A DNA stretch of 64,000 nucleotides from Methanopyri archaeon (lineage in GTDB: Archaea; JAADCQ01; Methanopyri; Methanopyrales; Methanopyraceae): NCBI GenBank assembly GCA_013154335.1, contig JAADCQ010000016.1, positions 1-64,000 of the forward strand, given 5' to 3'. Every line of letters begins with the position of its first letter. Within the stretch, counting starts at the first letter, position 1. Below, one piece after another: positions 1-64,000 of the stretch. A program made the translations under genes and the position numbers. The notes beneath the pieces are model-generated. The model did no database searches, had not been told where the DNA came from, and saw only the letters and a list, made by a program, of their open reading frames with translations.

Positions 1-266
1 ATGTTTGACAACGAGGATAAAATGAATATTATTATGCATAGTTTAACTGGATCTATTGATTTACTGGCGGATTGTTGGTTTATTATCCAATAAGTGAATA
101 GCTGAAAACCCAACAAGAACAGGAAGAACGAGACCTTCGGGACGCTGTTACCCTCCAGGAGGTACTGGAAGGCGTACACGTGGCTCGCTCCAGATTCGAA
201 CAGCGCCACCGCGGCGATCATGAGTAAGGGGCCCAATACCGGCGGTATCTTGTCACAGGATACCAT
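1..266 (-). CDS. Membrane protein, 5' part only (gene continues past the left edge)
   Basis: The minus strand stays open from an ATG at 266 to the window edge, about 88 codons. The start overlaps the end of the upstream dolichol-kinase-like gene by 14 bases, which suggests translational coupling. The visible part has hydrophobic segments at about residues 12-23, 45-58 and 75-86, so it is an integral membrane protein. I do not recognise the family. Composition changes within the gene: the first 50 codons are GC-rich and the rest is strongly AT-rich, matching the mosaic seen in the next genes. By position it belongs to the envelope or lipid operon 1-3606. Confidence 0.6.
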   Translation of the reverse strand, partial: MVSCDKIPPVLGPLLMIAAVALFESGASHVYAFQYLLEGNSVPKVSFFLFLLGFQLFTYWIINQQSASKSIDPVKLCIIIFILSSLSN

Positions 267-849
267 ACCACCATCCCGAGGCCAGGGCGACGGCTATCGG
301 GATGGTCAGGTTGTCGTTCGGTGTCGGGAGGCTCTCGACGGTCATCCCGACGGCGGAGCAGAACGTTGACGCCGCGAGATCGCCGGTGATCAGCGCCGAC
401 GCCAGGCTCGCCGCCACGAACCCCGAGAGGCTACCCTCGACGGTCTTCCTGGGTGAGTACGGTATCCGCGTCGTCCCGAACCTCGTTCCGACTATCGTCG
501 ACACACTGTCCCCTACAGATAGCACCGTTATGACTATATCCATGCATTTAACATTCAATGTTATAGCTCCAGCTATCATTACTCCTATAATAAAGTAAAT
601 CGTACCTTGACCCGGTAGTTTCTCCATTTCCTCAGGCCGTTCAAACTTTTCTACCAACTCTGAAGCTATAGGGACGTTCCTACCACACTTCAATGCATAC
701 GCCGCTACTAAGCCAAGTACTGATAGTATCCCCATCAATATTTCGAATCCTATTATGCCGAACAAGTGCAACGGTATTAGGAACGATAATCCCACCGTCA
801 TATGTATTATCTGCCTTCCTATCTCCCTTTCTTCACAACATCTTCTCAA
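253..849 (-). CDS. Dolichol/phytol kinase-like CTP-dependent membrane kinase
   Basis: A polytopic membrane protein of about 198 residues. The motif GDSVSTIVGTRFG followed by PYSPRKTVEGSLSGF is the signature of the SEC59/VTE5/CTP-dependent kinase group, related to phosphatidate cytidylyltransferases, which use CTP on polyprenol-type or lipid substrates. At least five hydrophobic segments are visible. I place the start at a TTG (849), overlapping the glycosyltransferase by 17 bases. An ATG at 906 is in frame, but the extra residues are only an out-of-frame reading of the conserved glycosyltransferase end. The neighbouring MurG-like enzyme suggests a role with isoprenoid-linked sugars. Substrate is inferred, not shown. 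Confidence 0.72.
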   Translation of the reverse strand: MRRCCEEREIGRQIIHMTVGLSFLIPLHLFGIIGFEILMGILSVLGLVAAYALKCGRNVPIASELVEKFERPEEMEKLPGQGTIYFIIGVMIAGAITLNVKCMDIVITVLSVGDSVSTIVGTRFGTTRIPYSPRKTVEGSLSGFVAASLASALITGDLAASTFCSAVGMTVESLPTPNDNLTIPIAVALASGWWYGIL

Positions 850-1927
850 TAATTTTTGCAGCTCTGTATGCCCCCTTCCCGTCGGCGAGCTTGTAGTGTG
901 GTACATTTATATTCATCGCTTTTTCTATCGCGTTTTTCATGCTAACATAATTAATATTCTCCGGGTCTAATCGCACACCTATGCCCCTATTTTCAACTCT
1001 TTCGGCGTTAACTTGCTGCTCTGGATGGTCAGGAATAGGAATAACAACCATGGGTTTTCTCAAACACATACATTCGGATATAGTCGTATGTCCAGCATGT
1101 GATATGACCAGCTTTGATACTTTTATTAATTCTATTAAGTCATGAACATAATCGAATTTTATCCCATATTCCACGGGAATATTGTGCTTAGTAACCACTA
1201 CTGGGAACAGATCTTTCCCAAAGCTGTTACTTACTATGTCAACTACCAAAGATACTATATCCCTAACCATCAATTTTGAGCCTCCGGTGGTTACCAAAAC
1301 TATATCCTTATCATCGGGTAGTCCATATTTTTCAATTATATAGTCATCGCTTGGAATTTCATTAATTCTCTTCTTAAGAATAGGTCCTACCCATATTATA
1401 TTGTAATTATCATGATCCGGTAAAACGTATGTATCATCTTTAACGTCAGGGATGATAACACAGTCCGTAAGGGATAGTACGTACTTATACATGGAATTGA
1501 AAATTCGTAGTGCATAATTAATTTTAGGAAACAACAACATATTAGTGATGAAAACGTTAGGGATATTCAGCTTGTTGGATGATATAATCGACTGTATTTG
1601 ACAATCGGAAACGGTAACGTTATACCCAGATTCTCTGAATATTCTTTTATCCACTTCTATTCCCGCATAAAACTTAATTAACATGTCAAAGGAGTTCTTA
1701 ATGACCTTCCTTATGTTAATAGTTCCGGATTCTTCGAAAATTTTAAATTTTGGAGATTCGTACACTTTTTTGTCCGGGAATTCGTTCATAATTATATATT
1801 TCGGTAGGCCGAAGCTACTGAATACTAAATCAACTCCTATATCCGTTAATTCCCTGGCAATTCCAATACTTCTATACACGTGTCCAAGACCGACTCCAAA
1901 TATTGACATATATACTTTTCCACTCAA
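833..1927 (-). CDS. MurG-like (GT28/GT1) glycosyltransferase
   Basis: A GT-B glycosyltransferase of about 364 residues. The N-terminal strand leads into GVGLGHVYRSIGIARELTD, the acceptor-side glycine loop of MurG/UGT-like enzymes. The C-terminal half holds SHAGHTTISE and PDHPEQQVNAERV, the nucleotide-sugar site. I chose a TTG start at 1927 because the later ATG at 1909 would cut into the first beta strand. It begins directly after the DUF2070 stop and overlaps the kinase-like gene downstream, so the three are likely co-transcribed. The gene is strikingly AT-rich compared with the rest of the window. Sugar donor and acceptor are unknown; an isoprenoid lipid is a reasonable guess. Confidence 0.78.
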   Translation of the reverse strand: MSGKVYMSIFGVGLGHVYRSIGIARELTDIGVDLVFSSFGLPKYIIMNEFPDKKVYESPKFKIFEESGTINIRKVIKNSFDMLIKFYAGIEVDKRIFRESGYNVTVSDCQIQSIISSNKLNIPNVFITNMLLFPKINYALRIFNSMYKYVLSLTDCVIIPDVKDDTYVLPDHDNYNIIWVGPILKKRINEIPSDDYIIEKYGLPDDKDIVLVTTGGSKLMVRDIVSLVVDIVSNSFGKDLFPVVVTKHNIPVEYGIKFDYVHDLIELIKVSKLVISHAGHTTISECMCLRKPMVVIPIPDHPEQQVNAERVENRGIGVRLDPENINYVSMKNAIEKAMNINVPHYKLADGKGAYRAAKIIEKML

Positions 1928-1929
1928 CT

Positions 1930-3606
1930 TTACATCCCCGAAGCTACCCCTATTGCCGCTGATATAAATATAACACACGCGAAGGTTAATGGTAGAGTCT
2001 TCCTTGTTATTTCCCATATAGCGTCTGTTACATAAGATAATACCTGATAGCTGCCAGGCCCTGTTACCTTTATATTTATGAAGTCTTCAACGAATATGGC
2101 CTTGCATTTTTCGACGCTTTCCATGGCCTTCTTAACGACATCTTTAGTGGTTTCTCCCAACTTTTTCAATTCGTTTTTTGATATCTTCCATCCAAGTGGA
2201 TTGTAGCCTCTAATGTTAACTTCGTGGGAGTCAGTGGTACATACTATTACGTCACATCCGAATTCCTTTGATATTTCCTTTTCTATGTATTCTCTAACGC
2301 GTTTTTCTATGTTGTTCGCATCATATACTACGTAGCAAAAGTCCCCTACTCCGACCTTAAAGTACGCCACTGAGACGCCTCCTTTGCCTACTCCGGAAAC
2401 GTCGATTTCATCGTTACTGAATCCTACGTTTATGTAATATTTTTCAGAGCAGCTGACTGACTCTATGCATTTTATCGCGTCTTTATACAGTTTCCAGTGG
2501 TCTTTTGTCAGGGGGTATACCCTTCCTTTGTCGGGATCTCCAAAAGAATTATGCGCGTCTATAACCCATCCGTTTATCTCTCTTTCTATCTGCATGCCGA
2601 CCCCGACGTCTATGTCGTCGCTGGGTTCCGGGTACTTGGAGAGGACTACTATGGGTACGTCCCCTATCACCTGTACGCGTGTGTCGGTGGATCTTCCCTT
2701 TTCGACGGTCGACGATCGTCCGTAGCCTTCGTCGGTTTCTTCGGCTTTCTTCACGAGTTCCAGCACCTTGTCGACCACCTTCAGGGCGTCTTCCCTGGTG
2801 GCGGGGTTGTAGTCGTGGGTCGTGGTGGAGTGGAAGACGAGCGCGGTCACGCCTTTTTCCTTGAGTTTCTTCACGATCATGCCGGGTAGGTCGCCTCCTC
2901 CCACGTGTCCCAGGGGTCCGGGGTGCACCCAGGGGATGACGAAGGCCCCTACGATCCGGCCGTCTCTTTCCCGTTTGAAGGCGACTACTCTGACGGGTAC
3001 CTTCACGGTTCTGACGGTTTTCAGGTTGGAGAAGATCTCGTCGAGTGCGGATTCCCTCCCGGATTTGAAGCAGAGGAAGTCTTCGATGGCTTGGGTGGCT
3101 GGTACCCCTAGGCCGGGTGTGGAGATGGAGTCCAGGGTTACTATGGTGAGGATCCCTATGAGGAGGGATGTGCCTGCTATCAGGGCTGGGACGTACCAGG
3201 ATGGGGGTCCTATCCACGGTACGGTCCAGGCCATGCCGTTGAGGGGGAGGAAGGTGGCGAGGACGGCGATCTTGAGTTTGGACATTCGGGTGGTGCCTAG
3301 GACGCCTAGCGTCGTGAGTAGGGAGGCGGTGCCGTAGGTTACGCACCAGGCGGTGGGGCCGGCCAGGGCGCCGAGGGCGGGGAGGAGGGTGTGAAGGAGG
3401 GTGAGGAACATCCACCTGTTGGGTGGCGTGTCGGCTCCTAAGATTTTATCTAACGCGATCAGGACGCCGGAGAACGTCAAGGACGTTAGGATCGGTATGA
3501 TGGTCCAGGGTTGTATCGCGTAGGCGGTCGGTACGAGGGCGCTCCAGAACGCGGCGCAGGTTTTCGTCCCCGGGATCCTGATCCATATGCGCTTGAAGCT
3601 CGCCAA
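1930..3606 (-). CDS. DUF2070 family membrane protein
   Basis: 558 residues. About five hydrophobic segments fill the first 165 residues and one more sits at the C-terminal end. The soluble middle carries the polar motifs WVHPGPLGHVGGGDLPG (about 224-240), DAHNSFGD and TTDSHEVN, which mark the archaeal DUF2070 family. The His/Asp-rich motifs resemble a metal-dependent hydrolase centre, but no activity is established. The start is TTG with GGGGGAACACC upstream. It is the first gene of the minus operon that includes a glycosyltransferase and a dolichol-kinase-like protein. Base composition switches abruptly at about 2520: the N-terminal two thirds is GC-rich and the C-terminal part AT-rich. Confidence 0.85.
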   Translation of the reverse strand: MASFKRIWIRIPGTKTCAAFWSALVPTAYAIQPWTIIPILTSLTFSGVLIALDKILGADTPPNRWMFLTLLHTLLPALGALAGPTAWCVTYGTASLLTTLGVLGTTRMSKLKIAVLATFLPLNGMAWTVPWIGPPSWYVPALIAGTSLLIGILTIVTLDSISTPGLGVPATQAIEDFLCFKSGRESALDEIFSNLKTVRTVKVPVRVVAFKRERDGRIVGAFVIPWVHPGPLGHVGGGDLPGMIVKKLKEKGVTALVFHSTTTHDYNPATREDALKVVDKVLELVKKAEETDEGYGRSSTVEKGRSTDTRVQVIGDVPIVVLSKYPEPSDDIDVGVGMQIEREINGWVIDAHNSFGDPDKGRVYPLTKDHWKLYKDAIKCIESVSCSEKYYINVGFSNDEIDVSGVGKGGVSVAYFKVGVGDFCYVVYDANNIEKRVREYIEKEISKEFGCDVIVCTTDSHEVNIRGYNPLGWKISKNELKKLGETTKDVVKKAMESVEKCKAIFVEDFINIKVTGPGSYQVLSYVTDAIWEITRKTLPLTFACVIFISAAIGVASGM

Positions 3607-3640
3607 CGGTGTTCCCCCGTGGTGAAAGGGGAGCGGGCGT

Positions 3641-4141
3641 TTGCCGTACGTGTACTTGGGTAAGGGTGGGCGTTGGATGTTCCTGCCGGACAGGGACGAA
3701 GAGGAGGAGAGGGAGGCGGTGATCGGGTACAGGGTGGAGGAGAGGGATGATCACGTGCTCGTGTGTGGGTTGGACGATGAGCCGGGCGAGGGTTTGCCCG
3801 GGGAGAGGGTGTTCGTGTACGGGACTTTGACGGATCCGGTGACCGTGGCGAGCGTCCTCGGTAGGGTTCCTAAAATCCTGTACCCCGCGGTGTTGAGGGG
3901 TTATCGTCTCGCGTTGGAGAGCGTGGCCGGGAGGTACAACACGGTGGTGCCGGAGGAGGACGGGGTGGTGAAGGGCGCGCTTTTGTTGGGGTTGAGCGGG
4001 GAGGAGTTGTCCGTCATAGATAGGTACGAGGGGTATCCGGCCCTGTACGATAGGAGGGTGGAGGTGGTGGAGACCCCGTTGGGGGACGCGGAGGCTTACG
4101 TGTACGTGGCGCGGGCCGTCGCGGAGAGGTCAAAAGGTTAA
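3641..4141 (+). CDS. AIG2/gamma-glutamylcyclotransferase-like protein
   Basis: 166 residues from a TTG start with GGGGAG seven bases upstream. An N-terminal extension of about 56 charged residues precedes VFVYGTL (57-63), the phosphate/gamma-glutamyl binding loop of the AIG2/GGCT fold. The acidic catalytic residue expected after the middle strand is probably in VIDRYEGYP. Family members release 5-oxoproline from gamma-glutamyl amines or trim similar amide groups. The substrate here is unknown. The start lies 34 bases from the divergent DUF2070 start. The N-terminal extension is not a typical part of the family and its role is unclear. Confidence 0.75.
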   Translation: MPYVYLGKGGRWMFLPDRDEEEEREAVIGYRVEERDDHVLVCGLDDEPGEGLPGERVFVYGTLTDPVTVASVLGRVPKILYPAVLRGYRLALESVAGRYNTVVPEEDGVVKGALLLGLSGEELSVIDRYEGYPALYDRRVEVVETPLGDAEAYVYVARAVAERSKG

Positions 4142-4166
4142 GTACGTGGTGGGCGTCGTCGTCGAT

Positions 4167-4492
4167 GGCGGCGGGCTAGGCCGGCGGGCTGGCGGTCCGC
4201 TGTAACCCGAAACCCGCCTTACGCGGGGGCCGAAGCCGAGGGGGCGGCCCGGTACCCCTCGGGTGTCCCGCCCGCCGGGCCGACCGAGGAACCACCGGTC
4301 CTCCGGGGGCCCGAGGTGGCGGGGCCGCCGCCGGAAGGCGGCGTGCCACCGCCTTTGCCGGGGCACCGGGTCAGGCCCGAGAGGGAGCAGCCCACCCCGG
4401 ACTCGGGCCGCTCGGAGGGTAACCGGGGGGAGGTCGGCCCGGTGGGTCCGGGCCCCGAGGGGCCGGGTCCACCCCTCGGCGTGCCCGCCGCC
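4167..4492 (+). ncRNA. ffs: 7S signal recognition particle RNA
   Basis: About 326 nt, GC-rich and outside any good coding frame. The 5' end GGCGGCGGGC pairs with GCCCGCCGCC at the 3' end (4483-4492), the terminal helix of archaeal SRP RNA. The Alu-domain 5' part (GGCCGGCGGG, then CTGTAACCC) follows the archaeal pattern. Helix 8 is clear at about 4370-4396: GGGTCAGGCCC, then GAGAGGGAGCAGCC, closely matching the SRP54-binding site of 4.5S/7S RNA. It guides ribosome-nascent chain complexes to the membrane with SRP54 and SRP19. Ends are set by the terminal helix and may be off by a few bases. Confidence 0.93.
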
Positions 4493-4522
4493 GTTATGCG
4501 AATCGTTAGTCCTCGCGTAACG
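4492..4522. terminator. Inverted repeat just 3' of the SRP RNA
   Basis: CGTTATGCGA (4492-4501) pairs with TCGCGTAACG (4513-4522) with one wobble. It starts at the last base of the SRP RNA and runs into the stop codon of the convergent methyltransferase gene. It could mark 3'-end formation. A similar CGTTATG repeat follows the tRNA at 38271. Confidence 0.35.
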
Positions 4523-5063
4523 AACGGTCCCGCCACATGTCGAATTCCTCGAGTTTTTCCTTGATCCTTCCCGGGATACCGGGTGGGGATGCATCGCTCA
4601 GGAAGCCCGAGTCGGCCCTCACGCGTACGCCGTCGATCAGGGTCACTTTCTGCACGAACTCGCACAGTCCCGCGTTCCTCACGATGGAGTCCCTGGGCCT
4701 CAGGGTGACTCCCCACGTGTAGAACACCTTGAAGACGGTGTCCGGGAACGCCCCTCCACCCATGTCGATCGCTAGGACGTCACACCCGCCTTCCGTGACC
4801 GATAGGACGTTCTCGAGGGTCTCGTAATCCCTAGCGTCCCCCTCGACGTGTACCAGGTTGTCGTGTTCCCTTTCCAGCTCTCTCATCGCTTCGGCGGCGT
4901 CTTCGCCGTAGTCGACCGTGACGACGAGTTCGGGCTCCTTCCTCAACACCATCCGCGTCGCGGCGCCCCTGTGGGGCCCTATCTCCACGACCACGTCTCC
5001 CTCCCTGACCAAGCCCGTTAACTCCCGCCTGTACGCTTTCACGTCGTTCACGAGGACGATCAA
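4506..5063 (-). CDS. Class I SAM-dependent methyltransferase, substrate unknown
   Basis: 185 residues. VVVEIGPHRGAATRMV (about 25-40) is motif I of Rossmann methyltransferases, VVTVDYG gives the acidic end of strand 2, and VLAIDMGGG the strand 4 motif. The rest lacks a recognisable target-recognition domain. It is convergent with the SRP RNA and divergent from cbf5, with a shared 64-base gap holding a TATA-like CTTTTTAA. The closeness to SRP RNA and cbf5 makes an RNA substrate tempting, but this is only inference. Confidence 0.7.
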   Translation of the reverse strand: MIVLVNDVKAYRRELTGLVREGDVVVEIGPHRGAATRMVLRKEPELVVTVDYGEDAAEAMRELEREHDNLVHVEGDARDYETLENVLSVTEGGCDVLAIDMGGGAFPDTVFKVFYTWGVTLRPRDSIVRNAGLCEFVQKVTLIDGVRVRADSGFLSDASPPGIPGRIKEKLEEFDMWRDRSLRED

Positions 5064-5083
5064 GGTCGGACTCCCTCCCTCGT

Positions 5084-5092
5084 CTTTTTAAC
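5084..5092. promoter_or_regulatory. TATA-like element between methyltransferase and cbf5
   Basis: CTTTTTAAC sits in the 64-base divergent gap, about 36 bases before the cbf5 start and 21 bases before the methyltransferase start. AT-rich boxes like this are rare in the GC-rich spacers here, so a shared or single archaeal promoter is plausible. Confidence 0.4.
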
Positions 5093-5127
5093 CGCGATCA
5101 CCCGCGGGAGGGCGTCGGGGTGTCGAT

Positions 5128-6129
5128 TTGGGAGAGAAAGGGGAGAGGAGGCTCCCCTTCGAGAGGGAACGGGAGATGGTGACCAAGGTGGAGGACGTGG
5201 AGACGGATCCCAGGTACGGTTGCCCCCCGGAGGAGCGTCCGATAGAGGAGTACATCAGGAAGGGAGTCATCAACCTGGACAAGCCGGCCGGTCCCACGTC
5301 GCACGAGGTCGTGGCGTGGGTTAAGGAGATCCTAGGGCTCAGGAAGGCCGGTCACGGCGGTACCCTCGACCCGAAGGTCACGGGTGTGCTGCCGGTCGCC
5401 CTGGAGGACGCGACCAAGATCATCCAGACGCTGCTGCCGGCGGGTAAGGAGTACGTGACCATCATGCACCTCCACGGGGATGTGGACGACGAGGAGTTGG
5501 AGCGCGTGGTCAAGGAGTTCGAGGGTACGATCCTGCAGAGGCCCCCGTTGAGGTCGGCGGTCAAGAGGAGGGTCAGGCCGAAGAAGATCTACTACATCGA
5601 CATCATCGAGAGGGACGGTAGAGACGTCCTGATGCGTGTGGGTTGCCAGGCCGGTACCTACATCCGTAAGCTGTGCCACGACATAGGCGAGGCGTTGGGA
5701 GTTGGGGCTCACATGGCGGAGCTGAGGAGGACGAAGACGGGACCGTTCTCCGAGGAGAACGCGGTGACGCTGCACGACGTGAAGGACGCGTACGAGTTCT
5801 GGAAGGAGGAAGGGTGGGAGGAGCCGCTCAGGCACGTGATCAGGCCGATGGAGGAGGGGTTGTCTCACCTACCCAGGATAGAGATCCGTGACACCGCCGT
5901 GGACGCGATATGTCACGGCGCGGATCTGGCGGCGCCCGGTATAGTGCGCGTCGAGAAGGGGATCCAGCCCGGGGACCTCGTGGCCATGTTCACGTTGAAG
6001 GGTGAAGCGGTGGCACTGGGCGTGGCGAAGGCGTCCTGGAGGGACATGTTGCGGGCGGATAGGGGCATAATGGTGGACACGAAGAGGGTGCTCATGGAGC
6101 CGGGCACCTACCCGCGGGCGTGGGGTTGA
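5128..6129 (+). CDS. cbf5: Archaeal Cbf5/TruB RNA pseudouridine synthase
   Basis: 333 residues. The catalytic motif GHGGTLDPKVTG puts the nucleophile at Asp81. Upstream lie VINLDKPAGPTSHEV and the archaeal N-terminal patch LPFEREREM, which supports the TTG start at 5128 over the ATG at 5176. Residues about 250-330 form a PUA domain. In archaea Cbf5 works with Nop10, Gar1 and L7Ae on H/ACA guide RNAs, and also makes Psi55 in tRNA. The 3' end overlaps the convergent tfrB by 22 bases. Confidence 0.95.
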   Translation: MGEKGERRLPFEREREMVTKVEDVETDPRYGCPPEERPIEEYIRKGVINLDKPAGPTSHEVVAWVKEILGLRKAGHGGTLDPKVTGVLPVALEDATKIIQTLLPAGKEYVTIMHLHGDVDDEELERVVKEFEGTILQRPPLRSAVKRRVRPKKIYYIDIIERDGRDVLMRVGCQAGTYIRKLCHDIGEALGVGAHMAELRRTKTGPFSEENAVTLHDVKDAYEFWKEEGWEEPLRHVIRPMEEGLSHLPRIEIRDTAVDAICHGADLAAPGIVRVEKGIQPGDLVAMFTLKGEAVALGVAKASWRDMLRADRGIMVDTKRVLMEPGTYPRAWG

Positions 6130-7601
6130 AGGGCCCGGGCCACTATCTCGGTCAGGTTCGGAACCTCGACGTCCAGATCCCTACGGTCCACGGCCTCCCT
6201 CAGGTTGTACTCGCAGAACGGGCATACCGTCGTCAGCACGTCTACGCCCAGTTCCTCCACCATGCCGGCCTTCACGTCGGCCATGAGCCTGGCCAGGTCG
6301 CGCATGCCGGACCTGACGCCGCCGCCCGCGCCACAGCATCGGTCTGGTTCTTTCATTTCGACGAACTCGACGCCCCTCACGGCCTTCAGGATCCTCCTGG
6401 GCTCCTTCCAGACCCCTTGGGCCCTCTTGAGGTGGCACGGGTCGTGATAGGTGACTTTGATCTCGCCAGGGTACTCCAGGGGCTCTTCGGTCACCTTCAG
6501 CTCGTGGACGAGGAGCTCCGTCACGTCCATGACCTCCCACTCGAACCTCTCGCCTAGGACCTCCGGGTAGTCGTTCTTCAGCGTGGCCCCGCAGCCCGCG
6601 CACAGGGTCACCACCACGTCGGGATCCGCCTCGTTGAACGCTTCGAGGTTCCTGAAGGCGAGTTTTTCGGCCCTGTCCCGCTGTCCCGTCCTGAACAGGG
6701 GGGAACCGCAACAGACCTGGGATTCCGGTACGACGAGCTCGAACCCCAGCTCCTCGGCTATCCTTACCAGCGCCTCCCCCACGTGTGGTAGCCTGTAGTC
6801 GACGAGGCATCCGGTGAAGAACATCACCCTGAGGTCTCCCTCCCCGTGCGTCCCCGAGTACCTCTCCAGGAACGATTCTCCCTCGTAGGTAACGGACCTG
6901 CCCGTCTCGACGGCGAGTTTCCCGACCTCATCGTGCGGATCGAGGGGACCTCTACCCTCCTCCCTGAGCCTGGCCCTGACGGTCTCGACGGCTTTGCCCG
7001 GGATCTCGATGTCCTTGGGGCAAACCTCCTCGCAGGTGTGGCAGCACGTACACCCGTAGACGGTTCCCCTGTCGGGGGTGAAGGTATCCCCGGCCTTGAT
7101 GGATTCCTCGGCCAGCTTCCTGAGCACGGTCGGTCCCGGGTTCACACCTTCTCGGGCGGATATCACGGGACACGCCGCGACGCAGCAAAGGCATTCGATG
7201 CACGACCTTAGCTCGTGGAGTACCTCGGCTTCTTCGGGGTCCCTCCTTCTGAACCAGTCGAGGTGCGCCACGGGCGCGAGCCTGCGGAGGTGTTCGGTGA
7301 CGTACGTCCAGTCCACCATCAGGTCCTCGACGACGGGGACGTGTTTAAGCGGCTCCACGGTGATCTCGTCGCCGGGCTTCAGGGGCGTGTCGCAGGCCAG
7401 CGCGGGTTTGCCGTCGACCATGACGGCGCAGGTTCCGCACTGGGCGTTCCTACACGAGTACATGAACGTGAGATCAGGCTCGATCTCCTCGCGCACGTAC
7501 CTGAGGGCGTCCAGGAGTACCATTCCATCCTGGTACGGAACCTCAGCCTCGATCTCCCTGTCCGGGGTCACGATCCGGACCTTCACCACGTCGTCCGACA
7601 A
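6108..7601 (-). CDS. tfrB: CoM/CoB thiol:fumarate reductase subunit B
   Basis: 497 residues. It opens with a plant-type [2Fe-2S] domain (Cys50, 55, 58, 70). Two [4Fe-4S] clusters follow: CIECLCCVAACP (Cys134, 137, 140, 144) and CTCCHTCEEVCP (Cys184-194). Two CCG domains close it (CCGSPLFRTG, CCGAGGGV), as in HdrB/HdrD. This order is that of TfrB, which oxidises CoM-SH and CoB-SH to the heterodisulfide while TfrA reduces fumarate. The TTG start has an excellent GGTGGTGATC SD. tfrA is not in this window. It is the last gene of ogt-DUF366-tfrB, six bases after DUF366. Confidence 0.92.
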   Translation of the reverse strand: MSDDVVKVRIVTPDREIEAEVPYQDGMVLLDALRYVREEIEPDLTFMYSCRNAQCGTCAVMVDGKPALACDTPLKPGDEITVEPLKHVPVVEDLMVDWTYVTEHLRRLAPVAHLDWFRRRDPEEAEVLHELRSCIECLCCVAACPVISAREGVNPGPTVLRKLAEESIKAGDTFTPDRGTVYGCTCCHTCEEVCPKDIEIPGKAVETVRARLREEGRGPLDPHDEVGKLAVETGRSVTYEGESFLERYSGTHGEGDLRVMFFTGCLVDYRLPHVGEALVRIAEELGFELVVPESQVCCGSPLFRTGQRDRAEKLAFRNLEAFNEADPDVVVTLCAGCGATLKNDYPEVLGERFEWEVMDVTELLVHELKVTEEPLEYPGEIKVTYHDPCHLKRAQGVWKEPRRILKAVRGVEFVEMKEPDRCCGAGGGVRSGMRDLARLMADVKAGMVEELGVDVLTTVCPFCEYNLREAVDRRDLDVEVPNLTEIVARALQPHARG

Positions 7602-7607
7602 GGTGGA

Positions 7608-8153
7608 TCACCACCTCATCTTGGTGGCGTCGAGAACCAGCGCCTCCATCTCGGAGGCGAAGGATCGGGCCACGCGGTAGCCCAGGTTGAGGGGGTCTCC
7701 CCTGTAGCCCAAGTCGCGGAGTGAGGAAGCCTCCACGGGGACGCCTTCGGTGGTCACGTTGATCCCTAGGTGTATCAGGGACCCGGGGCCCGCGGGTTTG
7801 AACACGGACACCGTGAGCTTACGGTCGTCGAAGAACAGGTCGTCGCCCTCCCTCCTGAGGGTCTTCCCCGTGGCGCTTTCGAGGATCTCCTTGGTCACGG
7901 ATACGAGCAGCCTCTGTTGAAGACCGACCGCGATGGGGTCCACCACGGTGGGATCGTCCACGAGGATGTGGAGCACGTCGTCTCCTTTGATCCGGGAGCC
8001 TATGTCCTCGGTGTCGACGGTATTTTCAGGGCTAACGTTCATGGGACCCCGGACCACGAGGATCGCCTTCCCCTGCACCCCGTACCGCTCGTGTATGAAC
8101 GCCCTACGTAGCTGTGAGCCGTCGTACTCCATACCTCTCCTGTCCAGGATCAC
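7608..8153 (-). CDS. DUF366 family protein
   Basis: About 181 residues. YDGSQLRRAFIHERYG near the start, GDDLFFDDRKLTVSV in the middle and IHLGINVTTEGVPVE near the end follow the archaeal DUF366 family, whose function is not known. I chose the GTG at 8153, whose GTGA overlaps the ogt stop, because it places YDGS about nine residues in, as in relatives. A TTG at 8210 would add residues that mirror the conserved end of ogt in another frame. It sits between ogt and tfrB in a tight minus operon. Confidence 0.75.
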   Translation of the reverse strand: MILDRRGMEYDGSQLRRAFIHERYGVQGKAILVVRGPMNVSPENTVDTEDIGSRIKGDDVLHILVDDPTVVDPIAVGLQQRLLVSVTKEILESATGKTLRREGDDLFFDDRKLTVSVFKPAGPGSLIHLGINVTTEGVPVEASSLRDLGYRGDPLNLGYRVARSFASEMEALVLDATKMRW

Positions 8154-8596
8154 CGTCCAAGGGTGGAACGTTCTAACTTCAACAGCCTCCTCTTCCACTC
8201 CTTCCCCCAACGGAATCCCCCGAGCCCTTCCTTGGAGACCACCCTGTGACAGGGTATGAGTACCGGGGTTTCGTTCCGTGAGAGGGCGAGCCCGACGATC
8301 CTTGGGTGCGTGCCGAGGGCCTCGGCCACTTCCCCGTAAGTCGTCGTGTCACCGTACGGTATTTGTTTCACGTAACGTAAGACCCGTTCGACGATCCCGG
8401 ACGCGGGTATCCGGACGCTGTACTCCGAGAAGTCCACGGGTTCTCCCTTCATGTACCTCTCAAGGTCCTCAGCCGCAGGGTGATACCTCACCGGGAGTTC
8501 GGGTCTGTCGTCGGTCCCGGGGAGTATCACCTTAAGGACGCGTCTTCGATCGTGGACGACGTAACCCGTGCCGAACCTGGTCTCGAACGGGGCCAC
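8150..8596 (-). CDS. ogt: Methylated-DNA--protein-cysteine methyltransferase
   Basis: About 148 residues from a GTG at 8596. IPCHRVVSKEG holds the alkyl-acceptor Cys (about 116). YGDTTTYGEVAEALG and the arginine-finger region RIVGLALSRNETP complete the helix-turn-helix domain that flips O6-methylguanine. It repairs O6-alkylguanine in a suicide reaction. A longer reading frame extends upstream, but it would run into gatE. The start is only 16 bases from the divergent gatE start. It heads the operon with DUF366 and tfrB. Confidence 0.92.
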   Translation of the reverse strand: MAPFETRFGTGYVVHDRRRVLKVILPGTDDRPELPVRYHPAAEDLERYMKGEPVDFSEYSVRIPASGIVERVLRYVKQIPYGDTTTYGEVAEALGTHPRIVGLALSRNETPVLIPCHRVVSKEGLGGFRWGKEWKRRLLKLERSTLGR

Positions 8597-8612
8597 GGCG
8601 GGGGTCAAGATC

Positions 8613-10541
8613 GTGGAACCCCTCACCGAGGAGGACTTCGACCCGGAGGAGTTGGGTCTCAAGGTCGGTCTCGAGGTTCACAGGCAGTTAGACACGAGCA
8701 GGAAGTTGTTCTGTAGGTGCGAAGCTGAGCTGTCGGACGAGATCCCGGAGGAACCGAGGATAAGGAGGAAGCTCCGGCCCGTCCAGAGCGAGCTGGGTGA
8801 GTTCGACCCGGCGGCTCTGGAGGAGTTCAAGCGGGACAGGACGTTCTACTACCTGGCCGACGGCTCGTTCTGCTGCCTGGTCGAGGCGGACGAGGAACCC
8901 CCTCACGCCCCGTCCAGGGAGGCGATAGAGGCCGCGATCGCCGTGACCCTGATGCTAGGGGGATCCGTCGTCGACGAGATCCACGTGATGAGGAAGATGG
9001 TGATCGACGGTTCTAACACCACCGGTTTCCAAAGGACGATGCTGGTGGGGCTCGGAGGCGAGGTCCCGACGAGCGAGGGCCCGGTGAGGATCTCCACGGT
9101 GTGTCTGGAGGAGGACGCCGCCAGAAAGGTCTCGGGTCGGGACCACGAGCTGGAAGTCGACTACTCCCTCGACAGGCTCGGGATACCGTTGATCGAGGTC
9201 TCGACGGAGCCCGATATCAGGACGCCGGAGCAGGCGAGGGAGGCGGCGGAGGCCATAGGCGAGGTCATCAAGGCCCTCGGCGTCGCGAAGTCCGGTATCG
9301 GAACCGTGAGGCAGGACGTCAACGTCTCGATAGAGGGTGGGGCCGTCCAGGAGATCAAGGGCGTGCAGGACCTTAACCTCATCCCGAAGGTCGTGAAGTA
9401 CGAGGCCCTCAGGCAGGCTAACTTGCTGCGTCTGAAGGAGGAATTGGAGCGTAGGGGCGTGGATCCCGAGGAGGTCGCGGAGAGGGAGCCCGTGGACGTC
9501 ACCCATCTGTTCGAGGAAACGGAGAGCGAGGTTGTGCGGCGGGAGCTGGAGAGGGACGGTGTGGTGTACGGTTTGAGGCTACCGGGGTTCGAAGGTCTGC
9601 TAGGCTGGGAGCTGTGCCCGGGTAGGAGGTTCGGCACGGAACTCGCCGACTACGCCAGGAGACGCGGTGTGTCGGGGCTCTTCCACTCGGACGAGCTCCC
9701 GGGGTACGGTATCGACGAGGGAACCGTGAAGCGCGTGAGGGAGGAGCTGGGATGCCGCGAGGGTGACGGGTTCGTCCTGATAGCCGGGCCCAGGGACAGG
9801 GTTCTATCGGCCATGGAGGCCGTGAAAGAGAGGGTCTTGATGGCGTTCGAGGGCGTCCCGGCCGAGACGAGGAGGGCGAGGGAGGACGGCACCACCGAGT
9901 ACATGAGGCCGAGGCCGGGTGCCGCCAGGATGTACCCCGAGACCGATATCCCACCGGTCGTCGTCGACGAGGGTCTCGTGAAGGAGATCGAGGAAGGGCT
10001 TCCCGAGGCTCCATGGGAGCTCAGGGAGAAGCTCCTCGAGGAGTACGGTCTGCCGGAGGATCTGGTGGAGCAGGTGTTCGAACACGATGTCGTCGATGAA
10101 TTGATGGAGGTGCTGAGCGAGGTCGAGGTGGAGCCTAAGGTGGCCGCCACGACGTTCGTCAACGTGATACCGAGGTTGAGGAAGGACGGTTACCCGGTGG
10201 AGAACATCACGGTGGACCACGTGAAGGCGGTCCTGAGGATGTATTCGAGGGGTAGGATCGCGAAGTCGGGGATAGAGGAGCTCCTCGGGGCTCTCGCCGC
10301 GGACCCTGAGGCGGATCCGGAGGAGTTGGCGGAGGAACTGGGCATCACGTTGGCGTCCGAGGACGAGGTGAGGGAAGTCGTGGACGAGGTGATATCTAGG
10401 TACGAGGATGAGGTCAAGGAGAAGGGTGAAGCTGTTATGGGTAAGTTAATGGGTGAGATAATGGAGGTGCTCAGAGGGAGAGCCGATGGTAGGATGGTAA
10501 GTGAGATTGTGAGGGAGAGGATTCGTGAACTCAAAGGTTAA
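8613..10541 (+). CDS. gatE: Glutamyl-tRNA(Gln) amidotransferase subunit E
   Basis: About 642 residues. ELGLKVGLEVHRQLDTSRKLFCRC is the GatB/GatE N-terminal signature (given here in pieces: GLKVGLEVHRQLD, KLFCRC). A GAD insertion domain specific to GatE follows around residues 280-400, and a helical tail and YqeY-like end bind tRNA. With GatD it converts Glu-tRNA(Gln) to Gln-tRNA(Gln). I prefer the GTG at 8613, with GGGGGTC upstream, over a GTG at 8568 that would overlap ogt. The last part, from about 10370, is noticeably AT-richer. It overlaps the next gene by 17 bases. Confidence 0.94.
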   Translation: MEPLTEEDFDPEELGLKVGLEVHRQLDTSRKLFCRCEAELSDEIPEEPRIRRKLRPVQSELGEFDPAALEEFKRDRTFYYLADGSFCCLVEADEEPPHAPSREAIEAAIAVTLMLGGSVVDEIHVMRKMVIDGSNTTGFQRTMLVGLGGEVPTSEGPVRISTVCLEEDAARKVSGRDHELEVDYSLDRLGIPLIEVSTEPDIRTPEQAREAAEAIGEVIKALGVAKSGIGTVRQDVNVSIEGGAVQEIKGVQDLNLIPKVVKYEALRQANLLRLKEELERRGVDPEEVAEREPVDVTHLFEETESEVVRRELERDGVVYGLRLPGFEGLLGWELCPGRRFGTELADYARRRGVSGLFHSDELPGYGIDEGTVKRVREELGCREGDGFVLIAGPRDRVLSAMEAVKERVLMAFEGVPAETRRAREDGTTEYMRPRPGAARMYPETDIPPVVVDEGLVKEIEEGLPEAPWELREKLLEEYGLPEDLVEQVFEHDVVDELMEVLSEVEVEPKVAATTFVNVIPRLRKDGYPVENITVDHVKAVLRMYSRGRIAKSGIEELLGALAADPEADPEELAEELGITLASEDEVREVVDEVISRYEDEVKEKGEAVMGKLMGEIMEVLRGRADGRMVSEIVRERIRELKG

Positions 10542-11574
10542 ACGTGTTGTAGAGCGGCTGATGAAGTACGTGTCTATACCAAGTGTCAGTGGTGAAGAGG
10601 AGGAGATGGCGGAAACCCTGGCCCGTGATTTGGAGAGTGTGGGAATGGAGGTTCACGTCGACGACTTGGGGAACGTGATCGCAAGGCGTGGCGAGGATCC
10701 TGTCGTCTGCTTGACCTCTCATATGGACACGGTCCCCGCCGGAGACATGAAGGAGGCTTTCGAGCCCAGGCTGGAGGATGGAAAGCTGTTCGGTAGGGGT
10801 TCCTGCGACGCCAAGGCGAACCTGGCCGTGTACGTGGAGGTCGCGGCCCTCACGGACGAGTCCCTGGAGGTCATAGGGGTGGTCAGGGAGGAGACTGACT
10901 CCGCTGGGATTCGGAGGGTACTGGAGGAGGGGGAGATGAAGGCCGATCAGGTCATCAACGGTGAACCCACGTCGCTCAGACCGGTGATAGGGCATAAGTC
11001 CAGGGTGGAGGTCGAGGTGAGGTTGGAAGGCGAAGAAGCCCACGCTTCGACGGTCGTGGACGATGTTGTCAGGGAGTTTTGCCGGTTGCTTCACCGGTTG
11101 GAGGGACTGTTCGAGGGTAGGGAGGACGACCTCGGTCATCCCACGTTCGCGCCCACGAGGGTCGTGGCGGAGGGTCCCGCGTCCAACGTGACCCCTGGTG
11201 AGTTGGAGGCGCTGTTGGACATGAGGTTGAACACTAGGGTGGACCCGGATGAGGTCGAGCGGTTTTTGTCCCGATGGTGCGATCGTGTCGAGGTGAGGGC
11301 GGGCGCGCCTCCCTTCGTGCTGGAGGGGAACGAGCCGGTGGTCAAGGCCCTACGGGAAGCGCTCGAGCGGAGGGGACTGAACGCCGATCCGGTGACTTGG
11401 CCCGCCAGTACGGACGCCGGCTACATCCGTCACCTGGGCGGGAAGGATGTCGTCGTGTTCGGTCCGGGATCCATCGACGTGGCCCACACGGATGAGGAGT
11501 TCGTTCCCGTTGATGAGCTCGCGATCGCTGTGGATGTCCTAGTGGACGTCGTTCGTATCCTTTCGAACAGTTAA
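10525..11574 (+). CDS. M20 family metallohydrolase (ArgE/DapE/LysK-like deacetylase)
   Basis: 349 residues. SHMDTVP supplies the first zinc His and catalytic Asp (about 66-68), [11 protein letters not shown] the bridging Asp, and REETDS the general-base Glu pair. A dimerisation domain follows (about 160-270). This is the M20 layout used by acetyl-ornithine deacetylase, DapE and LysK ([LysW]-lysine/ornithine hydrolase). The final step of arginine or lysine synthesis is likely, but the substrate cannot be told from motifs alone. It overlaps gatE by 17 bases and precedes glmS by 28. Confidence 0.85.
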
Positions 11575-11579
11575 AAATC
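11571..11579 (+). promoter_or_regulatory. TATA-like element before glmS
   Basis: TTAAAAATC begins over the stop codon of the M20 gene and lies about 25-32 bases before the glmS ATG. The distance fits an archaeal TATA box with a very short leader. Confidence 0.45.
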
Positions 11580-11602
11580 CATCCTCTCCGGGAGGGATCC
11601 GG

Positions 11603-13447
<1,845 letters not shown>

Positions 13448-14884
13448 TCAGTCCTTTTCTTCTATGCCCAGCACCTTGAACAGCCTCTTCTTGACGGCGT
13501 CCTCCACGAGGTCCAGGACGATCTCGTCCTCCACGTCCCTGAATATGCCGAGCGGGATCTCGGCCGCCGCGGCCTTCGAGTGGCCACCGGCGGAGCCGAC
13601 GTCCCCGAAGGCCTCCTTCATTATCTCGCCCACGTTGACGCGGATGTCCTCGGTCCTGGCCGAGATCTTGATCTTCCCGTCCACTATCCCGAAGACTATG
13701 GCCGTGTTGACGCCCTCCAGGTTCAGCAGGTAATCCGCGGCCTGGGGAAGGGCGTCCGCGTTCTTGACGTATCCCGCGTTGGAGAACAGGTAGCTCCTGA
13801 TGACGGTCCTGTTTCTGATGGCCTCCCCTAGGACGTCCAGGGTCTCGGGCGAGATGTCGGGCGATTCTATCTTCGCGAGCACCTCGTGATCGGCCCTGGG
13901 GTAAAGGTAAGCGGCGGCTTTGAGGTCGTCGGGCGATGCGTTCCTGGTGAAGTTCATGGTATCGGTACGGATCCCGTAGAGTAACGCGGTGGCGGTCTTC
14001 CTGGACAGTTCGAAATCGTCCACGAGCTTGGCGTACTGCGTCATTATGGTGGAGGTTGATCCGACGTCGGGTCTGTGATCCGTGAAGTCGGCGACCTCGA
14101 GGGCGCTGATCTTGCCGTTGTTGTCCATGACGTCCGACGACTCGTGGTGGTCGAACACCGCCACCACGTCTTCCTCCCTGCCCTCCAGGTGTTTCGGGAG
14201 GACGGGCGTGTCCACGACGGCGAACCCGTCGTACGAGTCGAGATCCACCGAGGAGACCTTCTCCATCTCGATGTCCAGCAGGTTCACCATGGCCTTGTTC
14301 TCCTGGTGACCTATCTCACCCCCGTACACGATCTCGGCGTTGACGCCTAGGTGAGAGGCGAGCTCCGCCAGGGCGAGGGCGCTGGCTATGGCGTCCGGAT
14401 CGGGGTTGTCGTGAGGGACGATCGCGAGGGTCTCGAGGTCCCTCAGGACGTTGAACAGTTCGTGGATCTTCCTTCTCACCTCGACGGTCTCGATGTTGTA
14501 GAGCAGTTTCTCGACCAGGAGTTGGTTCGGGGATAGGACCTCGTCCGCCCCGAGCTCGTGCATTTCATCCACACGTTCCTCGTCCGACACGCGGGCTATC
14601 ACGTACGCGGTGGGGTTCAGGGAGCGTATGGCGCGGACGGCCGCGGCGTTCACGTCATCGTCGAGGGTCAGGACGTACGCCATTATGGCCTTCTCGACGC
14701 CGGCTTCGGAGAGAACCTCCTCGCTCGTCACATCCCCTACCACGACGTTGAATCCCTGCTCGCGTAGCACTTCGGCTCGCTCTTCCTTGCTCTCGACTAT
14801 TATCACGTCCTCGTTCCGCTCCCTGAGGGCATCCGCCACCACGTGACTCACGGAACCACCGCCGAGTATCAGGTGAAGACCTAT
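13448..14884 (-). CDS. TrkA-N + DHH/DHHA1 phosphoesterase family protein
   Basis: About 478 residues. An N-terminal nucleotide-binding RCK/TrkA-N domain (LILGGGSVSHVVADAL, with acidic VIIVESKEE after strand 2) is fused to a DHH phosphoesterase (PHDNPDPDAIAS, DTPVLP, DHHESS) with a DHHA1 tail (SAGGHSKAAAAE). Proteins of this layout are archaeal; DHH-DHHA1 enzymes commonly cleave oligo- or cyclic dinucleotides, so a link to K+ or c-di-AMP is possible. The first canonical start (GTG, 14851) lies inside the Rossmann loop and would remove strand 1. An ATA at 14884, with GGGGGAT six bases upstream, gives a complete domain. Confidence 0.82.
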   Translation of the reverse strand: MGLHLILGGGSVSHVVADALRERNEDVIIVESKEERAEVLREQGFNVVVGDVTSEEVLSEAGVEKAIMAYVLTLDDDVNAAAVRAIRSLNPTAYVIARVSDEERVDEMHELGADEVLSPNQLLVEKLLYNIETVEVRRKIHELFNVLRDLETLAIVPHDNPDPDAIASALALAELASHLGVNAEIVYGGEIGHQENKAMVNLLDIEMEKVSSVDLDSYDGFAVVDTPVLPKHLEGREEDVVAVFDHHESSDVMDNNGKISALEVADFTDHRPDVGSTSTIMTQYAKLVDDFELSRKTATALLYGIRTDTMNFTRNASPDDLKAAAYLYPRADHEVLAKIESPDISPETLDVLGEAIRNRTVIRSYLFSNAGYVKNADALPQAADYLLNLEGVNTAIVFGIVDGKIKISARTEDIRVNVGEIMKEAFGDVGSAGGHSKAAAAEIPLGIFRDVEDEIVLDLVEDAVKKRLFKVLGIEEKD

Positions 14885-14895
14885 CGTTCAATCCC

Positions 14896-14911
14896 CCAGA
14901 TCCGCATCTGG
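14896..14911 (-). promoter_or_regulatory. Hairpin overlapping the SD of the TrkA-N/DHH gene
   Basis: On the minus strand CCAGAT-GCGG-ATCTGG forms a perfect 6-bp stem. Its 3' arm supplies the first two G of the GGGGGAT (14897-14891) that could act as SD. The stem may control access to the ribosome site. Confidence 0.4.
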
Positions 14912-15051
14912 TGAACGTGAAGCGTGTCGGCTCGTCGCCTCCTCGGTTAAGGGGTTTATGAAGAGAAGACCGAAATCACGTTAGGGGATAGCCTCACGGA
15001 GCTTCGTTATGATAACCGTTACAATTAGCGGGTTTGACGGCGGGAGGGGCG
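14912..15051. other. Spacer between the DHH gene and the eS26-like gene
   Basis: No coding frame is convincing. It holds a TATA-like TTCATAAACC on the minus strand at about 14945-14955, roughly 65 bases before the DHH start, and a short inverted repeat GTTAT-G-ATAAC at 15006-15016 just 3' of the eS26-like gene. Nothing else is seen. Confidence 0.4.
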
Positions 15052-15318
15052 TCAGCCCCTCCGCTTCGGCTTTCGGATACCCAGGAACCTGGCGCACTTC
15101 GGGCAGTAGTACACCTTCCTGGAGAACGTGTGTACGTACTTGTCGTCCACCGCTTGCCTCACTATAGGATCGGTTATCCGGAACCCTTGGGTCCAAGGTA
15201 TGGCCTTGTGCCTCGGGATCTTGGCACCGCAGCACTCGCACGTCACGAAGGACTGCTTGCCTCGAGCTTTCGTCTGCTTCCAACCGTCTCTACCACGGCG
15301 CCGCGGGTTGCGCGCCAT
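15052..15318 (-). CDS. Ribosomal protein eS26-like
   Basis: 88 residues, very basic (N-terminal MARNPRRRGRDGWK). Two CxxC pairs, CECC and CPKC, form a zinc site. The spacing and sequence between them (IPRHKAI, then a long helix region) and the end FLGIRKPKRRG resemble eS26, a small-subunit protein near the mRNA exit. Most euryarchaea are thought to lack eS26, so this assignment is notable and less certain than usual. The start is an ATG at 15318. It lies 25 bases after DUF2148 in the same direction. Confidence 0.65.
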   Translation of the reverse strand: MARNPRRRGRDGWKQTKARGKQSFVTCECCGAKIPRHKAIPWTQGFRITDPIVRQAVDDKYVHTFSRKVYYCPKCARFLGIRKPKRRG

Positions 15319-15343
15319 GGTCGGTTATCCCCCGACCGAGAGG

Positions 15344-15880
15344 TTATGACTCCCTGTCGAAGTATATATTCTTACCCGTGGCGGAGAGCGGCACCCCTAT
15401 CACCACGTCCGCATCGACGACGCCCAGCGCCCTGGCCGCCACACCGATCGTGTACATCAACCTGTTGTCCACCACGTGATCGCTCGCCACCTTCGCCGCG
15501 GACCCCAACGCTATCCCCAAGTCGATCAACTTGAACCCGCACAGCGGACCGGCGAACTCGACGTCGGACGTTCTCTCCTCGATGGTCTCGCAGTCGGCCC
15601 CGCACATCCCGCAGTTCAGACCGCAGGGTCCGCTGGATTTCACACCGATCAATACCAGCGCTTCCGACCTCCTCAGGCAATCCGCGTCCCTTGAGAAGAA
15701 CGGGGCACCTTTCTCCTCCGCTATCTCGTCCATCTTGTCCGCTATCTCCTTCAACGTCTCCTCGTCTTCGATCACCTCGACGACGATATCGTCTATACCA
15801 CGGGTCTTGGGCGCGGTCCTGGCGGCGACGGCCATCAACCTCGCCACCGTGAGCACGCCCTCCCTCTCGACGTCGCTCAA
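15344..15880 (-). CDS. DUF2148 ferredoxin-like domain protein
   Basis: 178 residues. The middle carries a cysteine cluster CGLNCGMCGADC, preceded by a Cys in DADCL and followed by one in GPLCGFK, enough for an Fe-S cluster. The helical frame (VARLMAVAARTAPK near the start and ALGSAAKVASDH after the cluster) is that of DUF2148. The role is unknown. Relatives occur in anaerobes, which suggests an electron-transfer or sensing job. It overlaps the upstream hypothetical gene by four bases (ATGA) and so is translationally coupled to it. Confidence 0.82.
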   Translation of the reverse strand: MSDVEREGVLTVARLMAVAARTAPKTRGIDDIVVEVIEDEETLKEIADKMDEIAEEKGAPFFSRDADCLRRSEALVLIGVKSSGPCGLNCGMCGADCETIEERTSDVEFAGPLCGFKLIDLGIALGSAAKVASDHVVDNRLMYTIGVAARALGVVDADVVIGVPLSATGKNIYFDRES

Positions 15881-16464
15881 CGCGTCTCACCCCTCAACGT
15901 GGGCGGTTCTTCGGCCAACAGCATGTCGAACAGGGCATCGCACAGGGCCATGGCCAAACGAGCATCCTTCTCGGCGGCTTCGGGAGGGGCCATACCCGTC
16001 GCGTCGTCGGTGATCGCGCATATCATACCGTCCACTGTCCTACACATCATGCCCGGACGGGCGGGGATCCACCTCTTTTCCCTGGGATCGTACACCTCGT
16101 GAAAGGGTTCTCCCCGGAAGGCTTCCTCCGAGGTAAGAGGCACCCTAAGTAGGGCCTTGTTAACGGCCTCGGTTCCTCGCCCCGGAAAGAACGCGTCCAT
16201 GGCCGCTTTACCGACGGCCGTGAACGTTCCCGTTGCCACGAACTTGTCGGGCGCTAGCTCCGGGTCGTACCTGGCGTTCTCGATCTTAACCTCGACGTGG
16301 AACCTGCCGGACAGTGGGTACAGCAACCGGCGAACTATATCTCGGATCTTCTCCGAGCCCGGGGTGGAGACATCCACCGAAAGGCCCGACCCCTCATCCA
16401 CCTCGACCCTCACGTGCGTCAGGACACCTTTCGTGACGGCTTCGGCCAGAGCCTTCCCTTTCAA
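15877..16464 (-). CDS. Conserved hypothetical protein
   Basis: About 195 residues from a TTG at 16464 with a strong AGGGGTGGGAGGG upstream. I do not recognise the family. There is a mixed alpha/beta pattern, a central region with CRTVDGMICAITDDATGM holding two Cys, and an alanine-rich C-terminal helix. No signal peptide or membrane segment. It heads a coupled pair with DUF2148, so a shared role is likely. A longer upstream reading exists but would cover the glyA start region. Its start is 33 bases from that of the divergent glyA. Confidence 0.65.
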   Translation of the reverse strand: MKGKALAEAVTKGVLTHVRVEVDEGSGLSVDVSTPGSEKIRDIVRRLLYPLSGRFHVEVKIENARYDPELAPDKFVATGTFTAVGKAAMDAFFPGRGTEAVNKALLRVPLTSEEAFRGEPFHEVYDPREKRWIPARPGMMCRTVDGMICAITDDATGMAPPEAAEKDARLAMALCDALFDMLLAEEPPTLRGETR

Positions 16465-16497
16465 ACACCCTCCCACCCCTTGGGGTGTGTCGTCGGG
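16465..16497. promoter_or_regulatory. Divergent gap with palindromic SD pair (hypothetical/glyA)
   Basis: CACCCC-TT-GGGGTG (16474-16487) lies centrally. Read on the minus strand it gives AGGGGTGGGAGG before the TTG at 16464. On the plus strand it gives GGGGTG ten bases before the glyA ATG. Confidence 0.5.
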
Positions 16498-17784
16498 ATG
16501 GACCCCGAGAAGGCCCTCCGAGACGTCAAAAAGGCCGTCGAAGAGCATCACAGGTGGATGTCCAGGTGTCTCCCGATGATAGCGAGTGAGAACGTGACCA
16601 GCCCCGCCGTCAGGGACATGCTACCCACGGACTTCGCCCACAGGTACGCCGAAGGCGCCCCCCACGAGAGACTCTACGAGGGTTGCGAGTACATAGATGA
16701 GATAGAGATCACCTGCGTCGAACTCGCCAAGGAGTTGTTCGACGCGGAACACGCCAACGTCCAGCCCACCTCGGGCGTCGTCGCCAACCTCGCCGCGCTG
16801 ACGGCGTTGACGGAGCCGGGCGACAAGGTGGCGGCCCTCAGGATATCGGACGGGGGTCACATAAGCCACAGGGAGATAAGCGCCCCCGGCGTCAGAGGCC
16901 TCGAAGTCCTGACCCTTCCCTTCGACGCCGAGGAGATGGAGATAGACGTCGACGAGGCCCTGAAACTCATCGAGACCGAGGAGCCCGAGGTGGTGATCCT
17001 AGGGGCCAGCCTGTTCCTGTTCCCGCATCCCGTGGCCGAGATATCGGACGCCGTGAAAACCTACGACGGTAAGGTCATCTACGACGGAGCCCACGTCCTC
17101 GGTCTGATCGCCGGAGGTACGTTCCAGGATCCGCTGAGGGAAGGGGCCGACGTCCTCACAGGCAGCACGCACAAGACGCTCCCCGGTCCTCAGGGCGGCA
17201 TAATCCTGTGCGGGAAGGAGCTGGCGGATGCCGTGGACGAGGCGGTGTTCCCGGGCCTCGTGAGCAACCATCACCTGCACCACGTGGCGGGCCTCGCCGT
17301 CGCGTTGGCCGAGTTCATGATCCACGGGGAAGAGTACGCGAAGGCCACCGTCGAGAACGCCCGGAAGTTGGGTGAGGCCCTGTACGAGGAGGGACTCGAG
17401 GTCCTATGCCCGCACAAGGGCTTCACGAGGTCCCACCAGGTGGCCGTCGACGTCAGGAAACACGGTGGAGGGGCGAGGGTATCGGAGCGGCTCGAGAAGG
17501 CCAACATAATCTGCAACAAGAACCTCCTCCCGTGGGACGATGAATCCGAGTCCGACGATCCCAGCGGGATCAGGCTAGGTACCCAGGAACTCACGAGGTT
17601 GGGTATGGGTCCGTCCGAGATGGAGTTTGTGGCCGAGCTCATAGCCGACGTGGTGCTGGAGAGGAGGAGCCTCGAGGCCGTCAGGGAGGACGTGGCGGAG
17701 CTCAGGGAGGAGTTTCAAGAGGTCGAGTACGGGCTCGGCTCGGGCGTGGGTGCCCACGAATGGCCGAGGATAGCAGACTGGTGA
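16498..17784 (+). CDS. glyA: Serine hydroxymethyltransferase (archaeal type)
   Basis: 428 residues. MIASENVTSPAVRDML near the start, HRYAEG, and TGSTHKTLPGPQGG with the PLP lysine (about 229) identify SHMT. It interconverts serine and glycine; methanogens use tetrahydromethanopterin as the C1 carrier. The frame stays open further upstream, but the ATG at 16498 fits the family start (MDPEKALRDV). It overlaps serB by 25 bases, so the enzymes that make and use serine are coupled. Confidence 0.94.
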   Translation: MDPEKALRDVKKAVEEHHRWMSRCLPMIASENVTSPAVRDMLPTDFAHRYAEGAPHERLYEGCEYIDEIEITCVELAKELFDAEHANVQPTSGVVANLAALTALTEPGDKVAALRISDGGHISHREISAPGVRGLEVLTLPFDAEEMEIDVDEALKLIETEEPEVVILGASLFLFPHPVAEISDAVKTYDGKVIYDGAHVLGLIAGGTFQDPLREGADVLTGSTHKTLPGPQGGIILCGKELADAVDEAVFPGLVSNHHLHHVAGLAVALAEFMIHGEEYAKATVENARKLGEALYEEGLEVLCPHKGFTRSHQVAVDVRKHGGGARVSERLEKANIICNKNLLPWDDESESDDPSGIRLGTQELTRLGMGPSEMEFVAELIADVVLERRSLEAVREDVAELREEFQEVEYGLGSGVGAHEWPRIADW

Positions 17785-18404
17785 TAATGGACTTCGACGG
17801 TACGTTGGTGGACGGTGAGACCATAGACGTCCTCGCCGAGCTCGCCGGCGTCGAGGACGAGGTCGCCAGGATAACGGAGATGGCCATGAAAGGGGAGTTG
17901 GAGTTCGGGGAGGCGCTGAGGAGAAGGGTCCGTCTGCTGGCCGGCTCCCCCGCCTCGCTCCTGTACGAGGCGGCGAAGAGGTTGAGACCGAGCCCCGGCG
18001 TGAGGGAGTTCCTGGCGACCGCTAAGGAGCTCGGGGCCAAGGTGGTGGTCGTGAGCGGTGGGTTCACCGACGTGGTCGAGGAATTCCGCAGGAAACTGGG
18101 CCTGGACGAGGGGTACGCGAACGAGATCGTCGTGAAGGACGGCCTCCTCACGGGCAAGGTGTACGGGCCCGTGATGAGCTCGGAGGCCAAAGGGAGGATC
18201 ATGGACATCCTTTGCACGCGGTACGGGGTCCGACCGTCCGACGTCGTTGCGGTCGGAGACGGTGCCAACGACGCACCAATGTTAAAGCGCGCCGGGTTGT
18301 CGATAGGTTTCAGACCGAAGGAGATCCTGTTGGACGTGGTAGACCACGTCGTCGACCACCTCGGGGAGGCCGCCGACTTCCTCACCGAGCACTGGGGCCA
18401 GTAG
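17760..18404 (+). CDS. serB: Phosphoserine phosphatase (HAD family)
   Basis: 214 residues. DFDGTLVDGE (about 10-19) holds the two catalytic Asp, VVSGGFTDVVEEF the motif II Ser, and VGDGANDAPML the Mg-binding Asp pair of motif III. A helical cap lies at about 25-80. This is the SerB layout, which makes serine from phosphoserine. It begins within the end of glyA and is followed three bases later by a coiled-coil gene, an order I recall from other methanogens. Confidence 0.9.
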   Translation: MAEDSRLVIMDFDGTLVDGETIDVLAELAGVEDEVARITEMAMKGELEFGEALRRRVRLLAGSPASLLYEAAKRLRPSPGVREFLATAKELGAKVVVVSGGFTDVVEEFRRKLGLDEGYANEIVVKDGLLTGKVYGPVMSSEAKGRIMDILCTRYGVRPSDVVAVGDGANDAPMLKRAGLSIGFRPKEILLDVVDHVVDHLGEAADFLTEHWGQ

Positions 18405-18407
18405 TCC

Positions 18408-19358
18408 ATGTTCGTGGACAGGGAGAAGGTCGAGAAGCTTAGGGAGCTGGAGGAGGAGCTGACACGCGTCCGGGAGGAGTTGGACGAGCTCACGGAGGAG
18501 AGGTCGCGGCTTCTGCGTGAGATAAAGTCGCTCAAGCGCGAGATCAAGGAGGCCAGGGAACGCGCGGCCCGTTACCGGAGCCTGAGGGACGAGAAGAATG
18601 AGCAGGTCAGGAAGCTGGTCGAGGAGGGACGACGGTTCAAGGAGAAAAGGGACGAGTTCAATAAGGTTGTTAAACACCATAAGAAGAAGCGCGATTCGTT
18701 GAACGAGAGGGCCAGGGAACTCGTCAACGAAGCTCTCGAGTACGTTGAGAAGGCGAAAAAACTCAGGTCCAAGGTGAAGGCGAGACCGGGGGAACTCAGA
18801 AGGGAAATAGAGAGGTTAGAGAGAGAACTCCAAACGAAACCAATTAGCCCTAGGAGAGAGGAGGAGATAGCCGAAAAGATAGAAAAGTTGAGAAAACAAC
18901 TCGAGATGTGGGAGAAGGCCAGCGAGTACTCAAGGAAAGCGGATGAGTTGTTCTCGAAGGCAGATGAGTTGAAAGAAAAGGCATCGTTCCACCATGAGCG
19001 TGTCGTAGAAAATGCGAAGAAAGCCGATAAGTATCACGAGAAGATGGTCAAAGCTTTCGAGATGGCTGATGCGATAAGAGAGGAGGCGGATGGTTACCAT
19101 AGGAAGTACGAGGAGGAGATGCTAAAGGTTAGGGATCTGGAGAGAAAGCTCAGAGAGCTGGAGAGAGAGCTCGAGAATTTAGAGCAGAAAATAATGGAGA
19201 AGAGGGCCGAAGAACAGGCTATTCAAGTTAGGATGAAAGATATAGAAAAGAGGATAGTAGATAGGGAGAAGATAGAGGAGATAAAGAAGAAGATGGAGCG
19301 TGGCGAGAAGCTTACATTCGAGGAACTACAGTTGCTTCACGAATACGGAGAGATATAA
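18408..19358 (+). CDS. Coiled-coil protein
   Basis: 316 residues, almost entirely heptad-repeat coiled coil rich in Glu, Lys and Arg, with a short break near residues 125-150 (RPGEL) and a non-coiled tail (LTFEELQLLHEYGEI). There is no signal or membrane segment. Archaea carry similar coiled-coil proteins next to serB, of unknown role; a structural or scaffold function is only a guess. ATG start 18408. From about 18650 to 19340 the gene is much AT-richer than its surroundings while the protein pattern does not change. Confidence 0.85.
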   Translation: MFVDREKVEKLRELEEELTRVREELDELTEERSRLLREIKSLKREIKEARERAARYRSLRDEKNEQVRKLVEEGRRFKEKRDEFNKVVKHHKKKRDSLNERARELVNEALEYVEKAKKLRSKVKARPGELRREIERLERELQTKPISPRREEEIAEKIEKLRKQLEMWEKASEYSRKADELFSKADELKEKASFHHERVVENAKKADKYHEKMVKAFEMADAIREEADGYHRKYEEEMLKVRDLERKLRELERELENLEQKIMEKRAEEQAIQVRMKDIEKRIVDREKIEEIKKKMERGEKLTFEELQLLHEYGEI

Positions 19359-19380
19359 TCATGGGAGTGCACGCGTCGTG

Positions 19381-19884
19381 ATGGTACCCCTCCTGGAAGT
19401 CCTTCTTCACACCGATGGTTCCGTCACCAGGATACTGAAGAGGTTCTTCGACAACGTCGAGGTGAACCCCATAGAGACGGTTACAGTGACCGTGGAGGAC
19501 GAGAAAGCTAAACTCCTCGGCGTACCCGACGGGGACGAGGTTTACCTGCGGAGGGTCGTCATAGAGGCGGACGGCGTGCCGGTGATACTGGCTGAGACCC
19601 TCGCCAGGCCCGACAACCTCCCCGGTAAGATGAAGCGCGAGGTTCTCCAGTCCTCAAAACCCTTGGGAGTCATGATAGAGGAGCACGAGCTCGAGACTAG
19701 ACGCGTCATACTCGAGGTGTTCGAGGCGGAGCTACAACCCAGGGAGATGGGGCTTCTGGGTATCATGGGCCGTGAGACAGTCCCGGCCCGTCGTTACCTG
19801 GTTATCCACAGGGCCACCCCCATGCTCCTCATCACCGAGAAATACAACCCCGACGTCCTCCGCCCGGAGGATGAAGAGGGTTGA
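19381..19884 (+). CDS. DUF98 (chorismate lyase-like) family protein
   Basis: 167 residues. HTDGSVTRILKRFF near the start, a central strand-rich part (VPDGDEVYLRRVVIEADGVP) and RRYLVIHRATPMLLITEKY near the end follow DUF98, related in fold to chorismate pyruvate-lyase and UTRA domains. The natural reaction is not established. ATG 19381 is chosen; a GTG three bases upstream is equally possible. Its stop overlaps the TTG of the phosphoesterase gene by four bases (TTGA). Confidence 0.72.
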   Translation: MVPLLEVLLHTDGSVTRILKRFFDNVEVNPIETVTVTVEDEKAKLLGVPDGDEVYLRRVVIEADGVPVILAETLARPDNLPGKMKREVLQSSKPLGVMIEEHELETRRVILEVFEAELQPREMGLLGIMGRETVPARRYLVIHRATPMLLITEKYNPDVLRPEDEEG

Positions 19885-20702
19885 GGACGCTGGACGAGTT
19901 CATAGGACGTGACGAGATCCACGCCGATAGCGTGCTTGTGGCCTCGGACGTCCACGCCGGCGATGAGTACCAAGGGTTCGATCCTCACGCGTGGGAGACC
20001 GCCTTAGATCTCGCCGAAAAACACGACGTTTTCCTCGTGGTGGGTGATCTACTGGACCCTAGAGCGGACGAGGACGTTGTCACGAGGGTTGCGTCTTCCC
20101 TCTCGGATCTCGACGCGAACACCGTGGTGATCCCCGGGAACCACGACACCCTCGATCACGTTCGGGTCCTGGAGAGGCACGGCGTCGACGTCAGGTTCAG
20201 GAAGTACAGGCGCAGGGGGAGAGGGTGTCCACCGGGCCACTCGGGCCCGTCGCTCGGCGGACCGATCGACTTGGATTTGGGTGTCTCTTTCCTCGTGGTC
20301 CACGGGCACGAACCGTGCGGGGAACTCGGTTTGGAACCGATGGAGGCGGAGAACCCCGTGGCGAAGTCGTCCCCCATGCCGAAGCGGGATCAGATCCTGG
20401 ACAACTACGCTTGCAGGCTGTACGAGATCCCGGGAAGGATGAGAGAGATAGCTCGCTCCGTGGACGCCGAGGTCGTCGTAACCGGTCACACGCACTGCAG
20501 GTTCCTAGGTTCGGAGGAGGGGACCCTCCTCGTTAACGTGGGTACCACGGCGTGCCCGGCCACATGCGCGACGTGCATGGACCCCCTCAACGTCTTCAAC
20601 GTGTGCAGGATCAGGGTTCGAAGTGAGAAGTTGGAGGCCAAGATCATCAACCTCGTCGAAGGCCGGGTGATCGAGCGTGAGGAGGTCGGGGTTGAGCGCT
20701 GA
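19881..20702 (+). CDS. Calcineurin-like metallophosphoesterase
   Basis: 273 residues. The metal-binding motifs are in order: ASDVHAGDEY, VGDLLDP, PGNHDT, VVHGHEP and TGHTHCR. A cysteine-rich tail CPATCATCMDPLNVFNVC is unusual for the family and could bind an extra metal. The loop after PGNHDT carries basic residues (RKYRRRGRG). Substrate is unknown; nucleic acid or nucleotide is plausible. TTG start, coupled to the DUF98 gene, and it overlaps aroE by 11 bases. Confidence 0.82.
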   Translation: MRTLDEFIGRDEIHADSVLVASDVHAGDEYQGFDPHAWETALDLAEKHDVFLVVGDLLDPRADEDVVTRVASSLSDLDANTVVIPGNHDTLDHVRVLERHGVDVRFRKYRRRGRGCPPGHSGPSLGGPIDLDLGVSFLVVHGHEPCGELGLEPMEAENPVAKSSPMPKRDQILDNYACRLYEIPGRMREIARSVDAEVVVTGHTHCRFLGSEEGTLLVNVGTTACPATCATCMDPLNVFNVCRIRVRSEKLEAKIINLVEGRVIEREEVGVER

Positions 20703-21558
20703 GACGGAACTGGTCGGGTTGATAGGGCACCCCGTAGAACATTCCCTGTCCCCGGTCATGCACAACGCCGCCTTCGAGGAGAAGGGACTGGACTACGTGT
20801 ACCTCGCGTTCGACGTCCCCCCGGACAGTTTGAAGGAGGCCGTGCTCGGTGCCAGGGCGCTCGGTATAGTCGGTTTGAACGTCACTATCCCGCATAAGGT
20901 GGCCGTCATGGACCTCTGCGACGAGCTGGACAGGGACGCCGAGCTCATCGGGGCCGTTAACACGTTGAGGTTCTCCGAGGGCTCCATCGAGGGGTACAAC
21001 ACGGACGGTGAGGGGTTCCTCAGGGCATTAAGGGAGGAGGCCGGGTTCGAACCGAAAGGCGCGAAATGCGTGGTTCTAGGGGCGGGGGGCGCGGCCAGGG
21101 CCGTGGTGTTCAAGCTCGGTGACGAGGGCGCTTCGGAGATCGTCATAGCGAACAGGACCCCGGAAAAGGCCGTGAAACTCGCCGAGGAGGTGTCGGAAAG
21201 GCTCGGAGTTGAGGCCAAGGGCACCGGGCTCGATAAGGAGACGCTCGAAGAGGAGTTGAGAGACGCCGATCTCCTCGTCGACGCCACGCCGGTAGGCATG
21301 TATCCGAACGTCGACGAGCCTCCTTTGGTCACGGCGGACATGATGCATCCCGACCTCATCGTTAACGATCTCGTTTACAATCCACCCAAGACAAGGTTGC
21401 TGGAGGAGGCCGAAAAGGCGGGAGCCACCCCCGTCAGCGGCGTCGGGATGTTGGTCCATCAGGGTGCCCTGGCCTTCGAGATATGGACCGGTGAGGAGGC
21501 ACCCGTCGACGTGATGAGGCGGGCCGTGTTGGAAGCCCTCGGTCGGGATCGTTGCTGA
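20692..21558 (+). CDS. aroE: Shikimate dehydrogenase
   Basis: 288 residues. HSLSPVMHNAAF binds shikimate, NVTIPHKV carries the catalytic Lys, YNTDGEG the Asp, and GAGGAARAV the NADP loop, with basic NRTPEK after strand 2 for the NADP phosphate. It reduces 3-dehydroshikimate in the shikimate pathway. The TTG at 20692, behind GTGAGGAGGTC, is preferred to the upstream GTG, which itself lies in that SD. It ends 41 bases before ftr. Confidence 0.95.
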   Translation: MSAETELVGLIGHPVEHSLSPVMHNAAFEEKGLDYVYLAFDVPPDSLKEAVLGARALGIVGLNVTIPHKVAVMDLCDELDRDAELIGAVNTLRFSEGSIEGYNTDGEGFLRALREEAGFEPKGAKCVVLGAGGAARAVVFKLGDEGASEIVIANRTPEKAVKLAEEVSERLGVEAKGTGLDKETLEEELRDADLLVDATPVGMYPNVDEPPLVTADMMHPDLIVNDLVYNPPKTRLLEEAEKAGATPVSGVGMLVHQGALAFEIWTGEEAPVDVMRRAVLEALGRDRC

Positions 21559-21599
21559 TTTAAGCGGATCCGGAAGCCGGGCGCCGGGGGTGATCCCCC
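21558..21599 (+). promoter_or_regulatory. ftr leader: TATA-like box and SD in a hairpin
   Basis: ATTTAAGCG (21558-21566) is a possible TATA box about 35 bases before the start. GGGGG-TGAT-CCCCC (21586-21599) is a perfect 5-bp hairpin abutting the ftr ATG. It contains the ideal SD GGGGGTGATC, so folding would hide the ribosome site. Confidence 0.45.
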
Positions 21600-22493
21600 A
21601 TGGAGATAAACGGTGTCGAGATCGAGGACACGTTCGCCGAGGCTTTCGAGTTCAGGGTCGCCAGGATCCTCATAACGGCCGCCACCAAGAGGTGGGCGCG
21701 CGTGGCGGCCCGCGAGACCACGGGTTACGGCACATCCGTCATCATGTGTCCGGCCGAGGCCGGTATCGACAAGGGCTTCGTCGATCCTCAAGACACGCCC
21801 GACGGTAGACCAGGCGTCATCGTGATGATAGGTCACAACGACGAGGAGCAGCTGGCCGAGGAGCTTCTCCACAGGATCGGCCAGTGCGTCATGACCGCGC
21901 CCACGGCCAACGCGTTCGATGCCATGCCGGAGGACGCCGAGGTCGTGGGAAGCGACAGGGTGGGGTACAAGCTGAGTTTCTTCGGTGATGGGTACCAAGA
22001 GGAAGATGAGATCGACGGTAGGAAGGTCTGGAAGGTCCCGATAGTCGAGGGAGAGTTCATCGTAGAGGACGAGTTCAAGATAGCCAAAGGAGTCGCCGGC
22101 GGCAACTTCTACATCATGGCGGAGAGCCAGCCGGCGGCCCTTCAGGCGGCCGAGGCGGCCGTGGACGCCATAAGGAAGGTTTCGAAGGTTTACACCCCGT
22201 TCCCGGGCGGGATAGTGGCCTCCGCGTCCAAGGTGGGTTCGAAGCAGTACGACTTCCTGCCCGCGTCGACGAACGACGCCTACTGTCCGACCGTTGAGGA
22301 CAACGAGCTGCCGGAAGGCGTCAAGAGCGTGTACGAGATCGTGATAAACGGCCTGTCGGAGGACGCCGTCAAGGAGGCCATGAGGGTAGGGATCGAAGCC
22401 GCGTGCACCCAGCCGGGTGTCGTGAAGATCAGTGCGGGTAACTTCGGCGGCGAGCTGGGACAGTACGAGATCCACCTACACGACCTGTTCTAA
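21600..22493 (+). CDS. ftr: Formylmethanofuran--tetrahydromethanopterin formyltransferase
   Basis: 297 residues, the family length. It starts MEINGVEIEDTFAEAF and has GYGTSVIMCPAEAG, FFGDGYQEED, FIMAES-like NFYIMAESQPAAL and the acidic surface typical of the salt-adapted Methanopyrus enzyme. It transfers the formyl group from formylmethanofuran to tetrahydromethanopterin, the second step of CO2 reduction to methane. Two methanofuran biosynthesis genes lie about 1.1 kb downstream. The end overlaps the convergent YcaO gene by 18 bases. Confidence 0.97.
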   Translation: MEINGVEIEDTFAEAFEFRVARILITAATKRWARVAARETTGYGTSVIMCPAEAGIDKGFVDPQDTPDGRPGVIVMIGHNDEEQLAEELLHRIGQCVMTAPTANAFDAMPEDAEVVGSDRVGYKLSFFGDGYQEEDEIDGRKVWKVPIVEGEFIVEDEFKIAKGVAGGNFYIMAESQPAALQAAEAAVDAIRKVSKVYTPFPGGIVASASKVGSKQYDFLPASTNDAYCPTVEDNELPEGVKSVYEIVINGLSEDAVKEAMRVGIEAACTQPGVVKISAGNFGGELGQYEIHLHDLF

Positions 22494-23612
22494 CGCCCTC
22501 CGGGTTCCCCTTCTCCCTCTCACCCCGTCCACCGCCGTCTCGAGGGCGCCTATCACCCTGACCCTCACCACGTGCACCCCTTCGAAGCGATCCGGCAGAT
22601 CGGCGACGAGCACGGGACCTCCTAGACCCTCGCAGGTCCTGTCCACGAGCCAGTTCAACAGGCTCTCAACGTCGTCGAAGTTCTTCCTCTCCAGGTCATC
22701 GATGTGGACGGTCTCGGACGTCTTGAACCAATGCGCGTTCATCCTCCTGAACCTCTCAGGCGTGAGCTTCTCCTCTAAAATGTCCCTCAACTCCGGGGAC
22801 ATGGTCTTCCTGACGGGACTCTCGATGCCGAGTCTGTTCAACTCAAACCCTTGGAGCGATTCGAGAACAGCCCTCACGGCCGCCATCTCGGGGATCGGGG
22901 ACGCGCCCATCCCCATCACCGTGGTATCCGGGTCGCCCGTGTCCAACACCGCTCCTACGACGTGGACGCCCTCGACCCTACTGGGGAGCAAACGGAGGTT
23001 CGGCCTGTAACCGGTCACGGCCTCCACCGAGTCGACGACTTTTTCCACGTCGGTTCCGGTCACGTCGAGTTGCTCCACCGGGGCTCTCCTCTCCTCGTGC
23101 ACCGACCATGCGTCGCGCTCGATGACCTCGAGGAGTCCTTGAACGATCGCTTCGTTCCGAGTCCTCCCTGCCGCTAACCCGTTAGTGTGGGTGGGGGCGA
23201 TCGCCTCGGGTACGGGGTGGAACACCTCCTCGACCGGTATCTGAACGTGCTCCCCGTCGGGCAGTGTAAGGGCATCCACCCAGCGGTTCGGTTCCCCTCT
23301 GTAGGCCTCCGGGTACGGGTTGACGGGATCGTCGGGGTCTCGGATGACCCGAGATTCGTCGTATCGACATCGATCGCGTTCCACGGCCTCCATCACGCCG
23401 GATACCCTGGCTTGCGTCTTCGACGTGCCTTTGCCCGCGTGATGTTTTCCTTTCCCGTTCCGGAAGACGACGACGTGCGCGTCGCCCTCGCCCCGTTCCG
23501 AAACGGGTTTTAGACCCAGCTCACGGTCGATCCCGGTGCTCTCGATGAATTCGAGGGTTTCTTCCGGTCGCTCCGAGCGGAAGCCCTCCACGGCGTACGT
23601 TATCTTCGGCAG
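22476..23612 (-). CDS. YcaO protein, methanogenesis marker 1 (McrA thioglycine formation)
   Basis: About 378 residues. KGTSKTQARVSGVMEAVERD and GLAAGRTRNEAIVQGLLEVIERDAW (in parts: GLAAGRTRNEA, LLEVIERDAW) are the ATP/Mg-binding motifs of YcaO. The match is to the methanogen group that, often with TfuA, converts a glycine of McrA to thioglycine. TfuA is not adjacent. The first canonical start is a GTG at 23591, but family members have a strand before it. A CTG at 23612, with GGGGGA seven bases upstream, would restore KITYA. It is divergent from mfnD. Confidence 0.87.
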   Translation of the reverse strand: MPKITYAVEGFRSERPEETLEFIESTGIDRELGLKPVSERGEGDAHVVVFRNGKGKHHAGKGTSKTQARVSGVMEAVERDRCRYDESRVIRDPDDPVNPYPEAYRGEPNRWVDALTLPDGEHVQIPVEEVFHPVPEAIAPTHTNGLAAGRTRNEAIVQGLLEVIERDAWSVHEERRAPVEQLDVTGTDVEKVVDSVEAVTGYRPNLRLLPSRVEGVHVVGAVLDTGDPDTTVMGMGASPIPEMAAVRAVLESLQGFELNRLGIESPVRKTMSPELRDILEEKLTPERFRRMNAHWFKTSETVHIDDLERKNFDDVESLLNWLVDRTCEGLGGPVLVADLPDRFEGVHVVRVRVIGALETAVDGVRGRRGTRRALEQVV

Positions 23613-23626
23613 GGGAGTTTCCCCCT

Positions 23627-24580
23627 TTGGCTGTGCTGGTGTACGAACACGCCGTAGCCACGGGCGATCGGAGGCTATTACCTGAGGGTTCCGCTATGGC
23701 GGAAGCCTTGGCCATGGCGTTGTCCGAAGCCGGTGAGAGGCCGGTGATCCCTGCGGCCGAGGGGGTGGGACTCCGTTGGGGTGTCGTGGTCAGGAGCCTG
23801 GAGGAAGCGTTGGACATGTGCGACGGTGCCGTCGTCGTAGCCCCTGAGGATGACGACGTGCTGGCCGGTGTCATCGAAGAACTCTCGGAAGCGGGGTTGC
23901 GCGTGTACGGTCCGGATCCCGACGCCGTCAGGATCGCCGCCGACAAGGTGGAGACGAAGGGTAGGCTGAAAGAGGCCGGTCTCAGGGTGCCGCCCGAGGA
24001 TGGTGAGTGTCTCGTGGTCAAGCCGAGGGGTTCCTGTGGTAGCGAGGGGGTGATCATGAGCTTGGAGGACGGCGTGAACGGTGACGACGTCCTGATCGAG
24101 GGGTTGGTGGCGGGGCCCAAGTGCAGCGTGTTGGCGTGTCGGTGGGGGGGCGATGTCGGCGTTCTGGCGGTCAACGACCAGGTGATGGTCGAGGCCGCGG
24201 GTCACATGATCTACGTCGGAGGGGTCACGCCCTCCGCGTTTCTCGGCGTGGAGGATGCTAGGTCTTTAGCGGTGACCGTGGGAGATGCCTTAGGTCTTGA
24301 CGGGGTATTCGGTGTGGACTTAGTGGTGACTAAAAGTGGCCCGGTGGTGCTCGAGGTCAACCCGAGGCCCACGACCCCTATCGTGGCCGCGGCTTCGGAG
24401 GATCCCGAATCCGTGGCATCTTCCCTGTTGGGGGACCCGAGGGACGTGTCCTACGAGTCCTCTTACCTGTACGTTCACGGGGGGCTCTCCGCGCTGACGG
24501 AGATGATTATGGATAGGATGGACGTGGAAGCCTCGGAGACCTTGAAGATAGGCGGTCTTCGAGTCGTCGAAATACGGTGA
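23627..24580 (+). CDS. mfnD: ATP-grasp enzyme, probable tyramine--L-glutamate ligase
   Basis: 317 residues. An N-terminal pre-ATP-grasp region is followed by the grasp domain: DKVETKGRLKEAGLRVP, VVKPRGSCGSEGV (phosphate loop Lys) and VFGVDLVV...VLEVNPRPTTPIV with the metal-binding Glu and Asn. This matches archaeal MfnD, which joins tyramine to glutamate in methanofuran synthesis. The gene overlaps mfnF by four or more bases and is near ftr, which uses formylmethanofuran. TTG start at 23627; a GTG six bases later is possible. Confidence 0.8.
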   Translation: MAVLVYEHAVATGDRRLLPEGSAMAEALAMALSEAGERPVIPAAEGVGLRWGVVVRSLEEALDMCDGAVVVAPEDDDVLAGVIEELSEAGLRVYGPDPDAVRIAADKVETKGRLKEAGLRVPPEDGECLVVKPRGSCGSEGVIMSLEDGVNGDDVLIEGLVAGPKCSVLACRWGGDVGVLAVNDQVMVEAAGHMIYVGGVTPSAFLGVEDARSLAVTVGDALGLDGVFGVDLVVTKSGPVVLEVNPRPTTPIVAAASEDPESVASSLLGDPRDVSYESSYLYVHGGLSALTEMIMDRMDVEASETLKIGGLRVVEIR

Positions 24581-24603
24581 CACGTCCGGGGTTGGTGTTA
24601 CGG

Positions 24604-25635
24604 ATGGCTGACAAGATCATGGGGCTGGACGTGGGAGGGGCCCACACGGATGCGGCCCTGGTAAGGTTGAGGGACGAGGGGATGGTCGTGGAAGACACCG
24701 AGAGGATCTACCTGCCGCTGTGGAAGAAGCGCAACCATCACAGGCTGGAGAGGCTCATCAGGAAGTTGGCCAGACGCTGGCGTCCGGACGCGGTCGGACT
24801 GACGATGTCCGGGGAGCTGGCCGACGCTTTCCCGACGAGGAAGGACGGTGTCGAGTTCATAGTCAAGGCGACGAGGCGAGCGACGAGACGGGACGTGTTC
24901 GTGGTAACGTCCGAGGGGGAGCTTGTGGATCCGGAGGAGGCGGTGGCGGAATGGAGGAAGGTGGCGGGGGCGAACTGGAGGGCCTCGTCCGAGTTACTGG
25001 CCAGCGTGCACGGTGAGGATGAAGATTTCGTATTTTGTGACTTCGGCTCGACTACTTTAGACATAATACCTATAATGGAGGGAGAAGTAAAAGCTAAGGG
25101 TAGAACGGACTACGAAAGGCTTAAGCATGGCGAGCTAGTTTACGTGGGTTTCCTTAGAACTCCTTTGTCCTACTTGTTGGATAGAGTGATTATAGACGGT
25201 AACGTAGTGGAGGTATCTTACGAATACTTTTCAATAGTAGCGGATGCATTAACGGTGCTGGGTATAATAGGTGAGGATGAGTACACCGTCGAGACGCCGG
25301 ACGGTAGGGGTAAGTCGTACGAGGAGTGCGCCAGGAGACTGGCTAGGGTCGTTTGCTCGGACCCGGAGGAGATAGGGGAGGAGGGGGTCATCGAGATAGC
25401 GAAACAGGCGTTCAAGGAGTTGTTCGGTAGGGTGTTCAAGCACGTGCAGAGGAAGGTTAGGGAGACGGGGGTCGAGCACGCCGTCACGGCGGGGTCGGGC
25501 GAGGAGGTTCTCACGGAGGTCTTCAAGAGGTTGGACGTGGAAACCACGGGGTTCGACGATGTCTTCGGCGAGGGTGCCGAGGTGGCTCCCGCGGTCGGGG
25601 CCGCTTACTTGACCGCGGTGAACCTCAGGGGTTGA
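24604..25635 (+). CDS. mfnF: ASKHA-fold methanofuran biosynthesis protein, probable MfnF
   Basis: 343 residues. MGLDVGGAHTDAALV is the first phosphate-binding motif, FCDFGSTTLDIIPI the second, and TAGSGEEVLTEVF the adenosine motif of the hydantoinase/ASKHA group known as H4MPT-linked C1 transfer pathway protein. MfnF condenses the furan methylphosphate unit with gamma-glutamyltyramine in methanofuran synthesis. Pairing with mfnD supports this. The ATG at 24604 is preferred to the GTG at 24577. Bases 25021-25260 fall to about 42% GC by hand count, against 68% in the 60 bases before, without any change in protein quality. Confidence 0.8.
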   Translation: MADKIMGLDVGGAHTDAALVRLRDEGMVVEDTERIYLPLWKKRNHHRLERLIRKLARRWRPDAVGLTMSGELADAFPTRKDGVEFIVKATRRATRRDVFVVTSEGELVDPEEAVAEWRKVAGANWRASSELLASVHGEDEDFVFCDFGSTTLDIIPIMEGEVKAKGRTDYERLKHGELVYVGFLRTPLSYLLDRVIIDGNVVEVSYEYFSIVADALTVLGIIGEDEYTVETPDGRGKSYEECARRLARVVCSDPEEIGEEGVIEIAKQAFKELFGRVFKHVQRKVRETGVEHAVTAGSGEEVLTEVFKRLDVETTGFDDVFGEGAEVAPAVGAAYLTAVNLRG

Positions 25636-26140
25636 CCTCCACCCTGGGTAGCGACTTCTTGGCCAGTTTGAGGTACCTGCGCGTCGGTTCTCGGATAAGT
25701 TTCTCCACCCTGTCCTCCGTCAGGTACCCTATCCTCTTGGCCGGGACCCCGGCCCACACCTCGTAACTCTTGACTTCGGTGCCCTCCGTGACGACGGCTC
25801 CCGCGGCCACCACGGAACACTCTTCGATGACGACCCCGTTCATGACGGTCGCGTTCATCCCGATGAGAACGTCGGTTTCGATGGTGGCGCCGTGGATGAC
25901 CGCCCCGTGTCCTATGGACACGTCCTTCGCTATCTCCACCTCGTAGCCCGGGGACGTGTGGATTACCACGTTGTCTTGGACGTTGGTTCGCCTCCCTATC
26001 CTCACGGGTTCCAAGTCGCCCCTGATCACGGCACCTGGCCACAGGTTCACGTCCCTACCCAACTCGACGCGACCCATGACGGTCACGGTGGGATGTGCGT
26101 AGATCCCATCCTCTATCTCGACTTCTCCGGACACGTACAA
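25625..26140 (-). CDS. Gamma-carbonic-anhydrase-like hexapeptide-repeat protein
   Basis: About 171 residues of left-handed beta helix. VNLWPGAVIRGDLEPVRIG, TNVQDNVVIH, IGHGAVIHGATI and IGMNATVMNGVVI give the hexapeptide turns with three candidate zinc His (in VIHTS, GHGAVIHG). It resembles the Cam/CamH/YrdA group; CO2 hydration is possible but unproven. The TTG at 26140 behind GGGGTGATC is an excellent start; a GTG at 26179 is less likely. It overlaps the convergent mfnF by 11 bases. Confidence 0.85.
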   Translation of the reverse strand: MYVSGEVEIEDGIYAHPTVTVMGRVELGRDVNLWPGAVIRGDLEPVRIGRRTNVQDNVVIHTSPGYEVEIAKDVSIGHGAVIHGATIETDVLIGMNATVMNGVVIEECSVVAAGAVVTEGTEVKSYEVWAGVPAKRIGYLTEDRVEKLIREPTRRYLKLAKKSLPRVEVNP

Positions 26141-26183
26141 CGTTAGATCACCCCGATCGGAACATCGGAAGCATCGCACAAGT

Positions 26184-26933
26184 TCAAAGTAATTCGAACG
26201 TGTATCCCGTTCTATGACTGACCTCTGATTCCCACTTCATCACGTCAACTACGTTCACTGGAAACAACCACTTTCTGTCCTTATCGAACACATCTTTGAT
26301 CATCCTTCTCAACGTTTTGGATATCTTAACTTTCTCGCCTCCGACCACCATGGTCCTATCGTCCAGATCGACGTTGTCGACGGTCACCGATAGCACCTGG
26401 AGACAGTCCCTCCCCGTCTCCAACATCGTGGAGAGAACGGGGAGGAAGAAACGGTACTTGCCGCCTCGGTCGCTGAGGTCCACCGCCAACACCAGCAACT
26501 CGCCCATTCTGATGTCGACGGTCAACGCGTCGGAGTCGTCCAAGGCCCCCCACCTGAAAGGCATCTCCGGCTTGTCATCGTAGTACTTGGAGAGGTCCGA
26601 GTAGTGCTCCATCACCAGGGTCCTCAGACCGTCGTCGGTGACGACCGACGATACGGGCTCGTCGCCGAACCCCCGGAACACGCTCACGAACTCGGTGATG
26701 ATGGGTCGGGGTAGGAACCTTCCCGTCCTGTGCCTCACGTAGGGCTCGGCGGTTTTCTCGAGTGGTTCCTCGGTCACGTCGCTGGCCGGTGTGTCGGGGA
26801 AGGCCGCCCTGAGTATCGCCGACATGACCACGTATGCGAACATGTGGAAACCGGTGACCATGGTGGTGTAGCGTTTCTTCACCAGCGACCTGAGGAACCT
26901 CCTCATTGAAGTCTCCAGATCACTCACAGTCAA
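26184..26933 (-). CDS. Hypothetical protein
   Basis: 249 residues, TTG start three bases after the aspartokinase stop. I do not recognise it. The N-terminus is basic and helical (RRFLRSLVKKRYTTMV) with one hydrophobic stretch (FHMFAYVVMSAIL, about 29-41). The rest is a soluble alpha/beta mixture with DVIMGELLVLAVDLS-like strands and a basic C-terminal part. It could be a peripheral membrane protein. The last 100 bases (26180-26300) are AT-rich. Confidence 0.6.
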   Translation of the reverse strand: MTVSDLETSMRRFLRSLVKKRYTTMVTGFHMFAYVVMSAILRAAFPDTPASDVTEEPLEKTAEPYVRHRTGRFLPRPIITEFVSVFRGFGDEPVSSVVTDDGLRTLVMEHYSDLSKYYDDKPEMPFRWGALDDSDALTVDIRMGELLVLAVDLSDRGGKYRFFLPVLSTMLETGRDCLQVLSVTVDNVDLDDRTMVVGGEKVKISKTLRRMIKDVFDKDRKWLFPVNVVDVMKWESEVSHRTGYTFELL

Positions 26934-26936
26934 AAC

Positions 26937-28340
26937 TCAGGAACCGCCCAGCTCGAACTCGTCGTGGACGGCCCTGACGGCGTCCTTCTCGTCCTCCTCC
27001 GCCACCACGAACGAGATGTTCAGTTCCGACGCGCCCTGGGAGATGGTCTTCACGTTGACTCCGCGACGAGACACGGCGTCGAAGACCCGGGCCGCCACCC
27101 CGGGTGTTCCTCTCATGCCTTCACCGACCACGGCCACCACGCTGGCGTCGGTCGTGAACTCGACGGATTCCAGGACCCCTTCACCCACGAACTCGCGCTC
27201 CAGGGCCTTGGCGGCCTTCTCCGCGTCGTCCTCGGACACTATTATGGATATGTTGGACTCGGACGCGGATTGTGATATCATGATGACGTTGATGCCCTCG
27301 TCCCCGAGCCTCGAGAAAACCCTCCCGGCTATCCCGGGTCTGCCGATCATCGTTATCCCCCGGAGGTCCACGACACCGACGTCCGAGGACGAGGCCACGG
27401 CCTTGACGACGTGTTCCGCCCTGTCCGCCGTGGACGTGATGAGGGTTCCCGGGGCATCCGGGTTGAACGTGTTCTTGACCCGCACGGGTATGCCGGGTTC
27501 TCTAACGGGGATCACGGTCTTCGGGTGTAGAACCTCGGCGCCGAAGCTGGCGAGTTCCATCGCTTCCTCGTACGAGAGCCTCTCCACGGTCCTGGCGTCC
27601 GGTACCAGCTTCGGGTTGGCCGTCATTATACCGTCGACGTCGGTCCATATCTGGACCTCGTCCACACCCAACGCCGCGCCCAGTATGGCCGCGGAGTAGT
27701 CCGAGCCTCCCCTTCCAAGGGTCGTGACGTCACCGTCGAGCGTCCTTCCTATGAAGCCCGTGACGACGGGCACCTTGCCCGCGTTCAGCATCGGTTCGAG
27801 GACTCGCCTCGCCCTGCGTTGACACTCCGGCATTATGGGCTCTGCCTCCCCGAACCTGTCGTCCGTGACGACACCGGCCTCGCCGCCCTCCAGCGGTTCC
27901 GAGTCGATGCCGACGTCCCTCAAGGCACCGCTCACTATCGGGGCGGACAGTCGTTCCCCGAACGATAAGACGAGATCCCTGGACCTCGGCGTCACCTCAC
28001 CCACGTAACTGAGCCCGATGAGCACCTTCTCCAGCTCGTCCAGGAGGGACTCTATCGTCCCCAGTACCTCCCTGGCCACTATCGACGAGGATATCAGGTT
28101 CTCGACGGTTTCAACGTGCAGGTGCCTCAGTTTGCCCACGTAGGATTTGATCTCCTCCTCGCTCCAGGAAGGGGCCTCCTCGGCCGCCCTCTCCAACGTG
28201 TCCGTGACGCCGGCCATCGCGGACACCACGACCACGGGCTCGATCCCGTCCTCCAGGGAACCCTTGATTACACTCACGACCCTGCGGATGTTGTCGGCAC
28301 CGCCGACCGACGTTCCCCCGAACTTCATGACCACCCTCAA
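26937..28340 (-). CDS. lysC: Aspartokinase
   Basis: About 467 residues. VVMKFGGTSVGGADNI binds phosphate, then SFGERLSAPI, GRGGSDYSAAILG and WTDVDGIMTANPK complete the amino-acid kinase domain (to about 300). Two ACT domains follow (GITMIGRPGIAGRVFSRL, VAVVGEGMRGTPGVAARVF), implying feedback by lysine or threonine. It phosphorylates aspartate. The TTG at 28340 has GGGTGGTG upstream. The divergent gene starts 27 bases away. Confidence 0.94.
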   Translation of the reverse strand: MRVVMKFGGTSVGGADNIRRVVSVIKGSLEDGIEPVVVVSAMAGVTDTLERAAEEAPSWSEEEIKSYVGKLRHLHVETVENLISSSIVAREVLGTIESLLDELEKVLIGLSYVGEVTPRSRDLVLSFGERLSAPIVSGALRDVGIDSEPLEGGEAGVVTDDRFGEAEPIMPECQRRARRVLEPMLNAGKVPVVTGFIGRTLDGDVTTLGRGGSDYSAAILGAALGVDEVQIWTDVDGIMTANPKLVPDARTVERLSYEEAMELASFGAEVLHPKTVIPVREPGIPVRVKNTFNPDAPGTLITSTADRAEHVVKAVASSSDVGVVDLRGITMIGRPGIAGRVFSRLGDEGINVIMISQSASESNISIIVSEDDAEKAAKALEREFVGEGVLESVEFTTDASVVAVVGEGMRGTPGVAARVFDAVSRRGVNVKTISQGASELNISFVVAEEDEKDAVRAVHDEFELGGS

Positions 28341-28367
28341 GCCGAACACCACCCGGGGAGAACGGGC

Positions 28368-29075
28368 TTGTCCGAGGACGACACCAAGACCCGCGTCTGG
28401 GTACCGGGTCCGGAGGAGAAGAGACTGGGAGCCTCCGTCGCCGCCGAGGCACTGAAGAAGGTGGCGGAGGCCGGGTACCCCGTCTTCGAACCCCGCGTTT
28501 GCAGGGCCACGGGGGTCAAGGCGATCGCCAGGGAGGTGGTCAGGGAACTAGGCGAGCTGACCGGGCTGGAATACTCCCTCAAGGGCATCGATAAGGTGTT
28601 CGACAAGATCCTAACGAAACTCCCGGTGATAAAGCACGTGGTCGCGCCCGACGATTTCCACGACGAAGAACTACCGATGGAAGGATACGTGGTGTTCGTG
28701 GGCGTGGACCCTAGGGAGTACACGGAGGTCAGGGAGAAGGCCCCGGTGATAGCGGTGACGGCCAGGGAGGAACTCGACCTCGACAAAACCCCCCTGGTCC
28801 TCGCCAGGAACGACCTGTGCGTCGACAAGGGGGAATGCGCCGTCCTAGCCCTCCACGCCGCGGACGTACCCCCGGAGAGACCCCCGTACGACGTCGAGGT
28901 CCTAACCCACCGCGACCTCTACGGTCAAATGGTCAAACTGGCCAGGTTCATCGCCAGCACCGTGGCCACGAGGTGCGGATACCTGAAGTTCCCTTACGTG
29001 ACCGTGAAGGAGAGCTTACTACTCGACCCGGGGGAGTACAAGGTACGCATCAAGGAGAAGGACCGACCCGGGTGA
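28368..29075 (+). CDS. Conserved protein of unknown function
   Basis: 235 residues from a TTG with GGGGAG upstream. I do not recognise it. Visible features are a helical N-terminus (EKRLGASVAAEALKKVAEAG), a Cys in EPRVCRATGVKAIA, a central NDLCVDKGECAVLALHAADV with two Cys seven residues apart, and a C-terminal helix with CGYLKF. No signal peptide. It lies 15 bases before the cyclase-like membrane gene, in the same direction, so a joint function is likely. Confidence 0.65.
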   Translation: MSEDDTKTRVWVPGPEEKRLGASVAAEALKKVAEAGYPVFEPRVCRATGVKAIAREVVRELGELTGLEYSLKGIDKVFDKILTKLPVIKHVVAPDDFHDEELPMEGYVVFVGVDPREYTEVREKAPVIAVTAREELDLDKTPLVLARNDLCVDKGECAVLALHAADVPPERPPYDVEVLTHRDLYGQMVKLARFIASTVATRCGYLKFPYVTVKESLLLDPGEYKVRIKEKDRPG

Positions 29076-29090
29076 GGCGGGCGTGCGGGG

Positions 29091-30440
29091 ATGAGAAGAA
29101 CCCTGGTCAAGTTGGCCTCGAAGCCCTTCGTGAAGGGAGAGGTGATAGCCTGCGGTACCAAGTACGACCCCATAGACGAGGAGGAGAAGGAGATAGTCGA
29201 CGTCATCAACTCGATCCCACTACTCCTCGTAAGGTTCGAGAGCTACCCGAAACCCCCCGAGGAAGTCATCGCAGCCGAGCTAGGCCCGGAGCTGTCGGAG
29301 GAACTCAGGAAGAGAGGCTACGGATTGACCCCCATCGAGGCCTTCTCACCCAAGACCCTTGATGTCACCCTGGTCACCAAGATAGTCCTGGACGAGACCA
29401 GGTACGTGTACTGCACGTTCCCCTCGGACTCGAACGTCCGAAAACTGGCCCGCAAGTACGGATGCACGGTGTTGGAGGAGGACGTGGGTGAAGCCCTCGT
29501 CGAAGCCCCTACCAAGTACCACGCCCTCCGCTTCGCGGTAGGCGTCCTGCTCGAGTTAAACGGGTCCGCCGCCGTGGGATTCACCCAAGCCGCGGCCACC
29601 GAGAGGTACGCCAAGGTGGAGACCCTGATCAGACCACCCTTCGCGGCGTTCACCAAGATGGGAGCGGAGTGGGCCATCCACGAGGGCGGCGAGCGGAAGA
29701 TACCGAAACCCTCCGGGGACGTCGAGGCCCCGGATAGGATCCTCTACCTCGACGTCATAGGATCCACGAGGTTGATCGACAAGTTGGGCCGATCGTACCT
29801 GCACGGGTTCATGGAGAGGGTCATCGAGACCCTCCAGGAGGAGCACGCCTCCATACTCCACCACAGGCCGGGAGGCGACGACGTCCTCGCGAGGTTTCCC
29901 TCCAAAAGCCACGCTTTAAGGGCAGCCATCAAGGTGTTAGGCCTCGCCGACAAGGCTAGGGTAAAGGTCAGGGAGGGCGTCGGGAACTCCAGGAGCTCCG
30001 CCGCGGAGGAAGCCCTAGCCACCGAGGAGAGGCTCAGGTACGAGGCGTCCTTCGTGGCCTTCAGGTTCGGTCCTGACGTCGTAGCCCTCGTGGAACCACC
30101 TCCACCCGCCTACGAGGCCGCCAGGCTCCCCATGGAGCTCGGCAGGATGGTGGCGGCCTCCCTGATAACCGGCTCCCTGGCCATCGTTCACCCCGTCCTA
30201 GCGCTCCCGGCCCTGTTCGTGTTCCCACTGGCCGCCTTCAAAAGGGCCTCCAAGCCCCACTACGGCCTGATATGGAGCGTGATATGGCTCGGAGTGACCG
30301 CGGGGGTGATCTCCGCGGCCGCGGGGCTCAGACCGATAATCCTCCCTCCGGGCCTAAGGGAACTCATCGACGTGACCTTCGGGGTTATCCTCAAGACGAT
30401 CCTATCGAAAGGGACCCTCCCAGGGGTAGGATGGCCGTGA
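29091..30440 (+). CDS. GGDN/class III cyclase-like domain protein with C-terminal membrane segments
   Basis: 449 residues in three parts. Residues 1-210 are a soluble domain I cannot place. Residues about 218-345 contain YLDVIGSTRLID, HRPGGDDVLARFPSKSHAL and REGVGNSRSSAAEEALA. These match the metal-binding Asp motif, GGD(N/E) loop and third motif shared by class III cyclases, GGDEF proteins and archaeal GTP cyclohydrolase III. Two to three membrane segments follow (about 355-385 and 395-425). A nucleotide cyclase or GTP cyclohydrolase activity at the membrane is inferred. It overlaps thiC by ten bases. Confidence 0.68.
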   Translation: MRRTLVKLASKPFVKGEVIACGTKYDPIDEEEKEIVDVINSIPLLLVRFESYPKPPEEVIAAELGPELSEELRKRGYGLTPIEAFSPKTLDVTLVTKIVLDETRYVYCTFPSDSNVRKLARKYGCTVLEEDVGEALVEAPTKYHALRFAVGVLLELNGSAAVGFTQAAATERYAKVETLIRPPFAAFTKMGAEWAIHEGGERKIPKPSGDVEAPDRILYLDVIGSTRLIDKLGRSYLHGFMERVIETLQEEHASILHHRPGGDDVLARFPSKSHALRAAIKVLGLADKARVKVREGVGNSRSSAAEEALATEERLRYEASFVAFRFGPDVVALVEPPPPAYEAARLPMELGRMVAASLITGSLAIVHPVLALPALFVFPLAAFKRASKPHYGLIWSVIWLGVTAGVISAAAGLRPIILPPGLRELIDVTFGVILKTILSKGTLPGVGWP

Positions 30441-31729
30441 CCTTGATGGAAGAATGCAGGAGCGGCGACGTACCCGAGATCGTGAGAAAGGCGGCGGAAT
30501 CCGAGGGTATAGAACCCGAGAAACTAGCCCGCCTGGTGGCCGAGGGAAAGGCCGTCATCCCGGCCCACGTCGACCGTAGAGACGCGATAAACCCCGCCCC
30601 GATAGGCGAGGGTCTCCGCGTCAAGGTGAACGCCAACGTGGGATCCTCCCCGGCCCTGGCCGATCCCGACCTCGAGGTGAAGAAGGCTGAAGCCGCCGTC
30701 GAGTACGGAGCGGACACCGTCATGGACCTCAGCACCGGGGGAGACCTCAGGGAAATAAGGAAGGCCATACTCGAAGCCGTCGACGTCCCCGTAGGCACCG
30801 TACCGATCTACGAGGCGGCCGTCGAAGCCAGACGGTCCGGAAAAGCCGTCGTCGACATGGACGAGGACGACATGTTGAAAGCCATCGAGCGGCACGCGGA
30901 GGACGGAGTCGACTTCATGACCATCCACGCCGCCCTGACCAGGGAAGCCCTCGAAGACCTCCTCCGGTACCCCAGACGCCTGGGCGTCGTCTCCAGAGGA
31001 GGCGCCATCATCGCCGCCTGGATGATACACCACGACGCGGAAAACCCCCTCTACGAGAACTACGACTACATCCTCGAGGTACTGAAGGAGCACGACGTCA
31101 CGGTATCAATAGGGGACGGGATGAGACCCGGGTCGGTGTTGGACGCCAACGATCCGGCCCAACACAGGGAGATGATAATCCAGTCCGAACTCGTCCACAG
31201 GTCCCGAGAGGCCGGCGTCCAATCCATGGTCGAAGGGCCCGGTCACGTCCCGCTCCACGAGATCCCCGCCGTCGTCAAACTCCAGAAGAAAATCTGCGAC
31301 GGGGCACCGTTCTACGTCCTGGGGCCCATCCCCACCGACGTGGCGCCCGGGTACGACCACATAACGGCGGCCATCGGAGGCGCCATAGCCGCGTACCACG
31401 GCGCCGATTTCCTATGTTACGTGACCCCCGCCGAACACCTGGCCCTACCCGACGTCGAGGACGTCGTGGAGGGCGTCATAGCGGCCAGGATAGCCGCCCA
31501 CGCCGCCGAAACGGCGAGGGGGCACCCCGAGGCGCTGAGGGAGAACGAGCGGATGGCGGAAGCCAGGTGGAACCTCGACTGGGAGACGCAGTTCGAGACC
31601 GCCCTCGACGGCGAGAAAGCGAGGAAGTACAGGGAAGAGAGACCCCCCGAGGACGAGGAAGAATGTTCCATGTGTGACGAGTTCTGCGCCATAGCCATCC
31701 TCCGCAGGTACCTGGAGGAGGGCAAATGA
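30431..31729 (+). CDS. thiC: Phosphomethylpyrimidine synthase
   Basis: 432 residues. NANVGSSPA, MDLSTGGDL, IHAALT, RGGAIIAAWM, SIGDGMRPGS and EGPGHVPLHEI are the ThiC core motifs. The C-terminal CSMCDEFCA holds the [4Fe-4S] radical SAM cluster in the archaeal spacing. It rearranges AIR to HMP-phosphate for thiamine. The frame is open further upstream, but the ATG at 30431 inside the end of the preceding gene fits the family. It overlaps the ligase-like gene by four bases (ATGA). Confidence 0.96.
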   Translation: MAVTLMEECRSGDVPEIVRKAAESEGIEPEKLARLVAEGKAVIPAHVDRRDAINPAPIGEGLRVKVNANVGSSPALADPDLEVKKAEAAVEYGADTVMDLSTGGDLREIRKAILEAVDVPVGTVPIYEAAVEARRSGKAVVDMDEDDMLKAIERHAEDGVDFMTIHAALTREALEDLLRYPRRLGVVSRGGAIIAAWMIHHDAENPLYENYDYILEVLKEHDVTVSIGDGMRPGSVLDANDPAQHREMIIQSELVHRSREAGVQSMVEGPGHVPLHEIPAVVKLQKKICDGAPFYVLGPIPTDVAPGYDHITAAIGGAIAAYHGADFLCYVTPAEHLALPDVEDVVEGVIAARIAAHAAETARGHPEALRENERMAEARWNLDWETQFETALDGEKARKYREERPPEDEEECSMCDEFCAIAILRRYLEEGK

Positions 31730-32793
31730 AACCGGAGCCGACCTTCGTGCCGGAAGCCCTCCGGATGACGTTCACCAGGACTATGGCGGCACCCAGGCCC
31801 GAAGAGCCCGAAAGGGCCCTCCGCCTACTCACGGCCTTCTACGACGGCGACACCGTGTACGTCGAAGAGAAACTCGACGGTACCAACGTCAGACTCCACG
31901 TGTCGCCGGAAGGCACCCTGGCCCACACGAGGGGATGGGTCGACGTCGACGCCTACCTGAAGGACCTAGGCGTGGAGCCACCCTGGGCGGACGCCCCCGA
32001 CGAGTACGACGGTCTTACGGTCTTCGAGGGCGAACTGCTGCCCTACGACGTGTTCTCGCAGGACTCCCCGAGGCTCCACGAGCTGGCCGGTGCCCTCGAG
32101 GCCGAGGTCCTCTTCGACGGGCGACCCTCCGACACCACGGCTGAGGCCGTGTACCTGGAGGGCAAACGGTACGAGTGCAGACCGGAACCCCTGTTCTCCA
32201 AGGCCTGCGAACTGGACCCGGACCACGAACTGATCCAAAGGTTCATCGAGGAAAACGAGCGGAAACCCGAATTCCCTCACGCCCTGAGGGAGGGACGCGT
32301 CCGGGTTAGGTACCACGCGTACGAGGTGGATCTACTGGAGGGAGAACCCTTCGTCCGCAGGCCCAGGCCCGAACATCACCGCGAATGCAGGAGACTCTTC
32401 GATCCCGTACCGTACCGTGCCATCGACGCCTACGACGCCGAGACGCTCGAAAGGGAACTGAACAGGTGCGAGAGGGAGTTGAAAGAGGGGTTATGCCTCA
32501 AGCCCGAAGTCGAGGATACGGAACACCCGCACTCGGTGAAGGTCAGGTGCGAGTGGTTCCTGAGGAGGGAGTTCGAGGGGAGGTTACCCCGGACGGGCGC
32601 CCCCAAGGTGGTGGGTAGACTGACCGTCCAGATGCATCAAACGGTGCTCCTCCACGAGAACATCCGCGATCTCGCCGGAAAGGACCCCTTGAGGGTGGGT
32701 AGGGTTCCTAGGAGGGTCAGAGAGAGGGTGGAGAGAGCTCTCAACCTTCAGCGCGCCTTCTTGGAACGGGGATTGGACACGGAATCACTGTGA
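31726..32793 (+). CDS. RNA-ligase-like nucleotidyltransferase
   Basis: 355 residues. YVEEKLDGTNVRLHV (about 46-60) is motif I with the AMP-acceptor Lys. VFEGELLPYDVF resembles motif IIIa, EGLCLKPEVED motif IV, and SVKVRCEWFL motif V. These put it in the ATP-dependent RNA/DNA ligase superfamily. Motif I so near the start and the lack of an N-terminal domain differ from the archaeal circular-RNA ligase Rnl3. Target is unknown: tRNA, rRNA or RNA repair are options. Coupled to thiC. The end overlaps the convergent secreted-protein gene by 53 bases. Confidence 0.75.
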   Translation: MKPEPTFVPEALRMTFTRTMAAPRPEEPERALRLLTAFYDGDTVYVEEKLDGTNVRLHVSPEGTLAHTRGWVDVDAYLKDLGVEPPWADAPDEYDGLTVFEGELLPYDVFSQDSPRLHELAGALEAEVLFDGRPSDTTAEAVYLEGKRYECRPEPLFSKACELDPDHELIQRFIEENERKPEFPHALREGRVRVRYHAYEVDLLEGEPFVRRPRPEHHRECRRLFDPVPYRAIDAYDAETLERELNRCERELKEGLCLKPEVEDTEHPHSVKVRCEWFLRREFEGRLPRTGAPKVVGRLTVQMHQTVLLHENIRDLAGKDPLRVGRVPRRVRERVERALNLQRAFLERGLDTESL

Positions 32794-35545
32794 AGGTCGA
32801 CGTCTCACCCGTCGTGCCCGTCGTCGTGGACGTCGTGGTCGGTGTCGTGGTTGGCGGTTGTATCGACGTGGCCGACGTTCCGGTCGACGTTGGCGACGGT
32901 GAGGGTACCGGGTAGGAGTAAGAGGATGGAGAGACCCCCGTTCCCGTGGTCGTGGACGTCACCTCCGAGGTCGCTTCGACCACCAGGTTGGATAATTCCG
33001 CCGTGAACGACACCGGGAACACCTGCAGTACGGGTGTCTGCCATATCGCCGGTAACACCGTGTTGAGCGCGAGCGCCGGATCGAAGTCGACGTAGGGTGG
33101 GCTCGCGTTCCAATCACCCAACACCGTCTGGATGAGGGTAGACGGGTATCCGAAGCCCGACGGTCCGACGAATATGTCGAAGGTCCACTGAGAGTTGAGG
33201 ACCCCGACGAGGGTCTTCAGGGCGTTGAGGTCCTTCGCCGATAGCGGTTTGAGTAACGACGCCAGGGTATCCAGGAACGTGAACTGGAACCCGGTTCCGC
33301 TCGCCACGATGGGTGACGACGGCGTCCCGTTCTCCGACACGAAAGTGCTCAACCACTCGGATACCCTCGTGAACACGTCCCCGGACGTTGGAAGGGCCGG
33401 GAACTTGACGGTGAGTTCGGTCGCGGTCTCGAACGCCGTCTTGCCCGTCGCCATGGCCGCCGCGTAGTTCGTGGGAGCCGTCGCCGACATGTAAACCAGG
33501 TAATCCGTGCCCGGCGTCCAATCCATCACCCTGACTCCCGGCACGGTGGATATGGTGACGTCGACCTCGGACGAGAGGGAACCAAGGTCCACGCTGGAGG
33601 GATGCGACGTTTCCTCCACCACGCACACCGGTTTCAGGGGAACGACGCATTCGTCGGAGGAGAGTTGGGAGGCGAAAGATAGGGTACCGGGAGCCGATGA
33701 CCCGTACATGTACTGCAACTGGCCTACCAGAGGCATAACGGTCATCTCGCACAGGTCCCATCCGTTGCTAGTACTGTTCGCGAAGTTAATCATCAACAGC
33801 TGTACTTCTTTACCACCTATATCCACATACGTTGTTATTCCTATCTGACTTACTTGATCTTTATTATTGCCCTTGTTATCCTCGTAATATTGAGTTATAT
33901 CGAATTCAAATATTGGATCAAAGGTATTTTCAATCACTACGTCGCTAAATACATACTCATCAGCATTGCTATCGTATGTCTCCTTGGAATTAAAGTTTAT
34001 AAACGTCCTGATGCTGAAGTAATCGTTATTGTAAAACGTGTAAATAGCGGCCAGCCCTCCAATTGGCACATATCTATTATTCTCATACCATTCGACTCCA
34101 GGGAACGGGATAGCCAGTATATCATATCCGAAGTTGGTAGTAGTGTTCATCTCCAAGAACTTATCGAGTGAGTAATATGGCTTAACATCTGATGATAGCA
34201 GTATTAAGAATTTCATGGTGCTAGCATTGGCGTTGTATACTACATTGACTGATGATATATCGTCAAATCCTTCAACAGTCGCTGTTACCTGTGACGTGGA
34301 TGAGGATGACCACTTTCCATATGCTCTAAAGTACACCAATATGGGAACGTCGTAAGTCTGGTTATTCGAGTAAAACGGGAGTACTGTTATTGATCCGTCC
34401 TGTAAAGATACTATAACATACCTTGCAAATACCACGTACATCGGAGGAGGAGAAGTTGTATTAGAGGTGCTGGATGTGAAGAAATTATCTTGAAACGTAT
34501 TGTAACCGGGCGAGTTCAGTAAATGAACTTCTAGCCATGCTACTAAACAGTATGCTTCGGTACCGTCGGATGATAAATACGATGCGAACGATATGGAGGA
34601 AGCATCCGATGGACAGTGTGGGGATGCCCATAATAGTGCGGTATACAGTATTTCTAAGCCACCACTGGTAACTTTTAATGTCTTGAACCAAACGCCATAT
34701 GTTCCCTTATGGTAACCTATAAACGATATCGCTACCAAGGGAGACTTGAGGATTCTCAAGTCGAAGTCTTGTATACCACTATCTTCTTCTATCCAGCCTG
34801 ACACGGAATTTGATACGACAGGGACGCCCGAATACGGGTACTCAACATTCACTACTGTCCATCCGATTTTCCCGTTGACATTGTACATAACGAGGTAGGT
34901 ATTGTCAATACCGGAGGAAGACTCTGATGAACTTATTAGAACAACTTTTATCTTGCTGGCCGATCCGCCTACCGGGATCTGTAGTGATCCCGTACTTTGA
35001 ACAGCGGATTGATAGTAAACGGGGTATGGGTATCCCGTTCCAACTAGGATCCTTTCGGTTATGGGAGTTATGTAGATATAATTATCGGATGAGTAAGACA
35101 CTAGTATAGGGATTTCCTCCGCCTGCGTTCCGCTTAATGATGATTGCATGATCACCGGGTTTGAAGCTGCAACACCTATTGCTGAAACGCTTTCTTCCAC
35201 GGATATAAAGCCAGCTGGGATCTTAACTTCGTCGTATCTAACAAGATACACCGATATTCCCTTAGCTGTTTCACTAGAAGTATACGTCGCTACCACTTCG
35301 CCTAGGTTATTCACAGGATAGGCCGAGTACACGGCAACATACTTGGTGTGATCTTGACATGTAGTCGAATTCACTGTGATGTTCTCGGCTATGGTGACCT
35401 CGGAATGAATCCAGGGGGCTAGGTTGGGCCACATCTGATTATATCTACTCTCCAGCACCTGCTGGAGCGGAGACGAGCACGAGGAGGCCACCGGGATGAC
35501 GCAGAGCGAGAGCATCACCAGGAGAAGGAGGGGAGCGCCCTTCAA
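32741..35545 (-). CDS. Large secreted surface protein
   Basis: 934 residues, TTG start behind GGGGGAAGTGG. A signal peptide is clear (MKGAPLLLLVMLSLCVIPVASS), with the first Cys at about 23 in SSCSS. The body is strand-rich and full of Ser, Thr, Asn and Tyr. The last 70 residues are a Ser/Thr/Pro linker (TTTPTTTSTTTGTTGETS) likely glycosylated. No C-terminal membrane anchor follows, so attachment is unclear. It may be an S-layer or cell-wall protein. Bases about 33770-35400 are strongly AT-rich while both ends are GC-rich. Confidence 0.8.
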   Translation of the reverse strand: MKGAPLLLLVMLSLCVIPVASSCSSPLQQVLESRYNQMWPNLAPWIHSEVTIAENITVNSTTCQDHTKYVAVYSAYPVNNLGEVVATYTSSETAKGISVYLVRYDEVKIPAGFISVEESVSAIGVAASNPVIMQSSLSGTQAEEIPILVSYSSDNYIYITPITERILVGTGYPYPVYYQSAVQSTGSLQIPVGGSASKIKVVLISSSESSSGIDNTYLVMYNVNGKIGWTVVNVEYPYSGVPVVSNSVSGWIEEDSGIQDFDLRILKSPLVAISFIGYHKGTYGVWFKTLKVTSGGLEILYTALLWASPHCPSDASSISFASYLSSDGTEAYCLVAWLEVHLLNSPGYNTFQDNFFTSSTSNTTSPPPMYVVFARYVIVSLQDGSITVLPFYSNNQTYDVPILVYFRAYGKWSSSSTSQVTATVEGFDDISSVNVVYNANASTMKFLILLSSDVKPYYSLDKFLEMNTTTNFGYDILAIPFPGVEWYENNRYVPIGGLAAIYTFYNNDYFSIRTFINFNSKETYDSNADEYVFSDVVIENTFDPIFEFDITQYYEDNKGNNKDQVSQIGITTYVDIGGKEVQLLMINFANSTSNGWDLCEMTVMPLVGQLQYMYGSSAPGTLSFASQLSSDECVVPLKPVCVVEETSHPSSVDLGSLSSEVDVTISTVPGVRVMDWTPGTDYLVYMSATAPTNYAAAMATGKTAFETATELTVKFPALPTSGDVFTRVSEWLSTFVSENGTPSSPIVASGTGFQFTFLDTLASLLKPLSAKDLNALKTLVGVLNSQWTFDIFVGPSGFGYPSTLIQTVLGDWNASPPYVDFDPALALNTVLPAIWQTPVLQVFPVSFTAELSNLVVEATSEVTSTTTGTGVSPSSYSYPVPSPSPTSTGTSATSIQPPTTTPTTTSTTTGTTGETSTFTVIPCPIPVPRRRAEG

Positions 35546-35580
35546 CGGCCACTTCCCCCTACCGCTTCGTCGTTAGCCTG

Positions 35581-35589
35581 CTTAAAAAC
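35581..35589. promoter_or_regulatory. TATA-like element in the surface-protein/asnB gap
   Basis: CTTAAAAAC lies 21-29 bases before the asnB TTG and about 40 bases before the start of the surface-protein gene on the other strand (TTTTTAAG there). It is the only AT box in this 64-base gap and may serve both genes. Confidence 0.5.
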
Positions 35590-35609
35590 GTGATCGGGGA
35601 GGCCGTCCC

Positions 35610-37169
35610 TTGTGCGGGATAGCGTTCTCCGCCGCGGGTAGATCGGAGGTCGAGGCGATGTTGGACGTCATGCGTCACCGGGGGCCGGACGGTCGAGGTG
35701 TGACCGTGTTGTCGGACGGCGGGTTCACGGGGGATGGGGAGGGCCCCTCCCTGGGTCACGTCAGGTTGTGGGTGAGGGGCGACCCGGATGCGGAGCAGCC
35801 GATAGTCGGGGATGGCAGGGCGGTCGCCGTCAACGGTGAGGTGTACAACTACAGGGAGATAGTCGGGGAGGACGTCCCCTCCGACTCGTGGGCGGTTTTC
35901 GAGTCCGTGAGGGACGTGTCGACGGCGAAGGGAGCACTCAGGGTGCTGATGGGTGAGTACTCCTTCGTGACCGTGTTCGAGGACGGGACCGTGGTGGCGG
36001 GTAGGGATCCCGTGGGTGTCAGGCCCCTTTATTACTCGATGGAAGGCGGCGTCCTCCGGATAGCTTCGGAGAAGAAGGCCCTGTGGCGTGTCGGGGCGAG
36101 GGAGGTCAGGAGGTTACCTCCCGGTTCCGTCCTCGTGGCCGGGGACGAGGGCGTGGATGTGACCGGTGTGGTCAGGATTCCCAGGCCCGAGCCCGGGTCC
36201 CACGGCGTGGAGGAGCTGGAGGACGCGTTGAGGGATGCGGTCGCCAGGCGTGTCGAGGAGACGGAAAGGGTGGGCGTGGTCCTGTCGGGGGGCGTCGATT
36301 CCACCACAGTCACCGTTCTGGCGTCGGAGTACGTGGACGTGCAGGCTTACTCCGCCGGGTTCCCGGGGTCCGAGGACGTGGATTTCGCGGAGAGGGTCGC
36401 GCGTGAGATCGGTGTGGAGTTCGAGGCCGTGGACCTGTCGGAGGATTTTCCGAGGTTCGTGGTGGCCACGGTGTACGCCGTCGAGTCGTGCAATCCGATG
36501 AAGGTGGAGGTGGGTATCCCCGTGCTCGCGTGCGCCGAGGCGATGGGGAGGGACGGTTTGAAAGTCATGTTGTCTGGTCAGGGCGCCGATGAGCTGTTGG
36601 GTGGGTACCATCGGTACACGAGGCTCTACGACGATCCGGTGGCCCTGATGTTCGAGCTCTGGAGGGACGTGGCGTCTATCCACGAGGTGAACCTTGAGAG
36701 GGACGATAAGGCCGGGATGTTCGGTGGATCGGTGGAGCTTAGGGTACCGTTCCTGGACATGGACGTCGTGAGGGTGGGGATGGGGATACATCCGTACGAT
36801 AACCTCGCTTCGGCCGATGACAGGTTGAGGAAGAGGGCCCTCAGGAAGGTGGCCGAGAGGGTGGGTGTCCCGAGGTTCGTGGTGGAACGGCGCAAGGTCG
36901 CCACCCAGTACGGGTCCATGACGTCGAAGGAGTTGGACAGGTTGGCCAGGTCCGTGGGCGTGAAGAAGGGCGTCGCGAGGGAGCTCGGGTACCGGAGTCA
37001 CAAGGAGCTCTTCCTCAGGTTGGTGGGCAAGCGTTTGGGGTTCCCTTGGGAGGCCCCGGATCCCGAGGAAGTTGAACGGGTGGCATCTAAAATGGGGATG
37101 GAGGCGTCCCTGGTCGAGTTCCTGGAGGAGTACGTGGATCCGTTCGCTAGAGAGGTAGCCGGTCGGTGA
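35610..37169 (+). CDS. asnB: Asparagine synthetase (glutamine-hydrolysing)
   Basis: 519 residues. It starts MCGIAFSAAG, with the Cys2 nucleophile exposed after Met removal, and MRHRGPDGRG, VNGEVYNYREI and the glutaminase tunnel follow. The synthetase half has VVLSGGVDSTTVTVLA (PP-loop), SGQGADELLGGYHRY and LRVPFLDMDVVRV. It makes asparagine from aspartate. TTG start with GGGGAGG upstream. The stop overlaps the convergent hjc by 23 bases. Confidence 0.95.
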   Translation: MCGIAFSAAGRSEVEAMLDVMRHRGPDGRGVTVLSDGGFTGDGEGPSLGHVRLWVRGDPDAEQPIVGDGRAVAVNGEVYNYREIVGEDVPSDSWAVFESVRDVSTAKGALRVLMGEYSFVTVFEDGTVVAGRDPVGVRPLYYSMEGGVLRIASEKKALWRVGAREVRRLPPGSVLVAGDEGVDVTGVVRIPRPEPGSHGVEELEDALRDAVARRVEETERVGVVLSGGVDSTTVTVLASEYVDVQAYSAGFPGSEDVDFAERVAREIGVEFEAVDLSEDFPRFVVATVYAVESCNPMKVEVGIPVLACAEAMGRDGLKVMLSGQGADELLGGYHRYTRLYDDPVALMFELWRDVASIHEVNLERDDKAGMFGGSVELRVPFLDMDVVRVGMGIHPYDNLASADDRLRKRALRKVAERVGVPRFVVERRKVATQYGSMTSKELDRLARSVGVKKGVARELGYRSHKELFLRLVGKRLGFPWEAPDPEEVERVASKMGMEASLVEFLEEYVDPFAREVAGR

Positions 37170-37557
37170 GTAGAGCTTCCAGGCTCAGTCCCTTTCTGAC
37201 GGCGGATTCCAGGGTTATTTTGCGTGAGGACGTCGTCTCTTCGGTGTCTTCGGGCCGGACGAGTACGACGTTGAGGGGGTGTCGGGGTAGTCTCCTGTGT
37301 GCGGGTCGCCAGGCGATGAAGGGTGTTGCGTCGAACGTCTTGGCGAATTCCTCGAGTTTCGTCACGTCTTCCTTGGGCACGTAGAGCACGTCGGATCGTC
37401 GGACCTTGCATTCCATCACCACGTGTCCTTCCGAGGGTGTGTAGGCGACGACGTCGACGGGACCGGATCCCGCGGCTCTTAGGGCGCCGTACCCTCTGTC
37501 CCTCAGGTAGTTCACTATGTCCCTCTCCAGCCTGGCTCCCTTCTCGTACCTGGTCAC
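37147..37557 (-). CDS. hjc: Holliday junction resolvase Hjc
   Basis: About 136 residues. YEKGARLERDIVNYLRDRGY supplies the catalytic Glu, SGPVDVVAYTP the Asp, and VVMECKVRRSD the ExK of the type II nuclease fold. It cuts four-way junctions symmetrically. The GTG at 37557 overlaps the tmk stop (GTGA). A longer frame upstream reads tmk out of frame and is discarded. The basic C-terminal part (WRPAHRRLPRH) fits DNA binding. Confidence 0.93.
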   Translation of the reverse strand: MTRYEKGARLERDIVNYLRDRGYGALRAAGSGPVDVVAYTPSEGHVVMECKVRRSDVLYVPKEDVTKLEEFAKTFDATPFIAWRPAHRRLPRHPLNVVLVRPEDTEETTSSRKITLESAVRKGLSLEALLTDRLPL

Positions 37558-38123
37558 GGGACCTCTACCCCTTTGAGCGGGTCGTCGATCCTTTTTCGAA
37601 TGTAGGAGACGATGACGTTGGCGATGTCCTCCACGTCCTTTCCCTCGGCTTTCAGCCACTTCACTTCCACGGAGTACCTGGTCTCGACGGCGTCTGCCGC
37701 CTTCCTGTACATCCTTCTGACCTTCTTCAGGAACTCCCTGTCGAATTCCTCGTCCTCCACCATCGGTTCCCTGTCGATGATGAAGATGACGTCGGGTTTG
37801 GGGACGGGGCGTTGGAGTTCGACGAGCCAGTCGAAGTCGGCGCCGAGCGTTGATTGGTAGGCTATGGTGCTTAGTAGGGTTCTGTCCGATATCACGAGGT
37901 CGTGTTCTTTCAGGTTCAGCTCGGTGTGGAGTAGCATTCTGTCGAGGGTGAAGGCCAGGGCTTGGGCGTACGGGTCCTCGAGTTCGAGGGCGCGTTTTCC
38001 TATCTCGGTGTACGGTTCCGCGACGGTTGCGACGTCGTACCCCATCATCTCGAGTATCTCCGCCGCGGTGTGTACGACGGACGTTTTCCCTACCCCGTCG
38101 ACCCCGTCGATGCCTACGTACAA
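37554..38123 (-). CDS. tmk: Thymidylate kinase-like P-loop kinase
   Basis: About 189 residues. GIDGVDGVGKTSVV is the P-loop, VAEPYTEIGKRA the Asp/Glu-Pro dTMP motif (DRE/EP region), and ISDRTLLSTIAYQS the DR(Y/H) motif. A lid region and helical C-terminus follow. It phosphorylates dTMP to dTDP. The TTG at 38123 with GAGGGC upstream gives the family length; the frame beyond it crosses the tRNA and is not coding. Coupled to hjc by a four-base overlap. Confidence 0.87.
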   Translation of the reverse strand: MYVGIDGVDGVGKTSVVHTAAEILEMMGYDVATVAEPYTEIGKRALELEDPYAQALAFTLDRMLLHTELNLKEHDLVISDRTLLSTIAYQSTLGADFDWLVELQRPVPKPDVIFIIDREPMVEDEEFDREFLKKVRRMYRKAADAVETRYSVEVKWLKAEGKDVEDIANVIVSYIRKRIDDPLKGVEVP

Positions 38124-38143
38124 GTTCGTGCCCTCGGGAAATG

Positions 38144-38153
38144 TTAATATATC
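38144..38153. promoter_or_regulatory. Shared TATA-like region between tmk and tRNA-Met
   Basis: TTAATATATC is a near-ideal archaeal TATA box, 21-30 bases before the tmk TTG (minus) and about 30-40 bases before the tRNA (plus). It reads well on both strands. Confidence 0.6.
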
Positions 38154-38182
38154 TCGATATTGAACCTGCGGTCGTGGAGGGC

Positions 38183-38261
38183 AGCGGGGCGGGGTAGCCA
38201 GGTCCATCCCGCCGGGCTCATAACCCGGAGGTCCCGGGTTCAAATCCCGGCCCCGCTACCA
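38183..38261 (+). tRNA. Initiator tRNA-Met (CAT)
   Basis: Acceptor stem AGCGGGG pairs with CCCCGCT. The anticodon arm CCGGG-CTCATAA-CCCGG carries anticodon CAT and three G:C pairs next to the loop. The T arm is CCGGG-TTCAAAT-CCCGG. The A1:U72 pair and the G:C-rich anticodon stem mark the initiator rather than the elongator. Discriminator A and the CCA tail are encoded (38258-38261). No intron. Confidence 0.95.
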
Positions 38262-38270
38262 AGTCCCGGA

Positions 38271-38293
38271 ATCGTTATGAACTTCATAACGAT
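38271..38293. repeat. 11-bp perfect inverted repeat 3' of tRNA-Met
   Basis: ATCGTTATGAA-C-TTCATAACGAT, ten bases after the tRNA CCA and 19 bases before the stop of the convergent gene. The one-base spacer leaves little room for a hairpin loop, so it may be a dimeric protein site or a tight terminator stem. Confidence 0.6.
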
Positions 38294-38311
38294 ACGGGGT
38301 GGGGAGGGAGG

Positions 38312-39565
38312 CTAGATCGCGTTCAGGACGTCCCACAGGGCCTCGACGACAGTCAGGAACACCGTCATAGCGGTTCCGAACGCCAGGTCGGTGCCCGTCA
38401 CCGGGATCCCGATCTTCTGCAGGAACCCGGCTATCGCGTCGAACACGGGGTTCAACGGGTCCCCGGCCACGAGACCTGCTTTGACGTTCTCCGGTAGTAC
38501 CAACGTCAGCAACGTTGCGATCACCGCCGGTGTCACGACGTCCACGTGGATGGATGGTGTCCTGACCTGCACGTGGGGTTTCGGCACCACCGGTGGGGCC
38601 GGCGGTACCGTCGGTACCTCACCGGCGTGGCTCGCCGACGTGTTCCTCTTCGATTCTTCCTCGTTCTCCTCCGCGGACAGCAGGGGTTGGATGTTGACGC
38701 CGGCCGCCCAGAGTATGGCCTTCGCCAGGAGGGCGTGGGCACCCTCCCTATCCGTCAGCTCCGGGTGGGGTCCGAACAACACGAACCTGCCCCGTGGAAC
38801 CCACTTGTCCCCTTCCCTCACGAAGTACTGACCCGCCACTATCGCCCAGCCGCTGCACACGTCCTCGTATTGACCTACGGGCCAGATCTTGATCATGACC
38901 TCCTTGCCCTCGATGTTGGTTATCTTGTACCAGTACCCGTCCTTAGCGTCGTACACGTCACCGTTCTCGGGGCCGAAGCCGGGGCCGTTCCAGTACTTGT
39001 ACCAGTACACTCTGTTCCAGGTGTACGGTGGTGTCAGCGGGTTGTGGGGTAGTATCAGGACGTGACATATCCTGTCGGGGCCCTCCATGCCGTCTATCAC
39101 GGTGACGCCGTCCACGAAGACGTCCTGAGAGCCCGGGTTTCCGGGGGCGTATTCCAGGTCGCCGGCGTGGAGGTAGGCACCGGCACAGATACCGACGTAC
39201 CCGATGCCTAGATCGATCTGAGCGTGGTACAGGTCCTTTATCCAGTCGAAGTGCCAGTAGCGCTCGGGGTGCCAGCCGCCCGGCACGTAGAGCACGTTTA
39301 TGTGCTCGCCCGTCAGCGGGTCCGTCCCCGTTTCCATGACCGCTCTCCACCTGTCCGGCAGCTCGGTGTAGTGCCATACTATGGTGTATTCCGGGGATTT
39401 GGCCCTGTAAGCGTCCCACCACTCGACTATCTTCTCGGTGTCGGCCACGCACGTGTCGTCGGCACCTCCCCCGGCCCACGTGAGCATCTGTACCTCGGCG
39501 ACCGACGCGACCGGGGCCGTCGCCACCGCGATCATCACCAACGCGGTAAACCGAAGGGTTTCCAT
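38312..39565 (-). CDS. Exported BPL_N/class I GATase-like protein with Pro-rich linker and hydrophobic C-terminus
   Basis: 417 residues from an ATG at 39565 with GGCGGAG upstream. A signal peptide (METLRFTALVMIAVATAP...ASVA) is followed by a domain with INVLYVPGGWHPERYW and GYVGICAGAYLHAGDLEY. The nucleophile-elbow Cys in GICAGAY matches the N-terminal domain of eukaryotic biotin-protein ligase (BPL_N) and class I amidotransferases. A Pro-rich linker (VPPAPPVVPKP) precedes a hydrophobic end with TLVLPENVKAGLVAG. An extracytoplasmic hydrolase is likely; the substrate is unknown. Confidence 0.75.
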   Translation of the reverse strand: METLRFTALVMIAVATAPVASVAEVQMLTWAGGGADDTCVADTEKIVEWWDAYRAKSPEYTIVWHYTELPDRWRAVMETGTDPLTGEHINVLYVPGGWHPERYWHFDWIKDLYHAQIDLGIGYVGICAGAYLHAGDLEYAPGNPGSQDVFVDGVTVIDGMEGPDRICHVLILPHNPLTPPYTWNRVYWYKYWNGPGFGPENGDVYDAKDGYWYKITNIEGKEVMIKIWPVGQYEDVCSGWAIVAGQYFVREGDKWVPRGRFVLFGPHPELTDREGAHALLAKAILWAAGVNIQPLLSAEENEEESKRNTSASHAGEVPTVPPAPPVVPKPHVQVRTPSIHVDVVTPAVIATLLTLVLPENVKAGLVAGDPLNPVFDAIAGFLQKIGIPVTGTDLAFGTAMTVFLTVVEALWDVLNAI

Positions 39566-39600
39566 AACTCCGCCCTCCCCGGTTCGGCGCGGGAGGGGAC

Positions 39601-39610
39601 CCATTATATC
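39601..39610 (-). promoter_or_regulatory. TATA box for the exported GATase-like gene
   Basis: GATATAATGG on the minus strand lies about 36-45 bases before the ATG at 39565, in an otherwise GC-rich 132-base gap. The rest of the gap holds nothing else recognisable. Confidence 0.5.
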
Positions 39611-39697
39611 GCTTGACCGCACCGGTTCGAAGCCTGGGATGAAGAAGGGACCTCCGGAGGGGTGACCTTGTGACCGGACCGGTGGGAGCTGACCCCC

Positions 39698-40057
39698 TCA
39701 CTTGATCACTTTCAGTCTCTCGACGGCCTGCGGGTACAGTGAGACTTCGAAACCGTCCTCGTCACGTTTTATCACCAGGTTGCCCCTGTTGTCTATCCTC
39801 ACCACTTCACCCTTGATCTTCCTCTTCCTGTACCCCGTGGGAGCCCTGTACTTGACGACCACGGCGACCTCCTTCCCGATGATATCCTCGTCCCACTCCG
39901 GCACCGTCATCTCGAAGAAGTTGGGTCGCTTCAGACCGAACTCCTTGTACGTCGGTACACGCTTCAGCTCCTTGCCGCACTTGGGACATCTGAAGACTTC
40001 CGTCCCATCTTCCCTCAGTTCCACTTCCATCTCGACACCGCACTCGGGGCACATCAT
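39698..40057 (-). CDS. Zinc-ribbon protein, unknown function
   Basis: 119 residues. An N-terminal zinc ribbon CPECG...CPKCG (Cys3, 6, 24, 27) is followed by a basic, strand-rich domain (EVAVVVKYRAPTGYRKRKIKGEVVRIDNRGNLVIKRD) that looks like a small beta barrel, given here as KIKGEVVRIDNRGN. RNA or DNA binding is plausible. ATG ATG at the start leaves one residue of doubt. It lies nine bases after the Arf-pathway reductase gene. Confidence 0.65.
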   Translation of the reverse strand: MMCPECGVEMEVELREDGTEVFRCPKCGKELKRVPTYKEFGLKRPNFFEMTVPEWDEDIIGKEVAVVVKYRAPTGYRKRKIKGEVVRIDNRGNLVIKRDEDGFEVSLYPQAVERLKVIK

Positions 40058-40066
40058 CTCCCTACA

Positions 40067-40789
40067 TCACCCCCGGGATCTGGCGCTCTCGTGTTCCTCG
40101 GCCAGGGAACCCGCGTCTCCCCCGACCTTGAACCTCAGTATCACGTCCCTCCCCAACTTCTCCACCGACGTCAACTCCAGCGCGACCCCGTCCACCACCT
40201 CGGAAAAACCCTCCCCCTCCAACGCGGTGGGGGCCTCGGAACCCCCGACCATGACGGGGGCTATCGCCATCCTGACCTCGTCCACGAGACCCTCCTTGAA
40301 GAACGACCAGGCCAGGGTGGGACCGCCCTCGAGGAGTAACCTCTCCACCCCGTACTCGCGGGCAAGGTGACGCAGCGCTGCGGCCACGTCGACCCTCTCC
40401 TCCCCGACCCTATGAACGTCCACCCCCGCCTCCTCTAGTTCCCTCACCCTGTCCTCCGGGGCGACGTCCGAGCAGTAGATCACGGTGGGGATGGATCCGG
40501 CCGTTTTCACCAGCCTGGAGTCCGCGGGGGTCCTACATCTGGAGTCGAACACGACCCTGATCGGATCCTCACCGTCCACGAGGCGGACGTTGAGCATCGG
40601 ATCGTCCGCCAGCACGGTGTTGACTCCCACCGCCACCGCGTCGAACTCCGCCCTGAGCCTGTGGACCTCGACCAGATCCTCCCTACCGGAGACCCTGGAA
40701 TCGCCGTCGACGGTGGCTACCTTGCCGTCGGCCGTGACGGCTACGTTGTAGAGGACGAAGGGCCTCTCACGATGAACCCTTCCACCCAT
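40067..40789 (-). CDS. arfC: 2,5-diamino-6-ribosylamino-4(3H)-pyrimidinone 5'-phosphate reductase
   Basis: 240 residues of the RibD C-terminal (DHFR-like) fold. NVAVTADGKVA, SGREDLVEVHRLRAEFDAVAVGVNTVLADDPMLNVR (in parts: VHRLRAEFDA, GVNTVLADDP) and LLLEGGPTLAWSF bind NADPH and substrate. It reduces the ribosyl side chain to ribityl in archaeal riboflavin and F420 synthesis. The start overlaps the carbamoyltransferase end by 49 bases, so they are co-translated. Confidence 0.9.
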   Translation of the reverse strand: MGGRVHRERPFVLYNVAVTADGKVATVDGDSRVSGREDLVEVHRLRAEFDAVAVGVNTVLADDPMLNVRLVDGEDPIRVVFDSRCRTPADSRLVKTAGSIPTVIYCSDVAPEDRVRELEEAGVDVHRVGEERVDVAAALRHLAREYGVERLLLEGGPTLAWSFFKEGLVDEVRMAIAPVMVGGSEAPTALEGEGFSEVVDGVALELTSVEKLGRDVILRFKVGGDAGSLAEEHESARSRG

Positions 40790-42300
40790 AGTACGTCGGC
40801 GACCCCCTTACGGAACGATCTCAACGCGTCCTCCGGGGACATCACTATCGGCTCACCGTGCACGTTGAAGCTCGTGTTGAGAACGGCCCCGAGTCCCGTT
40901 TCGTCGCGGAAACGTTCGACGATCCGACGGTAGAACGGGTCCTCGTCCACGAGGGTCTGGGGTCTCGTCGTACCGTCCACGTGGACCACCGCGGGCGCCT
41001 CCTCCTCGAAGTGCTCCGTGGCGCGGAACGCCATGGTCATGAACCTAGACTCGCAGGCGTTCTCCGCGTACCTCGGGAAGTCTTCCATCAGCACGGTGGG
41101 GGCGAAGGGCTGGAAGGGGTCTCTTCCGAGCATTTCGTTGAGCCTATCGACGATCCCTTCGTCCCTAGGGTCGGCCAGTATGCTCCTGTGACCCAGGGCC
41201 CTAGGCCCGTACTCCATGGCGCCCTTGAACACGGCCACCACGTTGCCTTCAAGCAGCTCCTCGACCACGGTCTCGGGGTCGTCCCCGACGTGCTCGTACT
41301 CGACGCCCTCGTCGTCCAGGATCCTCTCGACCTCGTCTTCGTCGTACGAGGGACCCAGGTACACGTGTTCCATCCTGGGAGGCGATGGTGTTCTTCCCTC
41401 GGCGAGTTCGTGGAGGGCCCATACGCGTAGGGCCGCTCCCAACGCGAGTCCGCCGTCGCCCATGTTTGGGTGGACGAAGAGGTCGATGTTCAGCCTCTCC
41501 CTGAGCTTCATGTTGGCCACCACGTTCGCCGCCACCCCGCCGGCGTAGGCCACGTTCTTCTCGTTCCAGGCCTCGATGTGGTGGGCGAAGAGGTCGAGGA
41601 GGCACCTTTCGAGGTGTCTTTGGGCCGTGGCGGCTAGGTCTTCCCTGGGGAGCTCGGCCAGCGGGGAGGATCTCAGGAACCTGACGGCCTCGCCGGAGAT
41701 GAGGCCGCTCTCGTTCACAACCGTGCCCTTTTCGACCCTGATGTACTCGTTCTCGAGCCACTCCATCGCGTCGTCGTCCGGGCGGCCGTACGCGGCCAGG
41801 CACATGGTCTTTCCCTCGTCCTTCATGGGTTGGTAACCCAGCATCTGCGTGACGTTGGCGTAAAAGTCGCCCAGGGAGTCCCTGTAAGATACCGTCGCGA
41901 CGCGTCGCATGTCGCCTTTTTCACACACCCATACCGTCGCCGATAGACCGTCGCCGGCGGCGTCGACGGTTATCGTGAGGCATCGATCGAACCCGGAGGT
42001 GTAATAGGCGGAAGCGGCGTGGGCCTCGTGGTGTTCGACGTGGATCAGGGGGGCCTCGAGCCTATCGGCGAGCTCCCTGAGCGCGTCGGCGAGTTTCTTC
42101 CTCCTGTAGAGGCCCGCGACGGCTATCGCGTCGATGTCCTCCCCGTGTTCCCGGAGCACCCACCGGAGGGAGCGTTCCGGCACGCCCCGGTGAAGCTTTT
42201 TCCTCGAAAACCTTTCCTCGTTGGCGGCGGCGACGACGTCGCCGTCGTCCACCAGGGCGACCCCGGCGTCGTGCCCGTGGTGGACGCCGAGGATCCTCAT
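40741..42300 (-). CDS. NodU/CmcH/HypF-like carbamoyltransferase
   Basis: 519 residues. MRILGVHHGHDAGVALV opens the ASKHA-like domain. HVEHHEAHAASAYYTSGF carries the metal His cluster, and VTVDAAGDGLSATVW and GGVAANVVANMKL follow. The C-terminal domain has YGPRALGHRSILADPR. These are the NodU/TobZ/CmcH motifs for O-carbamoyl transfer from carbamoyl phosphate via carbamoyl-AMP. The acceptor is unknown, possibly a sugar. A longer frame exists, but the ATG at 42300, 18 bases from the divergent PRC gene, fits the family. Confidence 0.88.
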   Translation of the reverse strand: MRILGVHHGHDAGVALVDDGDVVAAANEERFSRKKLHRGVPERSLRWVLREHGEDIDAIAVAGLYRRKKLADALRELADRLEAPLIHVEHHEAHAASAYYTSGFDRCLTITVDAAGDGLSATVWVCEKGDMRRVATVSYRDSLGDFYANVTQMLGYQPMKDEGKTMCLAAYGRPDDDAMEWLENEYIRVEKGTVVNESGLISGEAVRFLRSSPLAELPREDLAATAQRHLERCLLDLFAHHIEAWNEKNVAYAGGVAANVVANMKLRERLNIDLFVHPNMGDGGLALGAALRVWALHELAEGRTPSPPRMEHVYLGPSYDEDEVERILDDEGVEYEHVGDDPETVVEELLEGNVVAVFKGAMEYGPRALGHRSILADPRDEGIVDRLNEMLGRDPFQPFAPTVLMEDFPRYAENACESRFMTMAFRATEHFEEEAPAVVHVDGTTRPQTLVDEDPFYRRIVERFRDETGLGAVLNTSFNVHGEPIVMSPEDALRSFRKGVADVLWVEGFIVRGPSSSTT

Positions 42301-42318
42301 CTGGGGGACCCCCGCTCC
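42301..42318. promoter_or_regulatory. Divergent gap with GGGGGACCCCC palindrome
   Basis: The whole gap between two ATG codons is 18 bases and centres on GGGGG-A-CCCCC (42303-42313). The plus strand reads GGGGGA before the PRC ATG, and the minus strand GGGGGT before the carbamoyltransferase ATG. One element can serve as SD in both directions. Confidence 0.55.
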
Positions 42319-42645
42319 ATGGCGGACAAACAGAAGTTCATCCCGTTCAGGAAGCTCCTGGGTATGGACGTTTACACGGAGGAAGGAGAGTGGATAGGCA
42401 ACGTTGAAGACGTCACGTTCAACCAATCCGACGGCTCTCTGAGCAAGTACATCATCGTGAGGACGGAGAAGAAGTCCGGGGGCTTCATCCCCGTCCTGTC
42501 CGGGGCCGAGGGCGAGGAGATGCTCACCGTGAACGCCGAGGATGTGAAGGCGATAGGGGACATAGTGATAGTGCGTAGCAGACCGAGAGCCGAGAGGGAG
42601 GAAAGGGAGGAGAGCGAGGAGGAAGAGGTCATCCCGGGAGCCTGA
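42319..42645 (+). CDS. PRC-barrel domain protein
   Basis: 108 residues. FRKLLGMDVYTEEGEWIGNV starts a PRC barrel that ends near residue 85 with AIGDIVIVRSRP. An acidic tail (EREEREESEEEE) follows. Archaeal single PRC-barrel proteins are common; some bind RNA or tubulin-like CdvA/FtsZ partners, and no role is fixed. The ATG at 42319 is chosen; the frame upstream reads the carbamoyltransferase antisense. It precedes the SPOUT methyltransferase by five bases. Confidence 0.82.
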   Translation: MADKQKFIPFRKLLGMDVYTEEGEWIGNVEDVTFNQSDGSLSKYIIVRTEKKSGGFIPVLSGAEGEEMLTVNAEDVKAIGDIVIVRSRPRAEREEREESEEEEVIPGA

Positions 42646-42650
42646 GCCCC

Positions 42651-43292
42651 TTGCTCTTCCTCATCGAACACATGGACGAGTGGTCCCCTTGGATCGATAT
42701 CGAATACGCGGAGTCCTACCGCGTCTGCCGCCGGGAAGGCATCGACGTCGTCGTCACCAACGCGAGCCCGGAGGTTATGATCAAGGGTAGGTACCCGCGG
42801 ATACCGACGTCCGTCGAGGACGTGCCTCTGGATCCGGAGAGGGTCGCCGTCCTGGTTCCCGAGGCGGAGGATCCGCTGACCCCCGAGGATTCCGAGAGGC
42901 TGGACGCGGTCGTCGTAGGCGGGATCCTCGGGGATCACCCGCGGAGGAAGAGGACACTCCGTCTGCTGGTGCCGAAGCTGAAAGGGTTCGAGACGAGGAC
43001 ACTAGGTCCCTACCACTTCAGTATCGACGGTGCGGTCAAGGTGGCCCTCAGGGTCCTCGTGGAGGGTATCGACCTCGAGGAGGTGGAGGTCGTCGAGAAA
43101 CCGGAGTTGGAAGTGGAGCCTGGACACACCGTCACGTTGAACTGTGACTACCCGGCGGTGGACGGGGATCCGTGGATCCCCGAAGAACTCGTCGATTACC
43201 TCAGGGAGGGTATAGTGGAGTATGAGGAGGCTGAGTTTAGCGCTCGTAGGGCTGGGAGGGATAGGAGGGACGGTCCTGAGGGAACTGCGTGA
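42651..43292 (+). CDS. SFM1-like SPOUT methyltransferase (DUF431)
   Basis: 213 residues. IEHMDEWSPWIDIEYAESYRV near the start, VVVGGILGDHPRRKRT and TRTLGPYHFSIDGAVKVA near the knot follow the SFM1/DUF431 group of SPOUT methyltransferases (first motif shown in part: FLIEHMDEWSPW). Yeast SFM1 methylates an arginine of ribosomal protein uS3; the archaeal target is unknown. TTG start. The end overlaps nadX by 71 bases, an unusually long same-strand overlap. Confidence 0.77.
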   Translation: MLFLIEHMDEWSPWIDIEYAESYRVCRREGIDVVVTNASPEVMIKGRYPRIPTSVEDVPLDPERVAVLVPEAEDPLTPEDSERLDAVVVGGILGDHPRRKRTLRLLVPKLKGFETRTLGPYHFSIDGAVKVALRVLVEGIDLEEVEVVEKPELEVEPGHTVTLNCDYPAVDGDPWIPEELVDYLREGIVEYEEAEFSARRAGRDRRDGPEGTA

Positions 43293-44007
43293 GGGGAGGC
43301 TCAGGGAGTTCTACAGGTTGGAGGTGGCTTGTGACAGACACGAGGAGAAGCTCGCCGAAGCGGAGAGGGACTTCGGGTGTAAGACCACGGACGACGTGAA
43401 GGACGTGATCGACCACGGCGCCGACGTCATCCTGGAGGCGGCCTCCATAGAGGCGGCGGCGGAACTGTTACCGGAGGCCTTGGAGACGTCTTCGGTCGTC
43501 GTGATGAGCACCGGCGTGTTCGCGATCACTCCGGGTTTGCTGGAGGAGTGCGTGGACGTGGCGGGGGACAACGGGACCATGCTGGTGCTCCCGTCGGGGG
43601 CTATAGGGGGCATCGACATAATCGTCGCGCTCAGGGATGATGTCGAGGAGGCCGTGCTCACGACGAGGAAACCGCCCGAATCGCTCGGTGTAGAGGTCGA
43701 CGGGGAGGAGGTGTTGTTCGAGGGATCCGTGGACAGGGCCGTCGAGAGGTTCCCGAGGAACGTCAACGTGGCCGCGACCTTGGCAACGGCGCTGGGGGAT
43801 CCCGATCTACTGACGGTCAGGGTGGTTGCCGACCCGAAGGCGGAGTGTATAACGCACGAGATAGAGTTGAAAACAGACGTCGGAGAGTACAGGATCGAGG
43901 TGAAGAACGAACCCTTACCCGATGTCCCTAGGACCAGCGCCTTGGCCGCCATGTCGGCGGTGGCGACGCTTGAAAAACTCGCGTCGCCGCTCAGGGTCGG
44001 AACGTGA
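43222..44007 (+). CDS. nadX: L-aspartate dehydrogenase
   Basis: 261 residues. LALVGLGGIGGTVLREL is the NAD(P) loop, VACDRHEEK the end of strand 2, and VVVMSTGVFA and VLPSGAIGGID line the active site, with the catalytic His region in AECITHEIEL. NadX oxidises aspartate to iminoaspartate for quinolinate and NAD synthesis; nadC is at 59146. ATG start with GGAG upstream, deep inside the SPOUT gene. It overlaps thg1 by 38 bases if thg1 begins at 43970. Confidence 0.93.
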   Translation: MRRLSLALVGLGGIGGTVLRELREGRLREFYRLEVACDRHEEKLAEAERDFGCKTTDDVKDVIDHGADVILEAASIEAAAELLPEALETSSVVVMSTGVFAITPGLLEECVDVAGDNGTMLVLPSGAIGGIDIIVALRDDVEEAVLTTRKPPESLGVEVDGEEVLFEGSVDRAVERFPRNVNVAATLATALGDPDLLTVRVVADPKAECITHEIELKTDVGEYRIEVKNEPLPDVPRTSALAAMSAVATLEKLASPLRVGT

Positions 44008-44803
44008 CTTCAGGGACCGCGAGATCTTCTCGGAGTTGAGGGTCCCGCCCAACCTACACCTCGTCCTGAGGGTGGACGGTAGGGCTTTCACGTCCCTGAC
44101 GGACAGGTTGGGGTTCGAGAAGCCGTACGATCGCAGGTTCGCCGACGCTATGGCCAGCACGGCCGCCAGACTCGTGAAGGACGCCGGGCTCGGGGCCGTG
44201 ATGGCTTACACGTTCTCCGACGAGATAAACCTGCTGATACCGAGGGACAGGGTGCCTTTCGCGGGTAGGGTGGAGAAACTCGTCTCGGTGTCCGCTTCCT
44301 GCGCCTCGGCCTATCTGGTGAAGGAGCTGAGGGAACGGGGGGTCGATACCGGGGAGGAGACGATCTCGTTCGACTCCCGGTGCATACCCCTGAGAACGGA
44401 CGAGGTGCCCGGTTACATGGCGTGGAGACAGGCCGAGGCCTGGAGGAATCACGTCAACTCGTACGGGTACTGGGCTCTCAGGAAGAAGGGGCTCGGTCCA
44501 AGGGAGGCGGCGGAGAGGCTCAAGGGGATGAAAGCGCACGACGTGCACGAGCTCCTGTACTCCGAGTTCGGTATAAACCTCGGGAGAACACCGGTGTGGC
44601 AGCGACGGGGGATGGTCGCGTACAAGGTGGTCGTTCCCGTCCGAGGCGTTCTCAGGAGGAGGGTTACCGTCGACAGACATCCCCCGTTTTTCGACGATCC
44701 CGAGGGTGAGCGGCTGGTCCTGTCCTTGGTCGAGAAAGGATACGTCGACATCGACGGTTGGGAAGGGGTGATGAAACGTGATCAACGTGCTGGTGCTGGG
44801 TGA
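43970..44803 (+). CDS. thg1: tRNA(His) guanylyltransferase (Thg1 family)
   Basis: About 277 residues. LVLRVDGRAFTSLTDRLGFEKPYD and YTFSDEINLLI hold the metal-binding Asp pair of the polymerase palm (in parts: LRVDGRAF, FSDEINLL). HNVNSYGYW-like NHVNSYGYWAL also fits. It adds nucleotides in the 3'-to-5' direction; archaeal forms are template-dependent and can repair tRNA 5' ends. The TTG at 43970 keeps the conserved DREIFSELRVPPN; a TTG at 44036 would lose it. Confidence 0.88.
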   Translation: MKNSRRRSGSERDFRDREIFSELRVPPNLHLVLRVDGRAFTSLTDRLGFEKPYDRRFADAMASTAARLVKDAGLGAVMAYTFSDEINLLIPRDRVPFAGRVEKLVSVSASCASAYLVKELRERGVDTGEETISFDSRCIPLRTDEVPGYMAWRQAEAWRNHVNSYGYWALRKKGLGPREAAERLKGMKAHDVHELLYSEFGINLGRTPVWQRRGMVAYKVVVPVRGVLRRRVTVDRHPPFFDDPEGERLVLSLVEKGYVDIDGWEGVMKRDQRAGAG

Positions 44804-45329
44804 CTCGCACATCCCCGAAAGGGCTCAGAGCGTACCGGCACCGCTGCAGGAGAAGATAGAGGAGTTGACACCCGTCGACGTGGTGATATCACCGGGGGAT
44901 TATACCGCGGATGACGTCGTCGAGTGGATATCCTCGCTGGGTGAAAAGGCCCTGATGGTCGTTGGGAACTGCGACTGGGGGTTACCCCTTCCCCCAAGGG
45001 TGACCGACTATCTCGAGAACCTCAAAGTCGTCGTCGACCACGGAACCGACGTGCACCCCAGAGGAGACCCCGACGGTCTCGCTAGGATAGCGGAGGAGGA
45101 AGGTGCCGACGTGATATTCACCGGGCACACCCACAGGCCCGAGTTCAGGGTCCATCGGGGAGTCCTGATAGTGAACCCGGGCAGCCTCACGGGGGTCAGG
45201 TCCGGAGGGGGGCCGTCACCCGGTCCCTCGTTCATGTACGGCACCATCGACGACAGGGAGGTATGGATGAAGCTTTACATGCTGAGGGACGGGGAGATGA
45301 TCACCGAGACGTACGAGGTGGAGCTCTGA
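44778..45329 (+). CDS. YfcE/MJ0936-like phosphodiesterase
   Basis: 183 residues. LVLGDSHIPERA, ISPGDYTADD, VVGNCDWG, FTGHTHRPEF and NPGSL are the motifs of the MJ0936/YfcE metallophosphodiesterase family; the Asp in VVGNCDWG replaces the usual HD and is normal for this branch. Substrate in vivo is unknown. GTG start at 44778 with GGGGTGATG upstream, overlapping thg1 by 26 bases. Confidence 0.87.
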   Translation: MINVLVLGDSHIPERAQSVPAPLQEKIEELTPVDVVISPGDYTADDVVEWISSLGEKALMVVGNCDWGLPLPPRVTDYLENLKVVVDHGTDVHPRGDPDGLARIAEEEGADVIFTGHTHRPEFRVHRGVLIVNPGSLTGVRSGGGPSPGPSFMYGTIDDREVWMKLYMLRDGEMITETYEVEL

Positions 45330-45331
45330 AA

Positions 45332-45955
45332 TTGCTGTTCCGAGTCGGCGATGACGAGGAGTGCGAGGGGGAGAATCTTCGGGCCGCTCTCTCACGTTAC
45401 GGCCCTTACGTCGAAGCTTCTCGTCCCGTCCACGTCGAAGTCCAGGGTAGGGAACCGCCCGCGTTCCTAGACGTTCTCACGGACGTCATGGGGTGGGAGA
45501 TAGAGGAGGGGGCTGAGGTCGAACTCGAACTATCGTCAGACCCTAGAGATAACCGACCTCACGTCCTTCACATCAGGCCGTCGGAGGACCCGCTGATCGC
45601 GGCGATGAAAGCCCACGGCAAGGTGTTCGGGGAACCGGTGGCCCCGGTCGTCGCGTACGAAGGGATCAAGGCGGTTGCGCACGTGGCCGTTCACGGTAGG
45701 TTCCTGGCCTACACCGTGACCTCGGTCTGGGAGACCTTGGGTCACGTTCTGACGGGCGTGAGCGAAGCGGGGATCGGGACGGCAGACGTTCTGAAGGAGG
45801 TGAGGGAGACCTTCGGAGAACTCACGGTGATGAGGGCGGCTCCCGGTCCGGTGTCTTGGGTTCCGGGGGCGCCAGAAGCGTCTCCCGGAGGATGCGCCGT
45901 GCTCGCGGCCAGGCGGTCAAAGAACGCTTTCGGGGACACGTTGTGGTCCCTCTAG
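45332..45955 (+). CDS. Hypothetical protein
   Basis: 207 residues from a TTG at 45332 with GGTGGAG upstream. I do not recognise it. There is no signal or membrane segment. The first half is acidic and strand-rich; the second half has a hydrophobic core (GIKAVAHVAVHGRFLAYTV) and a Gly/Pro-rich loop (GPVSWVPGAPEASPGG). It starts two bases after the phosphodiesterase stop. The 3' end overlaps the convergent radical SAM gene by 39 bases. Confidence 0.6.
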   Translation: MLFRVGDDEECEGENLRAALSRYGPYVEASRPVHVEVQGREPPAFLDVLTDVMGWEIEEGAEVELELSSDPRDNRPHVLHIRPSEDPLIAAMKAHGKVFGEPVAPVVAYEGIKAVAHVAVHGRFLAYTVTSVWETLGHVLTGVSEAGIGTADVLKEVRETFGELTVMRAAPGPVSWVPGAPEASPGGCAVLAARRSKNAFGDTLWSL

Positions 45956-47062
45956 GGCTTCCTCGACCCTCATCGGCACCTCGGACAGGCGTGATGCCGT
46001 GGTCACCTCGCAGTCGCACACCACGGCCAGCTCCAAGGGCGAGACTCCATCGATGAACGTGCCAGTCTCAACCGATATCTCGGGTAGAACTAGGACGTCC
46101 AACCTCCTGCCCCTCACCTCGTTCAGGACGTCCCTTCCCGTCAGGAGACCCGCGCAGGATATGTTGCCGCCGAAGTACCTGTTCTCGACGACGATAGCCT
46201 CGACACGACCCCTCTCGCACGACGCGTTCACGGCGTCGGCCAACGCCTCGATCACGGGTCCGAAGGCTTCACCCGTCACCAATCCTACCTCGACGTCGTG
46301 TTCCTCGATCACGAGGGCCAACTCGGAGGTTATTTCGTCCAGATTCTCCTCATCCGCGACCTCCATCGGATCACGGAGGCTGTCGCACGGGACGACGCTC
46401 ATGTCCAGCTCCTCGTCGGCCCTACGGACGGTCGCTCGTAGGGTCTCCAGTTCCCTCCCCGTCGGTGGTCTGATGCCGAAGGGGTTGTAATCCGTGACCC
46501 CGACCGGGATGACCACGCACTTCCTGAACCCCATGTCATCGAGGTCCGATAAGGTGTTCATCACGTGACCGTCGTTGTAACCGGGCACCACGACGAGGTT
46601 CGCCACGGGGTCGGCCACGTCCGGAACCCTGGACACGGCCTCCAAGGCCTTCTCGGCCGCTCGGATGTCTTCGTTGGTGAGGGAGGCCCTGACCTTCGGA
46701 TCGGTGGACATCACGTGCACGTCTATCTGATCCACGTACCGGGCCATGGTTTCGACGGTTTTTTCGTCGGAGAACTTGAGAGAGGTGATGACCTTCAGGG
46801 GCAAGGGTTCACGCGTCGAGACTATCTCCCTCGCCCTCCGAAGGACCTCCTCCAACCTCGGATGGTTGACGAGATCGTTGGGATACAGGGACAACGGGTG
46901 GATGGCCTTGAGGGTGTCCTCGGCGTCCGGCGGTAGTTGAGCGGCGTAGCAGTGTTTACACACCGGCCTGCAGGGAGGGGTCGGGTCGTCGGGCGGACCG
47001 TGGGCTTCCACGAGCCATGTTTCCTCCCCATCGTAATCGAGGTGTCTTCCCACCCAGTCCAC
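45917..47062 (-). CDS. Radical SAM protein with DUF512-like C-terminal domain
   Basis: 381 residues. CRPVCKHCYA (about 31-40) is the CX3CX2C site for the [4Fe-4S] cluster and SAM. DQIDVHVMSTDPKVRASL and VVVPGYNDG follow the DUF512-type radical SAM group. The C-terminus has VVENRYFGGNISCAGLLTGRDV, the DUF512 signature (in part NRYFGGNISCAGLLTG). Methanogenesis marker 10, the McrA arginine methylase, has this general build, so that is one candidate. GTG start with GGGTGAGAG upstream. It follows the unknown 47063-48397 gene directly. Confidence 0.75.
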   Translation of the reverse strand: MDWVGRHLDYDGEETWLVEAHGPPDDPTPPCRPVCKHCYAAQLPPDAEDTLKAIHPLSLYPNDLVNHPRLEEVLRRAREIVSTREPLPLKVITSLKFSDEKTVETMARYVDQIDVHVMSTDPKVRASLTNEDIRAAEKALEAVSRVPDVADPVANLVVVPGYNDGHVMNTLSDLDDMGFRKCVVIPVGVTDYNPFGIRPPTGRELETLRATVRRADEELDMSVVPCDSLRDPMEVADEENLDEITSELALVIEEHDVEVGLVTGEAFGPVIEALADAVNASCERGRVEAIVVENRYFGGNISCAGLLTGRDVLNEVRGRRLDVLVLPEISVETGTFIDGVSPLELAVVCDCEVTTASRLSEVPMRVEEALEGPQRVPESVL

Positions 47063-48397
47063 CTATCTCTCACCCGCCGGTTCGAAGTCCACGTGATGGT
47101 TCACGTACGACGATGGGTTCCTGTACGTTCTCTTGATGAGGTCTAGGACCTCCCTACCCTCCACGTCGATGTCGTCCCCGCGCTTCACCGCCTTGCGGAG
47201 CTCCTCGTAGTTCACGTCGAGCGAGGGTATCCTGAACGTTACCGGATCCAGCACGTCGACGATGTCCTGGATGAGCGCCCAGTTGATCACCGGGGAGACC
47301 ACGTCACCACCTAGGCAGTCGAACATGACCGTTGAGAGTCGGCAACTGTATCCCTCTCGGGTTATCCCCTTCGGTGAGTGGTACGTGGCTATCAGGGACA
47401 TAGGTTTGATGAGGTCGTCCGCGGTCACCTCGAGGGCCGCCGTGGGAACCGTGCCGAAACCCAGGGAGGAGGATACCGTCAATTCCATGTCCCGTAGGGA
47501 TTCCCTGCACTTCATCCCGGAGAGTTTGATGCACTCGTTGTCCCCTTCCATCACGTTGGGAAACAGCGGGACGATGACGCGGGATCTGACGTCGTACTCG
47601 TCCGGCACGTAGGTACCCGTGACCTTGAACTCGACCGGGTAATCCTCCACGAGGACCATCTCGGTAACTTCCTCGTTTATCTCCGATACGACGTTCAAGA
47701 TCTCCTCGATCTTGAGGGCTGCCGACGCGACGTCCCTTATCTGGAGCACGCGCACGAGGTCTTTGACGACGCGCGCCTCGTCCGGGCCGTTCGGACCCAG
47801 TAAGGTCGCGTCGGGTACCGCCGGAAGGGCCCCGAACGATACTTTGATGCGAACGTCGTCGTCGATGGTGTCCACCTCGAAGCGTTTGGTCCCAGCGTTC
47901 CCTCCCCTCAGCGAGATCTCGGTCTTCGCGTCCTCGCCCTCGAACCTCCCCTTGATGACCCCATCGTTCACGTCGAACTCGGCCGTGAGATCGCCCAGGG
48001 GGACGGGTTCTCCGTCTAAGACCTTCAGGATGTTGTCGAGGACCCATTCCGTCACCTCGTCCGATTCCGCCAGTATCGAGTTGACCCATTTGACGATCGG
48101 GTTGGTGTCGTCGATAACGTGTTCGGAGAGGAACAGGGTCACGGCCACGGTGACGGCGTCGTCGGGGTCGCTTATCCCCAGTTTCTTCATTATGTCCCGA
48201 ACCACGGATTTGCGCGCGTCCATCTCGTACTCTTTAACGTCCTCACCTTTGAGGGCGCGCTCTATCCTCTCCATGGTGGCCGTGCCTACGCAGCTGAAAC
48301 CGTGTTGAGAGATGACCCTGAGGAGCCCCGTGAGCCCTATCCCTCGGATGGATTCCTCGAACCTATCGACGAGTTCCTCCGGGACGCGGACCTTCAC
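47063..48397 (-). CDS. Hypothetical protein, operon partner of the radical SAM gene
   Basis: 444 residues, GTG start. I do not recognise it. The N-terminus (VRVPEELVDRFEESIRGIG) looks like a ribbon-helix-helix or small helical domain. A middle part of about 150 residues is strand-rich and acidic. The C-terminal third has five cysteines (ECIKLSGMKCRESL, GYSCRL, MFDCLGG). No signal or membrane segment. The stop abuts the start of the radical SAM gene, so it could be its substrate, scaffold or partner. Confidence 0.6.
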   Translation of the reverse strand: MKVRVPEELVDRFEESIRGIGLTGLLRVISQHGFSCVGTATMERIERALKGEDVKEYEMDARKSVVRDIMKKLGISDPDDAVTVAVTLFLSEHVIDDTNPIVKWVNSILAESDEVTEWVLDNILKVLDGEPVPLGDLTAEFDVNDGVIKGRFEGEDAKTEISLRGGNAGTKRFEVDTIDDDVRIKVSFGALPAVPDATLLGPNGPDEARVVKDLVRVLQIRDVASAALKIEEILNVVSEINEEVTEMVLVEDYPVEFKVTGTYVPDEYDVRSRVIVPLFPNVMEGDNECIKLSGMKCRESLRDMELTVSSSLGFGTVPTAALEVTADDLIKPMSLIATYHSPKGITREGYSCRLSTVMFDCLGGDVVSPVINWALIQDIVDVLDPVTFRIPSLDVNYEELRKAVKRGDDIDVEGREVLDLIKRTYRNPSSYVNHHVDFEPAGER

Positions 48398-48429
48398 CCT
48401 CAGGGTTCATCACTCCCGGGGGTCACCGT

Positions 48430-49758
48430 TTGCTTCACCTCCACGTGGTGGTCCGCGCCAGGAAGGACGCCTCGGCGGTTGAGGCGACCCTCCAGCGATA
48501 TTATCCTGACTGGCGTTGGAAGGTCGACACCGTGAAGGGCGAGCGGAGGCCCGATTGGATACTGGGGATGGCGAGGGAGCTGTTCAGGGATTCGGAAGCC
48601 CTGTGGAAGGTTTTACTGTTGGGAAAAAGAAGTTACCCGTTCGGCCGACGTGTCAAGGCCGTGGAGGACTGGACCGTCGTCAACGTGGGGAAGGCGGAGG
48701 TGAGGAACGCTAGGCTCGTCGAGATTTTGGACGCCATCGAGGCGGGAAGGGCCGCCGACAGGCTGAGGGTTGCCTTCAGGGGAGGGGTTTTCGAACTCCG
48801 AGCCGGAGACCCCATGACCGAGGACAAGGACGCGGACGTTCTGATCCGATGGGGCCGATTCGCCGAGAGCTTACGTGATGTGACGGGAACCGGGGTACCG
48901 GCGGGATCCTACGTCTCGGTCAGGGTTCCGGGGTCTCCACCCGAGGAGACACTGTACGACTCTCAAGGGTCTCCGGTGGGGGTCCTAAGGACGCCTGAGC
49001 GCGGAGAGCCTTCCTTCGAGGTGCTCAAGGAGGAACCTGACCCGTTCGACCTGGAGGCGGCCTTGAAGGTTAACTCCGAGGTCCTGGATAAGGTCGCGGA
49101 GAGATCATTGGAGTTCCTCCGTAGTACCGTAAGGGACGTGGACGTCCTGGTAGTCCCCGTGTCCGGCGGTAAGGATAGCGCCGTGTCCCTATCGCTGGCG
49201 GTGAAGGCGGCCGATGAGTTGGACCTCGACGTTCTAGCCGTTCACGTGGACACTGGCTTCGATCTCGGGACCGAGACCGCCTTGGAGGTTTGCGAGGCCC
49301 TTGGCGTCGATATGGAAAAAGTAGATGTTTCCGGAGATATCAAACGGGGGTTATCGACGAAGGGTCTTCCGACCCATGATGACAGGTGGTGTACCGGTGT
49401 CAAGCTGGGGGGCGTTAAGCGGGTTCTGAAGGATGTGGAGGGAGAACCTGTACTGGTGGTCGGGGACAGGGACGCCGAGAGCAGGAGGAGGCGGTTGAGA
49501 CCGCCGGAGCACGAAAACAGGATCCTGAGCGTCCGTGAAGTCAACCCCATAAAGGGATGGAGCGCCGCCGAGGTTTTGATGACGTGCTTTCGAGAGGGTC
49601 TTCCGCTGAGTCCACTCTACGAGCTCGGGTTCTACAGGTTGGGATGCTCCATCTGCCCGTCTCTCACAGCGTGGGAGAGGGCGTTGTTGGAAAGGTACGG
49701 GGATGAGTTAGGGTTCGAGTTCTTCCTCGACGATGAACTCGAAGACCTCGTCGGCTAA
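48430..49758 (+). CDS. PAPS-reductase-like PP-loop ATPase
   Basis: 442 residues. An N-terminal domain of about 210 residues includes a PUA-like part. It precedes VVPVSGGKDSAVSLSLA (PP-loop), LAVHVDTGFDLGTET, WCTGVKLGGVKR and LGCSICPSLTAWE, which holds the paired Cys. This is the archaeal group resembling phosphoadenylyl-sulfate reductase; members probably act in sulfur transfer or RNA thiolation rather than PAPS reduction. TTG start. The end overlaps the convergent LysR-like gene by 51 bases. Confidence 0.83.
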   Translation: MLHLHVVVRARKDASAVEATLQRYYPDWRWKVDTVKGERRPDWILGMARELFRDSEALWKVLLLGKRSYPFGRRVKAVEDWTVVNVGKAEVRNARLVEILDAIEAGRAADRLRVAFRGGVFELRAGDPMTEDKDADVLIRWGRFAESLRDVTGTGVPAGSYVSVRVPGSPPEETLYDSQGSPVGVLRTPERGEPSFEVLKEEPDPFDLEAALKVNSEVLDKVAERSLEFLRSTVRDVDVLVVPVSGGKDSAVSLSLAVKAADELDLDVLAVHVDTGFDLGTETALEVCEALGVDMEKVDVSGDIKRGLSTKGLPTHDDRWCTGVKLGGVKRVLKDVEGEPVLVVGDRDAESRRRRLRPPEHENRILSVREVNPIKGWSAAEVLMTCFREGLPLSPLYELGFYRLGCSICPSLTAWERALLERYGDELGFEFFLDDELEDLVG

Positions 49759-50373
49759 ATCCGGGTTCTTGGGTTCTTTGGCCCTGATCGCGTAGAGTTT
49801 TCTCTTCGGCCTCTCTTTCAGCCTGACCACGACGACGTCCCCTTTCTCCGCGTAGTCCTGGGCGGCTATCTCGGACACTATGCTGACCCCGGCGCCCTGT
49901 GCTACGGCTTTGATGACGGCATCGGTGCTTCCGAGCTCCTGGACCACGTTGAAGTCGTCGAACGACATCCCGTGTTCCCTCAAGAACCTCTCTACCTCCC
50001 GTCTGGTCCCTGAACCGGGTTCCCTGTTGACGTAGTCGATTCCTTTCAGCTCCTCGACGCTGACCTCCTCCTTCTCCGCCAGCTCGTGATCGGGCGGCAC
50101 CACGAGCACGAGTTCTTCCTCACCTATGATCCCTATCCTGAAGCCCTCCTTGATCAGGAACGGTAGCTCGTCCTCCCCGACGCTCAGGAACCGTAGGGTT
50201 CCGACGGCGGCCAGGTCCACCATGTTGGTTTCTACTAGCCTGGTGGCCTCGAGCGAGTCGCACACGAGGACCCTAGGGTACACGTCGGGGTGTTCTCGTC
50301 TGAAATCCGCCATGAGCTTGGGCATTATGTAGGTGCCAGGTATCGTGCCTGTGGCTATCTCCACGGTCTTCAA
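49708..50373 (-). CDS. Stand-alone LysR-type substrate-binding domain
   Basis: 221 residues. It begins directly with VEIATGTIPGTYIMPKLMADF, the first strand and helix of a LysR effector domain. VDLAAVGTLRF, LVVPPDHELAEKEEVSVEEL, EPGSGTRREVERFL and GAGVSIVSEIAAQD continue the type 2 periplasmic-binding fold. The usual N-terminal DNA-binding helix-turn-helix is absent, and the TTG start has an ideal GGGGGTGAA, so it is not a truncation artefact. It has no signal peptide. It may sense an oxyanion or metabolite in the cytoplasm. Confidence 0.82.
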   Translation of the reverse strand: MKTVEIATGTIPGTYIMPKLMADFRREHPDVYPRVLVCDSLEATRLVETNMVDLAAVGTLRFLSVGEDELPFLIKEGFRIGIIGEEELVLVVPPDHELAEKEEVSVEELKGIDYVNREPGSGTRREVERFLREHGMSFDDFNVVQELGSTDAVIKAVAQGAGVSIVSEIAAQDYAEKGDVVVVRLKERPKRKLYAIRAKEPKNPDLADEVFEFIVEEELEP

Positions 50374-50600
50374 AGACGTTCACCCCCTTCGATCCCGCCG
50401 CTTTTCCGTCAAATACGGTTGGGTAACGCGGGTGTTAATGGCTATCGAACTTTCAAAACTACTCGTGTAAAACGGAGGGGCGGGCGCGGGGTGGGCCGGA
50501 TGTCCCCCCGGCCGAAACCCGGGACCTCATCCTCGGCGGGGGCGAGCCCGCCGGATCGGTCCGGTCCTTGCCACCGGGGGGAGATGATCGTAGGACGGCC
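50374..50600. other. GC-rich spacer with two strong hairpins, possible structured RNA
   Basis: No credible coding frame. Bases 50374-50465 are AT-rich and could hold a promoter. From about 50470 the sequence is very GC-rich. GGCCGG-ATGTCCCC-CCGGCC forms one stem. GGCGGG-GGCGA-GCCCGCC forms a second, nested in an outer GGACC/GGTCC pairing. No k-turn, C/D boxes or ACA end is evident, and neither strand is favoured. Confidence 0.35.
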
Positions 50601-52022
50601 CTAGCCGACTCGATGACGACGCTCGGGCAATGGTGATCCCGCCTCCTCCCTGTACTTCCTCGCCCTCTCCTCGTAGTACTCCGCCAGCTCCAACCTGAAC
50701 GACCGTAGGTCCAGGGGTTCGGCCCTGTGCTCCACCATGACCACCGCTCTGTCGGCGGCCGCCGTTAGGTCGTCCAGCACGCCGGTCGCCGCGACTATCG
50801 TGACCCCCCTGGATAGGATCTCGTCCTTCACCTCCACCAACGTTCGTATGCCCTCGAGCTCCTTCGTCAGAACCCCGGGCACCAGCAGGTTGACGGCCGC
50901 CCTGTCCTCGTCGATGAATATCATCTTCTTTCCTTCTTCCACAGCCTTTTGGATCTCGTAAGCCATCTTTATGGACCCACTGGCCAGCCCTATTACGTTA
51001 TCAGGACTACCTTTATATCCTGGAGGTAACCTTTTGAAGAACATCGACACGTCTTCTCCGTTCATCCGCCTTATCCCAGCTTCCGCCCTAGCCGTGCTTC
51101 TTACGGTGATACAATACTCCCTACCATCACCTGGAGCGTGGTCATCTTGACCTGCTTCTATAGCATTAACTAGCGTTGTTTTACCTTGAGCGTTAGCTCC
51201 AGCCACGGCGAATAACTCACCTTCGTATATCGGCATGAATCTCATCTTCTCCTTCGAATGAGGGAGCTTGATCTCCAGGGGCTCGAAACCGTTCCCCTCC
51301 GGGACCTCGAACGGTATGTGTGGTTCCGGCTTGGGACCGGCGATCCGGTGATGTCGCCTCACGTCGGTGTACCGACGGGCGGGTCGGGTCCCCTCCCCCA
51401 CCAGGGCCACCACGCTCCTACCCTCGTGAGTCAGCCGACCGTCCTCCATGCGCTCCCTCAGCTCACGCTGATCGAGGACCACGTCACACGTTTCACGTAT
51501 CGACTCGAACGGGACCGACTTCACCTCTTCGACGACGGCCGTGAGGGTCTCATGGAGTCTATCGGTGAGTGATTCCTCGTCGAGACCGGGTGGGAACAGC
51601 ATCTTCAGCGTCAGAAGGAGTTCTCTCGCCTTCCTGATGACCCTGTTGTCCTTCCCGGGCATCCAAACGGGCGGGGTCCTGAACCCGTGTAGCCTGACCA
51701 CCGTGCAGGGTTCCGTCAGTTGTTTGGTCTTCTTGTAGTCTATCTCCTTCCCCGACAGGGGGTAAAGTTCCTCCCTCTCCCTGGAAGCCTCCTTGAGGTG
51801 TTCTATTATCGGATGGGCTCCGGCGTCCTCGGCACCTTCGGGTACCTTCTTCAGATCGCGCCTATGGATCCTGACGGGAAGGACCACCTTGATGTGATCG
51901 GAGGCCCTTACGACGTACCATCTCCTGCCGAAGGTCGATCTCTTGACCGAGGGGTCCTTTACGACTCCCGCCGGCGGTCTGAAGGCCAGGATCGCGTCCC
52001 GAAACTCGGACGTCGACGTTAT
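50601..52022 (-). CDS. ABC-class ATPase (MRB1590/COG3044-like)
   Basis: About 473 residues. AVAGANAQGKTTLVNAIEAG is the P-loop, followed by GDGREYCITVRS, EDVSMFFKRLPPGY, LASGSIKMAYEI (signature) and KMIFIDEDRAAVN (Walker B). This is the ABC-class ATPase family of unknown role with possible RNA binding. A GTG at 51887 gives 428 residues, but good coding sequence (FGRRWYVVRASDHIKVV) continues upstream with no ATG, GTG or TTG before a stop. An ATA at 52022 with GGGGAT upstream, or a CTG at 51989, would start it. Bases 50930-51240, the ATPase core, are AT-rich. Confidence 0.82.
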   Translation of the reverse strand: MTSTSEFRDAILAFRPPAGVVKDPSVKRSTFGRRWYVVRASDHIKVVLPVRIHRRDLKKVPEGAEDAGAHPIIEHLKEASREREELYPLSGKEIDYKKTKQLTEPCTVVRLHGFRTPPVWMPGKDNRVIRKARELLLTLKMLFPPGLDEESLTDRLHETLTAVVEEVKSVPFESIRETCDVVLDQRELRERMEDGRLTHEGRSVVALVGEGTRPARRYTDVRRHHRIAGPKPEPHIPFEVPEGNGFEPLEIKLPHSKEKMRFMPIYEGELFAVAGANAQGKTTLVNAIEAGQDDHAPGDGREYCITVRSTARAEAGIRRMNGEDVSMFFKRLPPGYKGSPDNVIGLASGSIKMAYEIQKAVEEGKKMIFIDEDRAAVNLLVPGVLTKELEGIRTLVEVKDEILSRGVTIVAATGVLDDLTAAADRAVVMVEHRAEPLDLRSFRLELAEYYEERARKYREEAGSPLPERRHRVG

Positions 52023-52050
52023 GGACTATCCCCTGGCGAGGAACGGATGG

Positions 52051-52603
52051 TCAGAGGAAGAAAAGCGTCTTGTCCTCGAGACCCTTGACGCCCTCTTGGA
52101 ACAGGCGGGCGCTCTTCCGGCCCAACAACTCGGCACGCTGGAGGTGTTCCATGGCCGCGTTGACGTCCCCCTGTTGAGCCGCGACGACACCCGCGTGGAA
52201 CTCCTTGAGGAACTCCTTACCGACGTGAACACCTTCCTCCAGGCGGTTCAACGCCTTCCTTATATCCGGGTCGGCGGTCGCGCCTATCAGGGTGAACGCC
52301 TTCTTGAGGTTCTCGACGCCGTCGGCGGCCGCGTTCACGGCCTTCGAGTAGTGGGAGTACGCCTCCTGGAGTTTCTCCACCAGCGTCGGGGCGGCGCTCA
52401 ACGCGGCGAGGGGGTTGGCGCGGACGGCGTTGTACGTGGCCATGGCCTCCCTTAGGGCCGCATCGCCCTCCTTCTGCTGTTGTTGGGCTGTGAGAACGTC
52501 CTTGGTCGCCAGCTCCAGGTCGTGGATCGCGGTCGGCACCGACGCCAGCCTCATCCATTGGACGCTCGCGGCTAGAACCAGGAGGGCCAGGAGGGAGGCG
52601 GCG
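52051..52603 (-). CDS. Membrane-anchored helical protein
   Basis: The ATG at 52554 gives 167 residues of almost pure helix rich in Ala, Gln and Glu (TAQQQQKEGDAALREAMATY, AAQQGDVNAAMEHLQRAELL), like a TPR or pilin-type bundle. Upstream in frame lies a hydrophobic stretch (YLAASLLALLVLAASVQW) that looks like a signal anchor, but the only starts there are non-canonical (ACG, CTG); the end given is approximate. It sits between an exported protein gene and the ABC-class ATPase, all on the minus strand. I do not recognise the family. Confidence 0.6.
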
Positions 52604-52636
52604 AGGTAGGGAGAGGGGGGCGTGGCGTGACCCCCC

Positions 52637-53599
52637 TTATCCGGGTTGCACGCCTAGGAGTTGCTGGATGCTCGGTGGCTGAGGCGGCTGGGGTAGTAGT
52701 CCCAGGAACGGTGCCGGCACGTTGAGTACGGCACCGACCAGCCCGCCGACGATCAGGTTCTCCGGGAACGGGATGCCCACCAGGGTGGCGACGGCGGTCG
52801 CTATGGCGCCGGTTACCAGGCCGCTGACGGTCCTGGCGTACACGGGTCCGACTACGCTGTTGACCAATATGTCGAGGGCGGATGGCACCGGTAGAGACAT
52901 CACGTAGTTTCTCATCTCCATCATGTAATTGTAAACCTTAGTAGCCACAGTTTTCATCCTTTGTTGTATCTGTTGTTCGATCATTTGCTTTATCTTCTCT
53001 ATCTCTTGTTGAACGTTAATCTGCTGTTGATTGGACGAGGATGATGTGCCTTGTCCGGTGGCGAACTTTACCTTCCAAACCACGTCGTCCAGTATGTCAG
53101 ATCTCTTGAGTTGGCTGATGTTGGCAACGTGCTTGGTGACTTGGGCCGTCATGAAGTAGTACGGTCCTAGCGCGTATGGGTTGGGTTCCGTTCCGACCTT
53201 GAACTTGAACTGGACGGTGTATTTCTGCCCGGCCGTCACGTCCATGGTCTTCCTGTAGCTGTCCTCCGGGATTATGGAGTACTCCGGAGGTATCCCTAGA
53301 TACGCTGGAGCCACCATCACGTCGATCTTACCGCTCTCCTTCGCCTGTAACGTCAGAGTCACGGTGACCTCGGATCCGGGTTTGAGGATAGCCACTTTCT
53401 CGAAGTTGGGATGGGCGTTGGGACCGAGCTCGTCGGCGTGGTAAAACGTCACGGGCTGCCCGTTCACCTCGACGTTCACTATCTCAACGGTCTTGGGTAA
53501 CTTGTACTGGGAGGAACTGCTCGAGGATTGGTCCTGGGCGGCGACGGGTCCTACGGCCATCAGGGCGGCCAGTAGGGCCACGGTGTAGATCGCTCTCAA
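52637..53599 (-). CDS. Exported protein with coiled coil and hydrophobic C-terminus
   Basis: 320 residues from a TTG with GAGGGGTG six bases upstream. A signal peptide (RAIYTVALLAALMAVGPVAAQ) leads to a Ser-rich linker, a beta-sandwich-like domain (EVTVTLTLQAKESGKIDVMV), a Gln-rich coiled coil (NQQQINVQQEIEKIKQMIEQ) and a hydrophobic end with TLVGIPFPENLIVGGLVG before a Pro/Gln tail. The hydrophobic end resembles that of the exported GATase-like protein at 38312. Probably a cell-surface structural protein. Confidence 0.75.
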   Translation of the reverse strand: MRAIYTVALLAALMAVGPVAAQDQSSSSSSQYKLPKTVEIVNVEVNGQPVTFYHADELGPNAHPNFEKVAILKPGSEVTVTLTLQAKESGKIDVMVAPAYLGIPPEYSIIPEDSYRKTMDVTAGQKYTVQFKFKVGTEPNPYALGPYYFMTAQVTKHVANISQLKRSDILDDVVWKVKFATGQGTSSSSNQQQINVQQEIEKIKQMIEQQIQQRMKTVATKVYNYMMEMRNYVMSLPVPSALDILVNSVVGPVYARTVSGLVTGAIATAVATLVGIPFPENLIVGGLVGAVLNVPAPFLGLLPQPPQPPSIQQLLGVQPG

Positions 53600-53628
53600 T
53601 TCGAACACCCCTCGAGGGGGATTGCACG
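53600..53628. promoter_or_regulatory. Divergent gap with CCCCTCGAGGGG palindrome
   Basis: The 29-base gap between the exported protein (minus TTG) and DUF504 (plus ATG) centres on CCCCTCGAGGGG (53608-53619). It reads GAGGGGGAT toward the ATG and GAGGGGTG toward the TTG, giving each gene an SD with proper spacing. Confidence 0.55.
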
Positions 53629-53889
53629 ATGCCGCGGAGGAGCCCTCTTAAAGAGGTTTTCAGCAGGATGTTCCACGCACCGGGGGAGGACCCCTCCAGG
53701 TACAGGTTTTGGGTGGTGGACAGGGGAGGCCCTTCGGGGCTTAGGGAGGTGTCCGGCGAGGAGGTGGAACGACTTGAAAAGGGTTTTCTCGTGCTGTGGG
53801 AGGGGACCAGGATACCCCTTCACAGGGTGGTGAGGGTCGAGAGGGACGGTGAGGTCATTTGGGAACGGCGTGGTCGTGCCGGTCGATGA
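53629..53889 (+). CDS. DUF504 family protein
   Basis: 86 residues. SPLKEVFSRMFHAPGEDPSRYRFWVVDRGG and a C-terminal IPLHRVVRVERDGEVIWERRG follow DUF504, a small archaeal basic domain (in parts: YRFWVVDRGG, IPLHRVVRVERDG). It is often fused to or near RNA enzymes, which hints at nucleic acid binding. ATG with GAGGGGGAT upstream. The last 35 bases overlap the convergent marker 11 gene. Confidence 0.78.
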   Translation: MPRRSPLKEVFSRMFHAPGEDPSRYRFWVVDRGGPSGLREVSGEEVERLEKGFLVLWEGTRIPLHRVVRVERDGEVIWERRGRAGR

Positions 53890-54796
53890 ACGCCAGGGCC
53901 GCTACGGCGCCTATCCTGCCGCATTCGTCCTTCCCCAGGCTCACAACCTCGACGTCGGTCCTCTCTATCACCTCGTCCACCTCCGCGGGATCTAACACCT
54001 CCCGCTGCGCCCTCTCACCTAGCCTCAAGATATCGCTAGGGATGTCCACCGATTCCCAGAAGGCCACGCATGTGGACCCGGAGTACGCGACCTCGCCGAG
54101 GAACTCGAGGAAGGCTTCCTTGACCTCTTCGATTCGACCCGGCTCGACCCCCAACTCCACCACCGTGGCCGCGCAGTTCGTGGTGCGGTTGGGGACCCTC
54201 GGGTAGAGTTGAACGGTGACGTGTCTGGCGTAGAAGATCCCGTGCTCCGATTCCAATCGCTTGCAAACGGCGTCCACCGCGGACCAAGTGGCCCCTTCCT
54301 CCTCGGTGTCGGTATCGTCGACACCGATCACGAGCCTGGACAACCTTGGGGTCACGACGGTGGCCCTACCCAGTTTCGCGCCTCCGCCTTCCTCGTGCAC
54401 TTCGATACGTAGGACACCTCGGGCGGGTCCCCTGGCGAGGGCCGCCCCGACGCCGGCCCCTGCGAGTCCCGCGTGGGTTACCCTGACCTCGTCCCCGTCC
54501 ACCTCGACGGCTTCGACGCCCGCGGGTCTGATCCCGGGTTCCAGTTCCAACTCCGCCCGGCCGGTTCTTAGCAGGAAAACGTGGCGTTTTCCTTCCCGGG
54601 TCGCCCTCAGGACCAGGGGACTCGTCCTGGAGTACTGGTCGATGACCCATTGGGATCCCGTCGGAGTGGGATGGTCCTCGAAGAGCAGTACCTTTTCCTC
54701 CTCCCCGTCGGTGAGCGTGGCTATCCTCTCGTACGGGGTTACCCAGGGTATCCGTTCGCAACGCTTCGCCGCGTCCTGCCTGGTCAACGTTTTCAA
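53855..54796 (-). CDS. Methanogenesis marker protein 11 (TiaS-like domain)
   Basis: 313 residues. LSRLVIGVDDTDTEEEGATW (about 168-187) and FYARHVTVQLYPRVPNRTTNCA match the nucleotide-binding core shared with TiaS, the tRNA(Ile2) agmatidine synthase (in parts: IGVDDTDT, YPRVPNRTTNCA). The full layout is that of methanogenesis marker 11, found only in methanogens and of unknown function. TTG start. The divergent gene begins 26 bases away across a CCCCGGGG palindrome. Confidence 0.85.
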   Translation of the reverse strand: MKTLTRQDAAKRCERIPWVTPYERIATLTDGEEEKVLLFEDHPTPTGSQWVIDQYSRTSPLVLRATREGKRHVFLLRTGRAELELEPGIRPAGVEAVEVDGDEVRVTHAGLAGAGVGAALARGPARGVLRIEVHEEGGGAKLGRATVVTPRLSRLVIGVDDTDTEEEGATWSAVDAVCKRLESEHGIFYARHVTVQLYPRVPNRTTNCAATVVELGVEPGRIEEVKEAFLEFLGEVAYSGSTCVAFWESVDIPSDILRLGERAQREVLDPAEVDEVIERTDVEVVSLGKDECGRIGAVAALAFIDRHDHAVPK

Positions 54797-54822
54797 CTCG
54801 GACTACCCCGGGGTGGGTTGGT

Positions 54823-55329
54823 TTGGCGGAGGTCACGACGGAATTCGATCCCGGTAAGTGGGTGTTGGTGCCCACCTTGCACACGTTGGAGAGGATGAGA
54901 ACCAGGGAGTTATCGCCGTCGGCCGACGTGCCGGAGGTCGTGGACAGGCTCAGGAGGTTGGCGAGGGAAGCCGTGATCGTCGAAAGGGGAGAGGACACGG
55001 TTCTCGCGATAGGACCGGACAGAACCCTGGTCCTTGCACCCATGCGGGTCTACGACCTGGAAACGTACAGACCCGAACTCGAAAGGGCGCTCTCCAGGTT
55101 CGATCCCAGTTACTCGGTGTACGTGGTGACCAGCGGGGGTTGCTTCGTGACGTCCGCGGGCAACGTGGACGTGGAAACGTTGTGCGAGAGGTACGATAGG
55201 GGGAGGTTCTCCGGGGACGCGAGGACGCTCGTGTTGTGCCGGGAAGGGGAGGAGGCGTTCGCCGTGGTCACCGTGAGGCCCCCGAAGAGGAGGGAGAGAC
55301 GCCTAGCTCGCGAAGCAACCCGTCGATGA
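54823..55329 (+). CDS. Hypothetical protein
   Basis: 168 residues from a TTG with GGGGTGGG upstream. I do not recognise it. It is soluble and alpha/beta, with TLHTLERMRTREL near the start, a strand pair TVLAIGPDRTLVLAPM and two Cys (GGCFVTS, ETLCERY, VLCREG give three). The C-terminus is very basic (PPKRRERRLAREATRR). The last 62 bases overlap the convergent DUF2103 gene, so the basic tail may be partly a by-product of that overlap. Confidence 0.6.
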   Translation: MAEVTTEFDPGKWVLVPTLHTLERMRTRELSPSADVPEVVDRLRRLAREAVIVERGEDTVLAIGPDRTLVLAPMRVYDLETYRPELERALSRFDPSYSVYVVTSGGCFVTSAGNVDVETLCERYDRGRFSGDARTLVLCREGEEAFAVVTVRPPKRRERRLAREATRR

Positions 55330-56020
55330 TACGGGCCACGGTCTTCCCGCCCTCCTCGTCCGAGGCCGTGGTCACCACGAACACCTCCTGGGTGGCCGCC
55401 CCCTCCGATAGTAGGACCTTCACGTTCCCCCTCTCGTCCACCCGACTCACCTTGGCCCTGACCCCTCCGCCTCCCCTGGACCCCTTGGCCCCTATCCTGC
55501 CCGGCACCACCTTCTTCACGTACGGAATCGAGCATATCGCCGTGACGATCTCCCTGCCCCTCCTGCCGCCGATGATCGTCGAGTGACCGCCTCCGATCTT
55601 GTCTTCCGGCGACACGTCGACGGTCTCCAGTTCTCGCGCCGCTTTCAGTTCCGCCTCGATCGAGTCGGCGAGCCTCCGTAGATCGTTCGTCCTGGAGGGC
55701 TTGATCCTGACGCCTGAAACCCTCTCCGCGATGTCGACGACGGTCCTGTCCGAGTCCGAGGTGTGGACGGCCACCTCCGGGGATACGGCGTTCAGGAGCT
55801 CCCCGAGGAGTTCCCCCACGTTCCTCGCTATCACGCCGTCGGGATCCGGGTGATTGAACCTCCTGGAGATCTCGTCCCTTCTGGAACCGTCGGTGAGCAC
55901 CAACTCGTACCCGTCGTCCGTCGCTCTCAGCGCCACACCGGGCCTCGTGGGGGTGCCGCACCTCGGACACCTGAAGGGGGGTTCCGTGGGGAAGCCGCAG
56001 GCCGGGCAGGGCTCGGGCAT
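55268..56020 (-). CDS. DUF2103 metal-binding protein
   Basis: 250 residues. An N-terminal zinc ribbon CPACG...CPRCG opens the protein. DKIGGGHSTIIGGRRGRE and YVKKVVPGRIGAKGSRGGGG mark DUF2103, a predicted metal-binding family of unknown role (in part KIGGGHSTIIGG). The Gly-rich basic loop suggests RNA binding. ATG start with GGCAGGTGAAGG upstream, three bases after hmgA. Likely one operon with hmgA. Confidence 0.8.
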   Translation of the reverse strand: MPEPCPACGFPTEPPFRCPRCGTPTRPGVALRATDDGYELVLTDGSRRDEISRRFNHPDPDGVIARNVGELLGELLNAVSPEVAVHTSDSDRTVVDIAERVSGVRIKPSRTNDLRRLADSIEAELKAARELETVDVSPEDKIGGGHSTIIGGRRGREIVTAICSIPYVKKVVPGRIGAKGSRGGGGVRAKVSRVDERGNVKVLLSEGAATQEVFVVTTASDEEGGKTVARIIDGLLRELGVSPSSSGASR

Positions 56021-56023
56021 CCT

Positions 56024-57256
56024 TCACCTGCCCAGCAGCCTGTGCGCCTTGCCCAGGTGACCGGCCGCTAGGGCGGCGACCAGGGAAAGTTCGCCCGCCA
56101 GGACGGCCGCCCCTACGACCTCCGCGAACTCCCTGGCGTTGGTGCCGGGCGGGTCGCCCCCGCCGGCCACGCCCAGGATCTCGAGGCATTCCCTTTGGGT
56201 TTCCACCCTGGTGCCTCCGCCCACGGTGCCCACGTTCAGCGATGGGATCGTGACGCTCGCGTATAGGTCCCCGTCCTCCGTCACCTCCATGGTCGTGTAC
56301 CCTGTCGAACCGTCCACCACGTGGGCCTCGTCCTGACCCGTGGCGATGAATATCGCCGCCACGATGTTGGCGTGGTGCGCGTTGAAGCCGATGTTGCCCG
56401 CGGTGGCCGATCCCACCAGGTTCTTCCTGTAGTTGACCTCGGCCATGGCCTCCGGGGTGGTCTTGAGTTTCTCCTCCACCACGTCCCTAGGCACCTCGAC
56501 CTCGGCTACGACCGACCTACCCCTTCCCATTATGTTGTTCAGCCAGGAGGGCTTCTTGTCCACGCACACGTTACCGCTCACGGACACGCACTTGGCCTTG
56601 GGGTAGTTCTCTTCTATCCACTTGACGGCCTCCTCGACCGCTATCGTGACCATGTTCATGCCCATGGCGTCCTTCGTGTCGAACCTGAACCTGAGGAAGG
56701 CGTGTCTACCCGTGAGGAACTCGTCTATCTCTATCAGCTCGCCGTGTCTGGTCGTGCTCTCGGCGACCTCTTTGATCTCCTCGAAGTGCTCTTGAACCCA
56801 TCCCAGGAACTTGAGGGCCTCCCTCGCGTTTGGGAGCTTGAAGACGGGTGCCCTGGTCATCCCGTCCCACACGACCCTGACGTGCGCGCCGCCGGACTCC
56901 GTTATCGTGGAACATCCCCTGTTCACGGAGGCCACCAGGGCTCCCTCGGTGGTCGCGAGAGGAACGTAATATTCGCCCTCGGCGTACTCACCGTGAACCA
57001 ACAGAGGCCCGGCGATTCCCACGGGGACCTGAACGGCACCGATCATGTTCTCGATGTTCTTAGCCATGGCCTCGTTGGCGTCGATGGTGTAGCTACCGAT
57101 GTGCTTCAACTCGACCCCCGTGAGGCGCTCCAGGGCTTTCCTCCTGATCTCGGTGGCCAGTTCGCTGTCACCGTCCGTGTACTCCTCCACCTCGTGGAAC
57201 TTGATCTCGCCCTTAACGACCTTCTTCACGAGCTCCTCCAGTTCCTTTTCGTCCAA
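56024..57256 (-). CDS. hmgA: 3-hydroxy-3-methylglutaryl-CoA reductase
   Basis: 410 residues, class I. ENMIGAVQVPVGIAGPLLV binds HMG-CoA, ATTEGALVASVNRGC carries the catalytic Glu, KDAMGMNMV the dinucleotide site (DAMGMN), and GTVGGGTRVETQ and HLGKAHR the catalytic His near the end. It makes mevalonate, the entry to archaeal lipid isoprenoids and so also to the dolichol-type lipids implied at the left edge. TTG start; usual length. Confidence 0.96.
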   Translation of the reverse strand: MDEKELEELVKKVVKGEIKFHEVEEYTDGDSELATEIRRKALERLTGVELKHIGSYTIDANEAMAKNIENMIGAVQVPVGIAGPLLVHGEYAEGEYYVPLATTEGALVASVNRGCSTITESGGAHVRVVWDGMTRAPVFKLPNAREALKFLGWVQEHFEEIKEVAESTTRHGELIEIDEFLTGRHAFLRFRFDTKDAMGMNMVTIAVEEAVKWIEENYPKAKCVSVSGNVCVDKKPSWLNNIMGRGRSVVAEVEVPRDVVEEKLKTTPEAMAEVNYRKNLVGSATAGNIGFNAHHANIVAAIFIATGQDEAHVVDGSTGYTTMEVTEDGDLYASVTIPSLNVGTVGGGTRVETQRECLEILGVAGGGDPPGTNAREFAEVVGAAVLAGELSLVAALAAGHLGKAHRLLGR

Positions 57257-57292
57257 GGGAACGTAGCCCCTCGAACACGTGGGCGGGTGGAT

Positions 57293-57853
57293 CTAAAAGC
57301 GGCTCGAAGGGAGTTCGGGAACGACGCCTGCGTTCCCCAGTCTCCACACGATCAACCTAGCGGCCTCGGCCGCATCCCCTTCCAGCCTCACTAGCGGCGA
57401 TCCGGCGGGGTGATCGAGGGCGTACACGGCGTCGGATCCCAGCGGGAAACCCAGGGTGAACGCGAAGGGCACGTCGTCGTGCTTCAGCACGGAGAGGACC
57501 ACCCTGTCGTCGATCAGCCTCACCTTGGTCAGGAGGGAACCGTCACCCGCGGTGTGACCTCGGACGCGCGGGTCGCGTAGTTCGTCGAAAACCTCGAGCA
57601 CATGGTCCTCGAGGAGCCGCAGGTAGACGGTCAGGACGCCCTCCTCCGAGATCCTCCTGTGGATTTCGCGTTCGATCCCTCTACGGAGCCCCGGGCAGTA
57701 GCGTTTCGGGACGACTACCGAGCCCCTATCGTCGGGCGTGACGTGCACGTAGGCGAGGAGTCGCCCGTTGACCACGCGCACGGTGCCGTTGAACGTCGCC
57801 CAATCGGCCCCTTCCACCAGATCCCGGGCCAAGCGTTCGTAGTATCGCTTCAA
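57293..57853 (-). CDS. Hypothetical protein
   Basis: 186 residues from a TTG with GAGGGGCC upstream. I do not recognise it. It is soluble, basic and alpha/beta, with a strand series ATFNGTVRVVNGRLLAYVHV (a small barrel is possible), a single Cys in KRYCPG and a helical C-terminus (EAARLIVWRLGNAG). It lies 36 bases upstream of hmgA in the same direction. Confidence 0.6.
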   Translation of the reverse strand: MKRYYERLARDLVEGADWATFNGTVRVVNGRLLAYVHVTPDDRGSVVVPKRYCPGLRRGIEREIHRRISEEGVLTVYLRLLEDHVLEVFDELRDPRVRGHTAGDGSLLTKVRLIDDRVVLSVLKHDDVPFAFTLGFPLGSDAVYALDHPAGSPLVRLEGDAAEAARLIVWRLGNAGVVPELPSSRF

Positions 57854-57901
57854 GGAGGCCCCTCTGTGACGGTTAGATCGTCCGGAAAATAGGGTGGTGG
57901 T

Positions 57902-58225
57902 TCAGGCGAGGGCGTAGATCCCGAGGGCCACGAGGAGGACGTACGCGGGCGCGTTCCTGACCGAGAATCCGGCCGCCCCGAACTGGCCCGACTTCAGCTC
58001 CCCCATGCGCACGGCTACGGCTAGGAGGCCGGTTATCACGGCGACGGCTGCACCGATGGTCCTCAACGAGGGCCACACGGGTGATAGCGCGCAGAGCACC
58101 GTCGAGATCGCGCCGGCGACGACCGTGGTCCTGAGCGTGATGGATCTCCTTATCATGGCGGGCATCGCCATCTCCAGGACTATCCCGGCGGCCAGCCCGG
58201 CCATCGCGGCGTCTATCAGAGCCAT
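57902..58225 (-). CDS. Small integral membrane protein
   Basis: 107 residues with four hydrophobic helices at about 5-22, 33-52, 57-71 and 91-106. The only polar loop is MGELKSGQFGAAGFSVRNAP. I do not recognise it. It overlaps the end of the TusA-DsrE gene by ten bases, so the two are translationally coupled. It could be the membrane partner of that sulfur-relay protein, for example in sulfur-compound transport. Confidence 0.65.
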   Translation of the reverse strand: MALIDAAMAGLAAGIVLEMAMPAMIRRSITLRTTVVAGAISTVLCALSPVWPSLRTIGAAVAVITGLLAVAVRMGELKSGQFGAAGFSVRNAPAYVLLVALGIYALA

Positions 58226-58854
58226 ACCACCTCCACTCCCGGGTCCGTCACTAGGCGCAGGAACTTGGATGCTCCCGCTATCTCCACGCCTTCCAAGAGG
58301 TCCTCCGACGTGATGCCTCTGGCCTGAACGCTCAGTTCGCAGGCGTAGGCTTCCACGTTGTCGTTCGACAGTACCTCCTCTGCCTTCTCTATCAGCGGCG
58401 GGAACTGCGGGTGCTTGACCTTCCTGACCTCCTTCTCCACGAGGACCGTTACCCCGTCCATGAACCCGAAGATTACCACGTCGAAGTCCATCGCCAGCGC
58501 GGCTTCGGATATCAGGAACGTGGCGTACGCGCGCTCCGGATTGGCTACGCCGTTGCTCTGCGCTATCATCACTTTCTCAGGCGTGATGGGGACGGCCTCG
58601 GGCGACGGCTCCTCGCCTTCCGATCCGCCCCCTACCTTGATCAGGATCCGGACGCCTTCGTCGGTCTCCTCGACTTCGAGAACCTCGTGTCCTTCACCCT
58701 CGGCCAGGTCCTTGATGTCGTTCGCGATACCCTCGGAGTCGACGAGAACCTCGAGGATCTGTCCGGGTTCCATCTCCTTGAGTTCCTCCGCCACCATGAC
58801 GGTCGGTCCGGGGCACGCGGCGCCGCGGGCGTCCAGGCGCTTGTCGGGCTCCAC
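58216..58854 (-). CDS. TusA-DsrE fusion protein
   Basis: 212 residues in two domains. Residues 1-75 are TusA/SirA-like: LDARGAACPGPTVMVAEELK holds the CPGP active-site Cys (14) in part ACPGPTVMV. Residues about 90-212 are DsrE/DsrF-like: ATFLISEAALAMDFDVVIFG and NVEAYACELSVQARG with its own Cys. Both domains carry persulfide sulfur, so the fusion is a sulfur relay. GTG start with GGGGGAACA upstream. It heads an operon with a small membrane protein. Confidence 0.88.
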   Translation of the reverse strand: MEPDKRLDARGAACPGPTVMVAEELKEMEPGQILEVLVDSEGIANDIKDLAEGEGHEVLEVEETDEGVRILIKVGGGSEGEEPSPEAVPITPEKVMIAQSNGVANPERAYATFLISEAALAMDFDVVIFGFMDGVTVLVEKEVRKVKHPQFPPLIEKAEEVLSNDNVEAYACELSVQARGITSEDLLEGVEIAGASKFLRLVTDPGVEVVWL

Positions 58855-59145
58855 GATTGTTCCCCCTGACCGGTCGTTCGGAATTGTCGATCAACCGATT
58901 GGTAAACATGGGTTTAACGTTTTCGCACGTGATGAAAGGAAGGAGGAAGGGTGTCCCCGGACCGTGGGGCCCCGGCTCATCGCGCCGCGTTCACCGGGGT
59001 CCCGCCGGGCTGTACCGGGGGTCCGTATCGGCCCGTCATCGCCGGGTTCCCACCGCCTCGGGGCCGACCCCTGGAGGTGAGCGTGAGCGCGTGAGGACCT
59101 CGGTCGGCGCCGCACTCCTCACCCATCGGTATCGGGCAAGAGTCG
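58855..59145. other. Spacer with promoter-like part and GC-rich possible RNA
   Basis: Bases 58880-58925 are AT-richer and may hold the promoter of the TusA-DsrE gene. From 58950 to 59100 the sequence is GC-rich with several self-complementary runs (CCCC...GGGG near 58952-58968, CCGGGGGTCC near 59015). No frame is convincing on either strand. A non-coding RNA is possible but not identified. Confidence 0.3.
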
Positions 59146-60003
59146 TCATCGGTCCTCGAAACGTAGCGATGCGTCCAGGGCCGGGGCCGAGTGCGTCAAC
59201 CATCCCATCGATATCACGTCGACCCCAGTCGAAGCGTACTCCTCGACGTTGGACGGTGTTATACCGCCCGAGGCCTCGAGGATCACGTCCGGGTCGACGT
59301 CCCTCACCATCTTCACGGCTTTCCTCACCCGATCGGGGGTCATGTTATCCAACAACACGTGGTCAGCGCCGGCTTCCGCGGCCTCGACGGCGTCCTCCGG
59401 GGTCTCCACCTCAACGCCTATCGATTTGGTGAAACCCACGATCTCTCTCGCCCTCTTCACCGCCTCCCGGACGGATCCCACCACGGCTAAGTGGTTGTCC
59501 TTTATCAGCACGGCGTCGTCGAGACCGAACCTGTGGGGGTCACCGCCACCGTCCGCCACGGCTTTCTTCTCCAGGAACCCGGTGATCGGATGGACCTTCC
59601 TGGTCGCGGCCACGCGCACCTCGGGGTTCACCTTCCTCACCCTGCGCACGACCTCCCGGGTGGCGGTGGCTATCCCGGACATCCTCATGAAGAAGTTCAG
59701 GGCAGTTCTCTCGGCGGCCAACACGTCCCTAGCGCGTCCTTCGACGGTCAGTACCACGTCGCCGGGTTCCACCTCGTCCCCGTCCTCCACCGCGACCTCG
59801 ACCCGGCAGCCGAGGATTTCGAAAGCGCGGGCGGCCACCCGGGAGCCGGACGCCACCCCTCCATCCTTGACGGTTAGCTCGGCCCTCACCTCGACGTCGG
59901 GCGGTACCACCCAGGAGCTGACGTCGGCCCGCCCCACGTCCTCCTCGAGGCTCCACCTCAGCACCCTGTCCAACTTCAGGGGGTTCACCTCGAAGGTGGG
60001 CAA
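59146..60003 (-). CDS. nadC: Nicotinate-nucleotide pyrophosphorylase (carboxylating)
   Basis: 285 residues. LRWSLEEDVGRADVSS opens the alpha/beta sandwich. ERTALNFFMRMSGIAT, ATRKVHPITGFLEKKAV, LIKDNHLAVVG and ILEASGGITPSNVEEYA give the quinolinate and PRPP sites (in parts: RTALNFFMRMSGIAT, KDNHLA, ASGGI). It makes NaMN from quinolinate. TTG start with GGGGGACC upstream. NadX, which feeds the same pathway, is at 43222 in this window. Confidence 0.95.
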   Translation of the reverse strand: MPTFEVNPLKLDRVLRWSLEEDVGRADVSSWVVPPDVEVRAELTVKDGGVASGSRVAARAFEILGCRVEVAVEDGDEVEPGDVVLTVEGRARDVLAAERTALNFFMRMSGIATATREVVRRVRKVNPEVRVAATRKVHPITGFLEKKAVADGGGDPHRFGLDDAVLIKDNHLAVVGSVREAVKRAREIVGFTKSIGVEVETPEDAVEAAEAGADHVLLDNMTPDRVRKAVKMVRDVDPDVILEASGGITPSNVEEYASTGVDVISMGWLTHSAPALDASLRFEDR

Positions 60004-60056
60004 GAGGGTCCCCCCGTAGGCGGGGGCTGAGGGTACGCTGGGCGTGGCTCCGCACC

Positions 60057-60062
60057 TTTTTT
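60057..60062. promoter_or_regulatory. T-tract upstream of the eS1 gene
   Basis: TTTTTT stands out in a GC-rich stretch 37-42 bases before the eS1 ATG. It could be part of a promoter or a termination signal for readthrough from elsewhere. Confidence 0.3.
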
Positions 60063-60098
60063 CAATCGGCGTCCCGCGTGGCCCGAGGGGGTGCGGTT

Positions 60099-60740
60099 AT
60101 GGTCAGGGACAAGTGGAAGGCTAAAACCTGGTACACCATAGTGGCTCCTGAGATGTTCGACAGGGTGGAACTAGGGGAGACTCCGGCCGATTCCCCGGAA
60201 AAGGTCCTGAACAGGGTCCTGGAGACTACGCTGGGGGATATACTGAACGATATCACTAAGCACCACATAAAGGTGTTTTTGAGGATATACGACGTGAAGG
60301 GAACGACGGCTTACACTAAGTTCGATGGACACAGGTTGATGAGAGACTACGTTAGAAGCCTGGTTAGGAGGGGAACCAGTAGGATCGATGGTGTCATAGA
60401 TGTGGTGACCAAGGATGGCTATAAGGTTAGGGTTGCAGGGTTGGCATTCACGACGAGAAGAGCTAAGACTTCCCAGCAGTCGGCCATTAGGAAGAGGATG
60501 TTCGAGGTGATAGAGAGGAACGCTAAGGAGTGCGAGTTCGACGAGTTCATACGGAGGTGTCTGGGGATAGCCGAGGATCCGGAGGACAACCTCGGCCATC
60601 AGATAGCCGAGGCGGGTAGGAAGATCTACCCGATCAGGCAGGCGGAGATAAGGAAGACCGAGATCCTAGAGGAACCCAGCGGTCTGCCCCCGCACGAGGC
60701 GGTCGGGGAGAAGGCCGTACCGGAGCTCCCCAGTTACTGA
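60099..60740 (+). CDS. rps3ae: Ribosomal protein eS1 (S3Ae)
   Basis: 213 residues. DKWKAKTWYTIVAPEMFDRV opens with the eS1 signature (part: KTWYTIVAPEMF), and LGDILNDITKHHIKVFLRI and DYVRSLVRRGTSRIDGVID follow. It sits at the mRNA exit of the small subunit, near eS26. ATG at 60099 with GAGGGGGTG upstream is preferred to a GTG at 60078. Bases about 60110-60520 are AT-richer than the rest. Confidence 0.95.
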   Translation: MVRDKWKAKTWYTIVAPEMFDRVELGETPADSPEKVLNRVLETTLGDILNDITKHHIKVFLRIYDVKGTTAYTKFDGHRLMRDYVRSLVRRGTSRIDGVIDVVTKDGYKVRVAGLAFTTRRAKTSQQSAIRKRMFEVIERNAKECEFDEFIRRCLGIAEDPEDNLGHQIAEAGRKIYPIRQAEIRKTEILEEPSGLPPHEAVGEKAVPELPSY

Positions 60741-60755
60741 GCGGGCTGCCGCCCC

Positions 60756-61823
60756 TTGCCCAAGTTCCTGGTTAAGACGCAACGAGGTCTCGAGGATGTG
60801 GCGGCCTCCATCCTCGAGGAGGAGTTCGACGTGGAGACTCGCGTGAGGCCCGGGGGCTACCTCGGGCTCGTCATTGTGGAGGGAGACGTCGGTAAGGAGG
60901 ATCTGGAGGGCGTTCCCGAGGTCGAAAGAGCGGTGCCCGTGGAAGCCGAGTGCGATGCCGATCCCGAGGAGATAGCGGAGACGGCGGCCGACCTCGTGGT
61001 GGGGAGGATCCCGGAGGACGCTACCTTCGCCGTGAGGACGATACGTCGTGGCGATCACGATTTCACGAGCATCGACGTCAACGTGGTGGTCGGGGACGCG
61101 GTGAGGGAGGCGACCGGTGCCTCCGTTGACCTCGATGAGCCCGATTACCTCGTGTGGGTGGAGATCCTAGACGACGTGGCGTACGTTTCCGTGTTGCCGG
61201 GCGAGGAGGAGTGGCGCAAGCTCCCGGCCGGCAAGCCCGAGGCGGATCCTCTGCTCGCCAAGACTGCGTTGGCGCAGATACCCTACCTCGGACCGCCGAA
61301 GGCGGCCTTCTCGATGGGGGAGAGGATAGGCAGGGCCGTTCAGGGTTACGAGCTGAAGGCTTACTACGTGAGCCCGTACGAGCCCGTCAACGCCGTGGAG
61401 TTGTTCCACTTCCTCCGGGGCCTGAGGGAGGGCGCGGTTTCGAGGTTGAAGGTGCAGAGGGAGTCGTACGGGAGGGAGGTCCGTAGGACCGAGCTCGTGG
61501 TCTACGATCTGTACCAGTTGATCAGGATGAAACGTAGGAAGGCACTCCTGATCGGTACGGATCCCAAGGGGGACCCGTTCCCGGAGGTGCGTGAGGAGCT
61601 GGGTCAGGCCCTGGCCGACGCCGACGAGGTGGTCGTGCTCGCCGGCTCCAGGGTGGGTCTTCCACGTGGCGTCCTTAGGAGTTGCGACATCGTCCTGGAC
61701 CTGTGCCCTGGGGTCACGTTCGCCACGGAACACGTGGTCCCATCCGTGGTGACCGCGTTGGTCGACGCGTACTTATCGGCGGGTGGTGACGGGTGCCGTG
61801 GCCGTTCCGGAGGGAGCCGGTAG
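60756..61823 (+). CDS. THUMP-domain SPOUT RNA methyltransferase
   Basis: 355 residues. The N-terminal half is THUMP-like (KTQRGLEDVAASILEEEFDV, FAVRTIRRGDHDFTSIDVNV), with an N-terminal ferredoxin-like part. The C-terminal half has ALLIGTDPKGDPFPEV and CPGVTFATEHVVPSVVTAL of the SPOUT knot. This is an archaeal RNA methylase family with unknown target, probably tRNA or rRNA. TTG start, 15 bases after eS1. It overlaps the BtpA gene by 31 bases. Confidence 0.82.
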   Translation: MPKFLVKTQRGLEDVAASILEEEFDVETRVRPGGYLGLVIVEGDVGKEDLEGVPEVERAVPVEAECDADPEEIAETAADLVVGRIPEDATFAVRTIRRGDHDFTSIDVNVVVGDAVREATGASVDLDEPDYLVWVEILDDVAYVSVLPGEEEWRKLPAGKPEADPLLAKTALAQIPYLGPPKAAFSMGERIGRAVQGYELKAYYVSPYEPVNAVELFHFLRGLREGAVSRLKVQRESYGREVRRTELVVYDLYQLIRMKRRKALLIGTDPKGDPFPEVREELGQALADADEVVVLAGSRVGLPRGVLRSCDIVLDLCPGVTFATEHVVPSVVTALVDAYLSAGGDGCRGRSGGSR

Positions 61824-62611
61824 TGATAGGCGTGATTCATCTGCCCCCGCTGCCCGGATCGCCCAGGGGAGGGAACGTTGAGAGGGCCGTGGACAGCGCC
61901 CTCAGGGACGCGGCGGCCCTTGAGGAGGGCGGCGTGGACGGGGTGATCGTGGAGAACCTGGGTGATGCACCCTACGCCGGTACCGACGTGCCTAAGGCAA
62001 CCGTGGCCGCGATGACGCGGGTGGTCTCGGAGGTCGTCTCCTCGGTCGAAGTGCCCGTGGGTGTCAACGTTTTGAGGAGCGATGGTGTGGCCGCCGTCGA
62101 CATCTGCGCGGCGACCGGCGCGGAGTTCGTGAGGGTCAACGCTTACGTGGAGGCGTTGGCCACCGATCAGGGCCTGTTGAACCCCGTGGCCAGGGATGTG
62201 ATCGCGGAGAGGAGGATGTTGGGGCTGGAGGGTGACGTCGCGATCCTGGCGGACGTGAGGGTGAAGCACGCCTCGCCCCTCGACGATAGGCCCCTGGAGG
62301 AGGTGGTGGCCGACGCCGTGGAGAGGGGTCTCGCGGACGCCGTGATAGTGACGGGGTCTAGGACGGGGTCCCCGGCGGATCCCGAGGACGTAAGGCGAGC
62401 CTCTTCGGTGGTGGAGAGGATCCTGGTGGGTAGCGGTGTGACCCCGGAAAACGTGGGAGGTTTTTTGAAGTCCGGTGCCGTCGGGTTCATCGTGGGTACC
62501 TGGTTCAAGAGGGGAGGTGACGTCTCCTCCCCGGTGGATCCCTCGAGGGTCAGGGAGTTGGTTGAAACCGTGAGAGGGTTCGGGCGGGCAAAGTCCGACC
62601 ATGGTGGATAG
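61793..62611 (+). CDS. BtpA/SgcQ family TIM-barrel protein
   Basis: 272 residues. VVIGVIHLPPLPGSPR near the start, ALEEGGVDGVIVENLGDAP, DVRVKHASPL and VTGSRTGSPAD follow the BtpA family. In cyanobacteria BtpA helps build photosystem I; in archaea the role is unknown, and a nucleoside- or sugar-handling barrel is likely. GTG start inside the end of the THUMP-SPOUT gene; the stop overlaps the next gene by 11 bases. Confidence 0.88.
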   Translation: MPWPFRREPVVIGVIHLPPLPGSPRGGNVERAVDSALRDAAALEEGGVDGVIVENLGDAPYAGTDVPKATVAAMTRVVSEVVSSVEVPVGVNVLRSDGVAAVDICAATGAEFVRVNAYVEALATDQGLLNPVARDVIAERRMLGLEGDVAILADVRVKHASPLDDRPLEEVVADAVERGLADAVIVTGSRTGSPADPEDVRRASSVVERILVGSGVTPENVGGFLKSGAVGFIVGTWFKRGGDVSSPVDPSRVRELVETVRGFGRAKSDHGG

Positions 62612-63278
62612 AAGGCTGGATAGGGACGGTTTGGATTGGGTCAGGAAGCAGGTGGCTAGGGAGGCGGCTCGGCTGCTCTACGAGGGCGTAGTGGACGAGT
62701 ACATCGACGCGAAGCGGTTGGCCGCGAAGAGACTCGGTGTCGGCAACATAATGCCGTCCAACAGGGAGGTTGCCGTTGAACTCGATAGGATCGGGGACGA
62801 GGTGGAGGGAGAGAAGAAGCTGGAACGCCTCAAGAGGTTGAGGGAGGAGGCCCTCAAGGTCATGGAGGCGATAGAGGACTTGGATCCCAGGTTGATAGGG
62901 AGCGTCTGGAGGGGTAACATCAAGCGGGATAGCGACATCGACATCGCCGTGCTGGGGACGACGGATCCGGAGGAGGTCATCGAGAGGTTGAAGGAAGCCG
63001 GGATAGAGGTCGTCGACGTCGAGGAGGTTGTTCTTACGGAGAGAGGAGGTAAACCGTTGGATATCCCGGAGCACTACGTGAACATCAAGGTGAAGACGCC
63101 CGGGGGCGAGGACGCGGAGATAAGCGTCACCGTGAGCAGTCCCGAATTGGAGAAGTACGGTAGGGTGACCCTAGGTAGGTGTGATTTCTTCGGTGATAAG
63201 ATCCGTGGGTTGACCGTGGACGAGTTGAGGAGGTTGTTGAAGGAGGATCCGTACAGGAAGTTCATCCCCGGTACCTGA
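62601..63278 (+). CDS. Nucleotidyltransferase-fold protein
   Basis: 225 residues. A helical N-terminus (about 1-95) precedes IGSVWRGNIKRDSDIDIAVLG, the GS...DxD motif of pol-beta-like nucleotidyltransferases (part: GSVWRGNIKRDSDID). The third carboxylate may be in AEISVTV. It resembles an archaeal predicted nucleotidyltransferase family; the substrate is unknown. ATG start. The 3' end overlaps convergent ubiX by 17 bases. Confidence 0.82.
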   Translation: MVDRRLDRDGLDWVRKQVAREAARLLYEGVVDEYIDAKRLAAKRLGVGNIMPSNREVAVELDRIGDEVEGEKKLERLKRLREEALKVMEAIEDLDPRLIGSVWRGNIKRDSDIDIAVLGTTDPEEVIERLKEAGIEVVDVEEVVLTERGGKPLDIPEHYVNIKVKTPGGEDAEISVTVSSPELEKYGRVTLGRCDFFGDKIRGLTVDELRRLLKEDPYRKFIPGT

Positions 63279-63798
63279 CCAGGTCGACGTCCACGCCTAT
63301 CGCGTCCAGGATCTTCTGGACCACGTAGTCCACGACGTCTTCGACGGTCTCGGGGCGGTGATAGAAGGCGGGTGAAGCAGGGAGGACCACGGCGCCCGAG
63401 TCGATCAATCTCAGGGCGGCTTCGAAGGCCTGTCTGGGCCACGGTGTTTCCCTGGGGACCACGATCAGGGTCCTCCCCTCCTTCAGGGCCACGAGGGCCG
63501 CGCGCTTGACGAGATCGTTCCCGATGCCGTGTGCGATGCAGGCCATGGTGTTGAGGGTGCAGGGGCAAACCACGTAAGCGTCGATACGGTGGGTTCCGCT
63601 GGCCGGGGGCGCGGTGATGTCCTCGGGGTCGTAGACGCGGACGTCGTCGGGGGGTTCGACCCCCTCGCGCTTCATCACCTTAGTGGCGTTGTCCGTGGCC
63701 GTGAACTCGACCTCGACGCCTTTCGAGGTTAGGATCTCGAGGAGTCTGGCCGTGTAAACCTGTCCGCTGGCCCCCGTCGAACCCACGAAGACACGCAC
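63262..63798 (-). CDS. ubiX: UbiX-family flavin prenyltransferase
   Basis: 178 residues. VFVGSTGASGQVYTARLLE binds FMN, CPCTLNTMACIAHGIGNDLVKRA the phosphate and prenyl site, and VVPRETPWPRQAFEAA the C-terminal signature (parts: STGASGQVY, CPCTLNTMA, PRETPW). It makes prenylated FMN for UbiD-type decarboxylases. GTG start. A TATA-like TTAAAGG lies about 65 bases upstream (63862-63870). Confidence 0.93.
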   Translation of the reverse strand: MRVFVGSTGASGQVYTARLLEILTSKGVEVEFTATDNATKVMKREGVEPPDDVRVYDPEDITAPPASGTHRIDAYVVCPCTLNTMACIAHGIGNDLVKRAALVALKEGRTLIVVPRETPWPRQAFEAALRLIDSGAVVLPASPAFYHRPETVEDVVDYVVQKILDAIGVDVDLVRYRG

Positions 63799-63886
63799 GG
63801 TCCTCCACCCGGCCGGGGATGATGAGTGATGGGCGGGCGGAGGCGTCCGGCGCCCGTGAAGACTCCTTTAAGTGTTGACCCGGCCC

Positions 63887-64000
63887 TCACCCCGAGAAGG
63901 GTACCAGGGCCTTGGCCAGGTAACCTCCCACCCTAACTATCACCCGCACGACTTCTTCCCCTCCCTGCTGCTGGGTTCCGGCCGGGGCTGGAGGCGGTGC
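63887..64000 (-). CDS. C-terminal end of a gene running off the right edge
   Basis: Only the last 37 codons are visible. They read as a Pro/Ala/Gln-rich linker (APPPAPAGTQQQGGEEVV) followed by an amphipathic or hydrophobic end (RVIVRVGGYLAKALVPFSG) and a TGA at 63887. The linker resembles those of the exported proteins at 38312 and 52637, so a surface protein is likely. GC-rich codon use supports coding. Confidence 0.6.
   Translation of the reverse strand, partial: APPPAPAGTQQQGGEEVVRVIVRVGGYLAKALVPFSG

Follow-up and report, generated by a model that had tools for sequence, protein, structure and literature searches.

An AT-rich block with intragenic borders in a conserved operon of a Methanopyri archaeon: possible in-place replacement from a sister lineage

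At one end of a contig from a Methanopyri archaeon, an operon shared with the related genomes contains an AT-rich block that begins and ends inside genes. We propose, with a probability of about 0.5, that this block was acquired by homologous replacement, the donor being an AT-rich sister lineage not yet sampled; that its edges are recombination junctions and that such a lineage exists are both things we infer.

The source assembly (G000), which is of the metagenome type, comprises 1,373,473 bases in 93 contigs (completeness 94.7, contamination 0.46). The window, i.e., the whole stretch analysed here, covers the first 64 kb of a contig of 94,255 bases and has a GC of 0.608. It was compared with four genomes of the same genus (G001 to G004), which genome sizes, GC and gene content suggest to be Methanopyrus.

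The AT-rich block and its operon

Two runs of a two-state segmentation placed the main AT-rich block at 528–2589 or 514–2589, with a GC of 0.38, confirming the block that an earlier sequence-only reading of this DNA had described. Along the contig, an AT-rich piece (1–128) is followed by a GC-rich island up to 513, by the block up to 2589 and then by GC-rich DNA, forming an AT-GC-AT mosaic. The return to GC-rich sequence and the further AT stretch to the left, both pointed out in that reading, correspond to the island and the end piece. The features are as follows:

1–128, no strand: second AT-rich piece, GC 0.32, reaching the contig end (segmentation; GC3 change point at 95–116 in the gene at 3–266)
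3–266, minus strand: first 88 aa of the gene that comes next in the operon, running off the contig end (ORF; weak alignment to the next gene of G001–G004; no Pfam family)
129–513, no strand: GC-rich island of ~390 bp separating both AT pieces (segmentation; distance ratio of 0.64 for the CTP-transferase part)
253–906, minus strand: CTP_transf_1 gene (dolichol-kinase/CTP-transferase type), 217 aa, N-terminal part AT-rich and C-terminal part GC-rich (Pfam; orthologues at the same site in G001–G004)
514–2589, no strand: main AT-rich block, left edge 477–528 and right edge 2563–2598 depending on the measure (segmentation and silent-site change points)
833–2017, minus strand: glycosyltransferase ORF, entirely within the block (Pfam Glyco_tran_28_C; 42–45% identity to four same-genus orthologues)
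1930–3606, minus strand: DUF2070 membrane protein gene, C-terminal part AT-rich and N-terminal part GC-rich (Pfam; full-length orthologues in G001–G004)
2564–3396, minus strand: DUF2070 codons 71–346 (276 codons), without third-position T on the coding strand (third-position counts)
3641–4141, plus strand: GGACT (gamma-glutamyl cyclotransferase-like) gene, plus strand G+T-rich (Pfam; third positions)
4169–4490, plus strand: archaeal SRP RNA gene, right end of a strongly strand-asymmetric stretch (Rfam RF01857; composition)

The block contains the C-terminal part of DUF2070, the entire glycosyltransferase gene and the N-terminal part of the CTP-transferase gene. The glycosyltransferase probably starts near 1927, as the orthologue ends match from about residue 33. 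The order DUF2070, glycosyltransferase, CTP_transf_1 and fourth gene is identical in all four relatives (4/4), in agreement with the earlier view that this is not a whole-gene transfer, the genes being positional orthologues. The matching stretch of the operon is GC-rich throughout in G001–G004 (GC 0.51–0.75); the composition therefore changed in place, on the line of G000 or on that of a donor. Reading frames and motifs are intact through the block. Just right of the SRP RNA gene, a gene-order breakpoint relative to G002 was observed at 4490–5128.

When 546 overlapping 1-kb windows covering ~288 kb of G000 were ranked (mean GC 0.621, SD 0.038), the lowest value, 0.357, was found inside the 514–2589 block. 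AT segments total 19,116 of the 626,336 bases sampled in G000, with other patches at 33765–35383 of the window, L067 17834–19012 and L157 1669–2902, and AT patches of up to ~1.4 kb are present in the G002 sample too. Thus, AT patches as such are not unique, and the 514–2589 block is the longest and the lowest in GC among those sampled. The patch at 33765–35383 lies in a 934-aa ORF without Pfam match, secreted-looking and Ser/Thr-rich, whose matches in relatives are short and weak; its left edge is abrupt too. The patch in L067 begins within a small GTPase-like gene and takes in the next gene, which has 35–39% identical relatives in three of the four other genomes.

GC3 drops from 0.78 to 0.43 within DUF2070 and climbs from 0.43 to 0.82 within the CTP-transferase gene, with no comparable shift in the orthologues of the relatives. 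The proteins of the block are AT-adapted (FYMINK 0.30–0.39 versus 0.11–0.21 in relatives over the same columns) and its codons are of the AT type (Ile ATA, Arg AGA). Since the third positions shift sharply, amino-acid content alone fails as an explanation; GC3 and the composition of the relatives rule it out as the sole cause.

Borders of the block

GC3 change points were located at 2583–2598 in DUF2070 and at 477–516 in the CTP-transferase gene, in addition to that at 95–116. In DUF2070, third-position T (T3) steps at codon 345–347, from 0 of 276 codons before to 39 of 211 after. The right edge is therefore inside DUF2070, as the sequence-only reading had it, and lies nearer to 2563–2598 than to the position 2520 first given. 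The left edge was rightly assigned to a kinase-like gene, a name acceptable for the CTP_transf_1 ORF at 253–906.

In width profiles of silent sites, a step was the best-fitting model at both edges of the main block. For T3 in DUF2070, scales of 8 and 24 codons cost 2.3 and 4.5 log units, respectively; for GC3 in the CTP-transferase gene, the losses were 1.8 at 12 codons and 4.9 at 24, which disfavours border scales above ~12 codons. At the right edge, GC3 in DUF2070 singles out a step less decisively (1.7 at 8 codons and 3.2 at 100). With all bases considered, scales above ~75 bp are disfavoured at the left edges, and the right edge fits a step as well as scales up to ~300 bp. Both edges of the 390-bp island are abrupt.

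In a set of 74 orthologue pairs with G002, defined as reciprocal best matches, DUF2070 shows the largest intragenic GC3 step (35.5 log units) and the CTP-transferase gene the third-largest (21.6), the largest within G002 being 15.2. The second-largest, in L148 (pair L148/L083), is a low-GC3 3' end that is present in G002 too. Steps common to G000 and G002 (L148/L083 and L164/L093) were considered as traces of a regime fixed in place, and neither supports one, L164/L093 being probably a recently shared gene. The edges do not coincide with the most conserved patches of the proteins: percentiles were 0.92 and 0.41 for two edge estimates in the CTP-transferase, 0.47 and 0.64 for two estimates in DUF2070, and 0.26 in the next gene. 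T3 change points in L160:150–4496 and L127:30–2060 came from spurious open frames fused to real genes and were not counted; DUF2070 was retained as an intragenic border because its alignment to relatives spans the whole length.

No clear step at the right border is seen in one measure, coding-strand third-position A+C (0.76, then 0.66, 0.74, 0.64 and 0.60). Strand asymmetry, or at least one local pressure, therefore acted on both sides.

Origin of the block

Phylogenetic trees of the DUF2070 N half (317 columns), its C half (211) and the glycosyltransferase (348), each including ten outgroup sequences, gave one topology, in which G000 is sister to the pairs (G001,G002) and (G003,G004) with supports of 91, 99 and 94, respectively. 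AT-rich vent methanogens, which the sequence-only reading had offered as relatives, are therefore not the source, and its two proposals, recombination and local mutation, both stay, the former with a sister lineage as partner. Of the two observations that this reading had set against itself, a common tree for both DUF2070 halves was found, and a shift due to amino-acid content alone was not.

The G000–G001 distance divided by the G001–G003 distance was 2.45, 1.78 and 2.09 in the AT parts (1.91 pooled), 1.60 in the GC half of DUF2070 and 0.64 in the GC part of the CTP-transferase. AT-directed changes, scored at sites where G002 and G003 agree, reached 0.268, 0.288 and 0.246 in the three AT parts, versus 0.148 (DUF2070 N half) and 0.167 (CTP-transferase C part) outside the block. 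They amounted to 0.020–0.126 in nine other genes, one of which (window 4130–4594) shares sequence with the SRP RNA and is probably not a true gene, and to 0.089, 0.175 and 0.215 in three L080 genes. Non-AT changes in the block (0.217, 0.110 and 0.138) fell within the span of all others (0.06–0.26). Taken together, the trees and the AT-directed change place the AT sequence in the same lineage and at a roughly equal depth.

The island lies nearer to the relatives than do seven genes of our choice out of twelve others (shared:unshared sites 32:11 versus 406:517, Fisher 1e-4), in a test that sets a 90-residue segment against gene averages. Its nucleotide identity to each relative is only 0.59–0.63, and it is therefore not a recent import from any of G001–G004.

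Both the abruptness of the borders and the AT-GC-AT mosaic speak for recombination junctions and, combined with the trees and the AT-directed change, point to replacement from an AT-rich sister lineage. A heat-loving, Methanopyrus-like archaeon would have taken up DNA of the same operon from this lineage, and the exchange would have ended inside DUF2070 (~2563–2598) and the CTP-transferase gene (~477–516), leaving a GC-rich remnant of ~390 bp with a further AT piece to its left. The GC-rich operon of the four relatives, the silent-site steps, the order of the mosaic and the largest GC3 step of 74 pairs all support replacement, as does non-AT-directed divergence that is ordinary for other genes. 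Moreover, fully AT-adapted proteins are expected for DNA long resident in an AT-rich genome. Against it, the strand asymmetry runs stepless across the right border, where GC3 alone is less decisive. No closer match to the genes of the block, and hence no donor, was found in 31–61 genomes searched or in two genome-contig scans, and none of the three trees was discordant. Donor-type and recipient-type sequence would differ at about half of the bases, and divergence of this extent strongly hinders ordinary homologous recombination.

A further point for replacement is that gene flow between the G000 and G002 lineages exists, judging from the silent identity of one gene pair. This gene (L164:2268–3530 / L093:2763–4079), without Pfam match, shows a G000–G002 silent identity of 0.74–0.93 versus a background of 0.57–0.77; it has several paralogues in G002 and was probably transferred recently between the lineages.

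The main rival reading, somewhat less probable, is a local substitution regime acting in situ: a long-running GC-to-AT change on both strands, for instance at a place unreached by GC-biased conversion or by some repair, adjoining a stretch of strand-specific A-to-G and C-to-T change. It explains the single tree inside and outside the block equally well and without any unknown lineage, and it agrees with the AT direction of the excess change, with the lack of a donor in the genomes searched and with the stepless passage of the strand asymmetry. G000 has other local composition regimes that are absent in the relatives (27 of 402 versus 0 of 366 ORFs). However, silent-site borders at the scale of tens of bases are difficult to produce by a regional bias, and the island with its two abrupt edges and the T3 jump also stand against such a regime. 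If local mutation is the cause, a gene can change its base composition over a few tens of bases, which goes beyond ordinary regional bias.

An assembly chimera of GC-rich and AT-rich genomes from the same sample is improbable. In its favour are a metagenome-type assembly in many contigs and the position of the block at the end of one of them; however, given that other contigs break at 91-base overlaps, a chimeric join would need ~91 bases of exact identity at each of three junctions between alleles that are about half identical, and neither frames nor motifs are disrupted. A distant AT-rich archaeon as the source, e.g., a vent methanogen, would suit the low GC and AT-type codons and is the least credible reading, as the trees keep G000 by the Methanopyrus-type genomes, both DUF2070 halves are 0.37–0.44 identical to Methanopyrus-type orthologues versus at most 0.26 to others, the operon order is conserved, and no gene of the block is foreign to the lineage or branches elsewhere.

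Strand-asymmetric domains and comparison with known systems

The strand asymmetry of silent sites may matter more than the AT block. Next to the block, DUF2070 codons 71–346 lack third-position T and the plus strand is G-rich; the GGACT gene, on the opposite strand to DUF2070, has G+T-rich third positions too, up to the SRP RNA gene. Strand-asymmetric ORFs were defined as having at least 200 codons and T3 <0.03 with A3 >0.12, or the reverse. G000 has 27/402 of these; by relative, their number was 0/35, 0/222, 0/79 and 0/30 in G001, G002, G003 and G004, respectively, in a tally of mechanically picked ORFs, some spurious, drawn from sampled stretches of unequal sizes. Compared to the G002 orthologue, third-position G+T was 0.95 vs 0.47 (L080:768–2093), 0.10 vs 0.46 (L136:4464–5456) and 0.22 vs 0.53 (L080:2029–7713), confirming the asymmetry, which is independent of gene direction. 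Kilobase domains with a G+T-rich strand were seen at L080:1–7713 (G000:C80), L136:2799–5456, L121:356–1783, L130:26–919, L139:4343–5104, L171:14–967 and L065:146–1108; in these, silent sites are near saturation (T3 or A3 near zero) and the genes are ordinary, e.g., aspartokinase-like, Topo VI B and NrpR.

At the contig ends of G000, the inward strand had a G+T of at least 0.60 in 13/112 cases and then in 3/20 further ends (16/132), and of at most 0.40 in 0/132, strong asymmetry always being inward, as if the gaps were centres of divergence. The mean shift in G+T was significant in the 112-end set and not in the 20-end set alone (p 0.55). AT blocks are not generally central to diverging keto-strand domains: outward G+T exceeded 0.5 in 37/72 flanks, and of 12 interior divergence points only that of the 514–2589 block is AT-rich. 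A search of AT-rich contig ends for a repeated element yielded only the 91-base contig overlaps, some paralogous ends and one multi-copy gene end. The contig starts L066:3–239, L160:1–141 and G000:C83:1–156 are each the 3' end of one multi-copy gene; L160 and L127, starting at or near such an end, run directly into strongly G+T-rich domains, and L066 does not.

A speculative and rather unlikely possibility is a new local mutational process, in which kilobase domains would undergo A-to-G and C-to-T change on one strand up to silent saturation, whatever the gene direction; the AT block, its borders sharp on a scale of tens of bases, would then belong to one such site and would not be imported. 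The domains would often adjoin unassembled gaps with the G+T-rich strand pointing away, as would be the case if many sites gave rise to forks or long single-stranded tracts. Considered as a possible replication origin, for which an AT-rich element with a switch in strand skew and an Orc1/Cdc6 initiator would be expected, the block has a skewed flank on its right and the contig end on its left, and is not AT-rich in the relatives. Cdc6_C had no match in G000, yet only 3/14 control genomes match. Such domains offer a way to test how replication begins, or how single strands become exposed, in this archaeon, which has no Cdc6_C match. Our literature search on Methanopyrus skew, origin or strand asymmetry, DUF2070, intragenic mosaics and local hypermutation found no report of the block or the domains.

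Mosaic genes arise in bacteria by homologous recombination, and Gubbins is a tool that seeks them. The block resembles these mosaics in its abrupt, in-frame intragenic borders at silent sites, its orthologous position and its mosaic order. It differs in that no donor and no discordant tree was found, and in a divergence at about half of the bases, far beyond that of usual partners. Since the topology is the same inside and outside the block, we do not file it as a proven recombination mosaic. If recombination is the cause, the lineage, so far GC-rich in this sampling, must also have an AT-rich branch, and exchange must have taken place part-way through conserved genes across very different base compositions.

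With a regional AT bias or a loss of GC-biased conversion, the block shares the AT-directed excess and the unchanged tree; unlike these, it changes composition over tens of bases at its borders, and a short GC island lies within the AT-rich region. Graded borders are absent at the left edges and in T3, and for right-edge GC on all bases a step and a grading over ~300 bp fit alike.

According to PMC5504354, Ori-Finder 2 failed to characterise the replication origin of Methanopyrus strain SNP6. The strand-asymmetric domains are similar to replication-type asymmetry with its G+T-rich leading strand (review PMC3269012) in that one strand is G+T-rich regardless of gene direction, whereas here the asymmetry is local (kilobases), nearly saturates silent sites and marks 0/366 ORFs in the relatives.
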